A stretch of DNA of 64,000 nucleotides. It comes from Globisporangium splendens (taxonomy: Eukaryota > Oomycota > Peronosporomycetes > Pythiales > Pythiaceae). Shown piece by piece: positions 1 to 64,000 of this stretch. The stretch covers positions 62,001 to 126,000 of the forward strand of contig VFIW01000004.1 of NCBI GenBank assembly GCA_006386115.1. The letters run 5' to 3'. The notes below the pieces were generated by a model that searched no databases, had not been told where the DNA came from, and saw nothing but the letters and a program-made list of their open reading frames with translations. Numbering within the stretch: position 1 is the first letter of the stretch; each line of letters opens with the position of its first letter. A program made the position numbers and the translations under genes.

Positions 1-70
1 TACGTTCATGCCACGAGAGGTTTGACGTAGCTCTTCATGACAAATTTTGTGTGCATTGTATGACGCGTAG

Positions 71-2204
71 GTGGGGCTGATCTATGGCTCAATTGCGCTG
101 GCGGTGCTCGCGGCGACGAGTTACGTGACGGCGACGTTCATGATCGAAGCGATTGCGGGCGTGAACGCGCTCAAGAAGCGCTCCCGCGAACTTGGTGATC
201 GTGCTGTTACAACTGCAAATACGAGTGCGGAAGATGACGATGATGCCGAGGACAACGATGATGACGACGACCGCATGCAGACAGAGTTCATGCCGCTAAT
301 GGTGCCCACTCAAGTACACTTGCGTTTCCACTGCGCTTGTTGCTTTTTGTTTGATTTGTGAAGAGATGTGGTTTGGTTCGGTATCACTGACACGTTGCGC
401 TTTTGACACATTTGCAGGCTAACGACAAATTAGAAAAGCGATTGCGCGTGAAAAGTCCAGGGATGCTGTTCAAGTTTGACTTGTCGAAAAAGGTAAGTTG
501 CAGTTGCGTTGCTCAAACGGACACATGGATATTTCGTGCATGTTGGACTTCAATGCGATTGATATTTGTTTATTTTGTAGATGGAGTTGGCGCAAATGGC
601 TCAGACGCTTTTCAGCCGCAATGGCAACATCGCGTTTTACGCATGCGTGATCGTGTATCTCTACGGCGACCTCGCCATTTACGCTGTCGGTACGACCTCC
701 ATCAATTGTTTGTTTATTTGGATTCAATCGTGTTATGTGCTTACATATCACATGCATCGTTTGTGCTGCAGCGGTGCCAAAGTCGATGCGGGAGATCGTG
801 TGTCCTCGTCCAGCACCTGGGGTAGCGCGATGGCAGTGCTCAGACCAGTTTGACAGCTCGCAGCTGTACAAGCTCTTTGTGGTCGTGTTTGGGCTGCTGC
901 TGGGACCATTTGCATTTGGCCACGTGAGCAAGACGCGCACGTTGCAATTCATCACGACCGTTGTGCGTCACGTGTCGTTTGGGCTGATGATCCTACTCGC
1001 GCTCATCGGGATCGCGCGTGGCCAAGGACGCAGCGTCGAGGACGTCCTGAGTTACGAACGCCCCGAGAACATCACGACGTTCTTTGGCGTCTGCATCTAC
1101 TCGTTCATGTGCCATCACAGGTATGCTTGTGGTATTTCCATCTCTTGTTCTGACTGTTGCTCACTTATTGCTTGCTTACGTGTGTTGCTCTTGGATAGCA
1201 TTCCTGGCTTTATTGCGCCGATCACCGACAAGTCCAAAGTGGGGTTCGTCATGGCATGCGCGTTTTTGGCTGTGCTTTGCGTGTACTTTGTGTTGAGTTA
1301 CTCCGCGACCTTCCGCTTCCAACCCGACGAGATCGATGTGAGTGGCAGCGTATTGCGAAACTTACCTGCTTTGCTGTGTTGCGCAAGTCTCACACAAACC
1401 AATCTCTCTTCCTCGTTGCTGTTTGTGTCTTGTTTGTGTGTGCGTTTACAGGATGTGTACACGCTCAATTTCAAAAATTACTCCATCCGTGCCGTCGCGT
1501 ACTTTTTGAGTCTGTTCCCCGTGTGCACATTGAGGTACGCTGCGCAGACTGTGCTTGTTTGCTTTACAGGCAAACAAAGCAAACCAAGACGCGCGCTGAT
1601 CAATCCCACTCACGCATCATAACTCTCCCATGGCATTTTTCTCTTTCTAGCGCCAATTTCCCAGTCATCACGATCACCTTGCGTGAGAACCTGCGCACGC
1701 TGGCCCACAGTCTTGCTGGTTCAAGCGACGAAGACCCTCTCTATCCCCGCGAACACGACGAGGAGCAATCGGGAGGTATTCTGGCGTTTGTGGTGCGCCA
1801 CATGTACGCACTGATCGCGATTGTGCCGCCGCTCGTGGTCGCGTTCTTCACCGAGGACGTGTCGATGCTCGTCGGGTTCACAGGCGCATACGCCGGCCTA
1901 GGCATCCAGGTACGATGGCTCACACATACAAAACAGCTCTTCAGCAACACATCGCACTTATTGATTGCTTGTGTGCCTTCTTGCTTGGCAGTGGATCGTC
2001 CCGACGTGCCTGGTATACTGCTTGCGGCGTCGCCTCGCGAGCGAGCGTGCACGTGCGCTGCTGGGCGAGGACAAGCGTGATTTGCTCAAGCTCAGCAACG
2101 CGAATCCGTTCGCGAGCCCGTTCGCGCACGCCGCGTGGCTCTACCTGATCTTCGCGTGTGCGCTCGCGTCCACCGTGATCATCACTATCGTGCACTTCAA
2201 GTGA
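71..2204 (+). CDS. TMEM104: TMEM104-like multi-pass amino-acid transporter family protein, 5' end missing
   Basis: Exons 71-301, 418-492, 581-689, 772-1120, 1199-1337, 1452-1534, 1651-1909 and 1992-2204 join in phase with GT-AG introns to a TGA. The start lies before the window. Landmarks match the TMEM104 family of the amino acid/auxin permease superfamily in order: a hydrophobic helix ending TATFMIEA, an acidic loop (runs of Asp), FKFDLSKK then MELAQMAQ, VYLYGDLAIYAVAVPKS, LLGPFAFG, FFGVCIYSFMCHHSIPG, TLNFKNYSIRAVAYFL, and LVGFTGAYAGLGIQW. About ten membrane segments are visible. The substrate is not known; the human relative is itself poorly characterised. The family assignment is strong because splice joins recreate conserved strings (for example MCHHSIPG across the fourth intron). 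A membrane transporter, perhaps lysosomal or vacuolar, is inference. Confidence 0.9.
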
Positions 2205-4085
2205 GCAAAAGTGCAAGTCGCTGTGTGGCATTCTCTCTGCCTATCGATAGTAAGCCAGGTAATCCACGAATGCGTTGTTGAGTGTGCGCTTCTCCATGCA
2301 CAGTGCATATCCACATAGACACACAGCAAGAGCAAGTCGTCATGTGCCAAGGAAACAGGTGGAGCGTGTTGCATCGCTGGCGTCAGCTCCGGGACTTCAT
2401 ATCGCAGTCGCTTGGTCGACTGAAGTGCGTCCATGTGGCGCATCTGCCGCGAGCGAGCGTCTATCTCTTGGTGCTGATACGAAATACTGACTGCAGATCT
2501 TTCTTGCAAGCCGAAAGCTGCTCAACGTCTGTCGGCTGCCCACTGTGCCTTTCCAAGCGGCAAGATGCACTTGTTTGCTGGTGAACACACTAGGATGTGC
2601 TGCCGATTTGCAAAGTTGGCAGGTGTGTGTGTGTGTGTGCAACTTTTTTTTGCGTATACTGAAATCCATACAAAGCAGGTTGCACATTTTACTCGAAAAA
2701 AAAGCCAGCAAGCCCAAAGTGCGCAAAGAGACAGGGGGGAGAAAAAGACGAAGAGACGCTGCTGGAGGATGGATGACAAGAGTGGACTGACTGACTCCAC
2801 CAGCGGCTCTCGCTCCATTGCGGCTTTTAACAAGTTGCGCGCATGTGCATCCGTATCGTAATGAACGCCCCTTGTGCCACACGCGCGCTCGCGGTGGCAT
2901 AGATGCCGCAAAGAGAGCATGCGCGAAAGTCTCGACGCTCGCTTTGCAGCACCTGCTCATGCGTTTGTTTGTGGCGTGTGGAATTACGAGAATCTTCTGC
3001 GGTTTTTGCGGTTGTGCAGGTGCATTTTTGCGTTGTACTGTACGTTGGCAAACGCAGCCGCCCTGTCTGCCAGGACGGGGCGCCACCATCCTGACGTCAG
3101 TTGGGGCTGAACTGGAGATCGGCACATCGCGCTTGCTGCGTTCGCATATCCTGCAGCAGAGTCACGCACCGAGCGAAGTGGATTTGGCGCGGACGACGAA
3201 CAAAAGTGCACTTGCAGCAAGTGTTCATACGCAAGTCGCTTGCACAAAAGCCGCGCGCTCGTCCCCGTGGGTGGAACAATTGCTGAATGTGCACAGTTCG
3301 GACAAGCGAGTGTCGAAGATGGAAGGAGAAGCGCTCTCTTTCTGTGAAGTCGTGCTTAAAAATGCCGCCCGAATTAATCCGCACTGGCTGGTTTTGCAGA
3401 AAGAAAAGCAGCAGACCCCTAACACGCGCAGCCGAACGCCACTCGAGATCGTTGAATGCTCCAGTAACGGGTGCAACTTGGGGGGCGCACTTAACCACCC
3501 ACTAAAAACAGAACGGACGCTCGCTCTCTCAACAACACACTGAAATCCGTGTGTCCGACAATTAATCAAGTATCGTAGTGATATTTGTAGCATAAGGGTT
3601 CATTTCAGCATCATACTTGCCACTTATCATCTTGCGCAGGACAAGATCTGATACACCAGTTGCCGCTTGCGGGTGCACAGTTTACATCAGCGCGTCTCCT
3701 CCCCCTCGCCCAGCGAGCGAACGACAGCGGCACACCACCAGGACCTTACTGTAAATCACGCTGCTTCCACCAAACGACAGCAGCGTTCATTCGATTGTCG
3801 AGTTGCAGCGCACGACGCGAACGGAGGCGAAGCGCGCGTCTCCTCTCCTTTGTCTCTCCTCTCTGTCTCTCTGTCTGCCTGTCGACGTGTTCGGTCGATT
3901 TGCAAAAGAGGAGCACGCGTCATTCTCCAATTCGACCGCATTCCGACCGACTCGCGGCGCGTGCGGCGAGCGAACACACACACACACACACACACGCGCA
4001 CTAACAGACACCCAACCACGGCACCAAAGGGCGGAAGCACGCGGCGCACACCTTATACATAGACACATAACCACAGAGATCCACA
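2205..4085. other. Intergenic region with dinucleotide repeats
   Basis: No gene recognised. A (GT)n tract lies at 2623-2639, an A-rich stretch near 2695-2705 and an (AC)n tract at about 3974-3995. Open frames of 240 codons exist on both strands (2818-3543 plus, 2397-3125 minus), but neither shows a domain, a clear start or splice-linked neighbours. The last 200 bases form the promoter and leader of the kinase gene at 4086. Confidence 0.5.
3920..3933 (+). promoter_or_regulatory. Oomycete initiator plus flanking promoter region, kinase gene
   Basis: TCATTCTCCAATTC matches the oomycete initiator (TCATTYY) followed at once by the flanking promoter element (CAATTT-like, last base C). It lies about 165 bases upstream of the ATG at 4086 on the same strand, a usual distance for the transcription start. 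The match is recognisable but not perfect. Confidence 0.55.
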
Positions 4086-5414
4086 ATGGCTGCATTCCAA
4101 GGTACGAACGGATGAACGTGCGCAGTGGTGACTGAGCGTGTGGCGAGTGACTGACGTGTGGTGATCTGAACATTTGTGGTTGTAGCTCCTCCGCTATCGG
4201 CGTTTTTCCGCCCCGAAGAGCAAGAGCTGCTGGTGACGCAGGGTCTGGCGGACGTCCACAGTGTCGCGATGTTCCACTCGCTCTACGACGTCGGCGACCT
4301 CATTGGACGGTACGAGATAGCTAAAGAGCGCACTATGCTTTGCGGTTATTGGTGCGTTGGTAGCTGACGTGTGTGGTTGGGTATGTCTGTTGAAATGCAG
4401 TGGCGCGTTCTCGATGGTGTACCTGTGCCGGCGGAAGGCCACGCAGCAGATCTTTGCGGTCAAAGTGATCAACAAGATGCTGTGCGTGAAGAAGAAGACG
4501 CTGCGCGATGAGATCACGGTGCTTCTGCGCGTCAAGCACGCCAACATCATCAGTCTCGAAGAAGTCTACGAAAGCGAACAGGAGCTGCTGCTGGTCATGG
4601 AACGGTACGCGTTTGTGCTGCTTGCTTTTGCAACTGTCCACGTTGACTTACTGACAGAACTGTTTCGTATTTATGATAACACAGTGTGACTGGTGGCGAA
4701 CTCTTTGAGCGCATCGTGCAAGTCGGCGTGTACTCGGAGCGTCAGGCCGCCGAGATCGTCGCGAATCTGCTTAGCGCGCTCAACTACTTGCACTCGTGCA
4801 ACATCCTGCATCGCGACATCAAACCAGAAAACATTCTGCTCGCGAGTCACGATAGCGCCGAAGTGAAGTTGAGCGATTTTGGCATCGCCAAGGTGCTCGA
4901 AGAGGAAGGCGAAGACGCGCGATCACGCGGTCGCGCGTACACGAGTTGCGGCACGGACTACTACGTGGCCCCCGAAGTGCTGAAGGGCGAGGGATACGAC
5001 AACAAAGTGGATCTCTGGAGTCTCGGCGTCGTTGTGTATATTATGTACGTTTGCTGCTTCTGTTTGCTTCGCGCTTGCATACTATGAACGCAAAGACACT
5101 GACATGCTGTTTTTTGGTATAGGTTGTGTGGATTTCCCCCATTCATGGAAGACGAATCGAGCTTTGAGTCCGTGTACGAGAAGATCCGATCCGGTGTGCT
5201 CGAGTTCCCTGCACCGTACTGGACGAACATCTCGGAAGAAGGCAAAGATCTGATCCGCAAGCTGCTGAACGTCGTGCCGCACGAGCGCTACAGCGCGGCG
5301 CAGGCGCTGGAGCACCCGTGGATCAAGGGCGTGTCTATGGCGTACAGCGAGCAGCCGCTCGAGTCGGCGATCTTGGAGATGAAGCGATTCAACCAGAAGC
5401 GACGATTCAACTAA
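4086..5414 (+). CDS. CAMK-type serine/threonine protein kinase, kinase domain only
   Basis: Exons 4086-4101, 4186-4309, 4401-4604, 4685-5044 and 5123-5414 give 331 residues. The 16-base first exon is fixed by the ATG, its GTACG donor and phase. The domain is complete: glycine loop IGRGAFSMVY, lysine FAVK (K68), catalytic loop HRDIKPEN (D159), DFG at 179-181, activation segment TSCGTDYYVAPEVL, then LCGFPPF and a terminal R-x-HPWI-like helix (EHPWIKG). Order and wording fit CAMK/CDPK-like kinases. There are no EF hands, and only about 20 residues follow the domain, so no room for a long autoinhibitory tail. About 40 residues precede the domain. Substrates are unknown. An active enzyme is expected because all catalytic residues are present. 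Confidence 0.92.
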
Positions 5415-6019
5415 GCCAAGCCACCACCATTTTCCATACACTCCGCACCATCAACCAGTTCGAGTACGCGAATAGAGCCGACTGTCCAGCTTTCCACGGC
5501 TATCCTTCCTGATCATTATGAGCCTTCATACTACGACGCGAGAGAAGTTATAAGCAGGCGAAACCAGCGGGAGCAGTAGAGCCTCTCGTTTTCCTGTTTT
5601 TCTCCACCAAGTACCCACCATATAGAGACTACTTACTACTTTACATTAACCAGTTTATATTGTTGATACATCCACCCGCACTGCGTGTTCTTCTTCACCT
5701 TCATAGTTGTTGTTGTGTGCCAAATTTCCAAAGGCAAGATGCATGTCTGCTCCGTCCTTTCACAAACTGAACAGTCGGCACAAAACGCATCCGTCGCTGG
5801 TGCCGATCTAGAGGGAATGAAGAGCTTCCGCCATGCACTCTCGCCAGCCTTGTCAGGCTCCGAAAAGAGACCAACCACTGCAATTGCACACCATGCAACC
5901 ATGCACTTGCTGATGCATCTGGTGGGTTTGACGCAGTCGCATGCACTTCAAGTCCCCTTTTTATCACCCCTTTATAGCAACTCCTTGTAGGCTATTCTGC
6001 TTTTTGTATCGAAATTTGT
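5415..6019. other. Intergenic, 3' flank of kinase gene
   Basis: No coding region, RNA gene or repeat is recognised. The right edge is the start of the 1.9-kb inverted repeat, at the sequence CCCTTATTAAGC. Confidence 0.5.
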
Positions 6020-6392
6020 CCCTTATTAAGCAACTGAGTTTGTCACCAAGCCCTTTCAACCTGCACTCTCCAGAGTTGAAGTGTCTTGACCACTGCGCAT
6101 CTGCAGGCAGAAGGAACGAGCCTGACGCGTTTCCAGCAACATGGCGTAATGCGGACGTGTGCGTGCAGATGTGTGTGTGTTGTGCAACGGAGAGAGGACG
6201 GCTTGGGGATCCAGACATGCCAAGAGAATGCGCGCCACGGAGAATTTCGCACACGGCTCACATGCACGACCTCTGCTCGGTGACGCTTTCTGCCCAAGCG
6301 ACCTCAACCGAGCGGAGACCGCGCATGCGAACCATTTGCGAATTTTCTCGCCGTCCTCCGCAGCAACCAGCTGATTGACTACGTACTCCACG

Positions 6393-7073
6393 ATGATCTC
6401 CGACGTCTTCGCCTGGGTGCTGCAGCACCTGAAGGCGATCTTCGGTAGCGAACCGAGTACCGAGAAGACCGCGTCGATGGCCACCGTCACTTCGAAAGAG
6501 CTGTTCATCCTGCAGCAGCAAGTCGACGCGTTGAAGACAGAGAACGCGTCTTTGAAGACCGAGCACCGCGAGCTCCTGCACCGCTTTGTCGCGGTCGCAG
6601 CGCTCTCGTCATCGCGCTTTCACAAGCACACCGAGGCCATCCGCGAGAAAGAAGCGCAGCTGGACGCGAGTATTGCTGCATCCTGTGCGTTCCAGTCGAT
6701 ATACGAAGATCGCGAACGCCACTTTGCCGCGGCTGAAGCACTCTTGTCGTCCTGCTGCCGGAAGCACGCCCAAGTCATCCGTGAAAAAGAGGCGCAGCTG
6801 GACGCGATCATGGCGGCTTCTCGTGAACTCCTGCGGATGTGCAAGGCACACGAGCGTCAGCATCAAGACCGCGAACAAGACATCGCGCGATACTACCTTG
6901 ACCGACAGAAGCTGGCCGACGACGTGATCTACCTGGAAGCCGAGCTTGAGAGTTCCCAAGCGCAGAGCAAGCAGTTGGCCGCGACCATCACGACGATGGA
7001 GTCGCTGTTGACGGAGCGCGACGAGATGAAGCGCCAGTGCCTGAAGCATGAAGAGCGCCGACTCGGCCAGTGA
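6393..7073 (+). CDS. Coiled-coil protein, copy A in the inverted repeat
   Basis: A single-exon frame of 226 residues from the first ATG at 6393; the frame is open a little upstream but lacks an earlier ATG. After a short hydrophobic start (MISDVFAWVLQHLKAIFG) most of the protein is helical with heptad-like spacing. It contains two related blocks that share EAIREKEAQLDA and QVIREKEAQLDA (roughly residues 83 and 128), an internal repeat of about 45 residues. No family is recognised. It differs from copy B at 21989-22669 by one residue (Ile199 here, Val there), so both copies could be expressed. A transposon-borne gene is possible, but no terminal repeats were found around it. Confidence 0.6.
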   Translation: MISDVFAWVLQHLKAIFGSEPSTEKTASMATVTSKELFILQQQVDALKTENASLKTEHRELLHRFVAVAALSSSRFHKHTEAIREKEAQLDASIAASCAFQSIYEDRERHFAAAEALLSSCCRKHAQVIREKEAQLDAIMAASRELLRMCKAHERQHQDREQDIARYYLDRQKLADDVIYLEAELESSQAQSKQLAATITTMESLLTERDEMKRQCLKHEERRLGQ

Positions 7074-7613
7074 AAAGCCGCACTGAGCTGCAAGAGTCAA
7101 AACGCGCGCGTCGTCGTCAAGCGCAGCGAGCTCCACCAAGCCAGCTTCGTCCGCGAGGAAGAATGTTTTGATCTTCGGATAAAAGGATCCACCTATCTGC
7201 ACATGCCTCATCTAGTGATCGTGCGACCATGCATAATCGCAACAAGTAAGCGCATTGATTGATGATTATCGCGCACCCACTAAGTCTAATAAGCTTTTTC
7301 ACCACCATTTTTTCTATCGCTATCTTTTCATCCACTCATTGGGACGAGTAATTTTCTCGTTGGTGTCAAATGTCCACATTAACATGATTTTCGGTCGTTG
7401 TTGTGCGCGATGCGCCACTGCGTTTCAATGATCCCGACGCACTAGAAGAGCGCCTGTATGCACGGAAAACTCCAGCATGATGAGCGTATGGCGTCAGAAG
7501 CCCGAACAAGAGGACATGGTGCCTACCGCATTTCTGGACAATTGGATATTTTGCTTTTGCGTTAATGCACTCACGAGATAATATACTTCGCATAAAAGGT
7601 GAGAGGATCGCTC
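7074..7613. other. Intergenic within the inverted repeat arm
   Basis: This 540-base stretch separates two convergent genes and holds their 3' flanks. No further gene is seen. It is duplicated intact at 21449-21988. Confidence 0.5.
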
Positions 7614-9947
7614 TCACTCTGGTGGTGTCTTGTGCCACCAGTTGACAATGGACGCCTGAAGATTCTGAAAGTGTGCGCTTTCCACCACGTGCTTGAGACC
7701 CTCGATAATGCCACTGCACAAGGGGGGACGCCACAAACGCATGAGCGCATTGGCACAGGACATGTGAGCACAAGGGAACAAAAAGAAGAAGCCAAAGAAA
7801 CAAATCAAGGAGCTTACGTGGAATCTTTGGCGACCAGCAACGCGTCCGTGAGGTGGTCGGGGAGGTTACGGGCGTTGGCGACGACACCTTCGGTCTTCAA
7901 CCGCGCAGCAAAGGTTGCGAGGCGACTGCCAGAGTTTCCACACACACACACATGCATAGCATCAGTATCAAAAGACAAATGCCACCCACATCGAAACACC
8001 AGATATTGCTCTCTCACCTTAGACGCGCCGCCGCCGTCATGATCTGCGTGCCGGTGGCCATGACTTTCGAGAGCGTGACACTGCCCTCGAGGCAGTACAT
8101 GGCGGCTTTGATGTTTTCCCACACGCGAAGCAGCGGCGACTCGAGCAGCAGGATCTCGAAGCCGTCGAGCCCTTCCAGGTCGCCGCTTTCGTGCATCGCA
8201 TACAGCACGCGCGCGTCGTGCCATTCAGATACGAGGAATGGCACCAACGGCAGCGAGATTACAACACCGTAGAATATAACCAGCAGCCCTGCCACCACGA
8301 ACGATGGACACCGCTTTGCAAAGAGACCTGGTAAACAAACAACAAAGCGGAGTGTAGACTCAAAACACAGAATCGCCTGCAGAACATATATAATGAAATA
8401 CAAACTCACCGATCATGCTCATGGTCTTAGGCGGTGGCATCTCGTCGACGCTCTTCCTCAGGTACGCGATGAGCACGGCCACTTCGCTGTTCTCATCGCG
8501 TAAATGCGCCATTTGCTGTCGCCAGTGACCGAGTTCTGGACGGAACACATGCACCGCTGTGCGCTCGAGCGCGCTGAAGCACTCGGAGAGCATCTGTGTG
8601 AGCATCTCGAGCGAGAAATTGGTCGGCTGCTGCCAGTACTCGATGAACCAGTTGCTCAGCCCGAGCATGAACCACGCATCAAACTCGATGTCTTGCTGGA
8701 TATCGTTTGTGACGTCAGCGTACAGTTGCTTCCATGCGTTGCGAAACACACCCTGAAGCTCAGTCGAGGTGACAGAACCGAGCACAATGCCGCCAGCGTC
8801 GATCAGCGCCGGTGGTAGCAAACGCAACGTGTCAGTCGCCTCTCCACGCCAGACACCCCAGTACAAAATCGCAGTGGTATACGCGACGAACTTCAGCCGC
8901 TTCCCGTGACCCCACGCCTTGTCCACTGTCTCGTGGCCTTGCCGGAATGCGAACCACCACACGCACGCCGCGGTCACGAGGAATACCCACACCCCCAGAT
9001 AAAAATCTCGCTGCAGAAACGCCATGAACTTCATGTGGCCAAACACCTTCATCGCGATCGGCACAAAGCAGACGACGCGCGGAGCCCACGTGAACGCACC
9101 GAGCTTGTCCGTGGACGTGTGCGCCCACATGTTCACCTGGTGCCACACGATGAGCCGCACTTTCGACCGATAGAGGCACATAAAGATGATCGACGCGACC
9201 ATAAACTTGTGGCGGTGCATCATGCACTGCCCCAACACGCCCAGCACGAGCAATGCGAGTCCGATCGTGACGCTTTTCAGGTTCAGGAGCTCCGTGAGCA
9301 CGTACAGTGTCGCGAGGCGCGACAACTTGGTCAAATCCAGATGCTTCAACAGTTTATCGACATTTTCTTCAAACACGAGCGCACCGCGTTGCTCTGCACT
9401 CAGTGTCGTCGTCGTGTCCTTTTTGCTTTCGAATGAAGTGGAGATAAGTGATCCGATAGTCCCAGCAGCAGCCGCTGCACGGTCCATTCGTTCTGCTTCC
9501 GCTCGACGCTCCCACAGATCGCGCTCGTCTTCATCCTCGCTGGCGTCATGCCCGTTTGCGATCCTATCGAGCACCACGAGTCGTGCAGCATGTAGTCCAC
9601 TCTGTAGCTCTCCGCTCGCTGGATCCACCTCCAAGCCTACCGGGAACAGAATAGACACGACGAAACAATGTCTTAGCTCACAGAAAGACACACATACGAA
9701 GACAACAATTGGCGACCTTGTTCTCCTTACCTTTCTTGTACCAAGTAATCGCGTCACTGTGCTTGCCCTGCAATGCGAGCGCTTTGCCGAGCAGCAGGTA
9801 CCCTTCGATATCGTTTCTGTTCGCCTGGATGCCCGAGCGCGCGAGCTCCGCTGCTGCCTCGCAGGCATCAGCTGTGCCTTCCTCCAGCAAACGCGCACAC
9901 TGCGCCGCATAGGAAGACGGCGGTGCCGCTGCCAGCGTGTCCGTCAT
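7614..9947 (-). CDS. TPR-containing multi-pass membrane protein of unknown function
   Basis: Minus-strand exons 9731-9947, 8410-9636, 8018-8327, 7818-7925 and 7614-7713 join in phase to 653 residues. The first 75 residues look like a TPR hairpin pair (GYLLLGKALALQGKHSDAI). An Asp/Glu-rich linker follows, then about six hydrophobic segments between residues 190 and 480 (examples VTIGLALLVLGVLG and LGVWVFLVTAACVWWF), an amphipathic stretch, and another hydrophobic pair (FVVAGLLVIFYGVVISL). The C-terminal 60 residues are soluble. I do not recognise the family. Its two terminal exons lie in or at the edge of the inverted repeat arm and are copied at 21145-21448. It shares a 310-base divergent promoter with the METTL4 gene. 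Confidence 0.82.
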
Positions 9948-10259
9948 CCTCACTCTTCTGTCTGCTTAATTGGCCTCGATGCACAGATGGTGCAGCCTCT
10001 TCGTTCTTCCACTTCTCTGCCGGCTTCAATTTGGCAAATTGCTGGCACTCAAAATGGCGACACAGTATATCAAATGAAAGATTTGATGCATGATAAAATG
10101 CTGGATCCCTCATGTTTATAAAGTCGTGTTCCACTTGAGACAGTCTCTTTTGTTCTGTTTAGAATTATGTTATGGGTTCCATAATATTAGGGAACCTTGC
10201 CTGCTTTCAATGGTAGTCGATCGAAAAGTCAAAAGCACACAAGCAAGCAGGTTCAGCAA
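9948..10259. other. Divergent promoter region
   Basis: 312 bases between two genes transcribed away from each other (7614-9947 minus and 10260-11503 plus). It is AT-richer than its surroundings and must hold both promoters. No sharp initiator match was found. Confidence 0.5.
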
Positions 10260-11503
10260 ATGGAACTGCGTCGCGTCAACCACTTGGCGGTGGTGCACGC
10301 GTACTATGGCGACCGTATGCGCGTGAAGCGCAGCTCTCTGCAGATCCCTGAGAAGGCGTATTTTGTGTCTGCGCAGTCAACGAACCCGAAAACGCTCCGG
10401 AAAGCTGGTTGCAAACGTGCGCGAGAGCTCGTGCGACAAGAAGAGCGCATCGCCGCAGGCACATTCGTTCCGCTGGACGAAACGCTGAAAGCAGCACTGC
10501 TTCGAGCGCACGAAGGCTTCCTAAGTGAGGGTGAGCTCGTGGATATTGTCCCAGCGACGGCAAGCGATGGTGACGCAGATGTTAGAAAATGCGGCTTCGA
10601 GGACGGGATCACTGCAGCGTTTGCCATCGCATCCGATGAGAAGCTCCACGCTAACGACACGGACGATTTCCAGATTGTCGCCATGCAGGACTCGGGAAGT
10701 AGCGTATTGCTCCCTGCGCGCTCCAGCTTTGCGGTATGTGACGTGCGCTCGCTCACCGATCTCCCACTCGGTCACTTCAAGCTGATCGTCATGGACCCGC
10801 CGTGGGAAAACAAGAGCGTTGGACGCAGCAAACGGTACACGATGTTCCACCACACACAGTTGCTCAAGATTGATGTTTGTTCCTTGGCGGACAACGACGA
10901 GTGCGTTCTGGGGATCTGGGTGACGAATCGGCCGCAGTATACGACGTTCCTCTTGGACACGGTGCTACCGCGATGGGGGTTCACGTACCACACGACGTGG
11001 TACTGGCTCAAGGTGTGTCGAAATGGCGACTTGGTGACGCCGCTCGAGTCGACTCATCGCCTGCCGTTCGAGAAAATGATCGTCGCGTACCGTTGCAAAG
11101 ACGACGATCCAGCGCGTCAAGAAGCACTGATGAGTCGCTTGGGCGAGAGCACCAAGATCCTCGTCAGTGTTCCCTTGCGCCACTCGTGGAAGCCACCGCC
11201 CGAGTGCATCTTTGACGCATCCATCATTGCCCCAGACACGCGGAAACTGGAGCTCTTTGCTCGCGAACTGCGTCCCGGTTGGACGTCCATCGGCAATGAG
11301 GTACGAGTGAACAGGACGCGCATTACCACGATTCTGCGGTCATTATGACATTGCTCTCTCTCTCTCTAGCGTGAACGACAAAGCTAGTGAGGATTAACCC
11401 TTTGTGTGTCCTTCTTGAATCGTAGGTGCTCAAGTTCCAAACAGCATCTCTATTTGAGACGGCACAAAGTGAATCGAGAGATATCACAGATAAAGAGCGC
11501 TAA
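10260..11503 (+). CDS. METTL4: METTL4-family N6-adenine methyltransferase (MT-A70 superfamily)
   Basis: Exons 10260-11300 and 11426-11503 give 372 residues. The catalytic DPPW lies at residues 179-182, within LIVMDPPWENKS, followed by WVTNRPQYTTFL, TTWYWLKV, and ELFARELRPGWTSIGNE. The second exon is not obvious from reading frames: read-through would add VRVNRTR to a stop, but splicing at GAG|GTACGAG to CGTAG|GTGCTC rebuilds GNEVLKFQ, which is how METTL4 proteins end. METTL4 enzymes methylate adenine N6 in DNA or snRNA. Oomycetes are reported to carry 6mA DNA and several MT-A70 methyltransferases, so a DNA 6mA writer is a fair inference. The N-terminal 150 residues are family-variable. Confidence 0.92.
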
Positions 11504-11889
11504 TTTGCTCACTCACTGTACATCGAGCATTTCTTCTGTGCAGTGTCTACTTACTTCACTTTATTTGTGATCTTTCTTCGCATAAACGGTACAAATTGAT
11601 GTGCCATAAATTCGGTACAGAGTACCATATCTATCTTGTTGTACCCACTCATGTACCTCTCCTTATGGCACAATTCGTCATGAAGAGATCGTCTGTGGAA
11701 TTTGTTCATGAGCAGCTAAACCGCATCGAACTGCTTGGCATCTTCTTCCCCCGCATCCGCCCTCCGTCTCTCCTGCTTCTATACGCACGTCCAAGACGTT
11801 TGTTTGTTGGCCCTGTCTCCTCTTCCTGCCTTTTGGTATCGCGTGTCTGAGTGTGCGATTTGAATGGCATTCGCGACGCACTCGACCCC
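11504..11889. other. Intergenic between METTL4 and the EST1-NYN gene
   Basis: 386 bases with no gene seen. It contains the METTL4 3' flank and the promoter and leader of the next gene in the same orientation. Confidence 0.5.
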
Positions 11890-14800
11890 ATGTCGGATCT
11901 CAGCAGCGCACGCTCGGATCGATCGACAAACGTGAGCGGTAAGAAGAAGAAGAAGACGAAAGGCAAACCCAGCAACCACCGCTCCAACAGCGTCACCTCT
12001 CGAGACAGCGACCTTGACGACCACGACGAGTACGATCGCAGCAAGGTCGTCATTCGCAAGTCACCACCGCTGCAAGATGCTGGTGCGAGCGGCGATATGT
12101 TAACCGGTCTCCCAGGCACACGTGTGAAATTCCTGTGGAAAGATATCAAGGATGATGATGCAGAAGTCTCCGAAGGTCGCATGAGAAACCAACGCCGGGA
12201 TGCAAATACCGATACGCCACGGACAAAGTCGCCTCTTCCGCTGCGACACACGATTCAAAAACCAGAAAGCCCCCGACAATATGCGACTGCTGTTCATTCG
12301 CCATCTGCGTCATCGCGTCGTAACAGTGGCGAGTTGCGTCGAGATCTACTGCGGCGGATTCTCGCGTGGGAGAAGCAACTGAAATCCAATGTGAATGACG
12401 CACAGTTGCCACCTGCAAGGTCTGTCCGATACCATTCCTACTTTACATTTGTAGATGCAAAGGTAGCTGTTCAACTAACTCTCTGCTCTCTCCTTTGATG
12501 GGGTTTTACGATTACGATTATGCGCAGAATCGAAAAGGGAACGGAGTCACTTCCGATGGCGTTTCGCCATGCGTGTGCCGAGATCATCAAGCAGTACCCC
12601 GAAAGCGCAAAGGCGATGGTGAGAGTGTTTGGTCAACCATTCATCACATTGACGCTTTCAACTTATCATTGCATTGCTGTTTTTCGTGCAGGAAATCGAC
12701 AAGCGGCTTTGGGTGAGCTGGTATCGCGAAATTGATGGGCTCCAAGAGCATGCACGTGAGTCGAGTGCCAGCAGTCAGAGCACCAGCTCACGATCGCCAT
12801 CGGCCAGTGGGAAAAAGTCACATAATATGGAGGATGCAAAGCGAAAATTGCATTCTGTTTTAGCGTCGTGTGCGGAGTTTTACACGCGACTTGTTGCGGA
12901 GCTACAAGAGCTGAACTTGCACCTCCAAGGTGGGCTTCAGAAACCTGGTGAAGGGCAGCAGTCTGCTATCCGTTTCTCGCTGCATATGTGCCTCGTAGCT
13001 CTTGGCGATACGGCCCGATACATGCAGAAGGTGTCGCCATCGAGCCAAAGTCGTCGCGGTCATCATCACGACTGGTCCGTCGCGCAGCAGTTTTACCAGC
13101 GTGCTCTTGAATTCCTGCCGTCGAATGGCAAAGTGTACAACCAGTTGGCGCTCTTAGCAATCAACCAGCGACAAGTCCTAACGTCAGTGTACCTGTACGC
13201 GCGCAGTCTGGCATGTGAACGGCCATTTTCGTCCCGAGAGAACTTTGTGCACGCTGTTCATCGAGGCAAAGCCACGAATCCTGCGCTCCGCATCCGATGT
13301 CGCTCCATCGCTGAAGTCCAAACGCACGTCGCAGCACTTTTCCTGTCTTGTTTGGACACTGTGCTCACTGGAATCGAGCAAGATCGCTGGCACACGACTG
13401 CCGATATCACGCTCAGTGGACTTAAGTATTTCCTGGGAACGTGCACGTCGACGCTCTTGGCTCGCAAGCAACTGGATCTGGCCAGCATTCAAAACGGACT
13501 CGACCAGGTCGTGTGTCTGCTCATCTTTGCGCTTCATCATTTGCTGGTAGGTGACTCAAAATGTCATTGTTGCTGGGTGCTGTTGGAACGCGCCGGCTTT
13601 CTCACCTTGTATTTGAATGTGTTCATTTATTGCAATTTAGCTTCCATCAAGAGTTCGCCACTTGAGTCGCGCGGATTTCGAGCTAGAGCACTCCACCTTG
13701 GGGCAAACTCCAAATGCCCGGAAAATCCTGGCGCTTGGCTTTTCGATTGTCACGGTGGTCATCAAGGAATGTGCCAAGGCGTTTCTGTCACCGGAGTTGA
13801 TGGTCGTTGCGAAGGATCTCATGAACACGTTGCTGCCTCCGATCAACATCTACCTTGATTGGCTACGCATGCGTCCCTGGCTTTTGACTGCGTCGGCAAC
13901 AGATTCCAATGCGACTGAGTTTTTGAGTTGCACCGTGAACTTTCTCGTCTCGTTGTCGTCGAGTTTGCTGGTCGATCGCATCGAAGGGGAAGACACGATT
14001 CAGTTGGGCTCGCAGTTGCTTCCAGAAGATAAAGAGCTCTTTGGGTTTCTCCCGTGTGAAGGGGGGCTTTCTCGGCGTCAAGCGCAACAAGAAAAATCTG
14101 TTCATGCGGGCGTAACTGGCGGCATTGACAATGGAGATGGCGAAATGCTTTTGGACGTTCGCATGTGTCGCGTGTTGAGCTTCAGTGAAGATTTTCTGAG
14201 ACTAAACGATCATATGCGTACGTCAGAGATGACGTGGCGACTTCAGGACCAAGGCGATGCCACCAACCCGCCAGAGCTTGGTATGTTGGAGCTTGTCTCT
14301 GATGCATGGGATGCAGGCAGTGGCATGATAGCTGGTTCCGGAGCACCAGAGCAGTCCTGCAGATGGTGTTTTAACACCAGCAGCTTCACCGATGACAATG
14401 AGCGATGCAAATTTTGCGGCTACGAACAACGGCAAGAGGAGGAATTAACGCGAGTCAATGTTGGCGATGAAGAAATTGCGCGTTTGTCGCAGCTATTGCT
14501 GAACTCGTCGGCAGTGACGCAACCACCAGTTGAGGTGCTAAGCAGAGCCGAGAACATTGAAGCATTCTTTGCTGGCCATTCCTCCATGCCTAGTCGCCAA
14601 GGATCTCCTGAACCACCACGGCGAAGGGATCAATCGTCTCCCGAACGAATCCAATATTCCTCAAGAAGCGCGAGTCCAACGAGCTCCGAATTTGTGCCTG
14701 GGTTCGCGGCGGTGATGGCCATTGGCGCAGACAAGAGACTGTACGATGCCTCATCATCAAAGTTGTCGAACGCGGAGGATTCTCCGAAGTGCCTGATTGT

Positions 14801-15383
14801 GATTGATGCACCAAACGTGGCGATGCGCCATGGTTTCCACAAAAAGTTCTCCTGCATCGGCATTCGCCTTGCGATCGAGTACTTTGTGCAGCGTGGACAT
14901 CGCGTCGTCGGCTTTTTGCCAGATTACCTGGTTGAAGGGGATCAAGTCGGCGAACGGAAACGTATGCAAAGCGCTGGAATCGATGTGCCTGCCTCCAAAA
15001 TCCCGGACAATGTTGCGCTTTTGCAGCGCTTGGTCGAAGACGGACTCTTGATCCCGACCCCGGCACAAGACTATGATGACACGTACTGCATCCAGTACGC
15101 GGGCAATCACGATGGGTGTGTGGTCACGAACGATCTCTACCGCGACCATGTTGAGAACATGACGGGTCCACGCGAGCGTAAGGTGGCGATGCGCTCGTGG
15201 CTCGCTGCGCATCGGATTTCGTACACGTGGGTCGGCAATGAATTTTTGCCAAACCCAAACTTCAGGTATTTCTTTTCTTTTTGTATTTACTTTGTGTCGG
15301 CTACGACATGTTGAGGGTGCGCACTTACAAACTCGGTCGTATTCACAATTTCTTACAGATTCCCAGCTCCGACAACCAGTTAG
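11890..15383 (+). CDS. EST1/SMG5-6-7-like protein with zinc finger and C-terminal Regnase-type NYN ribonuclease domain
   Basis: Exons 11890-12419, 12528-12618, 12692-13546, 13641-15265 and 15359-15383 join in phase to 1041 residues. Residues 1-160 are basic and disordered (KKKKKTK, many Ser). Residues of about 165-560 match the 14-3-3-like/TPR module of EST1 and SMG5/6/7; the hallmark VYNQLALLAI then VYLYARSLACERPF is clear. A four-Cys finger follows (C732, C735, C748, C751). After a Ser/Pro-rich linker, residues from about 873 form a Zc3h12a-like NYN (PIN-superfamily) nuclease: LIVIDAPNVAMRHG with D881, FLPDYL, DYDDTYCIQYA, and GCVVTNDLYRDH. SMG6 in animals pairs the same N-terminal module with a PIN nuclease in nonsense-mediated decay, so a role as an mRNA endonuclease is inferred. 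Acidic catalytic residues appear intact. Confidence 0.88.
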
Positions 15384-15521
15384 TGAGCCATTGTCCACTC
15401 CGATGTAACAACCCAGCAACCATGGTTCGTTCCCCGTTTTAGTTGGTACTTTGGAAGGCACATCGCTCATGAAACATGGATTCTGACAACTTTCGAGTCT
15501 CAACTCTGAGATCTGGTTCGC

Positions 15522-16993
15522 CTACTGGTCCGAGTCGGATTGATCTTGATTGTGGTGCTGTTCGAGTTCTCGGGGCAGCTCGTTAGTCTCGCTCTTCTTT
15601 TCGTGGCTGTGGGAGCATGTGGTAATGCTGTCAAGCTCGAGCATTTCAACCTGTTGCGTCAAGGAGTTGATAGAATCCTCCAAGCGAGCGATGATGCGTT
15701 CTTCGATGGGCGAGATGTTATTCGAAGCTACTGCGGTTGCCGTGGACGCCATCATTTGCAGCTGACGACGAAGTCGCTGGTTTTCTTCCTGACAGCATTG
15801 TGAAATCCACACACGTGCAACAGAAAACACGGGTCAGAGGTTTCTTGGTACCCAGCAAGTCCTACATTTGTTCGTGTGAGGAGCAGACCCTCACACTACT
15901 TGCATATTTGTTTCTTGTATATTCCATATTGTACACTCACCTCTAAGTTGTTCATGTAGGATCGTGCTTTTCGTTGCTCGGCTTCCATGGCGTTCATTCG
16001 TTCACTCAGCAGTTGGATCTTTACTCAAGCATACACATTTGCGCAAGAAAGTAGAGATGCCTTTTTCTCAAACTGCCATCGTATATTTTGCAACAGCCAA
16101 CAACGCGTTTTCGTACCGTTTGCAGATGCGCATTGCGGCTCGCGCTCGTCGTTCCTCCATGATGCATGTGCTGTTTTTGCTTGGATCCAACGATGACAAG
16201 GTGAGGTGCGCGACTGGCATCTGCTTTCTTCATCCAAGCACCTTGGCGCTGCGTGTCCACTGCGAAATGATTACCGCGCTGAATAAGTAGTTCGTGTTGG
16301 TTGCTGCTGTCGCCACGATTCTCACCAATTGCGTCAGAAGGATTGGTTTGCATTCCAACCCATTCAAAATCAAGCGTCTCCAATACCTTTGTTAATCTCC
16401 ACGCTTCCCGATGACAGGCAGATCTGTTTGTATGGACCAGACTTGGCTAGAAACGCCATGTGCGCATTGAGCTATTGATTTTCCGCATTAGGCACACAAT
16501 CAGCCCTTGTGAATAAGAGAATGCATCAGACAAAAAGAGAATTGCAGTGCGTACCTCCTCTGTCCCAAGCGAATCAAGCTTTAGTAGAAATCCCCCCTCG
16601 CTGTCGTCCAAGAAGACCAACCAAGCATGTGCGAGTGTCAGTATTGTGAATTGCAATACGTTTTCGACTAAATGCCACACACACCAGATGCCAGTGAGCA
16701 ATTTCATATCCGGATCGACATGCTTCTCCACGCGAAAATCCAGATACGCCTTCTGCTCTTCCGTGTGCGTGGGCTGCTGTTCTGCTGCTGCTCTCGATTC
16801 CCTTCTACTCGCAGCAGTCGTGGCGGTGGACGCGTGCGATGGTGGAGACTGGAGGAGGATCTGCGTCTGCGCGGCTTCTTGGACGCCGCGAGCACCTGCT
16901 GCTTGCGCTTGCACTCTTCAACGGAGAACGCGGCGGGCGTGCTTAGCACGGAGCGCGCACGCGACGATGCGGTGGAGGAGCTTAGAGACGTCA
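15522..16993 (-). CDS. Coiled-coil protein, bZIP-like in places; 5' exon structure uncertain
   Basis: The 3' half is well supported on the minus strand: exons 16387-16471, 16117-16220, 15941-16018 and 15522-15788 join in phase. They give a continuous heptad region, IQLLSERMNAMEAEQRKARS then MNNLE joined to EENQRLRRQLQMM, followed by a polar tail rich in Glu, Gln and Asp. Upstream, an exon ending at 16555 (LLKLDSLGTEE) fits phase. The likely start is an ATG at 16993 (MTSLSSSTASS), but its frame must change near 16900, which would need an intron of only about 47 bases or a different first exon. A leucine-zipper type factor is possible; no clean basic region is in the spliced frame. It lies tail-to-tail with the EST1-NYN gene, 138 bases apart. 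Confidence 0.5.
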
Positions 16994-17308
16994 TCTTCGG
17001 GCTTCGCAGCTCCTCGTGTGCGCATTTTGCATCCATTGTGCAAACATCTTTTCGCGAAGGTACAGCTCTCTATTGAGCCACTAACTGTGATTTAAACTTC
17101 AATCCCGAAAATACATAGATTATTCGGGACATTCGGGATTGGATCTTTCACATCTGTTCCTGATACCACTATCTGCCACAGGATTGGTGCATATTATGTA
17201 TTTTGGCATATGATTCGTAGAAAAGCGTGCAGCCCGTTGCCTTCCCCCCCTTTGCTTAAGGAACAAACGAAGCTTGCAGGGCTCAGAAAGCAACAGGAGA
17301 GAAGAAGC
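16994..17308. other. Divergent promoter region upstream of RPN1
   Basis: 315 bases between the minus-strand coiled-coil gene and RPN1. A short inverted pair is visible at 17120-17139 (ATTCGGGACATTCGGGATTG). No consensus initiator was found. Confidence 0.45.
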
Positions 17309-20300
17309 ATGAAGGACGCGCTCCCCGTGGACCCCGTGACGTCGGACGACAAGAAGAAGAACGACCCGACGCCGAAGAGCGCGCACGTCGATGGCGCCAT
17401 GCCGGTGGACGCCCCCAAGCCCAGCGACGACGAGCTGGTGCGATTGCATGTCACTGTTGTTGCGTTTTTTTGAGTTTTGTATGTGGGCGAAAAGGAAAGA
17501 GAGCGCGCGGAATGAAGGGATTGGAGCTAGTTCCTTCTCTGCGTAGATGGAACGTGGGCATTCTGCGACTGCGCTCTCGTGAGGAAGGCAGAAATGTGCT
17601 ACTCGCTGCTCTTCTACTTCGCTTTTCATGACCTTTTCGCTCCTTTCTGTATTGTGTTGGTGCATGAGTGTCATGCTTGCGTGCGATGTGATAAACACTT
17701 TGGGCGAAGAAGATGTCGATCAAAATCAGTGTACGAACGAGTATAATGTGACACTGTGCATTTGTTGTGTCGGTTTGTTTTGCAGTCGGATGAAGATCGC
17801 AAATTGAAGGACGACTTGGAAGTCGCCGTGCAGCGAATCTGTGCGGCTGGGGAGACGGAGGGTGTGAAGAGACTCGCGATGGAGCACTTGCGACAGGAGA
17901 TCCGCACGGCGACCTCGTCGATGACGTCGGTGCCAAAGCCGTTGAAGTTCTTGCGCCCTTCCTATGAGCCTTTGAAGGCGGCGTTTGAGGTGCGTGCTCA
18001 TACGTATACATGCAGCGATACTTCACGACTGAGGTTCTCATCGATTATTGTTTTTTTTTATTTACAGTCGCTGCCAGCAGGTGAAGCGAAGACTGATTTG
18101 GCTGATATCTTGGCCGTTCTTGCGATGACGATGGCGAAAGAAGGCTCGCGTGAAAGCCTGACATTCAAATTGCAGGGCCGTCGCACGGAATTGGGCACGT
18201 GGGGCCACGAATTCGTGCGCTCGCTTGCTGGCGAAGTCGGCGAAGAATACAATGCGCGCATCACGGCGGAAGTGGAAACCGAGCCCGATGTGTCGGACTT
18301 GATGACGCTCGTGGACGCGATTGTGCCCTTCCACATGGCTCACAACGCCGAGCCAGAAGCGATTGATATCTTGATCGAAGTGCAACAGCTCTCGACGCTC
18401 GCCGACTCGAAGGCCATTGACGAAAACAACTACCAGCGCGTGTGTTTGTACTTGCTCGCGTGCGCGGACTTTATGTCTGACCCGGACGATCTGCTCAACC
18501 TGTTGAACACGGCGTACGCGATCTTTTTGCGTTTGGAGCAGTACCCAGACGCGCTTCGCGTCGCATTGCGTCTGAGCGACGAGAACTTTGTGGCTGAAGT
18601 GTTTGCCAAGGCTAAGGACGAGGTCGTGCGCAAGCAGTTGGGCTACATCTTGGGACGCCAGCGCTTTTTCTACGAAGACGAGAACGACACGTCGGTCAAC
18701 GACATCATTGGGAACACGGACCTGAGCGACAAGTTCCTCTCGTTGGCGCGCGATCTCGATGTGCTCGACCCGAAGACACCTGAGGATATCTACAAGTCGC
18801 ACTTGTCGGAGACCGGGTCGGTCGCGCGCAGTCGCGATGGAGGCGCGCAACCCGCGGACTCGGCGCGTCACAACCTTGCATCGACTTTCGTGAACGCGTT
18901 CGTGAACGCTGGCTACGGCACGGATAAGTTGATGACCCCCGAGGGCAACACGTGGTTGTACAAGAACAAGAAGCACGGCATGATGAGCGCTGCGGCGTCG
19001 CTCGGTATGATCATGTTGTGGAATGTCGAAGAAGGCATTACGCAGATTGATAAGTTTTTGTACTCGGGTGACGAATACGTCAAGGCTGGTGCGATCTTGG
19101 GCGTCGGCGTCGTGAGTGCGGGTATCCGTAACGAAGTCGACCCTCCACTCGCGCTGCTCTCGGAACACATTGACTCTGGCAACTGCTCGATCCGCTGTGC
19201 GTCGTGCCTTGGTCTTGGTATCGCGTACGCTGGATCGGGTCGCGAGGATGTCTCGGAGCTCTTGATTCCCGTGGTCTCGCATGCTGACGAAAACGCCGAC
19301 ATCCAGGAAGTGTCGTACGCCGCGTTGGCACTTGGTATGGTTGAAGTCGGCACTTGTGACGAAGAAGCCGGCAGCGTGCTGATGCAGCGTTTGATGGAGA
19401 GCTCGGACACGGAGCTTGACGCGACGTGCTCGCGTTTCCTCGCGCTTGGTCTCGGTCTCTTGTACTTGGGACGCCAGGAACGCGTGGAAGCGATGCTGGA
19501 AGCCGCCAAGACCATTGACCACAAGATCTCCAAGTACCTCGCGATTACGCTCGAGACCTGTGCGTACGCTGGCTCGGGTAACGTCCTGAAGATCCAGTCG
19601 CTGCTTCGCGCATGCGCGGAACACATTGAAGATCCCGACGCTGCGCAGCATCAGAGTGTCGCCGTGATTGGCATTGCACTGATTGCCATGGGCGAAAACG
19701 TTGGCAGTGAAATGGCCATGCGCTCGTTCGACCACTTGCTCCAGTACGGCGAAGTTGCAGTTCGACGCGCAGTGCCTCTGGGCTTGGCGCTGCTCAGTAT
19801 CTCGAACCCAGAGTACACGTTGATCGACACGCTTTCGCGATTAACGCACGATGTCGACAGCGGAGTCGCGCAGAACGCGATCCTCGCGCTCGGACTCGTG
19901 TCGGCGGGTACCAACAACTCGCGCGTCGCGGGTCTGTTGCGTCAGCTCTCGGAATTCTACAGCCGCGAAGCCAACCACTTGTTCGTCGTTCGCATCGCAC
20001 AGGGCTTGCTGCACATGGGCAAGGGTCTGATCACGTTGCACCCGTACCACTCGGATCGTCTGGTGATGTCGCGTGTCGCGATCAGCGGTCTGCTGGCGGT
20101 GCTCCACGCGTCGCTCGACATGGAGCACACAATCCTCGACACGTCGCACTACATTTTGTACTGCATTGCGACGGCGATGCAGCCACGTATGCTCGTGACG
20201 CTGGATGAAGAGCTGAACCCTCTGCCAGTATCGGTCCGCGTCGGTCAAGCGGTATGTTGTCACACACTTCAGGATGTCCTGCTGGTGATGTCTCGATGGA

Positions 20301-20539
20301 AGAGTGTGGACTAATCGGCTGTGTTTGTTTCTCTTTCTTTTTACGATATGCAGGTCGAAATCGTCGGTCAAGCAGGTCGTCCAAAGTCCATCACGGGCTT
20401 CCAGACCCACACGACGCCAGTGTTGTTGAACGTGAAGGACCGCGCGGAACTGGCGACGGAGGAGTACCTGCCGCTCACAAACGTGTTAGAAGGTGTCGTG
20501 ATTCTCCGAAAGAATCCTGATTACCAGCCGGATAATTAA
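17309..20539 (+). CDS. RPN1: 26S proteasome regulatory particle non-ATPase subunit RPN1 (PSMD2)
   Basis: Exons 17309-17437, 17786-17989, 18068-20251 and 20354-20539 give 900 residues, the usual length for RPN1. The signature [19 protein letters not shown] and [20 protein letters not shown] is present, followed by the proteasome/cyclosome (PC) repeats ([46 protein letters not shown] and others) forming the toroid. The C-terminal [17 protein letters not shown] also fits. RPN1 sits in the base of the 19S cap, binds ubiquitin, shuttle receptors (RAD23, DSK2, DDI1) and the deubiquitinase UBP6. The acidic/Lys-rich N-terminus (DDKKKNDP) is variable in the family. The gene lies inside the spacer of the large inverted repeat but is itself single copy here. 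Confidence 0.97.
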
Positions 20540-20997
20540 AACATCAGAAAACAAGAGGAAGATGGCATGAAAGACAAGTTGTCGACGCACAACACAATAC
20601 AGCCGCCGTCCAGAAGAAAGATTGCAAACGCCAGCAGCAATCAGGAGCAACAGATTGAGTTGGTATGAGAAGCTGTTTGCGTGTTTGCGGATCTTTTTGT
20701 TGTTTTTTAACCGACTAAAATGAGAACAATGAGGGAAAATGCACTCTGCGACGGGTTCCGCTCTCCGATTCCTTACTTTTGACTCGCCATACTTGGTGTC
20801 CTCGTTCATCCAGATGCGCCGGCTGAGAGATCATCTTGATGAGTCCGACGACCAATAGAGAACGATCCGTTCTGATGAGTGCATGAAAGCAAGCGATAAA
20901 GAAAATTGTGGTGATGAATGTTTATTTGATGTTCGCGGTGCGCAAAATCTCAGTCGGTGTGCTTATTACAATTCTCATTGTTGTAAGTAAGCGCGTC
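20540..20997. other. Intergenic, 3' flank of RPN1
   Basis: No gene seen. A short open stretch before 20990 (ATGTTTATTTGATGTTCGC) precedes the partial copy of the membrane-protein gene but does not resemble that gene upstream of about 20998. Confidence 0.5.
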
Positions 20998-21448
20998 AGT
21001 GTGACGCTCTCGAAAGCCATGGCCACCGGCACGCAGATCATGACGGCAGCGGCACGTCTAAGGTGGGAGCAATGCTTCGTATCTTGCAATATTTTCTTTT
21101 TGATTAAATGCTGATGCTATGATTGTGTGTGCGAACTGTGGCAGTCGCCGTGTGGCGCGGTTGAAGACCGAAGGTGTCGTCGCCAACGCCCGTAACCTCC
21201 CCGACCACCTCACGGACGCGTTGCTGGTCGCCAAAGATTCCACGTAAGCTCCTTGATTTGTTTCTTTGGCTTCTTCTTTTTGTTCCCTTGTACTCACATG
21301 TCCTGTGCCAATGCGCTCATGCGTTTGTGGCGTCCCCCCCTTGTGCAGTGGCATTATCGAGGGTCTCAAGCACGTGGTGGAAAGCGCACACTTTCAGAAT
21401 CTTCAGGCGTCCATTGTCAACTGGTGGCACAAGACACCACCAGAGTGA
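20998..21448 (+). pseudogene. Truncated copy of the last three exons of the TPR/membrane protein gene
   Basis: The sequence matches the end of exon 3 (VTLSKAMATGTQIMTAAARL), intron, exon 4 (to 21243), intron and exon 5 (21349-21448, ending WWHKTPPE and TGA) of the minus-strand gene at 7614-9947, in opposite orientation. No upstream exons or start codon are present, so it cannot encode the full protein. From 21155 on it is nearly identical to the source. Before that it is divergent: the first intron is largely different, exon 4 begins with SRRVARL instead of SRLATFAARL (9 bases shorter), and three of four differences in the exon 3 remnant are synonymous. Confidence 0.88.
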
Positions 21449-23042
21449 GAGCGATCCTCTCACCTTTTATGCGAAGTATATTATCTCGTGAGTGCATTAA
21501 CGCAAAAGCAAAATATCCAATTGTCCAGAAATGCGGTAGGCACCATGTCCTCTTGTTCGGGCTTCTGACGCCATACGCTCATCATGCTGGAGTTTTCCGT
21601 GCATACAGGCGCTCTTCTAGTGCGTCGGGATCATTGAAACGCAGTGGCGCATCGCGCACAACAACGACCGAAAATCATGTTAATGTGGACATTTGACACC
21701 AACGAGAAAATTACTCGTCCCAATGAGTGGATGAAAAGATAGCGATAGAAAAAATGGTGGTGAAAAAGCTTATTAGACTTAGTGGGTGCGCGATAATCAT
21801 CAATCAATGCGCTTACTTGTTGCGATTATGCATGGTCGCACGATCACTAGATGAGGCATGTGCAGATAGGTGGATCCTTTTATCCGAAGATCAAAACATT
21901 CTTCCTCGCGGACGAAGCTGGCTTGGTGGAGCTCGCTGCGCTTGACGACGACGCGCGCGTTTTGACTCTTGCAGCTCAGTGCGGCTTTTCACTGGCCGAG
22001 TCGGCGCTCTTCATGCTTCAGGCACTGGCGCTTCATCTCGTCGCGCTCCGTCAACAGCGACTCCATCGTCGTGACGGTCGCGGCCAACTGCTTGCTCTGC
22101 GCTTGGGAACTCTCAAGCTCGGCTTCCAGGTAGATCACGTCGTCGGCCAGCTTCTGTCGGTCAAGGTAGTATCGCGCGATGTCTTGTTCGCGGTCTTGAT
22201 GCTGACGCTCGTGTGCCTTGCACATCCGCAGGAGTTCACGAGAAGCCGCCATGATCGCGTCCAGCTGCGCCTCTTTTTCACGGATGACTTGGGCGTGCTT
22301 CCGGCAGCAGGACGACAAGAGTGCTTCAGCCGCGGCAAAGTGGCGTTCGCGATCTTCGTATATCGACTGGAACGCACAGGATGCAGCAATACTCGCGTCC
22401 AGCTGCGCTTCTTTCTCGCGGATGGCCTCGGTGTGCTTGTGAAAGCGCGATGACGAGAGCGCTGCGACCGCGACAAAGCGGTGCAGGAGCTCGCGGTGCT
22501 CGGTCTTCAAAGACGCGTTCTCTGTCTTCAACGCGTCGACTTGCTGCTGCAGGATGAACAGCTCTTTCGAAGTGACGGTGGCCATCGACGCGGTCTTCTC
22601 GGTACTCGGTTCGCTACCGAAGATCGCCTTCAGGTGCTGCAGCACCCAGGCGAAGACGTCGGAGATCATCGTGGAGTACGTAGTCAATCAGCTGGTTGCT
22701 GCGGAGGACGGCGAGAAAATTCGCAAATGGTTCGCATGCGCGGTCTCCGCTCGGTTGAGGTCGCTTGGGCAGAAAGCGTCACCGAGCAGAGGTCGTGCAT
22801 GTGAGCCGTGTGCGAAATTCTCCGTGGCGCGCATTCTCTTGGCATGTCTGGATCCCCAAGCCGTCCTCTCTCCGTTGCACAACACACACATATTTGCACG
22901 CACACGCCCGCATTACGCCATGTTGCTGGAAACGCGTCAGGCTTGTTCCTTCTGCCTGCAGATGCGCAGTGGTCAAGACACTTCAACTCTGGAGAGTGTA
23001 GGTTGAAAGGGCTTGGTGACCAACTCAGTTGCTTAATAAGGG
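21155..23042. repeat. Right arm of the 1.9-kb inverted repeat
   Basis: Reverse complement of 6020-7906 with few substitutions and one single-base length difference in a C-run. The outer edge is sharp: AATAAGGG ends the match and is followed by unrelated sequence. The inner edge falls inside the copied exon 4. Confidence 0.96.
21989..22669 (-). CDS. Coiled-coil protein, copy B in the inverted repeat
   Basis: A single-exon frame of 226 residues on the minus strand, the mirror of 6393-7073. It differs from copy A at residue 199 (Val for Ile) only, as far as can be read. It shares the two EKEAQLDA blocks and the C-terminal MKRQCLKHEERRLGQ. Flanking sequence for several hundred bases on both sides is duplicated as well, so its promoter should also be equivalent. 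Function unknown. Confidence 0.6.
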   Translation of the reverse strand: MISDVFAWVLQHLKAIFGSEPSTEKTASMATVTSKELFILQQQVDALKTENASLKTEHRELLHRFVAVAALSSSRFHKHTEAIREKEAQLDASIAASCAFQSIYEDRERHFAAAEALLSSCCRKHAQVIREKEAQLDAIMAASRELLRMCKAHERQHQDREQDIARYYLDRQKLADDVIYLEAELESSQAQSKQLAATVTTMESLLTERDEMKRQCLKHEERRLGQ

Positions 23043-23738
23043 TTGTGTGATCGTACCAATACAACTGCAATAGGACCAACAACAAGAGTTGTCATAAAAG
23101 GGTGGGAGGAAAGGGGATCCTGGCGAAGTTGAAGTGGGCGACGCGCATTCCCCTTTTCTAGAAACCGACGACGTTTGCCTGCTGCGCACATGTGTGTGTG
23201 TGTGAGAATGACGGCTCTCTCATTCGGCAACCGCCGATGTTTGAAGTGTGTATCTTTCTGCTGGTCAAGTCAGTAAGTTGTCCAGAGAACGGACCATGCC
23301 GCGCGCAAAGAGAGCGACGAAGACGCTGTGGAAGCTGCGGCCGCCTGCGGTCTTCCCGAGCTCCTGAGTGCGCGGAAACCCATGGGCACGCGACGTCGCG
23401 GTTGCCATTGCGCACGGCGTGATAGGGAAGGAATGGAGGCTGTGCAGTGCGACTTTGACGGTGTGGCACTTGCATTTCCGTCCGCAACACCATACCTCCA
23501 CGACCCACTACAGGATCACACCGTGAGCGAGTGCTACAGCACCATTATGACATGTGGGAGCCTGCTGAACCCTATAATACTGGCAGAAAGCCTACAAACG
23601 AATCAGTTGTTTCTTTGCGCGTTAGTTGTTTGCTACACTCTTCATTTTTAAACGAAGTCGTCCTGACGGATCATGCTTTAATACGTACACATATTCATAG
23701 TCGCATTCCTTTAGTAGGAGACCTTCTTCAATGTCACC
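23043..23738. other. Intergenic between repeat arm and 2PGK-like gene
   Basis: 696 bases without a recognised gene. Open frames of 76-116 codons on both strands show no domain. A short (GT)n tract lies near 23191-23202. Confidence 0.45.
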
Positions 23739-25312
23739 CTATTTGTTGTTCACGACGTACTCTTCTTCGATCCGCTTTAGGACGATATCGTGCATCAAGT
23801 CCAGCCTCTCGTGGAACGAATTGAGGTTGATACAGATCTCCTTGAACGGGATGACACCTTCTTCTTTCTCATGGTCTACGAGATAGGTCTGCACGCTTTG
23901 CAAGTTGCTGAAGCCAAACTGGTGGGCTTCCTGCGTCCGATATCGCGGATCGGGCGAGTTCGTCATGAAATCCCAATGGCTCTTCTCGTCCAGGGTCAGC
24001 AGAAACGGCACGACAATCCCCGAGAAGCCGCCTTTACCCCCGCCTGCACTGCTACTGTTGTGCACTTGCACCGCGACTTCTTTTTGGTACAGCCGCGGGT
24101 CGATGTGGAACCCTTCGACGATCAATGACTTGCCCTCTTTCAGACATTTGTCAATATCCGATGTGACGCCTTTGCGCACCACGTCGCAGTCGTTCTTGTA
24201 CTCTTCAATGAGCGCCTCTTTCGAGGGAAATTCCTCACTGAAATAGAGCGTTTCTTTGCGTCTGAACAATAAACACACGACGTTTAGTGCAAATACTCGT
24301 TCGCCTTTAATGCACAAGCGTATCGGCAGTACTCACCCCGAGAAGTTGCACATGAGCTCAAAAATGAGATCTGTTTGTAAAACACTGGAGAGATTTAGTC
24401 GATCGGCGAGCTGCAAACAATATTGAAAATGCGCGAGTGTTAGTGAACAAAGGAGGAATCACGATCGCGAACTACACAAGTTGCTCAGACACCTTTGTTG
24501 CAAGAGTAGATTTCCCCGTGCACGAAGTGCCTGCAAGAATGATCAGCAGTGGCACTCGGTTTCGATGGAAGCTAACAGAGCGCAAGCAACAGTGCCACAT
24601 ACTGAGTGTTACAGCAGATCATTCGGATGTCAGCGACATATCTTCAGCTCACACTAACCTGGACATCATTCGATAGCACGAGATATGCGTCTCTCCGTAC
24701 CCAAACACGAGCATGGTCTTGTACAGGAAATCTTCGAATTGTTCCTGATGGTGTTGCGCCGAAAAGAACATCTATGAGTCTTCAAGGGCAGCACATCGAA
24801 ATGATTTTCCGTCAGCATACATACCTGCACAATGTCCGTCAACCCGAGGTCCACCAGTGTCTACACATTAACGCAGTGTTAGTCTAACGATATGGGATGC
24901 ATACGCAGTAGCCCGTAGGCATCTCAAATTTCACGTACTCGCTTCAAATCCAGCGAAATCTGCACCGCGTCCTTGGAGTTAATCTGTTTCAGCACACACG
25001 ACAGAGCCCGCCACTTAGCCTCACTCTCTCACGCAACCAGCAGCACTGCAAACCCCACTTCCCATGTATAAAATATCCACGTACCTTTGTGCTCACGAGC
25101 GCGCGGCAGACCAAGTACCGCGACAGCACGTAGAAGTGGTCGCTCACCCACACGCGCACTTTGACGAAGTCGTACTTGGACTGGTTGCGCTTGACGACGA
25201 CCTCGCCCGACCCTTCGGGGAAGCGCACGGGTGCGGCCGGTGGCAGCCCCATGGGTGCCGAGCCCACGGTCGGCGTGCTCAGGTTCAGCGACAGCGGCGG
25301 CTTCCCCGTCAT
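23739..25312 (-). CDS. 2-phosphoglycerate-kinase-like P-loop protein
   Basis: Seven minus-strand exons (25085-25312, 24939-24983, 24825-24860, 24659-24744, 24493-24571, 24337-24410 and 23739-24261) join in phase to 356 residues. The N-terminal part (YDFVKVRVWVSDHF to TLVDLGLTDIV) resembles an ATP-cone-like lead domain. Splicing then recreates YRMMSRSFHRNRVPLLIIL-type text leading into the Walker A GTSCTGKST, ADRLNLSSVLQTDLIFELM, and further on SLIVEGFHIDPRLY. This order is that of the 2PGK/P-loop family found in archaea and plants. Archaeal relatives phosphorylate 2-phosphoglycerate to 2,3-bisphosphoglycerate; whether the oomycete protein does so, or acts on inositol phosphates as suggested for plant relatives, cannot be told. 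It is divergent from the RRM gene with 328 bases between starts. Confidence 0.86.
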
Positions 25313-25640
25313 GTCTGCACCCTAATGGCGTCTAATGGTCACTTCAACAGTGTGTTAAATAGCGCTACATTGTGCGAGGCGAGGGCTGGTGCGTTTCCCC
25401 TCTCAACACGCAACGCGATGCGACGGTTTGGAAACAGGCAGTTGCTCAATCTCAACTTGACGTATTTTATTGGTAGGAAATAAAGATATGATTAGTATGC
25501 TCCATTGGATTGGCTGTTTATTTAATAGCAGTCTCGGATTGGCTGAAAAGAATGGTACCGAAAGTCATTGGCAGAGTTTCCTATTGAGGCGGTGTAAAAA
25601 TGGAAGCACTCCGCATTTCGGATCAATCGAGCGAGCCGAC
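25313..25640. other. Divergent promoter region
   Basis: 328 bases between the 2PGK-like gene (minus) and the RRM gene (plus); both promoters must lie here. No exact initiator match. Near 25510-25565 the motif GATTGGCTG occurs twice (25507 and 25535), a possible CCAAT-box pair in reverse. Confidence 0.45.
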
Positions 25641-27502
25641 ATGAGCGACGGAGAGCAGAACAAGAAGCGCAAGCTGGAGGAGATCGCCGATGCAGGCGAC
25701 GCAGCGCCGCCACCACAGGAGACGGGGGCGGTCAAGGAGCAGGACGCCACCACCGCGCACAATAGCAGCAGCAGCAGCACCGTCAGCTCGTCGAGTCCCG
25801 TGCACGACGAGCACGGTCTGCTCGCCAAGGAGAAGGAAAGCATCATGAAGCTGCTCGAGCCGTTTTCAAGAGAACAACTGGTGGAGATCCTGACGAGCGC
25901 GTACGTGCATTTATTTATTTTATGTTGTGTATTGCTTGTATACCTTCGCCTTGCTTGTATTGGCGAGTCGATGTTGTCTGTGTGAATTGGGTGTGTGCTG
26001 CGTGACGTTTGAGCCCTTTCTGGTGATTTTGATTGGAACCATTGTTGTTGTTTTTTGTGCGTATGATCGTATCGGGCTTGGGTATTGAATTGTTCTACTG
26101 TGCGCCGATGGTCTACGTATTGCACTGTATCGTCGTTGGTATTTCGACCTTGCTTGCGTATGCTGTTGTCGGTGTCTGTGTCGTGTTTCCATTCCGTTCC
26201 ACTTCTTTGTTGTGCTCCCTGACTATGCGCATGGAAATAAAAACCGCGCCTGGATGCATTTGCATTTGAAAATCCGATGTATGAATACTCCATATAAAGA
26301 GCATCACAGTATGATAACATCTACAATGAAATCAAGACTGTAGCAAGTGCCGACGTCGCGCATCGCAAGGTGTTTGTCCGGGGGCTCGCGTGGGAAACGT
26401 CCACCGAGACGCTCAAGAGCGCGTTTGCGAGCTTTGGAGAAGTCGAAGAAGGCGCTGTGATCTTCGACAAGGCGAGCGGGAAATCCAGGGGCTACGGGTT
26501 TGTCACCTTTGTGGACATGGAGGCAGCACAGCGCGCTGTCGAGAAACAAGTCGTCGAGATTGATGTAAGTCTGATACTTTTCATCCGTTAAGGTCAAGTC
26601 TACTGATACATTACTTGTTGTACTTTAATAGGGACGCAAAGCTACCTGCAATCTGGCGGCGCTCCGCCCGCACTCGGATGACCACCAGCACTCATCACAA
26701 CAGCACCAACCGCAGCACCAGAAGCTCCGGCCAGTGCAGCCACCCCCACCGACGGGACACTCGCATACAGTGTACACGGCCACGCCGCTCGTCAACCCGA
26801 TGTATCCCATGCAAATGCAGCCGGCGCACCAACAACAGCAACAGCACACTCCGACGGGATCAAGCGATGAGTCGGACAGAAAGCTTTTCGTTCGAGGATT
26901 GTCGTGGGACACTTCGAACGATGCTCTTCGTGCCGAGTTCCAGAAATATGGTGAACTGGAAGAAGCGATGATTGCGCGCGATCGAAGAACGGGGAAGAGC
27001 AAAGGATTTGGGTTTGTGACATACAAACACAGGGCGGGCGCTGAGCGCGCTCTCCAGCAACCCCAGAAACAAATTGATGTGAGTGGTGTGCTCTATTAGT
27101 TGAGTCTTGCTTCGTTCTCGCGAGGTCTCACGATATGCGACTGACTCCTTTTGTTACTAATAGGGCCGAACGACATCGTGCAACCTGGCGTCTCAGGGAA
27201 GCGGAAAAGGAGGCAGTGATCGTAATGGTGGCGGGATGAGCTATGCTCCTGCAGGTATGGCGCCTGCCATGCCTGCTCCGGTACCAACCTACGCGGTGCC
27301 AATGTATACAGCGGTTCCAGGACCCTACGGGGCTGTGCCTGCACCGCCTCCAATGGTACAACAGCCTGTGCAGTACAGCGCATACCCGGCCATGCCGGAT
27401 CCATATCGTCAGCAGCAACAGCCGTATGGAGCCATGCCACCGGCACCTCAGTACTACCAAAATCGTCCTCCGCCTCCGCATCAGCCACCACAGCGCAAAT
27501 GA
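25641..27502 (+). CDS. UBA2-like RNA-binding protein with two RRM domains
   Basis: Exons 25641-25904, 26310-26564, 26632-27078 and 27164-27502 give 434 residues. The first donor is GTGCAT at 25905, not the nearer GTACGT at 25901, because only it keeps phase and yields EILTSAYYDNIYNEI. A KRK-type nuclear signal and Ser-rich segment come first, then a helix FSREQLVEIL, RRM1 (KVFVRGLAW as RNP2, SRGYGFVTF as RNP1), a Gln/His/Pro-rich linker, RRM2 (KLFVRGLSW and SKGFGFVTY) and a Pro/Gln/Tyr-rich tail. RRM1 and RRM2 both end with ID, an intron, then G-R-x-x-x-C-N-L-A, so the second probably arose by exon-level duplication. Layout matches plant UBP1-associated protein 2 and hnRNP A/B relatives. A nuclear mRNA-binding role is inferred. 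Confidence 0.92.
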
Positions 27503-27609
27503 GAGCAAGTAAGTGATCCCGTACGAAGCAGTTTATGGGAAGAGACGATTCGTGATGGTAATACACAATAGGGAACGAGAAACGAGTAAATGTGTGAAGA
27601 AGTCTAACT

Positions 27610-29066
27610 TTATTTGTCTGAAATCGCACGGCGGTATGCTCCAGCGAGCGAGCATTTGGTCTCCTTGCACAAGTCCAACTTTTCGACGTTGTTCAGCTAC
27701 AGAGAAAACAATAGAGAGTCGGTGTCAGCAACAGGTTCTCTGACACGACGCAAGCCAGCTCAACGTGAATGGCAAAGGAAAGAAACCCCCAAAATGAGCT
27801 CAGCGCACCTTGTCAAAGAAGAGCAAACCGGCGTACTTCTCGATGATTTCGACGGGTGTATGGAACGCCATGAGGTCTTTTTTGTCCGGGATGACCTTGT
27901 TGGGGAGAATGAACCCAGCAGTCGCGAACGTGCCGTCTTTCTTTCGGCCAAGTACGACTTTGAAGAAGTGCGTTGGAACGGCGATCGCATCCGGTGGCGT
28001 GCCTAAGACTGGGTATTTCATTTGGTACTCTCCTGTTTTCTTGTTTTTCTACAGCAAAACATCAAATCGATCACCAACGAAAGCACGGTATGCTTGCATC
28101 AGTGGTTGGGCTTACACTTGGCAAGAAAAGCGGTCCCGTGACGACGTAGACGCCATCGAACTGTCCTGCGAGGTGTCGAACGAAGCCCTCAAAGCGCGAC
28201 CAGTACCCTCGGTTGAAGCCGATGCCGACTTGAGGCGAGATGTTCGTCATCAGGAAACTCTCATTCATGGCTTGTTGCGAGTTGGTCATATCTCCTGCGA
28301 AAGTGAGAGGATACGCAGCCAGCAACAACAACAACAACAACATCAGGAGTGTCAGATTTGTGGCGGTCAAGTCAACGCGGCAGCATCGAATAAAAAAGAC
28401 GCACTCGCTGGAGCCAAATGGCCTTTGTCGTAGCCACTTTTGAGAAACACGTTTGGATGCACGCGGAATTGTTCAGGAGTCAGTACGTCAGTGTGAAAGT
28501 TCGCTTTCGTGCGATCGGTGTCGTCCACCACGCGAAGCGAGTTCTTGGTCAAGTACTCCAGCACCCACGATGCGTTGCGAGTCCTAAGAGATGAACAAAG
28601 AGTATCACCCGTGCCAGCTAAGGGAAGCTGACACCAGCATCAAGAACGCACAGGAAGAGAAGACTTTCAACAAGCCGCACCGGTAGTCATACGAAACGAC
28701 GTATCCAGAGCGCACGTGCACGTTCGCAGTCGACGGCAATCCGTATCGCAGAGCTTCGTGCTGCAGAAATTTGCGCGTGTCATCAGCGGGAGTCTGGCGG
28801 TCCTGGTCTCGTTTCTCTTCCGTCACCTGGCCAACAAGGAGCAGCGCACCGATGGACCCGATGCCAATACCGAAGGCAACGCCGGTCAGAGTCGACCTGC
28901 GGCATGATAACAGCAGCAACCAGGCACAACAAGAAAGGTGAGACGCCTACGCAGATGCGGTGGCACGTTGCATGCATTAAGGAGTTCATTACTACCGGAG
29001 GCGATTGAACGAGAAGGATGCGCGGAACCGCGGTGACTGCGGCGATCGTCGCGCTCGCGTCGTCAT
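27610..29066 (-). CDS. NUC1: Mitochondrial endonuclease G-type DNA/RNA non-specific nuclease
   Basis: Minus-strand exons 28996-29066, 28681-28896, 28405-28583, 28116-28294, 27809-28048 and 27610-27696 join in phase to 323 residues. The N-terminus is Arg/Ser-rich (TTRARRSPQSPRFRASFSF), typical of a mitochondrial presequence, and a hydrophobic anchor (GIGIGSIGALLLVG) follows. The nuclease domain has HEALRYGLPS, the active-site DKGHLAPA (His151; usual motif D-R-G-H, so Arg is replaced by Lys), QQAMNESFLMTNISPQ (the downstream metal-binding Asn region), YVVTGPLFL and a C-terminal KYAGLLFFDK. EndoG/NUC1 acts in mitochondrial DNA turnover and in apoptosis-like DNA degradation. The Lys for Arg change is conservative, so activity is likely. 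Convergent with the RRM gene; the stop codons are about 110 bases apart. Confidence 0.93.
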
Positions 29067-29275
29067 TTTCCGCCGAGCTGTTTGATCACCAGACTGAGTG
29101 GCAGACGGTTTCTCCAGTGTATCGTCCGCTCCGCTAGTTCGAGCGGACGGTGATGGTTCTAATCGGTTAAACTGATAAAACCGGCTAAGCATGCCAGATC
29201 CAAGTCTGACACCCATCCAAACGGTCAGATGTGTCATTTCTTGTCCAACGTTTTTCTTCTCTCTCGTTCAGGCAA

Positions 29276-29494
29276 ATGGCGTCCTCCAAGCACAAACACA
29301 CCACACGCCCGCAGTACGAAGCCATCTTGGAGTGGCTGGATGACGTGGCCAATCGCGCAATTGTCTTGAGCCACGCTGCGTTGTCCACAGAAGGCAACGG
29401 CGCCAGACCCATCACGAAGGGAGAAGGCTATCGCCAGATGACGTCCTATGTGGACTTGCGGTGCGAGGGCACGGACTGGCATCTCTACTGCTAA
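29276..29494 (+). CDS. Short ORF, perhaps a SANT/Myb-like fragment
   Basis: ATG at 29276 (an in-frame ATG also lies at 29231) to TAA gives 72 residues. The text QYEAILEWLDDVANRAIVL and ITKGEGYRQMTSYV is vaguely like the Myb/SANT-like DNA-binding domains common in oomycete transposon genes. The C-terminus (CEGTDWHLYC) is Cys-containing. It sits at the edge of the transposon block. No splice partner was identified. Confidence is low. Confidence 0.25.
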   Translation: MASSKHKHTTRPQYEAILEWLDDVANRAIVLSHAALSTEGNGARPITKGEGYRQMTSYVDLRCEGTDWHLYC

Positions 29495-29986
29495 TAAAGC
29501 CAACACGTGTGCCGATTTACGTTTTGATTGGCTACGATAAATCAGTTTATCTGAGGTGTCTCATTTTCCCCTACAATTGACACACGAGTTCGCTTTGAGG
29601 TCGGTCGGCACACGTGGTTGCTCTGGACCGTTGTGCACAAGCCAGAGTACTTTTTCGTCACCCATCATTTGCGTTTCGTCTTCCTTGTGTTGGCGTCGCC
29701 ATCTCGAAAGCGAATATGTCTTCAACACCCACAATGGGACGAGGGAGTCGTGCAGGACTCGCAAGAGGAGGAGGACGAAGAGACATCCCATCGGAACCGT
29801 GGACCGCTCATCCACGAAGACGAGAGATCGACCGCCAAGTGCAAATCGGAGAATCTCTTTGCCTCCGGCAAGTCCAGCCAAGTCCAGCAGCAGCTAACAA
29901 AAGAAGAAATCGAACGAAGTGCACGCACATTACGCCAGATTTAGATCGGGGCGTGGCATCTCGCCAATTTTCACCTTCTGCGCTGT
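29495..29986. other. Unassigned stretch at edge of transposon block
   Basis: Overlapping open frames on the plus strand (for example 29618-29944 with an acidic Glu/Asp run) but no recognisable product. It may belong to the same decayed gene as 29987-30663. Confidence 0.35.
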
Positions 29987-30663
29987 TTGGAGAGTGTCCA
30001 GTCTTCGGTGAATGGCAAATGCATTCTCGTTCCCAGCATTGACGTGAACTTCTTCAATCGCTGTCTTTCGGGAGTCGTGGTGGATCACAGCAAGACAAGG
30101 GCAACAATTGACATGACTGTCAGAAGATCGAAAGTGGAGGAAGTGCAGACAAAGGGAGATCCCGTGCTCGATGAAACCACCACCATTTTCCAGCGAGCGC
30201 GCGATCAACTGAGAGTTCAGGGTTGCCAACGCCCAGAAATCGTGAATTGGGACAAATCCAAGAGCGCGCTCAGTGTGGCGATGAAGACGAACGCGCAGGA
30301 CACGATCACCCTTCACTTTTATCGCCGTTTCGTTCGATGTGTCAAGCTGCGTTGCAACCTGACGTGTTCTCAAGCCCATGCATTAATCAGTGGCACTTTC
30401 CGAAACCAGGGACTGCATCGCCAGCACGTGTTTGAGTTGAGGAAGTGGTTGGGGAAGGAGCCCACTAAAACCAACATCAAGAGGAACTTCATACGCTTCC
30501 TAGAGAAGTTGCACAGCATGCTGGTGCATACGGAGGGTCGCCAGTCGCAACAGCAAATCACCAAGGGAAATCGCACGTTCTCTCTCCTTCCGATGTCTAC
30601 ATCGTTTGTACCCACCAGCATCGCGATTGACTCTTCAATGCGTCACCAGATGTGGCGTCGAGT
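29987..30663 (+). pseudogene. Unknown transposon-associated ORF cut by an LTR insertion
   Basis: An open frame with no early ATG (first at 30112) runs 225 codons and then reads directly into an LTR at 30664. The text is protein-like: FYRRFVRCVKLRCNLT, FELRKWLGKEPTKTNI, NFIRFLEKLH, and FSLLPMSTSFVPTSIAID. The pattern (basic helical region then a Phe/Leu/Pro strand set) recalls repetitive oomycete gene families, but I cannot name it. No coding continuation was found beyond the LTR. Likely an interior exon of an inactivated gene. Confidence 0.4.
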
Positions 30664-31001
30664 TGTAAGATGGCGCTATTCACAACAGTCCCTTAAACAC
30701 TGCATACATGCTTGTGCCAGAGGAAGCGATTCTCCTGACTTGGAGGGAGAAGGGATGACTTGAGGGCTTGGTGGTGAAATTGCAACTGGATTAAATGTAG
30801 GTATGGTTCCTGTCGCTACTCACAAATGAGCCTCAGGGGATCCTAGAGGCTTTACAAATAAAACCTAAACATGCACAATAAAACCTATGAATCTGATATA
30901 TAAACCTAGGGTACACTGAGGTTGAGCCAAGGGGATCTTCTAGAAACATGAACTTGAAGTCTTGTATAAAATCCCTGCGAAGTGATTGGCTCCCGCCACT
31001 T
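30664..31001. repeat. Truncated LTR of the same Ty3/gypsy family
   Basis: Begins TGTAAGATGGCGC and follows the left end of the LTR at 31975 through the shared blocks CTTGTGCCAGAGGAAGCGAT, ATAAAACCTATGAATCTGAT and GTGATTGGCTC. Similarity stops near 31001; the other half, including the CRE-like palindromes and terminal TTACA, is missing. Left flank is CGAGT; no partner duplication can be tested. Confidence 0.85.
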
Positions 31002-31829
31002 GCTTCAGAAGTTTTATCCATTTGCACTACCCGAACAATCATGGGTTAAGAGTGCCTTACAAATGCTAAATAACACTAAATACAATAGTGAGAGTGTATT
31101 CTATTACTACCGGGATTACCAGCGATTTTTGATAGAGCAAGAGTGAGAGTATTTTGTCTGGGAAAAGTAGTAACCACTACGTACTATTCGGTCTGGTTTG
31201 AACAAGTGGTTCACTTTCTGTTTGTCCTTGGTCTAAATTCCAGTCCGTTTGTGGCGCAGCGTCGGCTCAAATATCAGTGGCCACAAGATAACCACCGTCA
31301 ACATTTTTGCTAGCCTGAACAAACAAGCCCGTACAGTAGGTGGACATGGCATATATTAGAATAACAAATGGTTGACTCACCTTCGGCTCGAAGCGACCTG
31401 GACAACCCGGCTGCGAGAGCTCTGGTTGTAGACGATTGTAGTCTGAGAAAGCGCGGTCACATGTGTGAGATCACCAAAATCAGCGACAGATATCTGAGAG
31501 TTTGCTAACGAGGCTATGCATAGATTGGTGTCTTTCTGTTTCAGAAATGCTTCAAAGAGTACGTCGAAGCAACGATGGGTTGATGTGGAGACCACCGCAA
31601 AGCTTAGTGCGATTCAGTTTCAGAAACACCTCAAAGAATACTCTCAAAGAGGTAATGTCCATCACGTGTCCACGCCTGATCAGTCCACACAAATAGACCA
31701 CGTGACCAAGGTGCGATCTGTATCGCTAAAAAAGACGTGCTCAATCTGCGACCAAGGTGACTGAGCTATCAACTTTGCGGCAAAGTCGCATACCAGACAT
31801 ATAAAACAATGTATTAAGCACAATGGACT
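31002..31829. other. Unassigned, old transposon debris
   Basis: AT-rich sequence between two LTRs. Plus-strand frames such as 31516-31764 (QRWVDVETTAKLSAIQFQKH) look protein-like but carry no known domain. Probably remains of an older element. Confidence 0.35.
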
Positions 31830-31974
31830 TACTTGACATTGATATCGCCCTCATAGTCAAAGCACGTATCTACCTCGACGTCTCTTGCACTACTGTTGTC
31901 ACTGGCATCTACCGTAGAACTGCCAATGCTGCAACTTTCGTCGCCTTCGGAGCTTTCGCTGGTCGGTTCGATAT
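31830..31974 (-). pseudogene. Possible C-terminal tail of the interrupted Mutator-like transposase
   Basis: On the minus strand the bases abutting the left LTR read EPTSESSEGDESCSIGSSTV and continue acidic to a GTAAGT donor-like site near 31828. This Ser/Asp/Glu-rich text is typical of a coding tail. If the inverted segment at 39630-40594 is turned back, the transposase 3' end abuts this point at the shared GATAT. The frames differ, so either a frameshift is present or the tail belongs to something else. Confidence 0.3.
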
Positions 31975-32623
31975 TGTAAGAGGGTGCTGTTCACAACAGT
32001 CCCTCAAACACGGCACACACGCTTGTGCCAGAGGAAGCGATCTCCCGACTTGGAGGGAGGAAGAAGACTTGAGGGCTTGGAGGAAAATTTGCAACTGAAT
32101 TAAAAATGGTTATGGTTCCTGTCGCTACTTACAAATGAACCCCAAGGGATCCTACAGGTTTTATAACTAAAACCTAAATATACACAATAAAACCTATGAA
32201 TATGATATATAAAACCTTGGGTACACTGAGGTTGAACCTACGGGATCTTCTAGAAGCTTGAACTTCAAGTCTTGTTTAAACCCTGCAAAGTGATTGGCTC
32301 GCGCCACTCACTCCAGGTGGCAGACACACGTCGGTCTCGTCGCCAGTCCAGTTTCCCAAGCAGGAACCATCACTCAGTACTTGATTAGTACATGGATGTT
32401 ATCACTCTGTACTGATTAGTACATGAGAACAACATTCTGCACTGATCAGCACAGAGAACACTCGTGACGTCATCGAATGACGTCACACGTGCATGTGGGG
32501 ACTGTATTACTGTAATCCCTTTTGTTATTTGTGTCTCCACAATGCACGCTGAAGGTGGTGTGTTCCACACTAGATCTGGGAACAGATCCACCTTCATGTG
32601 ATGGCTGGTTATAGCCCATTACA
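31975..32623 (-). repeat. 3' LTR of the Ty3/gypsy element
   Basis: 649 bases; read on the minus strand it starts TGTAATGGGC at 32623 and ends CTCTTACA at 31975. The U3 part holds two TGACGTCA palindromes and three stem-like GTAC/GCAC repeats; a TATA-like TTATATATC lies near 32208 on the minus strand. It differs from the 5' LTR at several dozen positions including small indels (count approximate, by eye). Confidence 0.95.
32465..32485. promoter_or_regulatory. Paired CRE-type palindromes (TGACGTCA) in LTR U3
   Basis: Two perfect TGACGTCA octamers at 32465-32472 and 32478-32485, separated by TCGAA, are kept in all three LTRs that retain this region (also near 39471-39491 and, inverted, near 40732-40752). 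TGACGTCA is the classical site for bZIP factors of the CREB/ATF type. Just outside lie three related imperfect palindromes built on CTGATTAGTAC, CTGATTAGTAC and CTGATCAGCAC. Confidence 0.6.
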
Positions 32624-32637
32624 TCATCCCCTCCTTA
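32624..32637 (-). other. Polypurine tract
   Basis: Minus-strand AAGGAGGGGATGA directly precedes the 3' LTR, the expected place for plus-strand priming of reverse transcription. Confidence 0.8.
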
Positions 32638-32699
32638 AAGTCACAAGTACCTTGCGTACTTTTGCAGACCTTTCGGAGCAGTTCACTTTCCATTCGGCA

Positions 32700-33842
32700 A
32701 TGAAGCGACCAAGTGACCAAGTGAACCGTGAAGAACGTCCGTCGTCCAAGCGACAGCGGACAGCTCCAGAACTCTTCGACATTTCTCCCATTCTGAAGAA
32801 GAAGGGGGAGCTCGAGTTCTACAAGGAGCGGTTCTTCAGTTGGCGTCGGATCAACGATCGCGATGATCCGAACCAACACGTCGCAGCCCAGAGAGACTCA
32901 TGGCGAACATTTGTTCGTCTTGAGAACGAGAACAAGATGGAGCGTCTTCTTCGTCGTGGCAATGCTCGTGCCGAAAGAAGAACTCCTGCTGACGACAGAG
33001 CAAATCCTAGCTCTGGTCGTCGTAGTGTCGCCCCTGGCAACGCTACAAGCAGTTCTCATAGCTGCGGACCACGTCGGGAACATCAGACTCCAATGTCTGA
33101 CGAGGCTCCCACGTGTCCAAGCTCGGTGGATATCCACGCCACCGAACTCTGTAGAAGCGTTGATGGTTCAACCGCTTCTTTCCTCGACGATGAGTCGGTC
33201 TATCTTCGTGATCAACAATCGACTCAACCACCCAGCGATGCTCTCCCTGAGAGTCTAACAACGGGGGTGGGGCTGAACGAGAAAACGATTGAGCGACTCT
33301 GGAAGTGGAAGAGTGCTCACCGTGGGCAAATCGAGGCGCTGCAGCAGCGTTGTTCGACGCTTGAGGAACGCTGCGAGAGTCTCGAGAACCTTGTCGCCGA
33401 TCACGAGTCGAAGATCGACGATCTGACAGAAGGTTTTGTCCAGTGTTCGGCTTTGGAGTCCCGTTACGAGGAACGGTTCCAACAGGTTCAGGACGAACTT
33501 GTTCGACTCCGGAAGAACGAGAAGTCTCGTGAGTTGGCTCACGATCGCCTGTTGCGCTCTGTGGAAGAGGCAGGTTCGGCTCTCGAGGTACTTCGTGGTG
33601 AGTACCATTCTCGTCTTCAAGCGTTGGAGTCAGTGAAGGACCAATCCTTCGACGTCCTGCAACTCCTGTACGCCGAGAAGAATCTCCAGAGCGATGAGCT
33701 GTTTGCTCTTCGCAATCAAGTGGAGAAACTTCACGATCAGCTCGATCGTTTGCGGAAGATCTCGCAGGATCCGCAGATCCACTTGGAAGGTAAGGCTTTA
33801 GTCTACCCACATAAAATGTCGGGTGTAGACGCATGCGTGTAG
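32700..33842 (+). CDS. Antisense coiled-coil ORF of the retrotransposon, overlapping the pol 3' end
   Basis: ATG at 32700, 77 bases inside the left LTR, opens 380 codons to TAG at 33842; the frame is open even from 32598 within the LTR. Residues 1-60 are basic (MKRPSDQVNREERPSSKRQR, a nuclear-signal-like run), and a LEFYKERFFSWRRI helix and Arg-rich part follow. About residues 80-185 are Ser/Pro-rich and disordered, and about 190-360 form a strong coiled coil (WKSAHRGQIEALQQRCSTLE, LVADHESKIDDL, LRNQVEKLHDQLDRL). The frame runs antisense to pol codons over 33043-33842. The coiled coil lies opposite the disordered linker of pol; the chromodomain of pol lies opposite the disordered part here. 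Additional antisense ORFs are known in some plant Ty3/gypsy elements. Function unknown; a transcript from the LTR on the plus strand is assumed. Confidence 0.65.
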   Translation: MKRPSDQVNREERPSSKRQRTAPELFDISPILKKKGELEFYKERFFSWRRINDRDDPNQHVAAQRDSWRTFVRLENENKMERLLRRGNARAERRTPADDRANPSSGRRSVAPGNATSSSHSCGPRREHQTPMSDEAPTCPSSVDIHATELCRSVDGSTASFLDDESVYLRDQQSTQPPSDALPESLTTGVGLNEKTIERLWKWKSAHRGQIEALQQRCSTLEERCESLENLVADHESKIDDLTEGFVQCSALESRYEERFQQVQDELVRLRKNEKSRELAHDRLLRSVEEAGSALEVLRGEYHSRLQALESVKDQSFDVLQLLYAEKNLQSDELFALRNQVEKLHDQLDRLRKISQDPQIHLEGKALVYPHKMSGVDACV

Positions 33843-36800
33843 GTATGTCTAGCGTGTGGGCATCACCATTGCATTTCACTACCTTGAACGGTCCAATGAA
33901 CCTTGGCAGAAGCTTCGAGCTTCCCAAGTTGGACACTGCATGTTCAGGCAGGTTCGCCGTGCTAAGTAATACAAGATCATTGATCTTATACACTTGCTTG
34001 TTCTTCCTTCCGCTCTTGTCTGCTTGTTCCTTTTGCAGATCCTGAGACTTCGCGATTGCGTCTCGAACAAACCTCACAACGGCTTGTCTCCTCACGATAA
34101 AGTCATCGACTTGCTGCTCTTCACGACTTGTTAGGTCGTCGAGGGGTTTCATCGAGTCAAAATTCGCTTTCAACTCGGAAGCAGCATTCAGGTCGTAAGA
34201 CGACTTCGGCTTGTTTCTGTGAGCCGGAGTCCCTCCCCCACTTAAGGTAGAGACCTCACCCATTATGGAAGCAGGCACTCGGGGATGAATGCCATAGTTC
34301 ACATAAAATGGAGAGTGACCTGTCGAGACATGCGTGGAGTTGTTCAACGCAAACTCGGGAAGAGGGAGAAACTCACTCCACTCTTTGAAAGACGTTGCGT
34401 AGCTGCGCAACACGTCTTCGAGGACGCGATTCACTCGCTCTGTTTGACCGTCCGTTTCAGGGTGTGCCGCTGTTGACATGGACAACTTGGTGTCCAGAAG
34501 TCCGAACAGTGCACGCCAGAACTTGGACGTGAAACAGGTGTCACGGTCAGAAACGATCTCGACTGGTAGTCCGTGTAGACGGAATACGACGTCTACAAAG
34601 ACCTTGGCAGTCTTCTCAGCAGAGATCTTGTCCGAAACAGGCGCAAGATGAACCATCTTGCTGAATCGGTCCACAAACACAAGGATGCCATTGCGTCCAC
34701 GTGTGTCTCTTGGAAGTCCGAATATGAAATCCATACTCACAGACTTCCAACTGTCCGATGGGACAGCCAATGAACGAAGGGGTGCCTGCGTGGAACCAGA
34801 AGGTTTCACTCGTTGGCAGATCTCGCAAGTCCTCACATACTTGCGCACCCACTTGTACATGTGTGGCCAGTAGTAATCTCGAGACAAGTTGAGAAACGTT
34901 TTCTCACGTCCGAGATGGCCACCAGAAGGACTGTCATGGTACTCATACAAGAGTCGATGACGCAGACCTTCGTCGTTGGGAACAACAACCCTTGCTGTAT
35001 CCCCTTGTTCGACCGCATAGTACAACAACCCATTGTGTACTCGGAAGCGGTGAACTCGCGATCTTGCGCGCGACGGAAGACCTTGCAGTGCTTTGTCGGA
35101 AGGGTCCTTGAAGTACTTCAGCAAGTCCTGACATGTTTCGTCAAACTTGTACCCTTCGACGATCTCTTCTCGCACTGTAGTCGCAGCTCGCACCGCGATC
35201 GCTTGAACATCTTCACAGAGTCGACACGCTCCGTCCGTGCCTTCACTCTTGGTCTTCGGATCGTAATCCGGACGTCTTGACAGCGCATCGGCTAAGATGT
35301 TCGTCTTGCCTGGCTTGTAGTGTACAACGAAGTTGTACTCTGCAAAGAAGGAGAACCATCTCGCCATTCTTTGCGACAAATGAGGAGTCTTCACTGCCGT
35401 ACGCAGAGATGCGTGATCAGTGTAGATAGCAAAGCGCTCCTCGCCAAGCAGATACACACGGAACTTGACCAAAGAATACTTCATCGCCAGAAGTCCCTTG
35501 TCGTGGACTGGGTAGTTCCGTTCTGCGGGTCGGAGTTGTCGCGACTGATACGACACAACTCGCTCATGACCCTCATCATCGTGCTGCATCAATGCGCAAC
35601 CGATGGCATAGTCGCTCGCATCGCAGACGACGTGGAATGGCTTGTCGTGGTCTGGCAGAGCCAACACAGGAGCTTCTCGAAGACTCCTCTTGACTTCTTC
35701 GAATGCCGTCTGATGGTCTTTCGACCACTTCCACTCAACGTCTTTCTTCAAGAGCTGTGTGAGGGGTTGCACCAACGCTGCATAATTGCGCGTGTACTTG
35801 TGCAAGTAGTTGGCTAGACCCAACAATTGTCGCAGCTGTTTGACGTTCTGAGGCACTGGCCAATCGTCAATAGCTTTGACCTTCTCCGGATCGACTCGAA
35901 CACCGTTCTTGCCCACAAAACAACCGAGAACAGGGATCTCGGGGGCGAAGAACATGCACTTCTTCAAGTTTGCGTAGAGTTTGTTCTCACGCATGGCCTG
36001 GAAGACTCGACGAAGATGATCGAGATGAACATCGACATCAGACCTCCCATTCGTGGCCTTACTATGAACGAAAATATCATCAAAGTAACTTGGTGCGAAT
36101 GTTCGCAGAGGACGAAGAACGTTCATGACCATTCGATTGAAGGTCGCAGGAGCATTCTTCAGTCCCTGCGGCATCACTAACCATTCCCACAGCATACCAC
36201 TCGGGGTACTCACTGCGGTTAGTGGGACATCGTCTTCGCGCATTCGAATCTGATAGAACCCATCTTTCAGATCGATGGCACTAAAGACGGTGCTGCCAGC
36301 CATTCCATCAAGGATCATGTCCTTGCGTGGAACCGGAGTCTGGGCTGGAATTGTCGCGTCGTTCAGCTTGTTGAGAGCGTGAACAATGCGCCAACCTCCA
36401 GTTGCCTTCTTCACACAGAAAGTGGGGCTGCAATGCGGAGACTTGCTCTCCCGCACATGACCAGCCTCAGCACGTTGTGCAAAGAACTCGTCGATCGCCT
36501 CGACTTGTTCCTTTGGCAACGGCCACTGCCTTGTGATGCAGTACTTCGTGCCAGGAAGTACATCAATCTCATGACGAATGCCTCTATCGAATGGCAATTC
36601 GTCCGGCACCTTGTCAGGGAAAATGCCTTCATATTCCCTGGCAAGCGCATACACGGGGTTCTTCTTGAGGGCGTCCCACGACTGCTCCTCGAGCCTTTCC
36701 TTCCGTGTCTTTTCGTCCAACACATCTGCATCCGCACTCGATGCTGTGTTGACGAAGCCTTCGTCGACCATTCCGACGATCACACACACCTGCGCAATAT

Positions 36801-38862
36801 CGCCTCTCGCTAGGCTGCGCTCCAGTGTCTTCTTGCTCATCGATGGCAAGGAAATCAATTCTTCGACTGAACTTGGAGGATTTTCAATCTTCATGTGACG
36901 GATTACATCCACGTCACCTTCTTCATTGTAGACCGCGATATTCGCAAACTCGCTTGGAATGTCTTGTGCTTGGACACTCCCTTCGTCATCACCACTTGTA
37001 CCTTGATCAGGGGTACTCAAAACTCTTGGCGAAAAACTTTTCTTGCTGGTCTTCTTCTTCTTGTCTTGGGAAGGGTGTTTGTTCCACTTCCATTTATTCT
37101 TGTCAACGCCATCGCGAACCTTCTCGTCGTCGATGGCAAAGGAGACAGTCTTTTTCTGGCGCCTGACTGCTCCACCTCCGTTCGTCGTCTTCAAAATGGG
37201 TACCGCTTGTGAACATGGGGGGCCATCGCACACCGCAATATCACAAGGGTCATCTGGGATCTCTTCCACAGATGTATACACCCATACCACTTCATCCGTT
37301 GTTGTGCTGCACAAGTCAACATCGCGTGACTTGCCAACGGAGATCTTCATATTCATCCAGTCAATGCTAGGTTGATAACGCTTCAACCACGGCATTCCCA
37401 GGATGATGTCAAACTTGTCATCGAGGTCGAGTAAAATGAACTCGTCTTCACCTCGGAAATCTTCACACTTGATCGCCAAGCGCACCACGCGCTTCGGCAT
37501 CTTCACAGTTGACCCATTTGCCAACCGGACAATCATCACCTTTTCTTCATTCGCATCAGGCACGAAGACACCATGCCTGATGATCACTTCATTTCGAACA
37601 AAGTTGTTCGACGCACCAGTGTCAACCAAGGCTCGTAGAGGCGTTGCAATACCGTCTACATGAACTTTGTGAACGATCAAACTTGACGTTTGACTGACAC
37701 TCTTCTCACTCATAGTGGAAACTGCATGTGCTTGATGCACATGGGGGTCAGAGTCCTGTGTCTCCACAACGTCCACAGTCCTCTTTTCCGGGCCAGTAGG
37801 AGGCCCCACCCCTACTGTCCATTCCCGTTTTTTTGGCCCAGGTGACCGCTCGAACCGACGACCGTAAGAACGATCGCGGTTGTTCGAACGAGCACCCTGT
37901 GTCGTTTGCCGACCCGGCAAAGACACCTTGCAGTTCCGAGCAATGTGACCGGGCTTCCCGCAACGGAAACACTTCCCATTGTTGCGAGGACGCTCATTTC
38001 CAGGCGTGGAAATGTACGAGATGTCCATGGGCTCGGGACCGTCATACACGGCATTTGATTGCCGTATTGGTCTCGACGCAAGGCCATGGAATTTCGCTTG
38101 CTTGATGCTGAACTCTTCTTGCATCGCACGTTCGATGGCTTCGTCCAGCGTCTTGGGATACTCGCGGAACAGTTGGTTCCGAATCGGACCATCGTTCAGA
38201 CCCGTCATGAACGTCACGACTTGCGTCGGAACGTCAATCGGCTCGTCAACGATGCTCGACACCAAGCAACGAGCACATTGTGCATACGAGTGAAGGTCGA
38301 AACGGCCTTGACGAAGCTTGAGGAACTCGGCGCGTGCACGGAACTCACTCTGTGGAGGTTCAAACGCCTTCTTGAGTTCGGTCTTGAAATGGTCGTAGCT
38401 GGGGAAGCAGTTTAGATCCACTAAACGCTTGCCATACGCCCAGCTCTTCGCACGACCCGCAAGGTTGGACATCGCGAACAACACTTGCTGCGAAGGGTCT
38501 CGCAGTTGCCTTGCAGCGATGGCTGCATCCAACTCGACGAACCATCGTGAGAGGGGTTCGTTCTCTCCGCCGCGATACGGAGAGACGTCGAGCTTCAGTG
38601 GCACCGTCCTGATTGAGGAAACAGGGGTTGCGAGCTGCTTCCGGGAGGACATGATCTCGTGGTGCATGAAGCTGACCACCGCGCTCTTCTGGTCCTCCGG
38701 AGACGCCGATCGAAGTAGACTGACCACAGCAGCCTCTCCGATGACATCTCGCATGCGCTCAAGCGCCATCCACTCATGAGAAGACAAGTGAGGGAAATCA
38801 TCAATAGTCAACTCGACAGTTTCCGGTACCGCTGGACCGAGTGGGGTTCCTGTAGCATCCAT
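33043..38862 (-). CDS. Ty3/gypsy Gag-Pol polyprotein with C-terminal chromodomain
   Basis: One unbroken frame of 1939 residues from ATG 38862 to TAG 33043. Approximate positions: Gag retrotransposon domain 90-260; zinc knuckle CFRCGKPGHIARNC near 298; aspartic protease ALVDTGASNNF near 408; reverse transcriptase with QGLKNAPATFNR and SYFDDIFVHS near 924; RNase H CDASDYAIGCAL near 1083; integrase with H-H-C-C finger (HLGREK to CEICQRVK), catalytic D in MDFIFGLP near 1376, D in VSDRDTCF, and E in DGQTERVN near 1474; GPY/F module FIGPFKVVK to LKPYL near 1670; a disordered Ser/Arg/Pro linker of about 200; chromodomain RWVVESIVDHE to WEPRQTL near 1878-1935. Gag and Pol share one frame, with no frameshift. 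All catalytic residues seen are intact, so the copy could be active if transcribed. Confidence 0.97.
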   Translation of the reverse strand: MDATGTPLGPAVPETVELTIDDFPHLSSHEWMALERMRDVIGEAAVVSLLRSASPEDQKSAVVSFMHHEIMSSRKQLATPVSSIRTVPLKLDVSPYRGGENEPLSRWFVELDAAIAARQLRDPSQQVLFAMSNLAGRAKSWAYGKRLVDLNCFPSYDHFKTELKKAFEPPQSEFRARAEFLKLRQGRFDLHSYAQCARCLVSSIVDEPIDVPTQVVTFMTGLNDGPIRNQLFREYPKTLDEAIERAMQEEFSIKQAKFHGLASRPIRQSNAVYDGPEPMDISYISTPGNERPRNNGKCFRCGKPGHIARNCKVSLPGRQTTQGARSNNRDRSYGRRFERSPGPKKREWTVGVGPPTGPEKRTVDVVETQDSDPHVHQAHAVSTMSEKSVSQTSSLIVHKVHVDGIATPLRALVDTGASNNFVRNEVIIRHGVFVPDANEEKVMIVRLANGSTVKMPKRVVRLAIKCEDFRGEDEFILLDLDDKFDIILGMPWLKRYQPSIDWMNMKISVGKSRDVDLCSTTTDEVVWVYTSVEEIPDDPCDIAVCDGPPCSQAVPILKTTNGGGAVRRQKKTVSFAIDDEKVRDGVDKNKWKWNKHPSQDKKKKTSKKSFSPRVLSTPDQGTSGDDEGSVQAQDIPSEFANIAVYNEEGDVDVIRHMKIENPPSSVEELISLPSMSKKTLERSLARGDIAQVCVIVGMVDEGFVNTASSADADVLDEKTRKERLEEQSWDALKKNPVYALAREYEGIFPDKVPDELPFDRGIRHEIDVLPGTKYCITRQWPLPKEQVEAIDEFFAQRAEAGHVRESKSPHCSPTFCVKKATGGWRIVHALNKLNDATIPAQTPVPRKDMILDGMAGSTVFSAIDLKDGFYQIRMREDDVPLTAVSTPSGMLWEWLVMPQGLKNAPATFNRMVMNVLRPLRTFAPSYFDDIFVHSKATNGRSDVDVHLDHLRRVFQAMRENKLYANLKKCMFFAPEIPVLGCFVGKNGVRVDPEKVKAIDDWPVPQNVKQLRQLLGLANYLHKYTRNYAALVQPLTQLLKKDVEWKWSKDHQTAFEEVKRSLREAPVLALPDHDKPFHVVCDASDYAIGCALMQHDDEGHERVVSYQSRQLRPAERNYPVHDKGLLAMKYSLVKFRVYLLGEERFAIYTDHASLRTAVKTPHLSQRMARWFSFFAEYNFVVHYKPGKTNILADALSRRPDYDPKTKSEGTDGACRLCEDVQAIAVRAATTVREEIVEGYKFDETCQDLLKYFKDPSDKALQGLPSRARSRVHRFRVHNGLLYYAVEQGDTARVVVPNDEGLRHRLLYEYHDSPSGGHLGREKTFLNLSRDYYWPHMYKWVRKYVRTCEICQRVKPSGSTQAPLRSLAVPSDSWKSVSMDFIFGLPRDTRGRNGILVFVDRFSKMVHLAPVSDKISAEKTAKVFVDVVFRLHGLPVEIVSDRDTCFTSKFWRALFGLLDTKLSMSTAAHPETDGQTERVNRVLEDVLRSYATSFKEWSEFLPLPEFALNNSTHVSTGHSPFYVNYGIHPRVPASIMGEVSTLSGGGTPAHRNKPKSSYDLNAASELKANFDSMKPLDDLTSREEQQVDDFIVRRQAVVRFVRDAIAKSQDLQKEQADKSGRKNKQVYKINDLVLLSTANLPEHAVSNLGSSKLLPRFIGPFKVVKCNGDAHTLDIPTRMRLHPTFYVGRLKPYLPSGSADPARSSANDRADREVSPLDCEEQTAHRSGDSSRRTGVAGRRRIGPSLTPTLEDENGTHHEVPREPNLPLPQSATGDREPTHETSRSSGVEQVRPEPVGTVPRNGTPKPNTGQNLLSDRRSSTRDRRQGSRDSRSVPQASNNAAAAPRFAHGEHSSTSRVAQSFSRSAPPPLLDSQGEHRWVVESIVDHEDRPTHRRGKKRLNHQRFYRVRWRGYPPSLDTWEPRQTLESDVPDVVRSYENCL

Positions 38863-38965
38863 GTCTTAGACAAGGATGCTCGCAGGGTCTTCAGTCTTGG
38901 ACAGGAATGCGCGAAGTGCTCAAAGCCGCTTCTTCAATCCTTTCTTGACTTGGTCGCTGGAAGGA

Positions 38966-38983
38966 CCGCTCGAAGTGCTACCA
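38966..38983 (-). other. tRNA primer-binding site
   Basis: On the minus strand TGGTAGCACTTCGAGCGG begins two bases after the 5' LTR. TGG at this point pairs with a tRNA 3' CCA. The identity of the tRNA is not determined; the first eight bases resemble initiator-Met sites. Confidence 0.7.
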
Positions 38984-38985
38984 GG

Positions 38986-39629
38986 TGTAAAAGGGCGCTG
39001 TTCCAAACAGTCCCTTAAACACGGCACACACGCTTGTGCCAGAGGAAGCGTCTCCCGACTTGGAGGGAGGAAGGAAGACTTGAGGGCTTGGTGGTAAAAG
39101 TGCAACTGAATTGAAATGCTTATGGTCGCTACTTGTAAATGAACCCCAAGGGATCCTACAGCTTTTATAACTAAAACCTAAACATACACAATAAAACCTA
39201 TGAATCTGATATATAAAACCTTGGGTACACTGAGGTTGAACCTACGGGGTCTTCTAGAAGCTTGAACTTCAAGTCTTGTATAAAACCCCTGCAAAGTGAT
39301 TGGCGCGAGCCACTCACTCCAGGTGGCAGAGACACGTCGGTCTCGTCGCCAGTCCAGTTTCCCAAGCAGGAACCATCACTCAGTACTTGATTAGTACATG
39401 GATGTCACCGCTCAGTACTGATTAGTACATGAGAACGACATTCTGCACTGATCAGCACAGAGAACACTCGTGACGTCATCGAATGACGTCACACGTGCAT
39501 GTGGGGACTGTATTACTGTAATCCCTTTTGTTATTTGTGTCTCCACAATGCACACTGAAGGTGGTGTGTGGCAGACTAGATCTGGGGACAGATCCACCTT
39601 CATGTAATGGCTGGTTTCAGCCCATTACA
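38986..39629 (-). repeat. 5' LTR of the Ty3/gypsy element
   Basis: 644 bases, TGTAAAAGGG at 38986 to CCCATTACA at 39629. Same family and orientation as 31975-32623. It lacks several bases seen in both the left LTR and the inverted solo LTR (for example the GGTTCCT of GGTTCCTGTCGC), so it is not the closest relative of the left LTR. Confidence 0.95.
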
Positions 39630-40594
39630 GCACGTGTCATACATTTTGGTAGGGACCTGCATGGGTGGGCGGAAGTGCCGCCTCTCTCAAGCGTGAGAGA
39701 TTCCGATTTGAGCTACTTCCAGTTCCAGCACGTGTGGCGCGACAAGAAGAGCAAGAGCGAGGACCACCTAGATCGGCTTATTGGATGGACGCACTCAGCG
39801 CTGTTAAACTTTCTTCGCTACGAGTAGGTCGCTTTGCTCGTTGATGACGCGCTCAGATGCGTGCCACCGAGGTTCAAGCAGTGTGTCGTCGTCACGCTTT
39901 ACGACCGCGGCACGAAGTGCCACGTTCCGGTGTTCTTTGTGCTTTGCATGCCGACACGTATTGGAACCTCCTACAGTTTATCACAAACGCCTGCGGTGAG
40001 AAGATTTCTCCAGATGAAGTAATCTGCGATTTTGAGTCTGCGCTCATCCAGACTGTTCGAGATTGGTTTCCCGAGACTCGAATCATTGGGTCCCATTTTC
40101 ACTCTAAGCAGGTGTGCAGAAGGAAACTGAAGAAGCACCGTCTGCCGTAGGCGGAGTCAAGCATCGCTGTGGAACCAGTGTCATTGATATGCTGACGGTC
40201 ATTGAACAACAAAAGTATCCATAACAAGGGGCAGCGTGGGTGAAATGCAAGGTTCGTAAGTGTTGCAACAAAGTCGGCATCAAGTACCCGAGGAAGAAGT
40301 GGAAGCTTTTTTTGCGTACTTTCGGCGAGCGTGGATCAAGAACCTGTCTCCCGAGTTTTGGAATGTGCGTGGTGTCCGAAATGACTCAGTGTCTCGCACC
40401 AACAACCCGCTCGAGCGGTTCAACAGAGAGTTGAATGCGGCGTTCATCGCACTACACCCTCGCTTCGTCCGAAAAATAGAAGAATTGTCTCATCGTTTTG
40501 TTCGTCTTCGTGAAGACATTGCAAGTGGACGAGCGGATGCGCCTAAGAGAAACCCGCGCTTCGAGTTTCCTCAGCCGTTGTACTGCCTGATATC
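39630..40594 (+). pseudogene. Mutator-like (MULE) transposase fragment, frameshifted
   Basis: Protein-like text in shifting plus-strand frames: VWRDKKSKSEDHLDRLIGWT, then after a TAG at 39825 LVDDALRCVPPRFKQCVVVT and VPVFFVLC, then in another frame YWNLLQFITNACGEK and VICDFESALIQTVRDWFPET with SHFHSKQ, and finally NVRGVRNDSVSRTNNPLERF. This is the order of the MULE transposase domain: first catalytic Asp in LVDDALRC, second in CDFESAL, then the distal N-N-x-L-E-R/HxR-type block. At least two frameshifts and one stop make it inactive. It is bounded by LTRs in opposite orientation. Confidence 0.85.
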
Positions 40595-41234
40595 TGTAAT
40601 GGGCCATAACCAGCCATTACATGAAGGTGGATCTGTTCCCAGATCTAGTCTGCCACACACCACCTTCAGTGTGCATTGTGGAGACACAAATAACAAAAGG
40701 ATTACAGTAATACAGTCCCCACATGCACGTGTGACGTCATTCGATGACGTCACGAGTGTTCTCGTGCTGATCAGTGCAGAATGTTGTTCTCATGTACTAA
40801 TCAGTACAGAGTAATGACATCCCATGTACTAATCAAGTACTGAGTGATGGTTCCTGCTTGGGAAACTGGACTGGCGACGAGACCACGTTGGTCTGCCACC
40901 TGGATGAGTGGCACGAGCCATCACTTTGCAGGGATTTAAAATAAGCTGAGTTCAAGCTTCTCAAGATCCCGTAGGTAACCTCAGTATACCCAAGGTTTTA
41001 TATATCAGATTCATAGGGTTTTTTTGTGTATATTTAGGTTTTTAGTTATAAAAGCTGTCGGATCCCTTGGGGTTCATTAGTAAGTAGCGACAGGAACCAA
41101 CCATTTTTAATTCAGTTGCAAATTTTCCTCCAAGCCCTCAAGTCTTCTTCCCCCTCCAAGTCGGGAGATCGCTTCCTCTGGCACAAGCGTGTGTGCCGTG
41201 TTTGAGGGACTGTTGTGAACAGTGCCCTCTTACA
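40595..41234 (+). repeat. Inverted solo LTR of the same family
   Basis: 640 bases, TGTAATGGGCC at 40595 to CTCTTACA at 41234, i.e. opposite to the two LTRs of the full element. No interior follows on either side. Flanks are ATATC (left) and GAGCG (right), so there is no own target duplication. By eye it shares several states with the left LTR (CGATCTCCCG, GGAGGAAAATTTGCAACTG, TGTCGCTACTTAC) that the right LTR lacks. Confidence 0.95.
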
Positions 41235-41548
41235 GAGCGGGAGTAGAGTAGCTGTGTTGGTCAGCAAAAAGAGTGGGATGATTGACTGTTGGCAAAATTC
41301 AGCTGGACTTTTCTGATTAATATAATGGTCCTCACGTCAGATTAAACATGCTGCAAAATGCAATTAGTGTATTTTCCCTCATTTGAACTCGAGCGGGTGT
41401 TTTCCGTGGGTTTTGCCACTGACCCGTCGACCCATGGGTTCTGCAGACTTTTTCTGGTTGGTGCGTTGATTGGCGTCACGAGACGAGCAGGAAGCGACAC
41501 TCGACGCAATCCCAGCACTCAGCACAAGCAGCCGAACGCCTCCGCACG
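41235..41548. other. Intergenic between solo LTR and small gene
   Basis: 314 bases with no gene. CCCTCATTTGAAC at 41378 is a partial match to the oomycete initiator 170 bases before the next ATG. Confidence 0.45.
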
Positions 41549-41973
41549 ATGTCGCGCAAGAACAACCGCAACAAGATCAAGGCCCAGTACGAGCTGGAGG
41601 TGCGTGACGGCCTCTCTCTTGCTTTGATAGATCTTTTATATGCGGAATGGTTCGTGTCGTAACTGGCGGCTGTGCTTGCGCCAAACAGGTCGAGAGGGAG
41701 AAGGAGCGCAAGGAGCGTCTGCAAAAGAAGCGCGAACGAGTAAGCACTGCGTCCTGGGCTTGCTTTGTTATGGGAGTCTAGGTGCTCGCCATGCGTGTAT
41801 GCGTGTCTTATCGTTTGGCTGTGTGTTTGCACTTGCAGAAAGCGCAAAAAGACGCGACGATGGTGGTGAAGAAGGTGTCCAACAAGGTGCTGCGACGCAT
41901 GAAGCTGCGCCAGCAGGAGAAGGAAGAGAAGGAAGAGAAGACCAAGCCTGAGAAGATGGACACCAAGGAATAG
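41549..41973 (+). CDS. Small highly charged helical protein
   Basis: Exons 41549-41599, 41689-41739 and 41839-41973, all phase 0, give 78 residues. The sequence is Lys/Arg/Glu-rich throughout (MSRKNNRNKIKAQYELE, then KERKERLQKKRERKAQK, then a Glu/Lys tail EKEEKEEKTKPEK). One long helix is predicted by eye. Basic N-terminus and length recall small ribosome-biogenesis or nucleolar proteins, but no family is recognised. Three clean introns in so short a gene argue that it is real. Confidence 0.7.
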
Positions 41974-42207
41974 AGATTTATGCATGAATGTTCCCCTTTA
42001 CTTGCTTGCATGCACTTTGTTTTCGCTCTAAATATCATATGAAAACTTCATGTGCGACGACGGCTTTGCTCATCTCATAATCCTTCCAGGCATCCTGACA
42101 TGAAGCTATCTCGACGCTCGATATCCTGCAGCGTTTCCTGTCAAAGGTCAAAGATTAACAAGCATCGAGGCTTCATGTCATCAGCATCTATGAGCCTCAG
42201 GCATCAT

Positions 42208-44918
42208 TCAGCGCGGAAAAGCAAAATGGCTATGCACCCTCACGATGGCAGTGAGCAACCCCCGCCATGCGTCTTCAAGCACCGCGGCTTTCCTGTCGAT
42301 GTCGTTTGCCACCGCAAAGATCTCTCCGGCGACCAGAGACGTCGTGCTGCAGCTTCCCAAATGCTTGGGCTTGACCAGCGCATCTTTCTCTTTCGTCTTC
42401 GCCACTTGCTCGGAGACCAACGCGAGGGTTTTCTGCCGTCCTGCTTTTGGGAAAAGCTGTTTCCCCACATGCCGACCTGTAGCCGAGATTTCCTCGCCAT
42501 TGAGTCGCAACACGTTCTACAAAGAGACAAAAATGCAAAACAGTTGAGTTGTGTCAGATTCACATCGGTATTAGCAGAGTCTTACAGCAACGGGGTCTTA
42601 CACTTGTCCGCGCACCCATGAAGCGTTTGAGCAACGACTTGGAGCAGACTTGGTTGCTAGATATGAAGATCTAGCAGACATATGATCGCATTAGTTCGAA
42701 TTTTGTGACAGTGAGTATTTTGCAAAAGTCAATGCCAAGTTGTTGAGCCTACCTCTTCGGCTTTTGTGCCGAGCGATGCGAGCCACAGCAACTGATCGAA
42801 CGCTTGGATATCATTGTGCGCAAAATTGAGTCTCCGCAGATGCCCAAAGAACTTCAGGTTTGAACTCGTCGATGATGTCGCCGCAGCGATCACTCGGTCA
42901 ATGTGAATATACCGGAACGTGATCGCGTTGACGAGCGAGTGCACTTTGGCGCTCTCTAGTACTTCGAGTGCGTCCCCGTAGATAACCAACACACGGTACT
43001 CGCCGCGAACTTCAATCTCAGAGAACCCAGTGTTGTTGTTGCGAATCGTCGGGTCTTCTCGGCTCGTTGGCTTGATCTCTCGCTCTTCTGGGTTACTCGG
43101 AGCAGCTGGTTGCTGCTTGGACGACGACCGCGCACCCCACGATGTCGCCAAAGAGAGATCTTTAAACGTTTTGGTAGTTGCTGAATGCCTTGTGACTTTT
43201 TCCCGACGCTCCCAGAGTGTTCTCGCACACGAGATCGCATGCGCACGATGGGCTTCCTCGAGCTCGTCGCGCTCTTTACTCGCTGCCTTTGCCCTGGAGT
43301 AGAACGCCACGGCTTCTTTCCGCTCGGTGTCGTTCAGAGGCTTCAGATCCAGATGCTTCAACACGGGGAAACTGCGGATCGCCTTGCATCGGTACTCGGA
43401 CTGATTGGAGTCACACACGGCGTTGCCATCCAGACGAAGCTCACTGATGGATGTGACCTAGAAGAAATGTGCGAGCCGTTCGTCACTCAAAGGGTATCAC
43501 ATGTAGTCACCCATATCGCCATTCGCAGAGTTTGCAAAAGCATACCTAGAAAAGAGGATCGAGCGTCTCCAGGGCTTCGGTCTTGTTATTCGAGAGGGAT
43601 AGCCGCTGAAGAGACGACAGCCTGCCAATTGTCCCGATACGTTCGGTCTGGTTGCGTCGAAGGTTGAGTTCCGTGAGTAGCGTCAGCTTCTCGATGTTTT
43701 CTAAAGCTGCGATCTTGTTTCCGCCGAGGTTCAGGACCCGCAACTCCTTCAGATCATTCAGATTCTGCATGACCTCAATATCGTTGCTGCAAGCGAAGGC
43801 AAGTATGAGAAACTAATCGCATGCAAACGACCCAATTATACAAGTAGCTTCCACTTGCCTGTGAAGATCGAGCACATCCAGTTTCTTTAGACATTCGAGG
43901 TTCTCGATGCGTTGGAGCCGATTTTCCCCCAGCATCAGCACGCGCAGGTTCGGGACAGCATTGAAATTCTCCAATTTCTAGGGGTAACGAACAATCATGT
44001 TAGGGCAAAGACTGGTCATTTGCGCACGGAATTCCTAGCACTTTCACAAAGCAAACCTCGATTCGGTTGTTGTAGAGATCCAGAAAGATCAGATTCGGCA
44101 GCCCAAGCAGGTTTTCGATCTTGCGGATGGAGTTGTTTTGGAGATTCAACAGTCGAAGCATCTGCTCGCCTTCGAGCAACGGGATCACTGGCAGATTCCA
44201 TCGATCGAGGTTCAGTCGCTCGGGGTTGGACGCTTTCGACTAGAGCAGGGATGCTTAGTGGAATGCTTTGTAGCTTCACGGTATGCATATAGAAGAGCAG
44301 GGTGCACCTTTTGGTTTCTGTACACGATGGGCACACCAGGGATCTCTGCCGTCTCTGCGAAATAGAGCTGCATGACGCGTTAACAGTGATCAGGTCTAGA
44401 AGGAGAACGAGTGAGTGAATGAAGCATACTGTACCTCTCGCTCGTTAACCTCCATGATCAGATCCGCTGGTGTCTTCGCGCTTGCTGTTGTTGGTTCGCT
44501 TAGTGAGACGCTCTGAGTCTCCGGTTGCGCCTTTGATAGCGAGCTGTTGGATCGAATCGAGAGGTCGGCAGTCTTTGGCTTTTGGATACTGCTACTGCTT
44601 CTGCACTCTGCAGCCGATCGCCGATGCAAGAGCTGCTCCATTAACGCAACAAACCACATGAAGGCAAGATAGTGAGCTTTCTGTGACAATAGCCACACTA
44701 ACTTGCATGGGCTTGTGCCGATTGCTTTACCTCATTCGCTATGTCAAGGGAGTTATGGAATGCGTCAGGTGATCGGCTACGAATGAAGAAAAACACATGG
44801 AGCAGTGAGTCTGTAAGGATCTCACTAGCCCTTGCGTGATGTAAATGGTAGCGTACCGAACGTAGCCCCGCACTATGGAGAGCGAGGGCTCGTGGTGAGG
44901 AAGCTGCGGCATTTCCAT
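42208..44918 (-). CDS. LRRC49: LRRC49 homologue (tubulin polyglutamylase complex LRR subunit) with an in-frame TAG
   Basis: Ten minus-strand exons (44857-44918, 44731-44776, 44435-44635, 44308-44367, 44239-44057, 43977-43859, 43786-43546, 43457-42753, 42648-42604, 42516-42208) would give about 655 residues. Family text is clear: IPGVPIVYRNQK, NPERLNLDRWNLPVIPLLEG, five to six LRRs (LRLLNLQNNSI, LIFLDLYNNRI, LRVLMLGENRL, LRVLNLGGNKI, LTELNLRRNQ), then the LRRC49 C-terminal domain (LVIYGDALEVLE, VNAITFRYIHID, LNGEEISATGRHVGKQL). LRRC49 belongs to the TTLL1 complex that glutamylates axonemal tubulin. Two oddities: the intron 43787-43858 is GC-AG, and exon 7 ends in TAG (43546-43548) where one residue is expected before VTSISELRL. 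Exon 9 is the least certain. Confidence 0.85.
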
Positions 44919-45000
44919 CACCTGCAAACCACAAAAATGGCATGGAAAAGAACAAACTCCAGATCTGAGAGATGGCAAATCCTTCCAACAGACAGCGCTG

Positions 45001-45899
45001 TCATGTCATGACGTGCGTCTCCTGCGGTCGCTGGTCGGTTCGAGAACTCTGTGGGCAGTAGCTGCCGGTCGGTACCTTCTCGAGGTTATAAACATCACGT
45101 ATCCGCGTTATTAGCCCGCCATCACAAGCTGTCCGGTCTCTCTTCGTATGCATTGCATATAGAGAAAGTGCTCTCTCACCAGTTCAAAGACGGAGTGCCG
45201 CTGTTGCTGAGGCTGCTGGAATCGCTCGAGCGGTGCGTTTCTCACGACGGGGGAGACATTGGGGTTGCTCCTTCGTGAACCTGGCCCTCCGTACGCGCCT
45301 GTTGTTCTTGTGCCAGTAGCAGTGCCATTAACATTGGAAGAAGCGATACCAGGCGCTGCTGCTCCGCTGGGTCGCGCATCGTCGGCGAACCCGTGCTTTG
45401 TCCAGCGCAGGTTCTGCGCAAAGTTGCGCGACGTGACCTTCCGCGGATTCAGCGGCGCTCTCACCGCTGCTGACGCTCGACTCGCCGTGTGGCTACTGCT
45501 TGTGTCGCGGATGTCAGGGAAATGACTGCTCGCATTCGGTGTCAGGGCAGCAGTTGGCGCCGTGGCTGTTGAAGGTGACGCGGACCGCTTGTCGAAAACA
45601 GCGCTGCTGTTACTCTCCATATTGCCGTTGATTGCGCGCACGCTGCCCGAGCCGATGGCGTCGCCCTTGAGCGGGTTCATGAACGGTGCGAGCTTCTCCT
45701 TCTGCGCAGCGGCGATCTTGCTGAAGAGTCCCAGCGACACGCCGCCGTCGCTGCGCCGAGGAGGACCCGTGGCGCTACCACCGCCGCCAGGCAGTAGTCC
45801 TGAGGCGCCACTCGCTTGCGCTGGCAGCACTGACGGCGCATTCAGAGCTGAAGTAGCAGCAGCATTCGCGTCCATAGTGCGCACTTCCATTGCCGTCAT
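45001..45899 (-). CDS. Low-complexity, mostly disordered protein
   Basis: Minus-strand exons 45180-45899 and 45001-45078 join in phase 0 to 265 residues; without the intron the frame stops at 45111. Composition is Ala/Ser/Gly/Pro/Arg-rich with GLFSKIAAAQKEKLAPFMNP near residue 60 and NPRKVTSRNFAQNLRWTKHG near 150 as the only ordered-looking blocks; the latter resembles a short linear motif. No domain recognised. It starts 249 bases from the divergent kelch-Hint gene. Confidence 0.6.
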
Positions 45900-46147
45900 G
45901 CATCACACATTTGGCGTCGGAGAGTGATTGCAGCAGGAAAATGTGTGGGTTTGCTATGTGTACCTCTTAAAATTATGTATAGTAGATAGTACTGTTTTCA
46001 CTACGGCTTGATTGATACATCCAGACCTGTTTATTACGAGTTATGCACTGTAAGTGGTTTTGCAAGGTTGGACAGGATGCGTCTTTTCAAGATCGGCGTG
46101 CTCTCATTGGTCTGTAATGTGTCACAGGGTCGTATTGGCGCAAAGAT

Positions 46148-48820
46148 ATGGCAGCAGTAGGCGAGTATGACATAATGAGAATGAGGCGAATGCGTGTCGC
46201 GAGAATGCGGGGAAAGCGCACGCGTCCGCAAGTGCTATCACTGTGGCTATTGTTATTGCTGTTGTTGGCGGCCGCGTGCCTCTCTGCGTCCGCCTCCGAT
46301 CTGCTCTGCAACCAGACGAGCAGCAGCCAGGTGAGCCTCGCGCGCTGGAGCTCGCTGACTGTCACAGGCTCCACCTTCTCCCGAGACTGTACGGGCGTGT
46401 GCACTTCTCTCCATTTGCATATGCAGGAGTGTCTAACTCGAAGCTGATACGACGCTTTTGCTGTTGATATACTAATGCTGCTCTGTAGCGCATGCGGCGG
46501 CGGTGTTCATGGACAAGATCTGGTTGGTGGACGGCGTGTCGACATCATACTATACCAAGCGCCTGGAGAAGACGACGACGCGGTCCGACGTCGTGTACTC
46601 GTCCGACGGCGCCACGTGGGTCGAAGCGTTGGAGGAAGCGCCGTTCAGGAGACGCTTTGGCCACTCGCTCACGACGTTCACGGACCAGCACGACGGCATT
46701 GAGCGGCTGCTGCTCATCGCAGGCTTCTCGCCCGAGCCGGCGACGGATATCTGGATGACAGTCGATGGAGGTACTTAGATTTTACGAAGCAAGAAGGAGA
46801 AAGCTGGTTTAACGGACTGACTGACCTGAATGCCCTCAGAGACATGGACGGAGGTAACTGCACAAGGTGCAGCACCATGGGCGGGCCGTGGGTACCATTG
46901 CTCCGTTGTCTTTGCCAAGAAACTGTGGATCCTTGGCGGCAGCCCCATGAACAACGGCGTGTGGTCCACGACATCGGTGCTCTCAGGTACGTGGTGAATG
47001 ACCGTGCGATCAGCTGAAGCTCAAAGACCCTGTTTGTCTCAGTTACCAACTCATTTGTACTGGAGACAGCACGTGGGAGCAGCAGCAGAATGTCCCGTGG
47101 TCGCCACGTGCTGCGCATGCGTGTGCATCGCATACGATCATGAAGAGCACAACACTTGGAGATGCGTCGAGAGAAGAGTTCCTCTTTGTTGTAGGCGGAT
47201 GGCGCGAGACGTCTATGAACGACGTCTGGGAAATGGACGCAGCGGGTGAGCAACTCATGTCCATTAAAACGCATTATTGTACCTGAGACGAGCGATTTGG
47301 AACATGTTTAGGCTCGTGGACGCAGTTGACGGAGGCGGCACTGTGGAAGAAGCGCGCGTGGCACTCGGTCGTGTCCTTTGATTCGCGCACGATCGGCGAC
47401 GTCACCCTCGGTCCGCGGCTGTGGCTGCTTGGCGGCGGGGTTGTCGGGAACGGCATCACCAAGATGTTCCCATATTCAGACGTATAGTTCACGCGCGACG
47501 GTGTTGAGTGGTTCGAAGCGAGTTCGGACGAATCCGGGATCTCGACGGCCGAGTGGAGCATGGTCTCAACGCGGGACAAGGACGTGTGCACGGGCAAGCG
47601 GGGACACGCCGTCGTCGCGTTCCACCGCAAGGTGAACCGCGCGTACTACTGCAGTGCGACGTGCAGGAACCAGGAAGCGACGATCAGCCATGCGAACCAA
47701 CTCATCCCGGTATGCAACACCGCCATGCTTCTCCCCGATGCGCTCATTCTGCGCACGATCCTGCGCGGCACGAGCGTCGCGACAGTCACACTGTACCCGG
47801 ACGGCTGCGGCGTGTGTTCGAGCAGCACGACCGCGGATCGGTACGTGAATGGGACCAGTGTGCCCGCACTTTTCGTGATCGCGGGCAATGTCGGGACACA
47901 GAAAGTCAAAGATGTGTTTCGCAGCACCGACGCAAGTAAGTCTCTTTTGTTGCTGTATTGTGTGAAGAGCTACAGAACTGGAACGCGTAGTGACTGATGG
48001 CTGTGTGCTTTGTGATCTTGCCAAAACACGCAGTGCTATGCGAGAAAGACGGCGCGATCTACTCCGAGATGGTTCTACATCCCGCATGAGCCACGGTCCA
48101 TGACAGGCCATCGGAGGTTTCTCCGCATCCGCCACGAACGCCACGAGTCCCAGTCTCCGCCACACGTACGTGCCTTTATTTGTAACCCCGATCTTCCAAA
48201 ATGGCCACATGGCGTTCCTGATAATCGTGGTCCAACCATCAAGTCTCACATGATATTTTCTGTGGATCCATGTGGTTTCCCAGCACGTGCAAGTGGACAT
48301 CCTGGAGGTCAAACCAGACCATCTCATCTACTTTGACGGTGCGAACAACAACAGCATTATAGTCGATAAGGATGCAGAGACCAGTCCGCTTCACGCGAAC
48401 GCGACGGCTCTTCCACCCAGCGAGATGCATCAGAAAGCTGCGCGTGAGCTGAAGATCAACGACACGATCTTTGCCGTGGACCACAATGGCGATAGCAGGA
48501 ATAGTCTCCATCTTGTCCACAGCCGCGTGGCTCACATCGAGCACGTTGAACTGCAGCAGCGCGCGCTCACCCTCGACACGATGGCAGGCAACCTCGTGGT
48601 CGACGGCGTGCTCTGCAGCAACTTTGGGGACTATTACCCATCGCTCCCAGGTCGCAGCCATCGGCGCGACCTCCTGCCCTTTACGCTGTTCACCCCGCAT
48701 CGGCTAATATTTCGCGCGCTGCCGCTACTGCATTTTCTACGCATGAGCAGCAGCAGCTGGCGTGGGGAGAATGTGGCTGGAGGCGTCCGCCAGCTGCAAG
48801 TCCAACGGTACTTGTGCTAG
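46148..48820 (+). pseudogene. Decaying secreted kelch-repeat protein with C-terminal Hint (hedgehog/intein-type) domain
   Basis: Exon 1 (46148-46388) encodes an Arg-rich start and signal peptide (LSLWLLLLLLLAAACLSASA). Exons 46489-46770 and 46840-46986 give kelch-type blades (FSRDSHAAAVFMDKIWLVDG, DVVYSSDGATWVE, ETWTEVTAQGAAPWAGRGYH). Further blades follow to 47937, and a stub LCEKDG that looks like the start of an EGF-like module. From 48284 to 48820 is the distal part of a Hint domain (LEVKPDHLIYF, ELKINDTIFAVD, LDTMAGNLVVDGVLCSNF). Lesions: a frame change near 47043-47059, TAG at 47485-47487 where the repeat expects Trp (SDV-W-FTRDG), and TGA at 48087-48089. The Hint N-terminal Cys part was not found. 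Intact relatives would be secreted and possibly self-processing. Confidence 0.75.
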
Positions 48821-50272
48821 TAAACTCTGATATAATAGCAAAGGAACGGCGGTGATGACGAGAGGCCATATGGCGGCAGTGCGAGTGTGTAAATTACCAT
48901 AGTGGCAGCTCGAGTGTTAAAGGAGAGCGTCTAGAGCAAAAGCACGCAAGCCATTATTGATGAGGACACGTGGTAACTTCAACGCTTTATTCCCTCAACT
49001 GCAGCTGCGGAATGCATGTAGGGGAGTCTGAGTGTGACTGCCGCGAGTGGATATTTCGCGCCGTATCAATCCGAGTCCGTCTGGCGCACGTTCCTGATGA
49101 CGAGGTACCGAATGTTCTCGCGGGGCATCTGATGGTGCGAGTATCCACCTGCTCGCGCTATTGTCGACTATCGCCGTCTCTCTGTGCGAGTGCGTAATGG
49201 CTGTTTCTACACGCACTAATGAGCTCCGGCTTGATGACAATCCCCACGAGCACATCTGGGACAACAAGATGGCTTCCTCTTGTTGTCGCGAACTGAGTTC
49301 TCTCGAATGCGATACCACGTGTTGAGGAGACTGTTACGTGAATGCCTAGTCTCGCAATTGGGGGGTCTGACTCCTCTCGTACTTGATATTTGTGCCACAT
49401 GCGACGCGTATGGATAGTCGTTTCGATCGTTCACAGTTCGCACAAGGTTCGATATTCTCATTCCTACCGCAACAACCACAAATTCTCGGCAGTTGATCTG
49501 AACGAGTTGGGAACCTTGTTGGAGTGATCTTTGTTTCCGTTGGCCGCCGCGCAGCCATCGTCATTTGTTTCTTATGCGGCAGCGCGCGTCCGACGAAACG
49601 CTCATTTGCACTGACGCAGCAGCAGGCTTTCGACAGCTTCGTGTGGAGACTGTGCAAATGGGATCCTCATGTCCATTCCTGGAGGTGCCTAAGAAAACAA
49701 CGCGACTGCGTGGCGGAGTGTCGTGTCGTATTGTGAGTCCTAGAGTGCGCTGCTGCTGTTGCAAGAAGAGGAGAAAAGCGCAGGCACCTGTGGCCGAGGC
49801 AACAAATTGAGCAGAGGCAGGCACGCTGCGATTGACGAGGCTGTCCTTTCTATGCGTTACAGCGCAGTCGGTGTATGCATCTGGTCCTCAAAAACAGGTC
49901 CGACACCCGTTAGGTAACAGCGCTCTTAACTGAACATTTTCCTCGGACTTTCCCACACTCATAACCCTCTCTGTAAATGTTAGAGAAAATCAATTGTATC
50001 ACCTTTAGCACCTCTTATAGTCGATACTCGTGCGATGGGTGCGCGATACGCGAAAAGAAAGGCGTCGAACTGGGTCTCTGTCCCACTGCTATCAATACGC
50101 GCCACGCTTTCGGCGAACGCAGCTGGAAAGGCGGAGCAATCTCACTGGCTCGCACACTGCGTAAAAGTGCATTTGTTCTATTTTATCTCGGTACTGTGCT
50201 CTCCCTCTCTTTCCTCTCTCTATTGGAGCAGCCAAAGCTGAAGTCTGCGTGGCGCTCCTCCTCCTCCTCCTC
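48821..50272. other. Gene-poor stretch
   Basis: 1.45 kb with open frames below 110 codons on both strands and no domain, RNA gene or repeat recognised. The end of the stretch is the promoter of the gene at 50338. Confidence 0.5.
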
Positions 50273-50289
50273 GCTCATTTCCCAATTTG
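50273..50289 (+). promoter_or_regulatory. Oomycete core promoter, exact initiator plus flanking promoter region
   Basis: GCTCATTTCCCAATTTG equals the published oomycete consensus GCTCATTYYNCAWTTT at every position. It lies 49 bases upstream of the ATG at 50338, a typical oomycete leader length. Confidence 0.9.
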
Positions 50290-50337
50290 CGCACCACCAC
50301 CAACGCCAAAACAGCACCACTCTCTCAATTATTCATC

Positions 50338-50646
50338 ATGTTGGGCAAACGCTACGCCGCTGACATCTCGTCCCACGTGGAGGCGTGTCTGACCGAGTAC
50401 TACCGCCAGGAGTGCCTGCGCTCGCTCTACAAGAAGCAGGAGCGCCGCGACCTCTGGGAGTACCCCATGCAGCACCACACGATCACCAAGCAAGACGTGC
50501 GCAAGGGCGTGTCCTTCGCCATGGAGGCCGAGATCATCGGCTGCGCGGACCCGAGCATCGACCGCAGTCCCATCGACGTGTCGCCGATCTCCCAGTTGGA
50601 GCTGCTGCTGCTGCTCTCTCAGCGCACGTTCCCAGTCCAGGCATGA
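50338..50646 (+). CDS. Small conserved-looking protein of unknown function
   Basis: A single exon of 102 residues from the first ATG after the exact core promoter. Sequence is ordered-looking: a helix SSHVEACLTEYYRQECLRSL with two Cys, YKKQERRDLWEYP, then KQDVRKGVSFAMEAEIIGCA, ending LLLLLSQRTFPVQA. GC-rich third positions match the better expressed genes here. No domain recognised. The combination of exact promoter, short leader and codon pattern makes it a real gene. Confidence 0.78.
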   Translation: MLGKRYAADISSHVEACLTEYYRQECLRSLYKKQERRDLWEYPMQHHTITKQDVRKGVSFAMEAEIIGCADPSIDRSPIDVSPISQLELLLLLSQRTFPVQA

Positions 50647-51564
50647 GCGAAAAACAGCAAGCAAGGGCAAGACACAAGTGTACAAAACTAATGCGCGAGC
50701 GCGTATACAATAGAAGAGATCGACTTGTACAAAACGATCGAAAGAAGAAGAAGGTGATCACGCAGAGGAACCAAGCCACGTGATCCGTATTTAAGGGCAC
50801 ATTCAAGACGAGTGCTAGGCATAGGTAGTTGGTGTTAACAAACAACATGACGTCATGAGTTTTTGAGAATTCCTTCCACTTTTGCCTTGTGTTTCTCTGT
50901 TGCACACATGCATTCACATCGCATGGACACACACGTCTTGCGTCACCGTTCGCTGGCGCTTTCTTGTCAGCGCAAGGTTTCTCTTTGTGCGGGTGCTGAG
51001 TCGTGCAAGCGCCTCGTTTCCTCGCTATCGCGCATCGAAACGACTCGTGGAAACAAACAGAAATCGGATTTTCTTCCAGGAGCCATGGCTTCGCTCCCGC
51101 AAGTGGACGGAAAGTTCCTGCTAAAGCAAAGAGAAAGCCATAGGTGGATCCAAACGGCGTGCGCGCTGCGCAACGACGGCCGTCCACGTACGGCCACGAA
51201 CCCAACGGAATGAGCGCGCACGATTCCCTCTGTAGCCATGGAAGTCGGCGGATCTCAGTGGTGCCAGCACCTTTCCATTCTATGGACTGATGACGTTGGC
51301 TTGCTGGAGGCAGTGCATGAGGCTGCTCGCGCTTGGCTTCGCTTCCACAGCGTCCTTCCATGATGGTCAAGATTTTTCTTCCGTCTAGGCGTTGGTTTAT
51401 TGTGAAGCCGTTTAAAGAGTTCACATCAGTTAAAAGGGAGTCGCAACCCAACTCTTTTATATGCGTAGGTTGCAGTACGTTCTAATTTGTTGTGGACCAC
51501 TTAACCCGCCATTTTCGGGTGACACTGCGCGTTTTGAAAATTATACGCAACTCAAGCAATCATC
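50647..51564. other. Intergenic
   Basis: 918 bases. A minus-strand open frame spans 50534-51451 (305 codons) but overlaps the gene at 50338 in antisense and has no recognisable domain. Nothing else is seen. Confidence 0.45.
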
Positions 51565-54500
51565 ATGCTGCGCAACGGGATCTGCCGCTCGCCCATTTCG
51601 TCCGACGACGACGACGACGACGACACGCTCAGCGACGGTGAGCTGCCACTGCCGGCGAAGGCGCGCAGTCCCAAGAACGCGCGTCCGAATGCTGCTGCTG
51701 ATGCGGCGTCGTCAACAGGAAAGAGCGCACGACGGAAGCCGAAGCCCGCGCCGAAAGGCAACATCGAGTCGCCAAAGAAACTCAAGAAATCCAGCAAGAA
51801 GGCAAGCACTGCGCGCATCCAGGTACGCACCACGATGCTTCTCTATAGCAGTAGGCGATATTGGCTCAATATGGCAGCTTGTGTGTCTGTGCGTGCCCAA
51901 CTTACAACGTGCCTATGGATGTGGAAATGACGGATTATAGATACGCGAAGCCTCGCAGCCGCCACTCGGCGCCAAGGACCTCATCCGCGACGCCGACCTG
52001 AAGTTTGTGCAGTATCTCGCGCAACAGCTGGATGTCGCAAGCCAGACGCAGCTCAGCGGCGAGTTTGGCTTTGGCCAGGGGTACATGGTGAAGGCGCCAC
52101 CGCCGACGCTGTGGAAGCGTACGAAGGAGCGCACAAGATTTACCGACTGGTTGCTCGCGCTTGGGTTCACGTCGCGCGCGAGTGTGAACCGCTACCTGTA
52201 CCGCATTGCAAGCCTACGCGCGGACATCATTCTGTGCGAGTTGCATCGACGTGTGGTCCCCACGACGCTAGCGTACGTTCTAGTGGTTGCGATTGTGTGT
52301 GCGTGTCTACTTTGTGTCTCTCTCACGATTTATATAATAATGGCTTATGTTTGCGTCTGGGAGCACAGCGAAGTGAAGGACGCAGACGATATGGACGTTG
52401 ATATGGACGCCGGCACGACGGCAGGCGCTGCTGCTATCGACACCGACAACAATCCGCTGGATACGACACTCACGATGGACGCGCTGGAGCGTGAGCCGCA
52501 GTTGCAGAGCTACAAAGAGCATTTTAACACTCTGGACGCCCAGCGACTCGAGATCCTATCGCTGTCAGAGCACGACCGCATGCTCTCGTCGTCGCGCCAC
52601 ATGGAGATCGCCGACGCCATGGAGTCCGTGCTCGCACAGCCGTCGGTGCGGAAGGAGAAAAGTCGCGCTCGGCGACTGTCGCGACTGGGACGCATCGCCA
52701 CGGGACGACGGATCTCGATCGTCCTCCCGACGATGGTGGAGCCATCATCATTGCTGCCGTCCCTTGTTGAAGAGGACGACGAAGACGAGGAGAACGACGA
52801 GGAGACGATGGAATGGGACGAAGAGGAAGCAGGAGACGCTCTCGCGTCGCTACCCCGTGAATCAAACGAAGGAGACGCGGTCCGAGACTCACTACTCTCG
52901 ACTGGAAGAGTATCCGCGTCTTTCACTCAGAGAGTATCAACTGGGGGCAAACGGTCATTTGGGCAAGCACGGTGGTCGTTGCCGAGGTCGTCGATGTCCA
53001 GAGCGTCAATGGCAAGAACCTCGAGTGGACGAAGAGCGTCGTCGATGGAGCAAAGCCATCGCTTTCACCATCACGCAGTGCACAAGGCTAAGCTAAAGAA
53101 ACAGCACCAAATGCTCGTAGACAACGTGCTGCGATTGGTGCTGCACACCAAGCTGCTCCCCATTTCGACACTTCGCAATGTGGTGCGCCATGTGTCCACC
53201 TCTTGGCGAAACATTGCAAACATGTGCGTCCACATGTCGCTGTCGTTGTTGCTAGTTTGCTGTCACTCATCATCGACTCATTCGCGTGGCTCGGTTGCTG
53301 TTGTTGTTTGTTTGGTTGTTGTAGCGCGTATGCGTGGGCAATGGCGGATTATACAAAGTACGTACTCCTTCCTCCAACGCTTTGCTCTCGTCATCACATG
53401 GCAATACCATGGCGTTGCTAATTTGTTTGTGTTTCTCCCAGTCAATCGCGAAAATCGATGGTAGACGTGTACCAGCAGTATCCGCGTGGCCATTATCTGT
53501 CCGATGGCGCCTACAAGGAAGTGCACAAAGTGTATTCGACGCGCGACAAGCGACTGGAGGCCGTGAGTGTCATGGACATTGACGCGATTCGAAGCACTGG
53601 CAACCAGGTACGTACTTGGTATTGGTGCGTTTTGATGCTAGGATGTCCCTGTCTTGTCGCTGACTTGCTAGCTTTGTTCTTTTCTCCTTCACGCTAGAAT
53701 GTGGTCCGTCAAGAAATCGCACATACGATTCTGCTCTCGGAGCTCGTGCAGAGCAAGTTTTGTCCCAACTTTGTTGCGATTTACGACCTGTTTGTGTCCT
53801 CGGAGCACCCTCGTACCGATCGGTGGGGCAGCGCAGAATATCGCAAGCCGAGCGAGTTGCTCACGGACCGGCGCCTGAGCGTTGACCCGAAGTCGCTGAC
53901 TGCTGCTTCGTTCCGTCCGAGTCTTAGTGGTGGCAGCAGTGTGTACCAGTACATTCAGATGGAGTTCTGCGACGGTGGCGATCTCGAGGATTTCATCAGC
54001 TTGCAGGACGACAAACTGCTCCCGCTGAAGCGCGTCGTCGTGCCGTTTTTCTTCCAAATGGTGTTTAGCGTGTACTGCGCTCGGGAACGCTTCCACTTTC
54101 GCCATTGCGATATCAAGGTACGCATTGAACTTTACTCTTGTAATGAGGTCATCGTCTGAGCCCATTGTTGCTAACCTTTTTGCTGCACCTACGTATCTCG
54201 CTGTGTTAAATGCGTGTAGCTGCTCAACTTTTTCTTGAAAGACATCGATCGCGAGCGGATGGTGCACAAACAGCCAGAGGAAGACATGCTGCTTCAGTAC
54301 TGGGTCGAGGACAATGCCTTCGATCTGCGGCTCCCTGGACCCTTTTCGTACTGGATCAAGCTCGCCGATTACGGCACAGCGGATTCGAATGTCGAGAGTC
54401 TCGAGAAACCTGTGGCACTGGACCAGTTTACGACGCTGGAGAACACACCCATCGAGTTTCTGCTGGAGGGCGATGCGGCCGTGCGCTCGTACGGTGCTGA

Positions 54501-55387
54501 CACGTTCGCACTCGGTCTGTGTCTTCTCCATTTGCTGACGGGAAGGTAAGTGTGTGATACGTATATGACTCAAAGCTAGGCTGTCTATGCTGATTGTGGT
54601 GTTTCTTTGGGTACTAGTGCGCCGTACGAAGAGATTCTGGACGACGTGCTTTGCCCCGTGGAGCTGCTCAAGGACTTGGATCGAATTTGGACGGTGCGGT
54701 GGCATACATGTGTATTTATGTGGGCAACCGCTTGTGTGGCTTTTGTTTCCTGATGATTTGTGTGTTTCGCGTTGGCAGAATCCACGCAAGAACTCAGGGT
54801 TCTCGGTGCTCAAGCGTGTAGTCAAGGACGATCCAGAAAAGGTGTTGTACCACACGTTGTATCGCTACCTGGTGCTCTTTGGACTGCCGGAGGAGAACCC
54901 CAGCGCTGACAAGGGCGTGGACAAGGTGTGGCTCGTGTTACTCAACCATTTGCGTCCCGAGGCTCTTGCCGTTGCACAACCAGCAGCCGCAGCGCCAAAC
55001 ACGCGGCGGTCCCGCAGTGCCACGGCTTCGGCGCGTGCAGCGGCCAAGTCCGTCTCTGTCAAGCACGTATTCGAGCAGGATCGCGCCAAGTACTCGCTGG
55101 ACCACGGCTCCAATCCGATGATTGCGCGTGGCCGCGCGCGCATGGAGGCGATTCCTGGCGCCAGGGACGCGCTCATGAGTCTCGTGCATTTCAATCCTCT
55201 AAAGCGGCCGACGACGAAAAGCGTGCTCTTGCACCCGCTGTTCCAGTCACTTCAAGCGCAAGGAGACCCAGAGAGCAAGTCGGCGGATTGTGTCATTGAT
55301 GCGTACAAGCGGCGACGCGACGCGCGCCAAAGTGGTGCTGGTGCTGACGGTGGCGGCAATGTCTTCGCGGCCATCCCAGATATCTAA
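51565..55387 (+). CDS. Large divergent protein kinase with displaced catalytic lysine
   Basis: Nine exons (51565-51822, 51941-52272, 52369-53223, 53325-53357, 53442-53607, 53698-54117, 54220-54545, 54618-54693, 54779-55387) join in phase to 1024 residues. Residues 1-90 are acidic then basic and disordered. Residues of about 100-200 form a helical module (FVQYLAQQLDVASQ, RFTDWLLALGFTSRASVNRY). A Ser/Asp/Glu linker and a helical MLVDNVLRLVLH follow. The kinase domain is about 503-820: loop LSDGAYKEVHKVY, EAVSVMD where Ser535 replaces the usual Lys, MEFCDGGDLEDFI, HCDIKLLN (D686, N691), LADYG (D738), ADTFALGLCLLHLLTG. K518 in the glycine loop stands where WNK kinases keep their lysine. The tail to 1024 includes another helical region. 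Family unknown; no kin recognised. Confidence 0.85.
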
Positions 55388-55604
55388 ACAACGCGCTAGA
55401 GAAGGAGGATATGCTTCAAAAGGTAACTTTGTTGTCGATTTGTGTGCATGTGGCTTGCTGTAGTGTACAAATCGGGCAAGTCCGTTTTGCTTGACTCTTG
55501 TTTGCTTAGCGTGCTGTCAAAGCTCAAAACCAGCGTTTTTCTCTATGTTCTATAAAGCGTGTGCGCTTTCAATGTTGGGATGGGCAATGCAATCCTCCAA
55601 AGTA

Positions 55605-57503
55605 TCATGTGTTCCACCCGCGCATGAGGCCTTCGACGCGATGGAACGTTACGCGCAGCGGCCGGCGACTTGTCTGGATAGCGTGGATCGTGTCTTGCGG
55701 CAGGTGGAACCGCCGGCCGTTCACTTCGACGATCTTCGAGCCAACGAGGACGCCACGTTGATGCGCCGCTCCACCTACAAGCGTTCATGTCCAGGGCACA
55801 CGCACGATCAAGTCAGTCACTGCAAGTACAAACAACAGCAACGCAAACAACACAAGGTTCATACCGGTCTCGATGTGCTGCACGACGCACATGTAGTCGC
55901 ACACTTGGAGCAGACACCCGAGCTCGGGCTCCGTGAACGTGATCTCTTGTGCGATGCTCACTGGTTCCGGGACCGAAGAGATCGTTGGAGCGCTTGCTAC
56001 TGACACGCGTGGCTGCACGAGAAGCGTGGCATTTGCTCCTGTAGTTGGTGCGTTTGTGGATAAGGTGGATGGACGGCACACAAAGCGGAACCGCATCGGC
56101 CGCGGTAACGTCCGCACGAGGTCGACAATTTCGTCAAAGACCGAGGTCTTGACGTCGTTCAGACCCACGACGTAGCTCCCCACGAGCACCTGGAGCTTCT
56201 CGGCCTCGCCCCCGGGTGCGACGCGACAGACTTCAGCAAAGCCACCTTCAGTTTTCGCCAGACTAAAGCCCAGCGGCTGGCCATCGACGCCGAGTTCGCA
56301 CTCGTACTTTTGCCACACGATGTCAGTCTACACGATGCAGAAAGTGAGAGAGACAAGGTTAGTCCCAGCTGCTCTTACGTTTTCCGCGACGATGGGCTTT
56401 GTGGGGACCCACCGTTGTGCTCACAACGCACTGCTTCGAGTGCGAGTCGAGTTGATCCATTGGCACGAGGCACTTGCACGTCGTGCACTTGACACTCAGC
56501 GCATCAGGATCTCCCTCCGCCGATGTGCTCTCTGCAGGACGTGACTTGGTGGAACTGCTGCTTTCGCTCAGCGCTTGCTCTGATGGCGGAGAGACTGTTT
56601 ATTCCGGAGGAGAGGGAGCACGCAATTAGAGAATGCAGCACTCGGCCACACAGCGCAAAATAGATGACTACACACCTGGTGGCTCGAATGCAGGCAAAGA
56701 GGAGGAGCTCTGGCTTAGCCGAACGACGGCGTCCGTCGTCGGACTGTTGGTCTCGCCTGCCAGCATCGTCAAGAACTCAGTGGCCGTCACTGCACCTGGA
56801 GCAGATCCGTTCGCCGCCGCTTGTATCCTAGTGACAGCCTAGTCAGTACGGAGGTAGCATACTCTTAGTCGACAGCGAAGCTCATACGTACCTGGACTTG
56901 TAGGCAGTAGCGACGCTCGTCTGGTATTTCTTTTCAAGCGGCAAGTGTTCAGTGGACGTGGCTGTGCAGACCGCGATCCACTTGGCGTTGCCGCCCACTT
57001 CAATTGCGTGCAGCTCACTCGGCGACCAGGAGTCCATGCCGAGCGACTTGACGAAGCTCACATTCACGCCAAGCGACCGGTGTCGTCCGGCACACACGAG
57101 GCACAAGAGGATCCCATACGACACGGCCGACCACTGCGGATAGATCGCCTTGCAGTCCGCACAGCGCTAAGCACACACACACACACACACACATACACAC
57201 ATAACACCACCCATACAATAGCACCATGAGCACTGGACCTGTGAATATACAGACAGAAGACCACAACAGAAAACAAACGAACGAACGTACGTCGTTGCCC
57301 GGCAGCAATCGGATCGCGGCTTCCGTAGCTCCCGACATGTGCGCGCTCTTGGACGGCGTGGTGGACGGCACAGGGACCGCAGCAGCAGCAGCGATGGCGC
57401 CACCGACCTCGCGCAGCCCTGCGTGGCGCGGGCCGTGCACGTGGCCGCGGCTGTAGCTGAGCGCGGAGGGCGCCGCGATGGCGACGAGCATGTCGTCCCC
57501 CAT
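55605..57503 (-). CDS. ArfGAP protein with zinc-binding linker and two PDZ domains
   Basis: Minus-strand exons 57291-57503, 56892-57166, 56676-56827, 56413-56579, 55865-56327 and 55605-55774 join in phase to 479 residues. After an Ala/Ser/Pro-rich start the ArfGAP domain runs from about 66 to 190: C73, C76, C93, C96 in the C-x2-C-x16-C-x2-C finger, arginine finger R101 in GRHRSLGV, and SFVKSLGMDSW. A short Cys segment follows (VKCTTCKCLVPMDQLDSH). A first PDZ-like domain lies near 285-360 (YECELGVDGQPLGFSLAK, VLVGSYVVGLND) and a partial second one at the end (HQRGVLVGSKIVEVNGRRF). ArfGAPs switch off Arf GTPases in vesicle traffic. Pairing with PDZ repeats is unusual and suggests membrane-site targeting. 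Confidence 0.88.
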
Positions 57504-58147
57504 GCGGTCGGTCGATCGTCGAGATGGCGGAAGGGCTAATAGGCAGTGTAACCCTGCGAGTGTGTGCTTGTTGTGCGAACGTACCCTCTCTCTCTCTCTC
57601 TTTAATGGCCGAACCGGATTGGCTGAAAAAGAAAGGGGAGCCATGTGTCGTAGCAGTTACGCTTTCTTGCTCTTTTTCTTTTTGTACGGTTGCTGCGACA
57701 GGAGGTTACGTTACACACAGTGTACCAGGAACGTTCTTTTGTCAAGTCAAAAATGACTCTTGTCTATTTTTGTAATTCGGTGTGTACCCCTCAAGGTTAC
57801 AAAACGGTTCATACCTCATTTAACCCGCACACTCACGTTTCTCCCACATGTCCAACAAAAAGGTGACTCTTCAGTTTCCGGGCTTAACCCTATTCGGGAG
57901 ATTCTCCTCGCTATGTTAGCTATGTTAGGTACCCATGTGGCTGGAGGGACTTGGATATGCATTCTGAAAGGGAGAGAGGAGCTCTTCGAGATGGCTGGTT
58001 GGCGGGAAAAGGCGGCATTGCCATCCCCGTGCACAGCGTTCCCAGCAGCAACAGCAGCCACTTTGCGTCTTCCTCGCTTTGGCGCGCCACCCACTCTTCC
58101 CGCGCAGAAGCTCCCTCCTCCAAATCCACACACACACAGCCGCCATC
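57504..58147. other. Divergent promoter region, ArfGAP and importin-5
   Basis: 644 bases between divergent starts. A (CT)n tract lies at 57586-57602. CCTCATTTAACC near 57817 is a half match to the initiator without the second element. Confidence 0.45.
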
Positions 58148-61100
58148 ATGACCGACTTCCTCGCGCTCGTGGCGGCGCTCATGTCTGCGGACAACGCGAC
58201 GCGCAAGCAGGCTGAGACCGCGTACGCCACCTACAAGGGCGAGAACCCGCAGGAGCTCGTGCTGCAGCTCGTGCAGCTGCTGCGCACGAGCCAGGACGCC
58301 GAGGCGCGCGCGTTCGCGCCTGTGCTGCTGCGTCCGCTCGTGGAAGTCAAGGCCGGGGTGTACGACAAGCTCGACGTGCAGGCGCAGCTCACGCTCAAGG
58401 CGCAGCTGCTTGAAGCTGTGGCCGTGGAGCCTGTGGCGCACATCCGTCGCAAGATCGGGCACCTGATCGCCGAAGTCGCGTCCGTGTCGCTCAAGTTTGG
58501 TCAGCAGTGGCCCGAATTGCTCGCCGCTGTGTCGACGTTGACGACGCACGCCGATGCGCTCATGCGCGAGACGGCGTTCGACTTGCTCGCCAAGCTCGCC
58601 GAGTACGTTGGCGAGTTGCTCGCGCCGCACAAACAGGAGTTCCTGACGTTGTTCACGAACTCGCTCAACGACTCGAGCGGCGAAGTGCAGATCGCGAGTC
58701 TTAAGGCTGCATCGTCGTTCCTGCTGACGCTGGAAGCGCGCGAAGAGCTCGCCGCGTTCGCGATCATCATCAACCCAATGCTCCACGTACGTTCTTATGT
58801 GGATTGTGTATGGCTCTCACTGTATGTTGTGAGGCTAATGATCGTTTGTGTTTCTGTTGTATATACATGCGTATAGATCATCGAGGCGCTGCTGAAGACC
58901 GGTGACGAAGCCACGTTCCGTGAGGTGCTGTCGGTGCTGGTGCAGGTGGCTGAGCTGCACCCCAAGTTTTTCCGCAACAACCTCGACGACGTGGGCCGCG
59001 CCATGGTGTTCATCTCGTCCACGCAGGATCTGGACGCCGACACGCGCGAGCTCGCGGTCGAGTTCCTGCTCTCGCTCGCGGAGAACGCCGGCGGCATGGT
59101 ACGCAAGTCGCAGACCATCGTGCAGTCGGTGGTGCCGCTCGTGATTCAGATGATGTGCGAGGTCGAGGACGACGACCAGTGGGTCCACAAGTTCGACGAC
59201 CCGGAGACGTTCACCGAGTCGAACGGCGACGCCGATAACAACATCAGCGAGACGGGCGCTGCGGCCATCGACCGCCTGAGCACGTCGCTCGGTGGCAGCG
59301 CCGTGCTGCCCGTGGCGATCCCGGTTATCAAGACGCTACTGAGCGACGCGGGAGACTGGCGCAAGCGCCGCGCGGCGCTGTACGCGATCTGCCTGCTTGG
59401 CGAGGGCTCGAAGGCGCTCATGACGCGCGAGCTGGACAACGTCGTAGCCATGGTGGTGCCGTTCCTGAACGATGCGCACCCGCGTGTGCAGTACGCGGCG
59501 CTGCACAGCATCGGGCAGCTGGCCGAGGACTTTGGCGAAGTGGAGAAGGGCAAGAACTTCCAGGCCAAGTTCCACGCGGTCGTGCTACCGGCGCTCACGG
59601 CGCTCGTCGCGCACGAGCAGGGTGTGTTGCGCACGCGCGCACTCGCCGCTAGCGTCGTGATCAACTTCTGTAATGCCAACGTGTGCAAAGCCAAGTACGT
59701 CAAGCCGCACTCGCAGGCGCTGCTGGAGGCGCTGTTCAACGCGCTGCGCTCGTGTCCGCGCCAGGTGCAGGAGCAGGCGATCACGGCCGTGGCGAGCATC
59801 GCCAAGGTGATCGGCGACGAGTTCACGCGCTTCTACGACATCTTCATCCCGCTCGCCAAAGACGTGCTCGTGAACGCACGCGGCAAGGAGTACTCGCTGC
59901 TGCGCGGCAAGGCCATGGAGTCGATCGCGTTGATCGGCCAGGCTGTGGGCAAGGAGCGCTTCGTGGGCGACGCCAAGGAGGTGATGGAGATCCTCGTGCG
60001 CGTGCAGGCGAGCGAGGAGCTCGAGGGTCCCGAGGTGCAGTACGTGGCGCAGTCGTGCGTGCGCATCGGCAGCATCCTCAAGGCGGACTTCGTGCCGTAC
60101 CTGCCGCACGTGATCCCGCCGCTGATCAAGCAGGCGCAGATCCAGCCGGACATCGTGCTCTCGGACATCGTGGACGGCGAGGACAATGGCGAGGAGGACG
60201 GCAAGACGGCGGACGGCAAGGACAGCGTGACGGTCGAGATCCGCGGCGTGGGCAAGAAGCGCCTGGAGATCAACACGAGCGCGCTCGAGGAGAAGACGAA
60301 CGCGTGCAACATGCTCTACCAGAGCGCGCTGGACCTCGAGGGTGCGTTCTACCCGTACGTAGCGCAGGTGTCCGACGTGTTGATCCCGCTGCTCAACTTT
60401 GAGTACGTCGAGGACATCCGCATCGTGAGCTCGCTGAGCATGGCCAAGCTGCTGCACTGCGCGGTGGACGGCACACTCAACTACGGCCACGGCGCGTCGG
60501 CGCCGCACTTCCCGCAGCAGTTGTTCGAGAAGTTCCTTGAGCCGCTGCTCAACGGTTTGCAGACCGAGGAAGACCTCGAGTGCCTCGGGGCGTTCGCCGA
60601 GGCCACGTCGGCGTGTCTCGAGGTGTGCAAGGACAGCGCGGAGAAGGGCGTGCAGGTGGGTGTGCCGCTCGAGCACGTGCCGCGCGTGGTGGACGTGTTC
60701 AAGAGCGTGGCCGCGAGCAGCGCCGATCGCCTGACGGCGCAGCACCATGAGAACCAGCAGGACGAGGACTACGACGAGGAGGCGGCGCTCAAGCAGAGCG
60801 AGAACGACGAGGTCGAGGAGGGTGTGTTCCGCTCCATGATCGACGCCATCGGCTGGATCATCAAGACCCAGAAGGACGCGTTCTTCCCGGTGTTCAAGCT
60901 GCACCTGCTGCCGTTCCTCACGCCGCTCCTGGATACGGGCGTGCTCCACGTGCTGCGCGGCCAGGCGATCTGCATGGTCGACGACATCATCGAGCACTGC
61001 GGCCAGCCGGCGCAGGAGCTCGTGCCCGTGTTCCTCGCTCACCTCGTCGCGGGTCTCGACGACTCGTCGGCGCAGGTGATCCAGGCGTCGGCGTATGGCA

Positions 61101-61739
61101 TCGGCGTGTGCGCCGAGAAGTGCGGCGCGGCGTTCGACCCGTTCTGCCAGCAGTCGCTCGAGAAGCTCGTACATGTGATCAGCGTGTCGGCGACCGTGGA
61201 CGACGAGCAGGTCGGTGCGGCGCGCGACAACGCCGTGAGCGCCGTGTCCAAGATCCTGCTGGCGCGCGAGAGCAGCGTGGATGCCGTCAAGCTCTGGGCT
61301 GTGTGGCTCTCGTGGCTGCCGCTGCACAACGACGTGCTGGAGGCACGCGACGTGCACGCGCGTCTGATCGCGCTCGTGGATGCCGGCCACGCGCACGTGC
61401 TCGGTGCCGACTACGCCAACCTTCCCGCGATCCTCAACGCCTTCGCTGCCATTCTCTGTACGTACTTGTTCATTTTGTATTGGCTGCATACTCATGTGTC
61501 CATTGCCTGACCTTACTTGCTTGCTTTGTTTGCCTTATGTCTTAGTGCACGATCCGGAGGAGGGCGAGGAGCTCGTGAACGACGACGAGGAGGATGACTT
61601 CTCGATCATCTCGGACGACGCGGTGGCGCAGCTCAAGAGCGTGCTGGCCAAGCTGCAGGCGCAGCTGCCGGCACCAGTGGTGCAGGCGGCGTGGAGCGCG
61701 CTCTCGGGCGAGGCGCAGCAGGCGCTGGCGCAGTTGTAA
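58148..61739 (+). CDS. IPO5: Importin-5 / karyopherin beta-3
   Basis: Exons 58148-58786, 58877-61457 and 61546-61739 give 1137 residues, near the usual 1100. The N-terminus reads MTDFLALVAALMSADNATRK, then QAETAYATYKGENPQELVLQ in the manner of IPO5. HEAT repeats fill the whole length (ALYAICLLGEGSKALMTREL, AALHSIGQLAEDFG, MESIALIGQAVGKERF, PHVIPPLIKQAQIQPDI), with an acidic insertion after about 655 (DGEDNGEEDG) and an acidic C-terminal loop (NDDEEDDFSI). It carries ribosomal proteins, histones and other cargo into the nucleus and binds RanGTP. GC at third positions is extremely high, which explains long open frames on the other strand. The donor of the second intron is GTACG inside LC|T. Confidence 0.96.
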
Positions 61740-61945
61740 GCAGCTCCAGACAGGTCTGTGTTGTTTGGTGGTAGGAGTAGAGCAGTAAGCAGTTAGTGGT
61801 AGACGTGGAGAACCAGTAAGTAGTAAATAGTGATAGCAAGCGTAGGTAGGAAGGAAAATGCGGAATAGATATTACACACACGCGAGTTGAGTTGCCATTG
61901 GTTGCGTACAGATAGAAGGTTGTTGTTGATTTTGTCGGGTGTTGA

Positions 61946-62760
61946 TTATCTTTTTAACAGCAGTCTGAGCGCGATGCCCGCGACGACGACGGCGCCGACG
62001 AGGCCCACGCCCAAGATCCCATCTACAGCAAGCATCATTGTCGCACAGTAAACATCATCGTCAGACACATACATCTAGGGCTGGCATGCATACTAGACGC
62101 ACCGGATGCCACCACTTCCTTGATGCAATCGTGCAGCGCGAGCGCCTTTGTGTGATTCGGGTCCATGCGGATGAGCCGCTCGCAGTGGCTGCGACTCGCG
62201 CGGTACTCGCCCAGTCCGTAGTACGTCAACGCGATCCAGTACAGACACTCCTTCTGATCATGCTCTTGCTCCAGCAGGTCTAACCAAACAACAACATTGT
62301 CATATACATAGGCGCACAGCTCGTTAGCTTTTCCCATTCAACTGGTGTTATTACAGCATCACCATGCTGCACGTTGTGCGCATGCGTACCTTCGAGAAGC
62401 CCAATGCCGCGGTATTTATCATCGCGCTTCTTGCTCTTCGCGAGCGCAATCGCGTATCGCAGCTTCACCTATAGCCACCACAGTCGCATACGCAATACAC
62501 AGTGAATGTTCAATGCCATATACGCACACTCATGTAGTCCATATCCATCATCAACCCATAAGACAACCACCACCACCAGAACGCACCTGCGGGGACGGCT
62601 GCTCTTTCTCCTGTTCCATGAGGTAGTTCTCGCGCGCGGTCTCCAGCTCCTCGACGGAGAACCACTCGGCGTCCGCCGCCATGGCCGCCGCCGACGAGGA
62701 CGACGACGACGCGTTGGCGCCGGGCGATTTCCCGGGCGAAGCCGGCGCGTACGTCTTCAT
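61946..62760 (-). CDS. FIS1: Mitochondrial/peroxisomal fission protein FIS1
   Basis: Minus-strand exons 62587-62760, 62390-62468, 62103-62279 and 61946-62022 join in phase to 168 residues. The two TPR-like repeats are present (VKLRYAIALAKSKKRDDKYR and CLYWIALTYYGLGEYRASRS, then CERLIRMDPNH) and a tail anchor closes the protein (GILGVGLVGAVVVAGIALRL then Lys-Arg). FIS1 sits in the outer membrane of mitochondria and peroxisomes and recruits fission factors. The N-terminal 28 residues (Ser/Ala-rich) exceed the usual family start; an alternative ATG lies at residue 27 of this model (MAADAEWFSVEEL), and either start is possible. Tail-to-tail with importin-5, 206 bases apart. Confidence 0.94.
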
Positions 62761-63238
62761 CTCCGAGTGTGTGTGTGTGTGTGTAGTGTGCTTGTGTGCG
62801 CTTCTTCCTTTGTTCTTCAAGGAGCAAAGCCCTTGTCGCTGCCACCTCGAGAACGTCCCACACAGTGTTCCATATACGCATGTGGATCACCACCTGATAT
62901 GGAAAATGATCCGTCTCATCAGATGCACCACATACATATCTGGTACGACATTTGGCATGGAGCGCTCCAAGATATGATCCAAATGGTTTTGTGTGGGTCT
63001 ATTGAGCACAAACTCTGATGTTTGACTCGAAAGGGTTCATGAAAGCGTTCGCACATAGAAGGGGCGACCGAAGAAATGCTTTCTCTGTGTGTGTGTGCTG
63101 CCAATGACAGAAGCAAGACGCTCATGATGTTCCTGCGCATTGCACACAGAGCCAGCTGCGGGCTCGCTGTCGTCGCCATGTGGAGATGACGCGCTGCAGA
63201 GTTCCAAGCTCCATGCAATCGTCGCGGAAGCTCAGCAC
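62761..63238. other. Divergent upstream region
   Basis: Holds the FIS1 promoter and a (GT)n tract at 62767-62784. From about 63146 the plus strand is open in frame with the next gene after a plausible acceptor (TTGCACACAG), so the gene at 63239 may have an upstream exon. Confidence 0.45.
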
Positions 63239-64000
63239 ATGGACCATTTCCACGCGTACGTTCCATCCAAACGCATACATGCAGCATCGAAAGTCTCAAG
63301 TACACAAGCTTCAACGGGTGGAGATGCACATGGCGATCCGGATGGGACGTTTGCGCTGAGTATGCACTCGGACTCGGGTCTGTTCATCGCCATGACCTCG
63401 CCGGCGTTCTTTGAAGCGCGTGCTGCTGGCAACGGCAGCCACTCGACTTCGCCTGTTTTACAGGAGATCCCGAATCCAGACCCAGCGTCCGGACTGCTCA
63501 TCAAGCTCGTCAACGGAACAATTGTGCGGCCCGTGCAGCATGCAGACGAGCTGACGATCGTGGTCGGCGATGGTTTGTCGTCGTGGATTCGGCTTCCTGT
63601 GCGCATCCCCGCGGTGGTCCACGGCATGCTCATGCCACAGACCTGCCATGGTGGACCAAACCCCATCCTGCGCGCCTGGTTTGGCAAGATGGTGCTGCTG
63701 TCCCCGGCGGCGAGAATGGCGAACACTGGCATGGCGTTTGCCGAGCACCAACGCCAGCTGGGGAGCTACGTGGCCACGAGGCAGGAATTCCCGGTCCACT
63801 TTGCATCAGCTGCGTGCTCTGGACACCCGCAGCAACATCACCGCCGCTTGGCGCTGGATCCCGTGTGCGAGTACCGCGTGTGCCACCCGATGACCTCGAA
63901 GACGAGGACGCAACAGTGCGATTCCTGGTGCAACACGCACAACATGGACAGCAGCTTCGACAACCAAGCACTCTGCCAAGCCAACTGCGTATGCTCGCAC
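63239..64000 (+). CDS. Cys-rich protein of unknown function, 3' end outside window
   Basis: Open from ATG 63239 to the window end, 254 residues without a stop. The first 150 residues look like a beta-rich domain (GTFALSMHSDSGLFIAMTSP, LLIKLVNGTIVRPVQHADEL, SSWIRLPVRIPAVVHGMLMP). The second part becomes Cys-rich: ACSGHP, DPVCEYRVCHP, QQCDSWCNTH, ALCQANCVCSH. The spacing suggests disulphides or a zinc module. The true start may lie further 5', since the frame is open back to about 63128. No family recognised. Confidence 0.6.
   Translation, partial: MDHFHAYVPSKRIHAASKVSSTQASTGGDAHGDPDGTFALSMHSDSGLFIAMTSPAFFEARAAGNGSHSTSPVLQEIPNPDPASGLLIKLVNGTIVRPVQHADELTIVVGDGLSSWIRLPVRIPAVVHGMLMPQTCHGGPNPILRAWFGKMVLLSPAARMANTGMAFAEHQRQLGSYVATRQEFPVHFASAACSGHPQQHHRRLALDPVCEYRVCHPMTSKTRTQQCDSWCNTHNMDSSFDNQALCQANCVCSH

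What the first reader, a model, noticed from the sequence alone, without database searches (positions are those of the whole stretch)
32700..33842. Antisense coiled-coil ORF overprinting the chromodomain end of a Ty3/gypsy polyprotein
Seen: a 380-codon plus-strand frame runs antisense to 800 bases of the intact pol frame. Order alternates: its coiled coil (about residues 190-360) faces the disordered linker of pol, while the pol chromodomain faces its own disordered stretch. Codon first positions of the two frames pair with each other. This complementarity suggests both strands are constrained, with the pol linker evolved to tolerate the ORF. Known: additional antisense ORFs occur near the 3' end in some plant Ty3/gypsy elements, but not to my knowledge overlapping a chromodomain. 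Inference: the ORF encodes a regulator or structural partner driven from the left LTR on the plus strand.
Basis: partly seen in the sequence, partly recalled or inferred. Interest (0 to 1): 0.85.

Follow-up and report, generated by a model that had tools for sequence, protein, structure and literature searches.

The report
Conserved antisense gene overlapping retrotransposon chromodomain
In a water mould, a family of jumping genes carries what looks like a real second gene written backwards across the end of its main gene, with selection keeping the backward gene's long coiled rod and the main gene's chromatin-reading domain in separate stretches of the same DNA.

Summary
The window is from Globisporangium splendens, an oomycete. 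A Ty3/gypsy element on the minus strand carries a plus-strand ORF (32700-33842) facing the last 800 bases of pol. The family form has 355 codons: in 40 of 48 copies read, the ORF is undamaged from ATG through codon 355; 37 of these stop there, while the window copy and two others run on to 380.

Homologous proteins persist down to 43% identity. A second family, about 61% identical, keeps the same antisense layout.

Over the coiled-coil half, substitutions follow the antisense frame and pol looks unconstrained. Over the chromodomain the pattern reverses, on few changes. Upstream pol, as control, behaves as normal pol. So both strands are coding, but constraint is shared out along the DNA rather than doubled.

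Function is inferred: probably a nuclear, oligomeric accessory or regulatory protein expressed from the 3' LTR; no transcript evidence was available. Antisense accessory ORFs are a known class; the conserved overlap with a chromodomain and the oomycete host are what differ.

The parts
32700..33764 (+). antisense gene, family form (355 codons)
   Evidence: undamaged in 40 of 48 copies read; homologs down to 43% identity
33765..33842 (+). extension of the window copy: site of the family stop (33765-33767, CAG here) and 24 further codons to the stop at 33840-33842
   Evidence: shared variable sites over 33768-33842 lie only at ORF position 2 = pol position 3 (0/7/0), as if only pol is constrained there
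32700..32759 (+). two conserved basic clusters, resembling a bipartite nuclear localisation signal (motif recalled)
   Evidence: alignment A1
32775..32984 (+). small helical N-terminal domain, no fold match
32985..33248 (+). disordered segment of the antisense protein; from 33055 on it faces the pol chromodomain
   Evidence: pLDDT under 50
33321..33764 (+). long coiled-coil helix, facing the pol linker
33043..38862 (-). gag-pol frame, 1939 codons (gag, zinc knuckle, protease, RT, RNase H, integrase, SH3-like, chromodomain)
33055..33234 (-). pol chromodomain; constraint here follows pol
33235..33764 (-). pol linker; constraint here follows the antisense gene
31975..32623 (-). 3' LTR of the element, presumed home of the antisense promoter (not shown)
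38986..39629 (-). 5' LTR, 93% identical to the 3' LTR
32465..32485 (.). twin TGACGTCA palindromes (CRE-like, name recalled) in the LTR
   Evidence: pair present in 39 of 48 copies, single in 7, none in 2; same spacing in one second-family LTR
32542..32667 (+). possible short LTR exon (32542-32557) and intron (to 32667) fitting gene models that begin MHAEGD-LSEQF
   Evidence: read by eye; TTTTGCAG in 46 of 48, exact donor context in 27 of 48 copies; no RNA evidence seen

Best explanation
The ORF is a genuine accessory gene of this retrotransposon lineage, encoded antisense to the 3' end of pol and kept by selection. SHOWN: conservation between copies and families, purifying selection on the antisense frame, and constraint that passes from the antisense gene (over the pol linker) to pol (over the chromodomain). 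PREDICTED: a small helical domain, a disordered linker and a long coiled coil. INFERRED: an antisense transcript starts in the 3' LTR, perhaps spliced from a short LTR exon; the product enters the nucleus through its basic N-terminus, oligomerises through the coiled coil and acts in trans on the element, most likely by modulating LTR transcription or copy number. The two genes can share DNA because each keeps a flexible stretch where the other keeps a folded one. Selected protein-coding gene: about 0.95. Nuclear regulator rather than structural or integration partner: about 0.45. The confidence below is for the whole statement.
For: Undamaged ORF in 40 of 48 copies. Omega-like ratios for variants in 2 or more copies: ORF outside pol 0.35, ORF inside the overlap 0.57, pol over the same bases 0.97. 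Linker, family 1 versus 2: divergence 0.26/0.20/0.39 at ORF positions 1/2/3; chromodomain 0.15/0.25/0.12, i.e. reversed. Synonymous-in-ORF changes exceed, and synonymous-in-pol changes fall below, expectation over the linker (57 vs 38.3; 31 vs 42.4), the reverse over the chromodomain (6 vs 8.0; 16 vs 8.2); contrast Fisher p 0.003 between families, 0.002 within. Upstream pol control 0.08/0.03/0.24 at pol positions 1/2/3. 78 homologous proteins. Second family keeps ORF and pol frames overlapped. 134 of 150 scored matches of both families show no stop over the matched part of codons 1-195. Predicted coiled coil and disorder in the matching places.
Against: No transcript or peptide seen. Copies were picked by similarity to the ORF protein, which favours intact ones; 60 of 108 were not read. 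Counts ignore shared ancestry. Changes non-synonymous in both frames are not depleted over the linker between families (59 vs 58.9 expected; 14 vs 21.4 for shared variants within family 1). The chromodomain reversal alone is only p about 0.05. Singletons in the non-overlapped ORF are as constrained as 2-4-copy variants (0.47 each), so the post-insertion reading of singletons is not clean. Three sister copies carry an 8-base frameshift beside the ATG. The N-terminal domain matches no known fold, no DNA-binding domain was recognised, and the regulatory role rests on layout and analogy.
Confidence: 0.5

Rival explanations
1. Structural or integration partner: the coiled-coil protein assembles with Gag or the pre-integration complex, or carries it into the nucleus, rather than regulating transcription.
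For: Long coiled coil with weak profile matches to coiled-coil proteins, LINE-1 ORF1p among them (E 0.016); basic N-terminus. A nuclear-entry role has been suggested for plant antisense ORF products (PMC7264820 section 7).
Against: An antisense transcript starting at the LTR would be made apart from the genomic RNA, which suits a regulator better (inference); matches to coiled coils say nothing about function.
Confidence: 0.35
2. Only an antisense RNA matters (for example as source of small RNAs); the open frame is incidental.
For: Antisense transcripts with regulatory roles of their own are described for other elements (PMC7264820 passages).
Against: Codon-position pattern, low omega-like ratios outside pol, shared in-frame 3-base indels, conserved family stop and protein homologs at 43-52% identity.
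Confidence: 0.03
3. Chance open frame, kept open by pol codon usage and recent spread of copies.
For: Antisense runs up to 591 bases exist elsewhere in this pol.
Against: 11 of 20000 synonymous resamplings stay open; over the linker pol position 2, not 3, varies most, the opposite of what pol constraint gives; conserved second family.
Confidence: 0.02
4. Origin by capture of a host or viral gene next to the 3' LTR, with the overlap formed later by extension, rather than by overprinting of pol. This concerns origin, not present function.
For: The N-terminal third lies outside pol and folds as its own domain. Capture is one proposed origin of antisense ORFs in plant elements (PMC7264820 passages).
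Against: No homolog outside this family at E <= 0.001 in two searches (in 45 only the 7998 candidates sharing most words were scored). Which frame is older was not settled.
Confidence: 0.3

Closest known systems
Antisense additional ORFs (aORF-3R) of plant LTR retrotransposons: Grande gene23, RIRE2, Retand, PvRetro13 (PMC7264820 sections 5 and 7 and passages; PMC11963269 passages)
   Same: Antisense to gag-pol at the 3' end, in most copies, conserved between families; some products nuclear (Grande) or with an SMC domain (PvRetro13); regulatory role suggested, function unknown.
   Different: Those are described as lying between pol and 3' LTR (2.9-6.6 kb long in Retand elements); here about two thirds of the gene overlaps pol, including a chromodomain. 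No TRP28 or SMC match among the Pfam families listed. Host is an oomycete.
Boty-like elements of Botrytis with antisense gene brtn (Zhao et al. 2011, original not seen; PMC4227169, PMC8365987 passages)
   Same: Ty3/gypsy-type gag-pol with a chromodomain plus an antisense extra gene.
   Different: Fungal host. Sequence of brtn and any overlap with pol not seen; homology not tested.
HTLV-1 HBZ and APH-2/3/4, HIV-1 ASP (PMC10186651 passages)
   Same: Antisense protein genes of LTR elements, expressed from the 3' LTR; HBZ has spliced forms, a leucine zipper and represses the 5' LTR through CREB-type factors.
   Different: No bZIP match here among listed Pfam families, no homology found; expression and activity unknown. 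The twin TGACGTCA sites in the LTR are only suggestive.
Oomycete chromodomain Ty3/gypsy elements such as Chronos (PMC5348765 passages)
   Same: Oomycete Ty3/gypsy elements with a chromodomain.
   Different: The listing gives 0 occurrences of 'antisense' in that paper; relation to this lineage by RT tree not tested.

Membership tests
aORF-3R (antisense additional ORFs of LTR elements) | antisense to gag-pol, at the 3' end of the element | tested here: met
aORF-3R (antisense additional ORFs of LTR elements) | lies between pol and 3' LTR, apart from pol | tested here: not met
   722 of 1065 bases of the 355-codon gene overlap pol
aORF-3R (antisense additional ORFs of LTR elements) | present in most copies and conserved between families | tested here: met
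   40 of 48 copies read undamaged; second family
Retand-type TRP28 protein | TRP28 domain (PF04195) | tested here: not met
   not among families listed for P0001 (E up to 1) nor for the first of 12 homologs (first 25 of 43 families shown for the rest)
HBZ-like antisense bZIP factor | bZIP domain | tested here: not met
   no bZIP family in the lists (same limits)
HBZ-like antisense bZIP factor | transcription from the 3' LTR and repression of the 5' LTR | not testable with these tools
   no RNA or reporter data held
Boty brtn | sequence homology to BRTN | not tested
   its sequence was not held; two protein searches listed no named fungal protein
Ty3/gypsy element with chromodomain | gag, protease, RT, RNase H, integrase, then C-terminal chromodomain in pol | tested here: met
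   Pfam
Chromovirus lineage proper | position in the RT tree | not tested
   no tree was made

The most novel reading that the evidence does not exclude
An oomycete retrotransposon lineage has evolved an HBZ-like feedback loop independently of retroviruses: a nuclear coiled-coil protein, made antisense from the 3' LTR, acts on the bZIP-type factors that bind the LTR's conserved twin TGACGTCA sites, while its gene has grown over the pol chromodomain so that self-regulation and integration targeting are tied to the same DNA.
Probability: 0.15. Interest if true: 0.88.

Novelty: new variant of a known kind. Interest (0 to 1): 0.64.

Why it matters
Antisense gene overlaps in cellular mobile elements are seldom backed by substitution data on both strands. 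Here a high-copy element is a natural experiment: many copies, two families and distant homologs show constraint passing from one strand to the other within a few hundred bases. It extends antisense accessory genes of LTR elements to an oomycete, and makes the open question of what such genes do testable in a 53 Mb genome.

Full report
What is there. The window lies on a contig of Globisporangium splendens, an oomycete: homologous proteins carry that name and lie on contigs whose lengths match the held genome, for example 1208163 and 1715059 bases. A Ty3/gypsy element sits on the minus strand: LTRs at 31975-32623 and 38986-39629 (93% identical) and one 1939-codon gag-pol frame, 33043-38862, ending in a chromodomain. 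On the plus strand an ORF starts at 32700, 76 bases beyond the inner edge of the 3' LTR, and runs to 33842; 800 bases are antisense to pol.

Other copies. A genome search gave 108 scored matches of 485 candidates. In 40 of 48 the ORF is undamaged from ATG through codon 355; 37 of these stop at the place of window codon 356, while the window copy, L012 and L028 run to 380. So the family gene has 355 codons, and it ends before the SH3-like domain of pol (pol residues 1629-1691). The eight damaged copies are L002, L008, L013 (a shared 8-base insertion beside the ATG), L023, L026, L038 (early stops), L046 (frameshift) and L048 (1-base deletion at the last codon). Pol over 33043-33767 has an early stop in 5 of 48, a lost terminal stop in 1 and a frameshift in 1. 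Selection of copies by protein similarity favours intact ones. Indels shared between copies in the part outside pol are two of 3 bases (12 against 36 copies, and 3 copies) and the 8-base one.

Selection within the family. With the window copy as reference, variants in two or more copies give omega-like ratios of 0.35 (ORF codons 1-114, outside pol), 0.57 (overlapped ORF codons) and 0.97 (pol, same bases); for 5-42 copies 0.23, 0.41, 1.02; for 2-4 copies 0.47, 0.79, 0.99; for singletons 0.47, 0.71, 1.36. Shared variable sites at ORF positions 1/2/3 are 13/18/37 over the linker, 8/11/4 over the chromodomain and 0/7/0 beyond the family stop. ORF position 3 faces pol position 2 and ORF position 2 faces pol position 3, so the linker varies as ORF, the other two as pol. 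Control, pol 33843-35300 in the same 48 copies: 69/51/195 at pol positions 1/2/3.

Selection between families. L049, from a second family, holds an antisense ORF of 349 residues from its ATG and a pol frame ending in a chromodomain. Divergence from the window copy at ORF positions 1/2/3: linker 0.26/0.20/0.39, chromodomain 0.15/0.25/0.12, outside pol 0.29/0.29/0.48; upstream pol at pol positions 1/2/3: 0.08/0.03/0.24. Double-frame counts agree on the contrast (Fisher p 0.003 between families, 0.002 within), but changes that are non-synonymous in both frames are not depleted over the linker between families (59 against 58.9), and the chromodomain alone gives p about 0.05. Amino-acid identity between families: linker, ORF 108 of 176 and pol 83 of 176; chromodomain, ORF 38 of 59 and pol 48 of 60. 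Shared ancestry is not corrected for.

Depth. A protein search listed 78 homologs. Seven full-length ones at 43-52% identity (337-386 residues) come from short unnamed contigs of sources jgi, ena and lgn, probably metagenomes. A profile search listed 82, five of them new and shorter, and no other named organism (only the 7998 candidates sharing most words were scored). For the seven I asked whether the facing residue pairs could still encode the window's chromodomain: 45-51 of 59-62 positions are compatible, about 15 under shuffling; the linker gives 91-105 of 161-170, about 43-51 under shuffling. Part of this is shared ancestry. In the stretch FYRVRWRGYPPSLDTWE, 14 of 17 positions are compatible in 7 of 7, while some other positions are compatible in 0-2 of 7. 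This suggests, without proving it, that a chromodomain still faces the gene there; their DNA could not be fetched.

Anatomy of the product. AlphaFold2 gives a small helical N-terminal domain, disorder at 95-183 and a helix at 208-355; overall pTM is low (0.28), as expected for a rod with loose parts. The disordered part is what faces the chromodomain. The N-terminal domain alone gives pTM 0.65 and no PDB match at E <= 0.001. Two basic clusters at the N-terminus recur in the aligned homologs.

Expression clues, none decisive. The LTR carries two TGACGTCA palindromes 13 bases apart: the pair is in 39 of 48 copies, one site in 7, none in 2, and the same spacing is seen in one second-family LTR. 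Some GenBank gene models begin MHAEGD-LSEQF, which by eye fits a short LTR exon spliced at TTTTGCAG (acceptor in 46 of 48 copies, exact donor context in 27 of 48). I do not know whether RNA supports these models.

Mechanism. I favour a nuclear, oligomeric accessory protein made antisense from the 3' LTR that tunes the element in trans. The coding claim is strong; the role is inferred from layout, basic N-terminus, coiled coil and analogy with HBZ/APH proteins (PMC10186651, passages) and plant aORFs (PMC7264820, sections 5 and 7 and passages). A structural or integration-complex role fits nearly as well.

Novelty. Antisense accessory ORFs are known in plant elements and, with a chromodomain pol, in fungal Boty (PMC4227169, passage; original paper not seen). 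In ten answered searches of open-licence papers I met none described as overlapping a chromodomain with constraint divided between the strands, nor one in an oomycete. Hence: new variant of a known kind.

Noticed in passing
window 30664-31008, 31975-32623, 38986-39629, 40595-41234: Four LTR copies of this family, the last inverted; the element's LTRs are only 93% alike and its flanks do not match as target-site duplications, so it may be nested or recombinant.
   Followed up: partly
L012, L028 (and possibly C184:809832): L012 and L028 share a pol stop 44 codons before its end, inside the chromodomain, yet keep the antisense frame open to 380 codons: a hint of spread without a complete chromodomain.
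   Followed up: no
P0046 in alignment A1: By eye, its N-terminal part is second-family and its C-terminal part first-family: recombination between families inside the antisense gene.
   Followed up: no
G000 C148:69608-70033: A match to residues 1-142 of the second-family protein lies in an 1804-codon open frame.
   Followed up: no
P0040: A GenBank gene model joins a copia-type N-terminus (PF13961, PF14223) to the C-terminal part of the antisense protein; possibly a model artefact.
   Followed up: no
G000, for example C140:144536-145129: A sister element family (51 matches at 83-100%) whose 3' end could show whether the antisense gene is older than the split; not read.
   Followed up: partly
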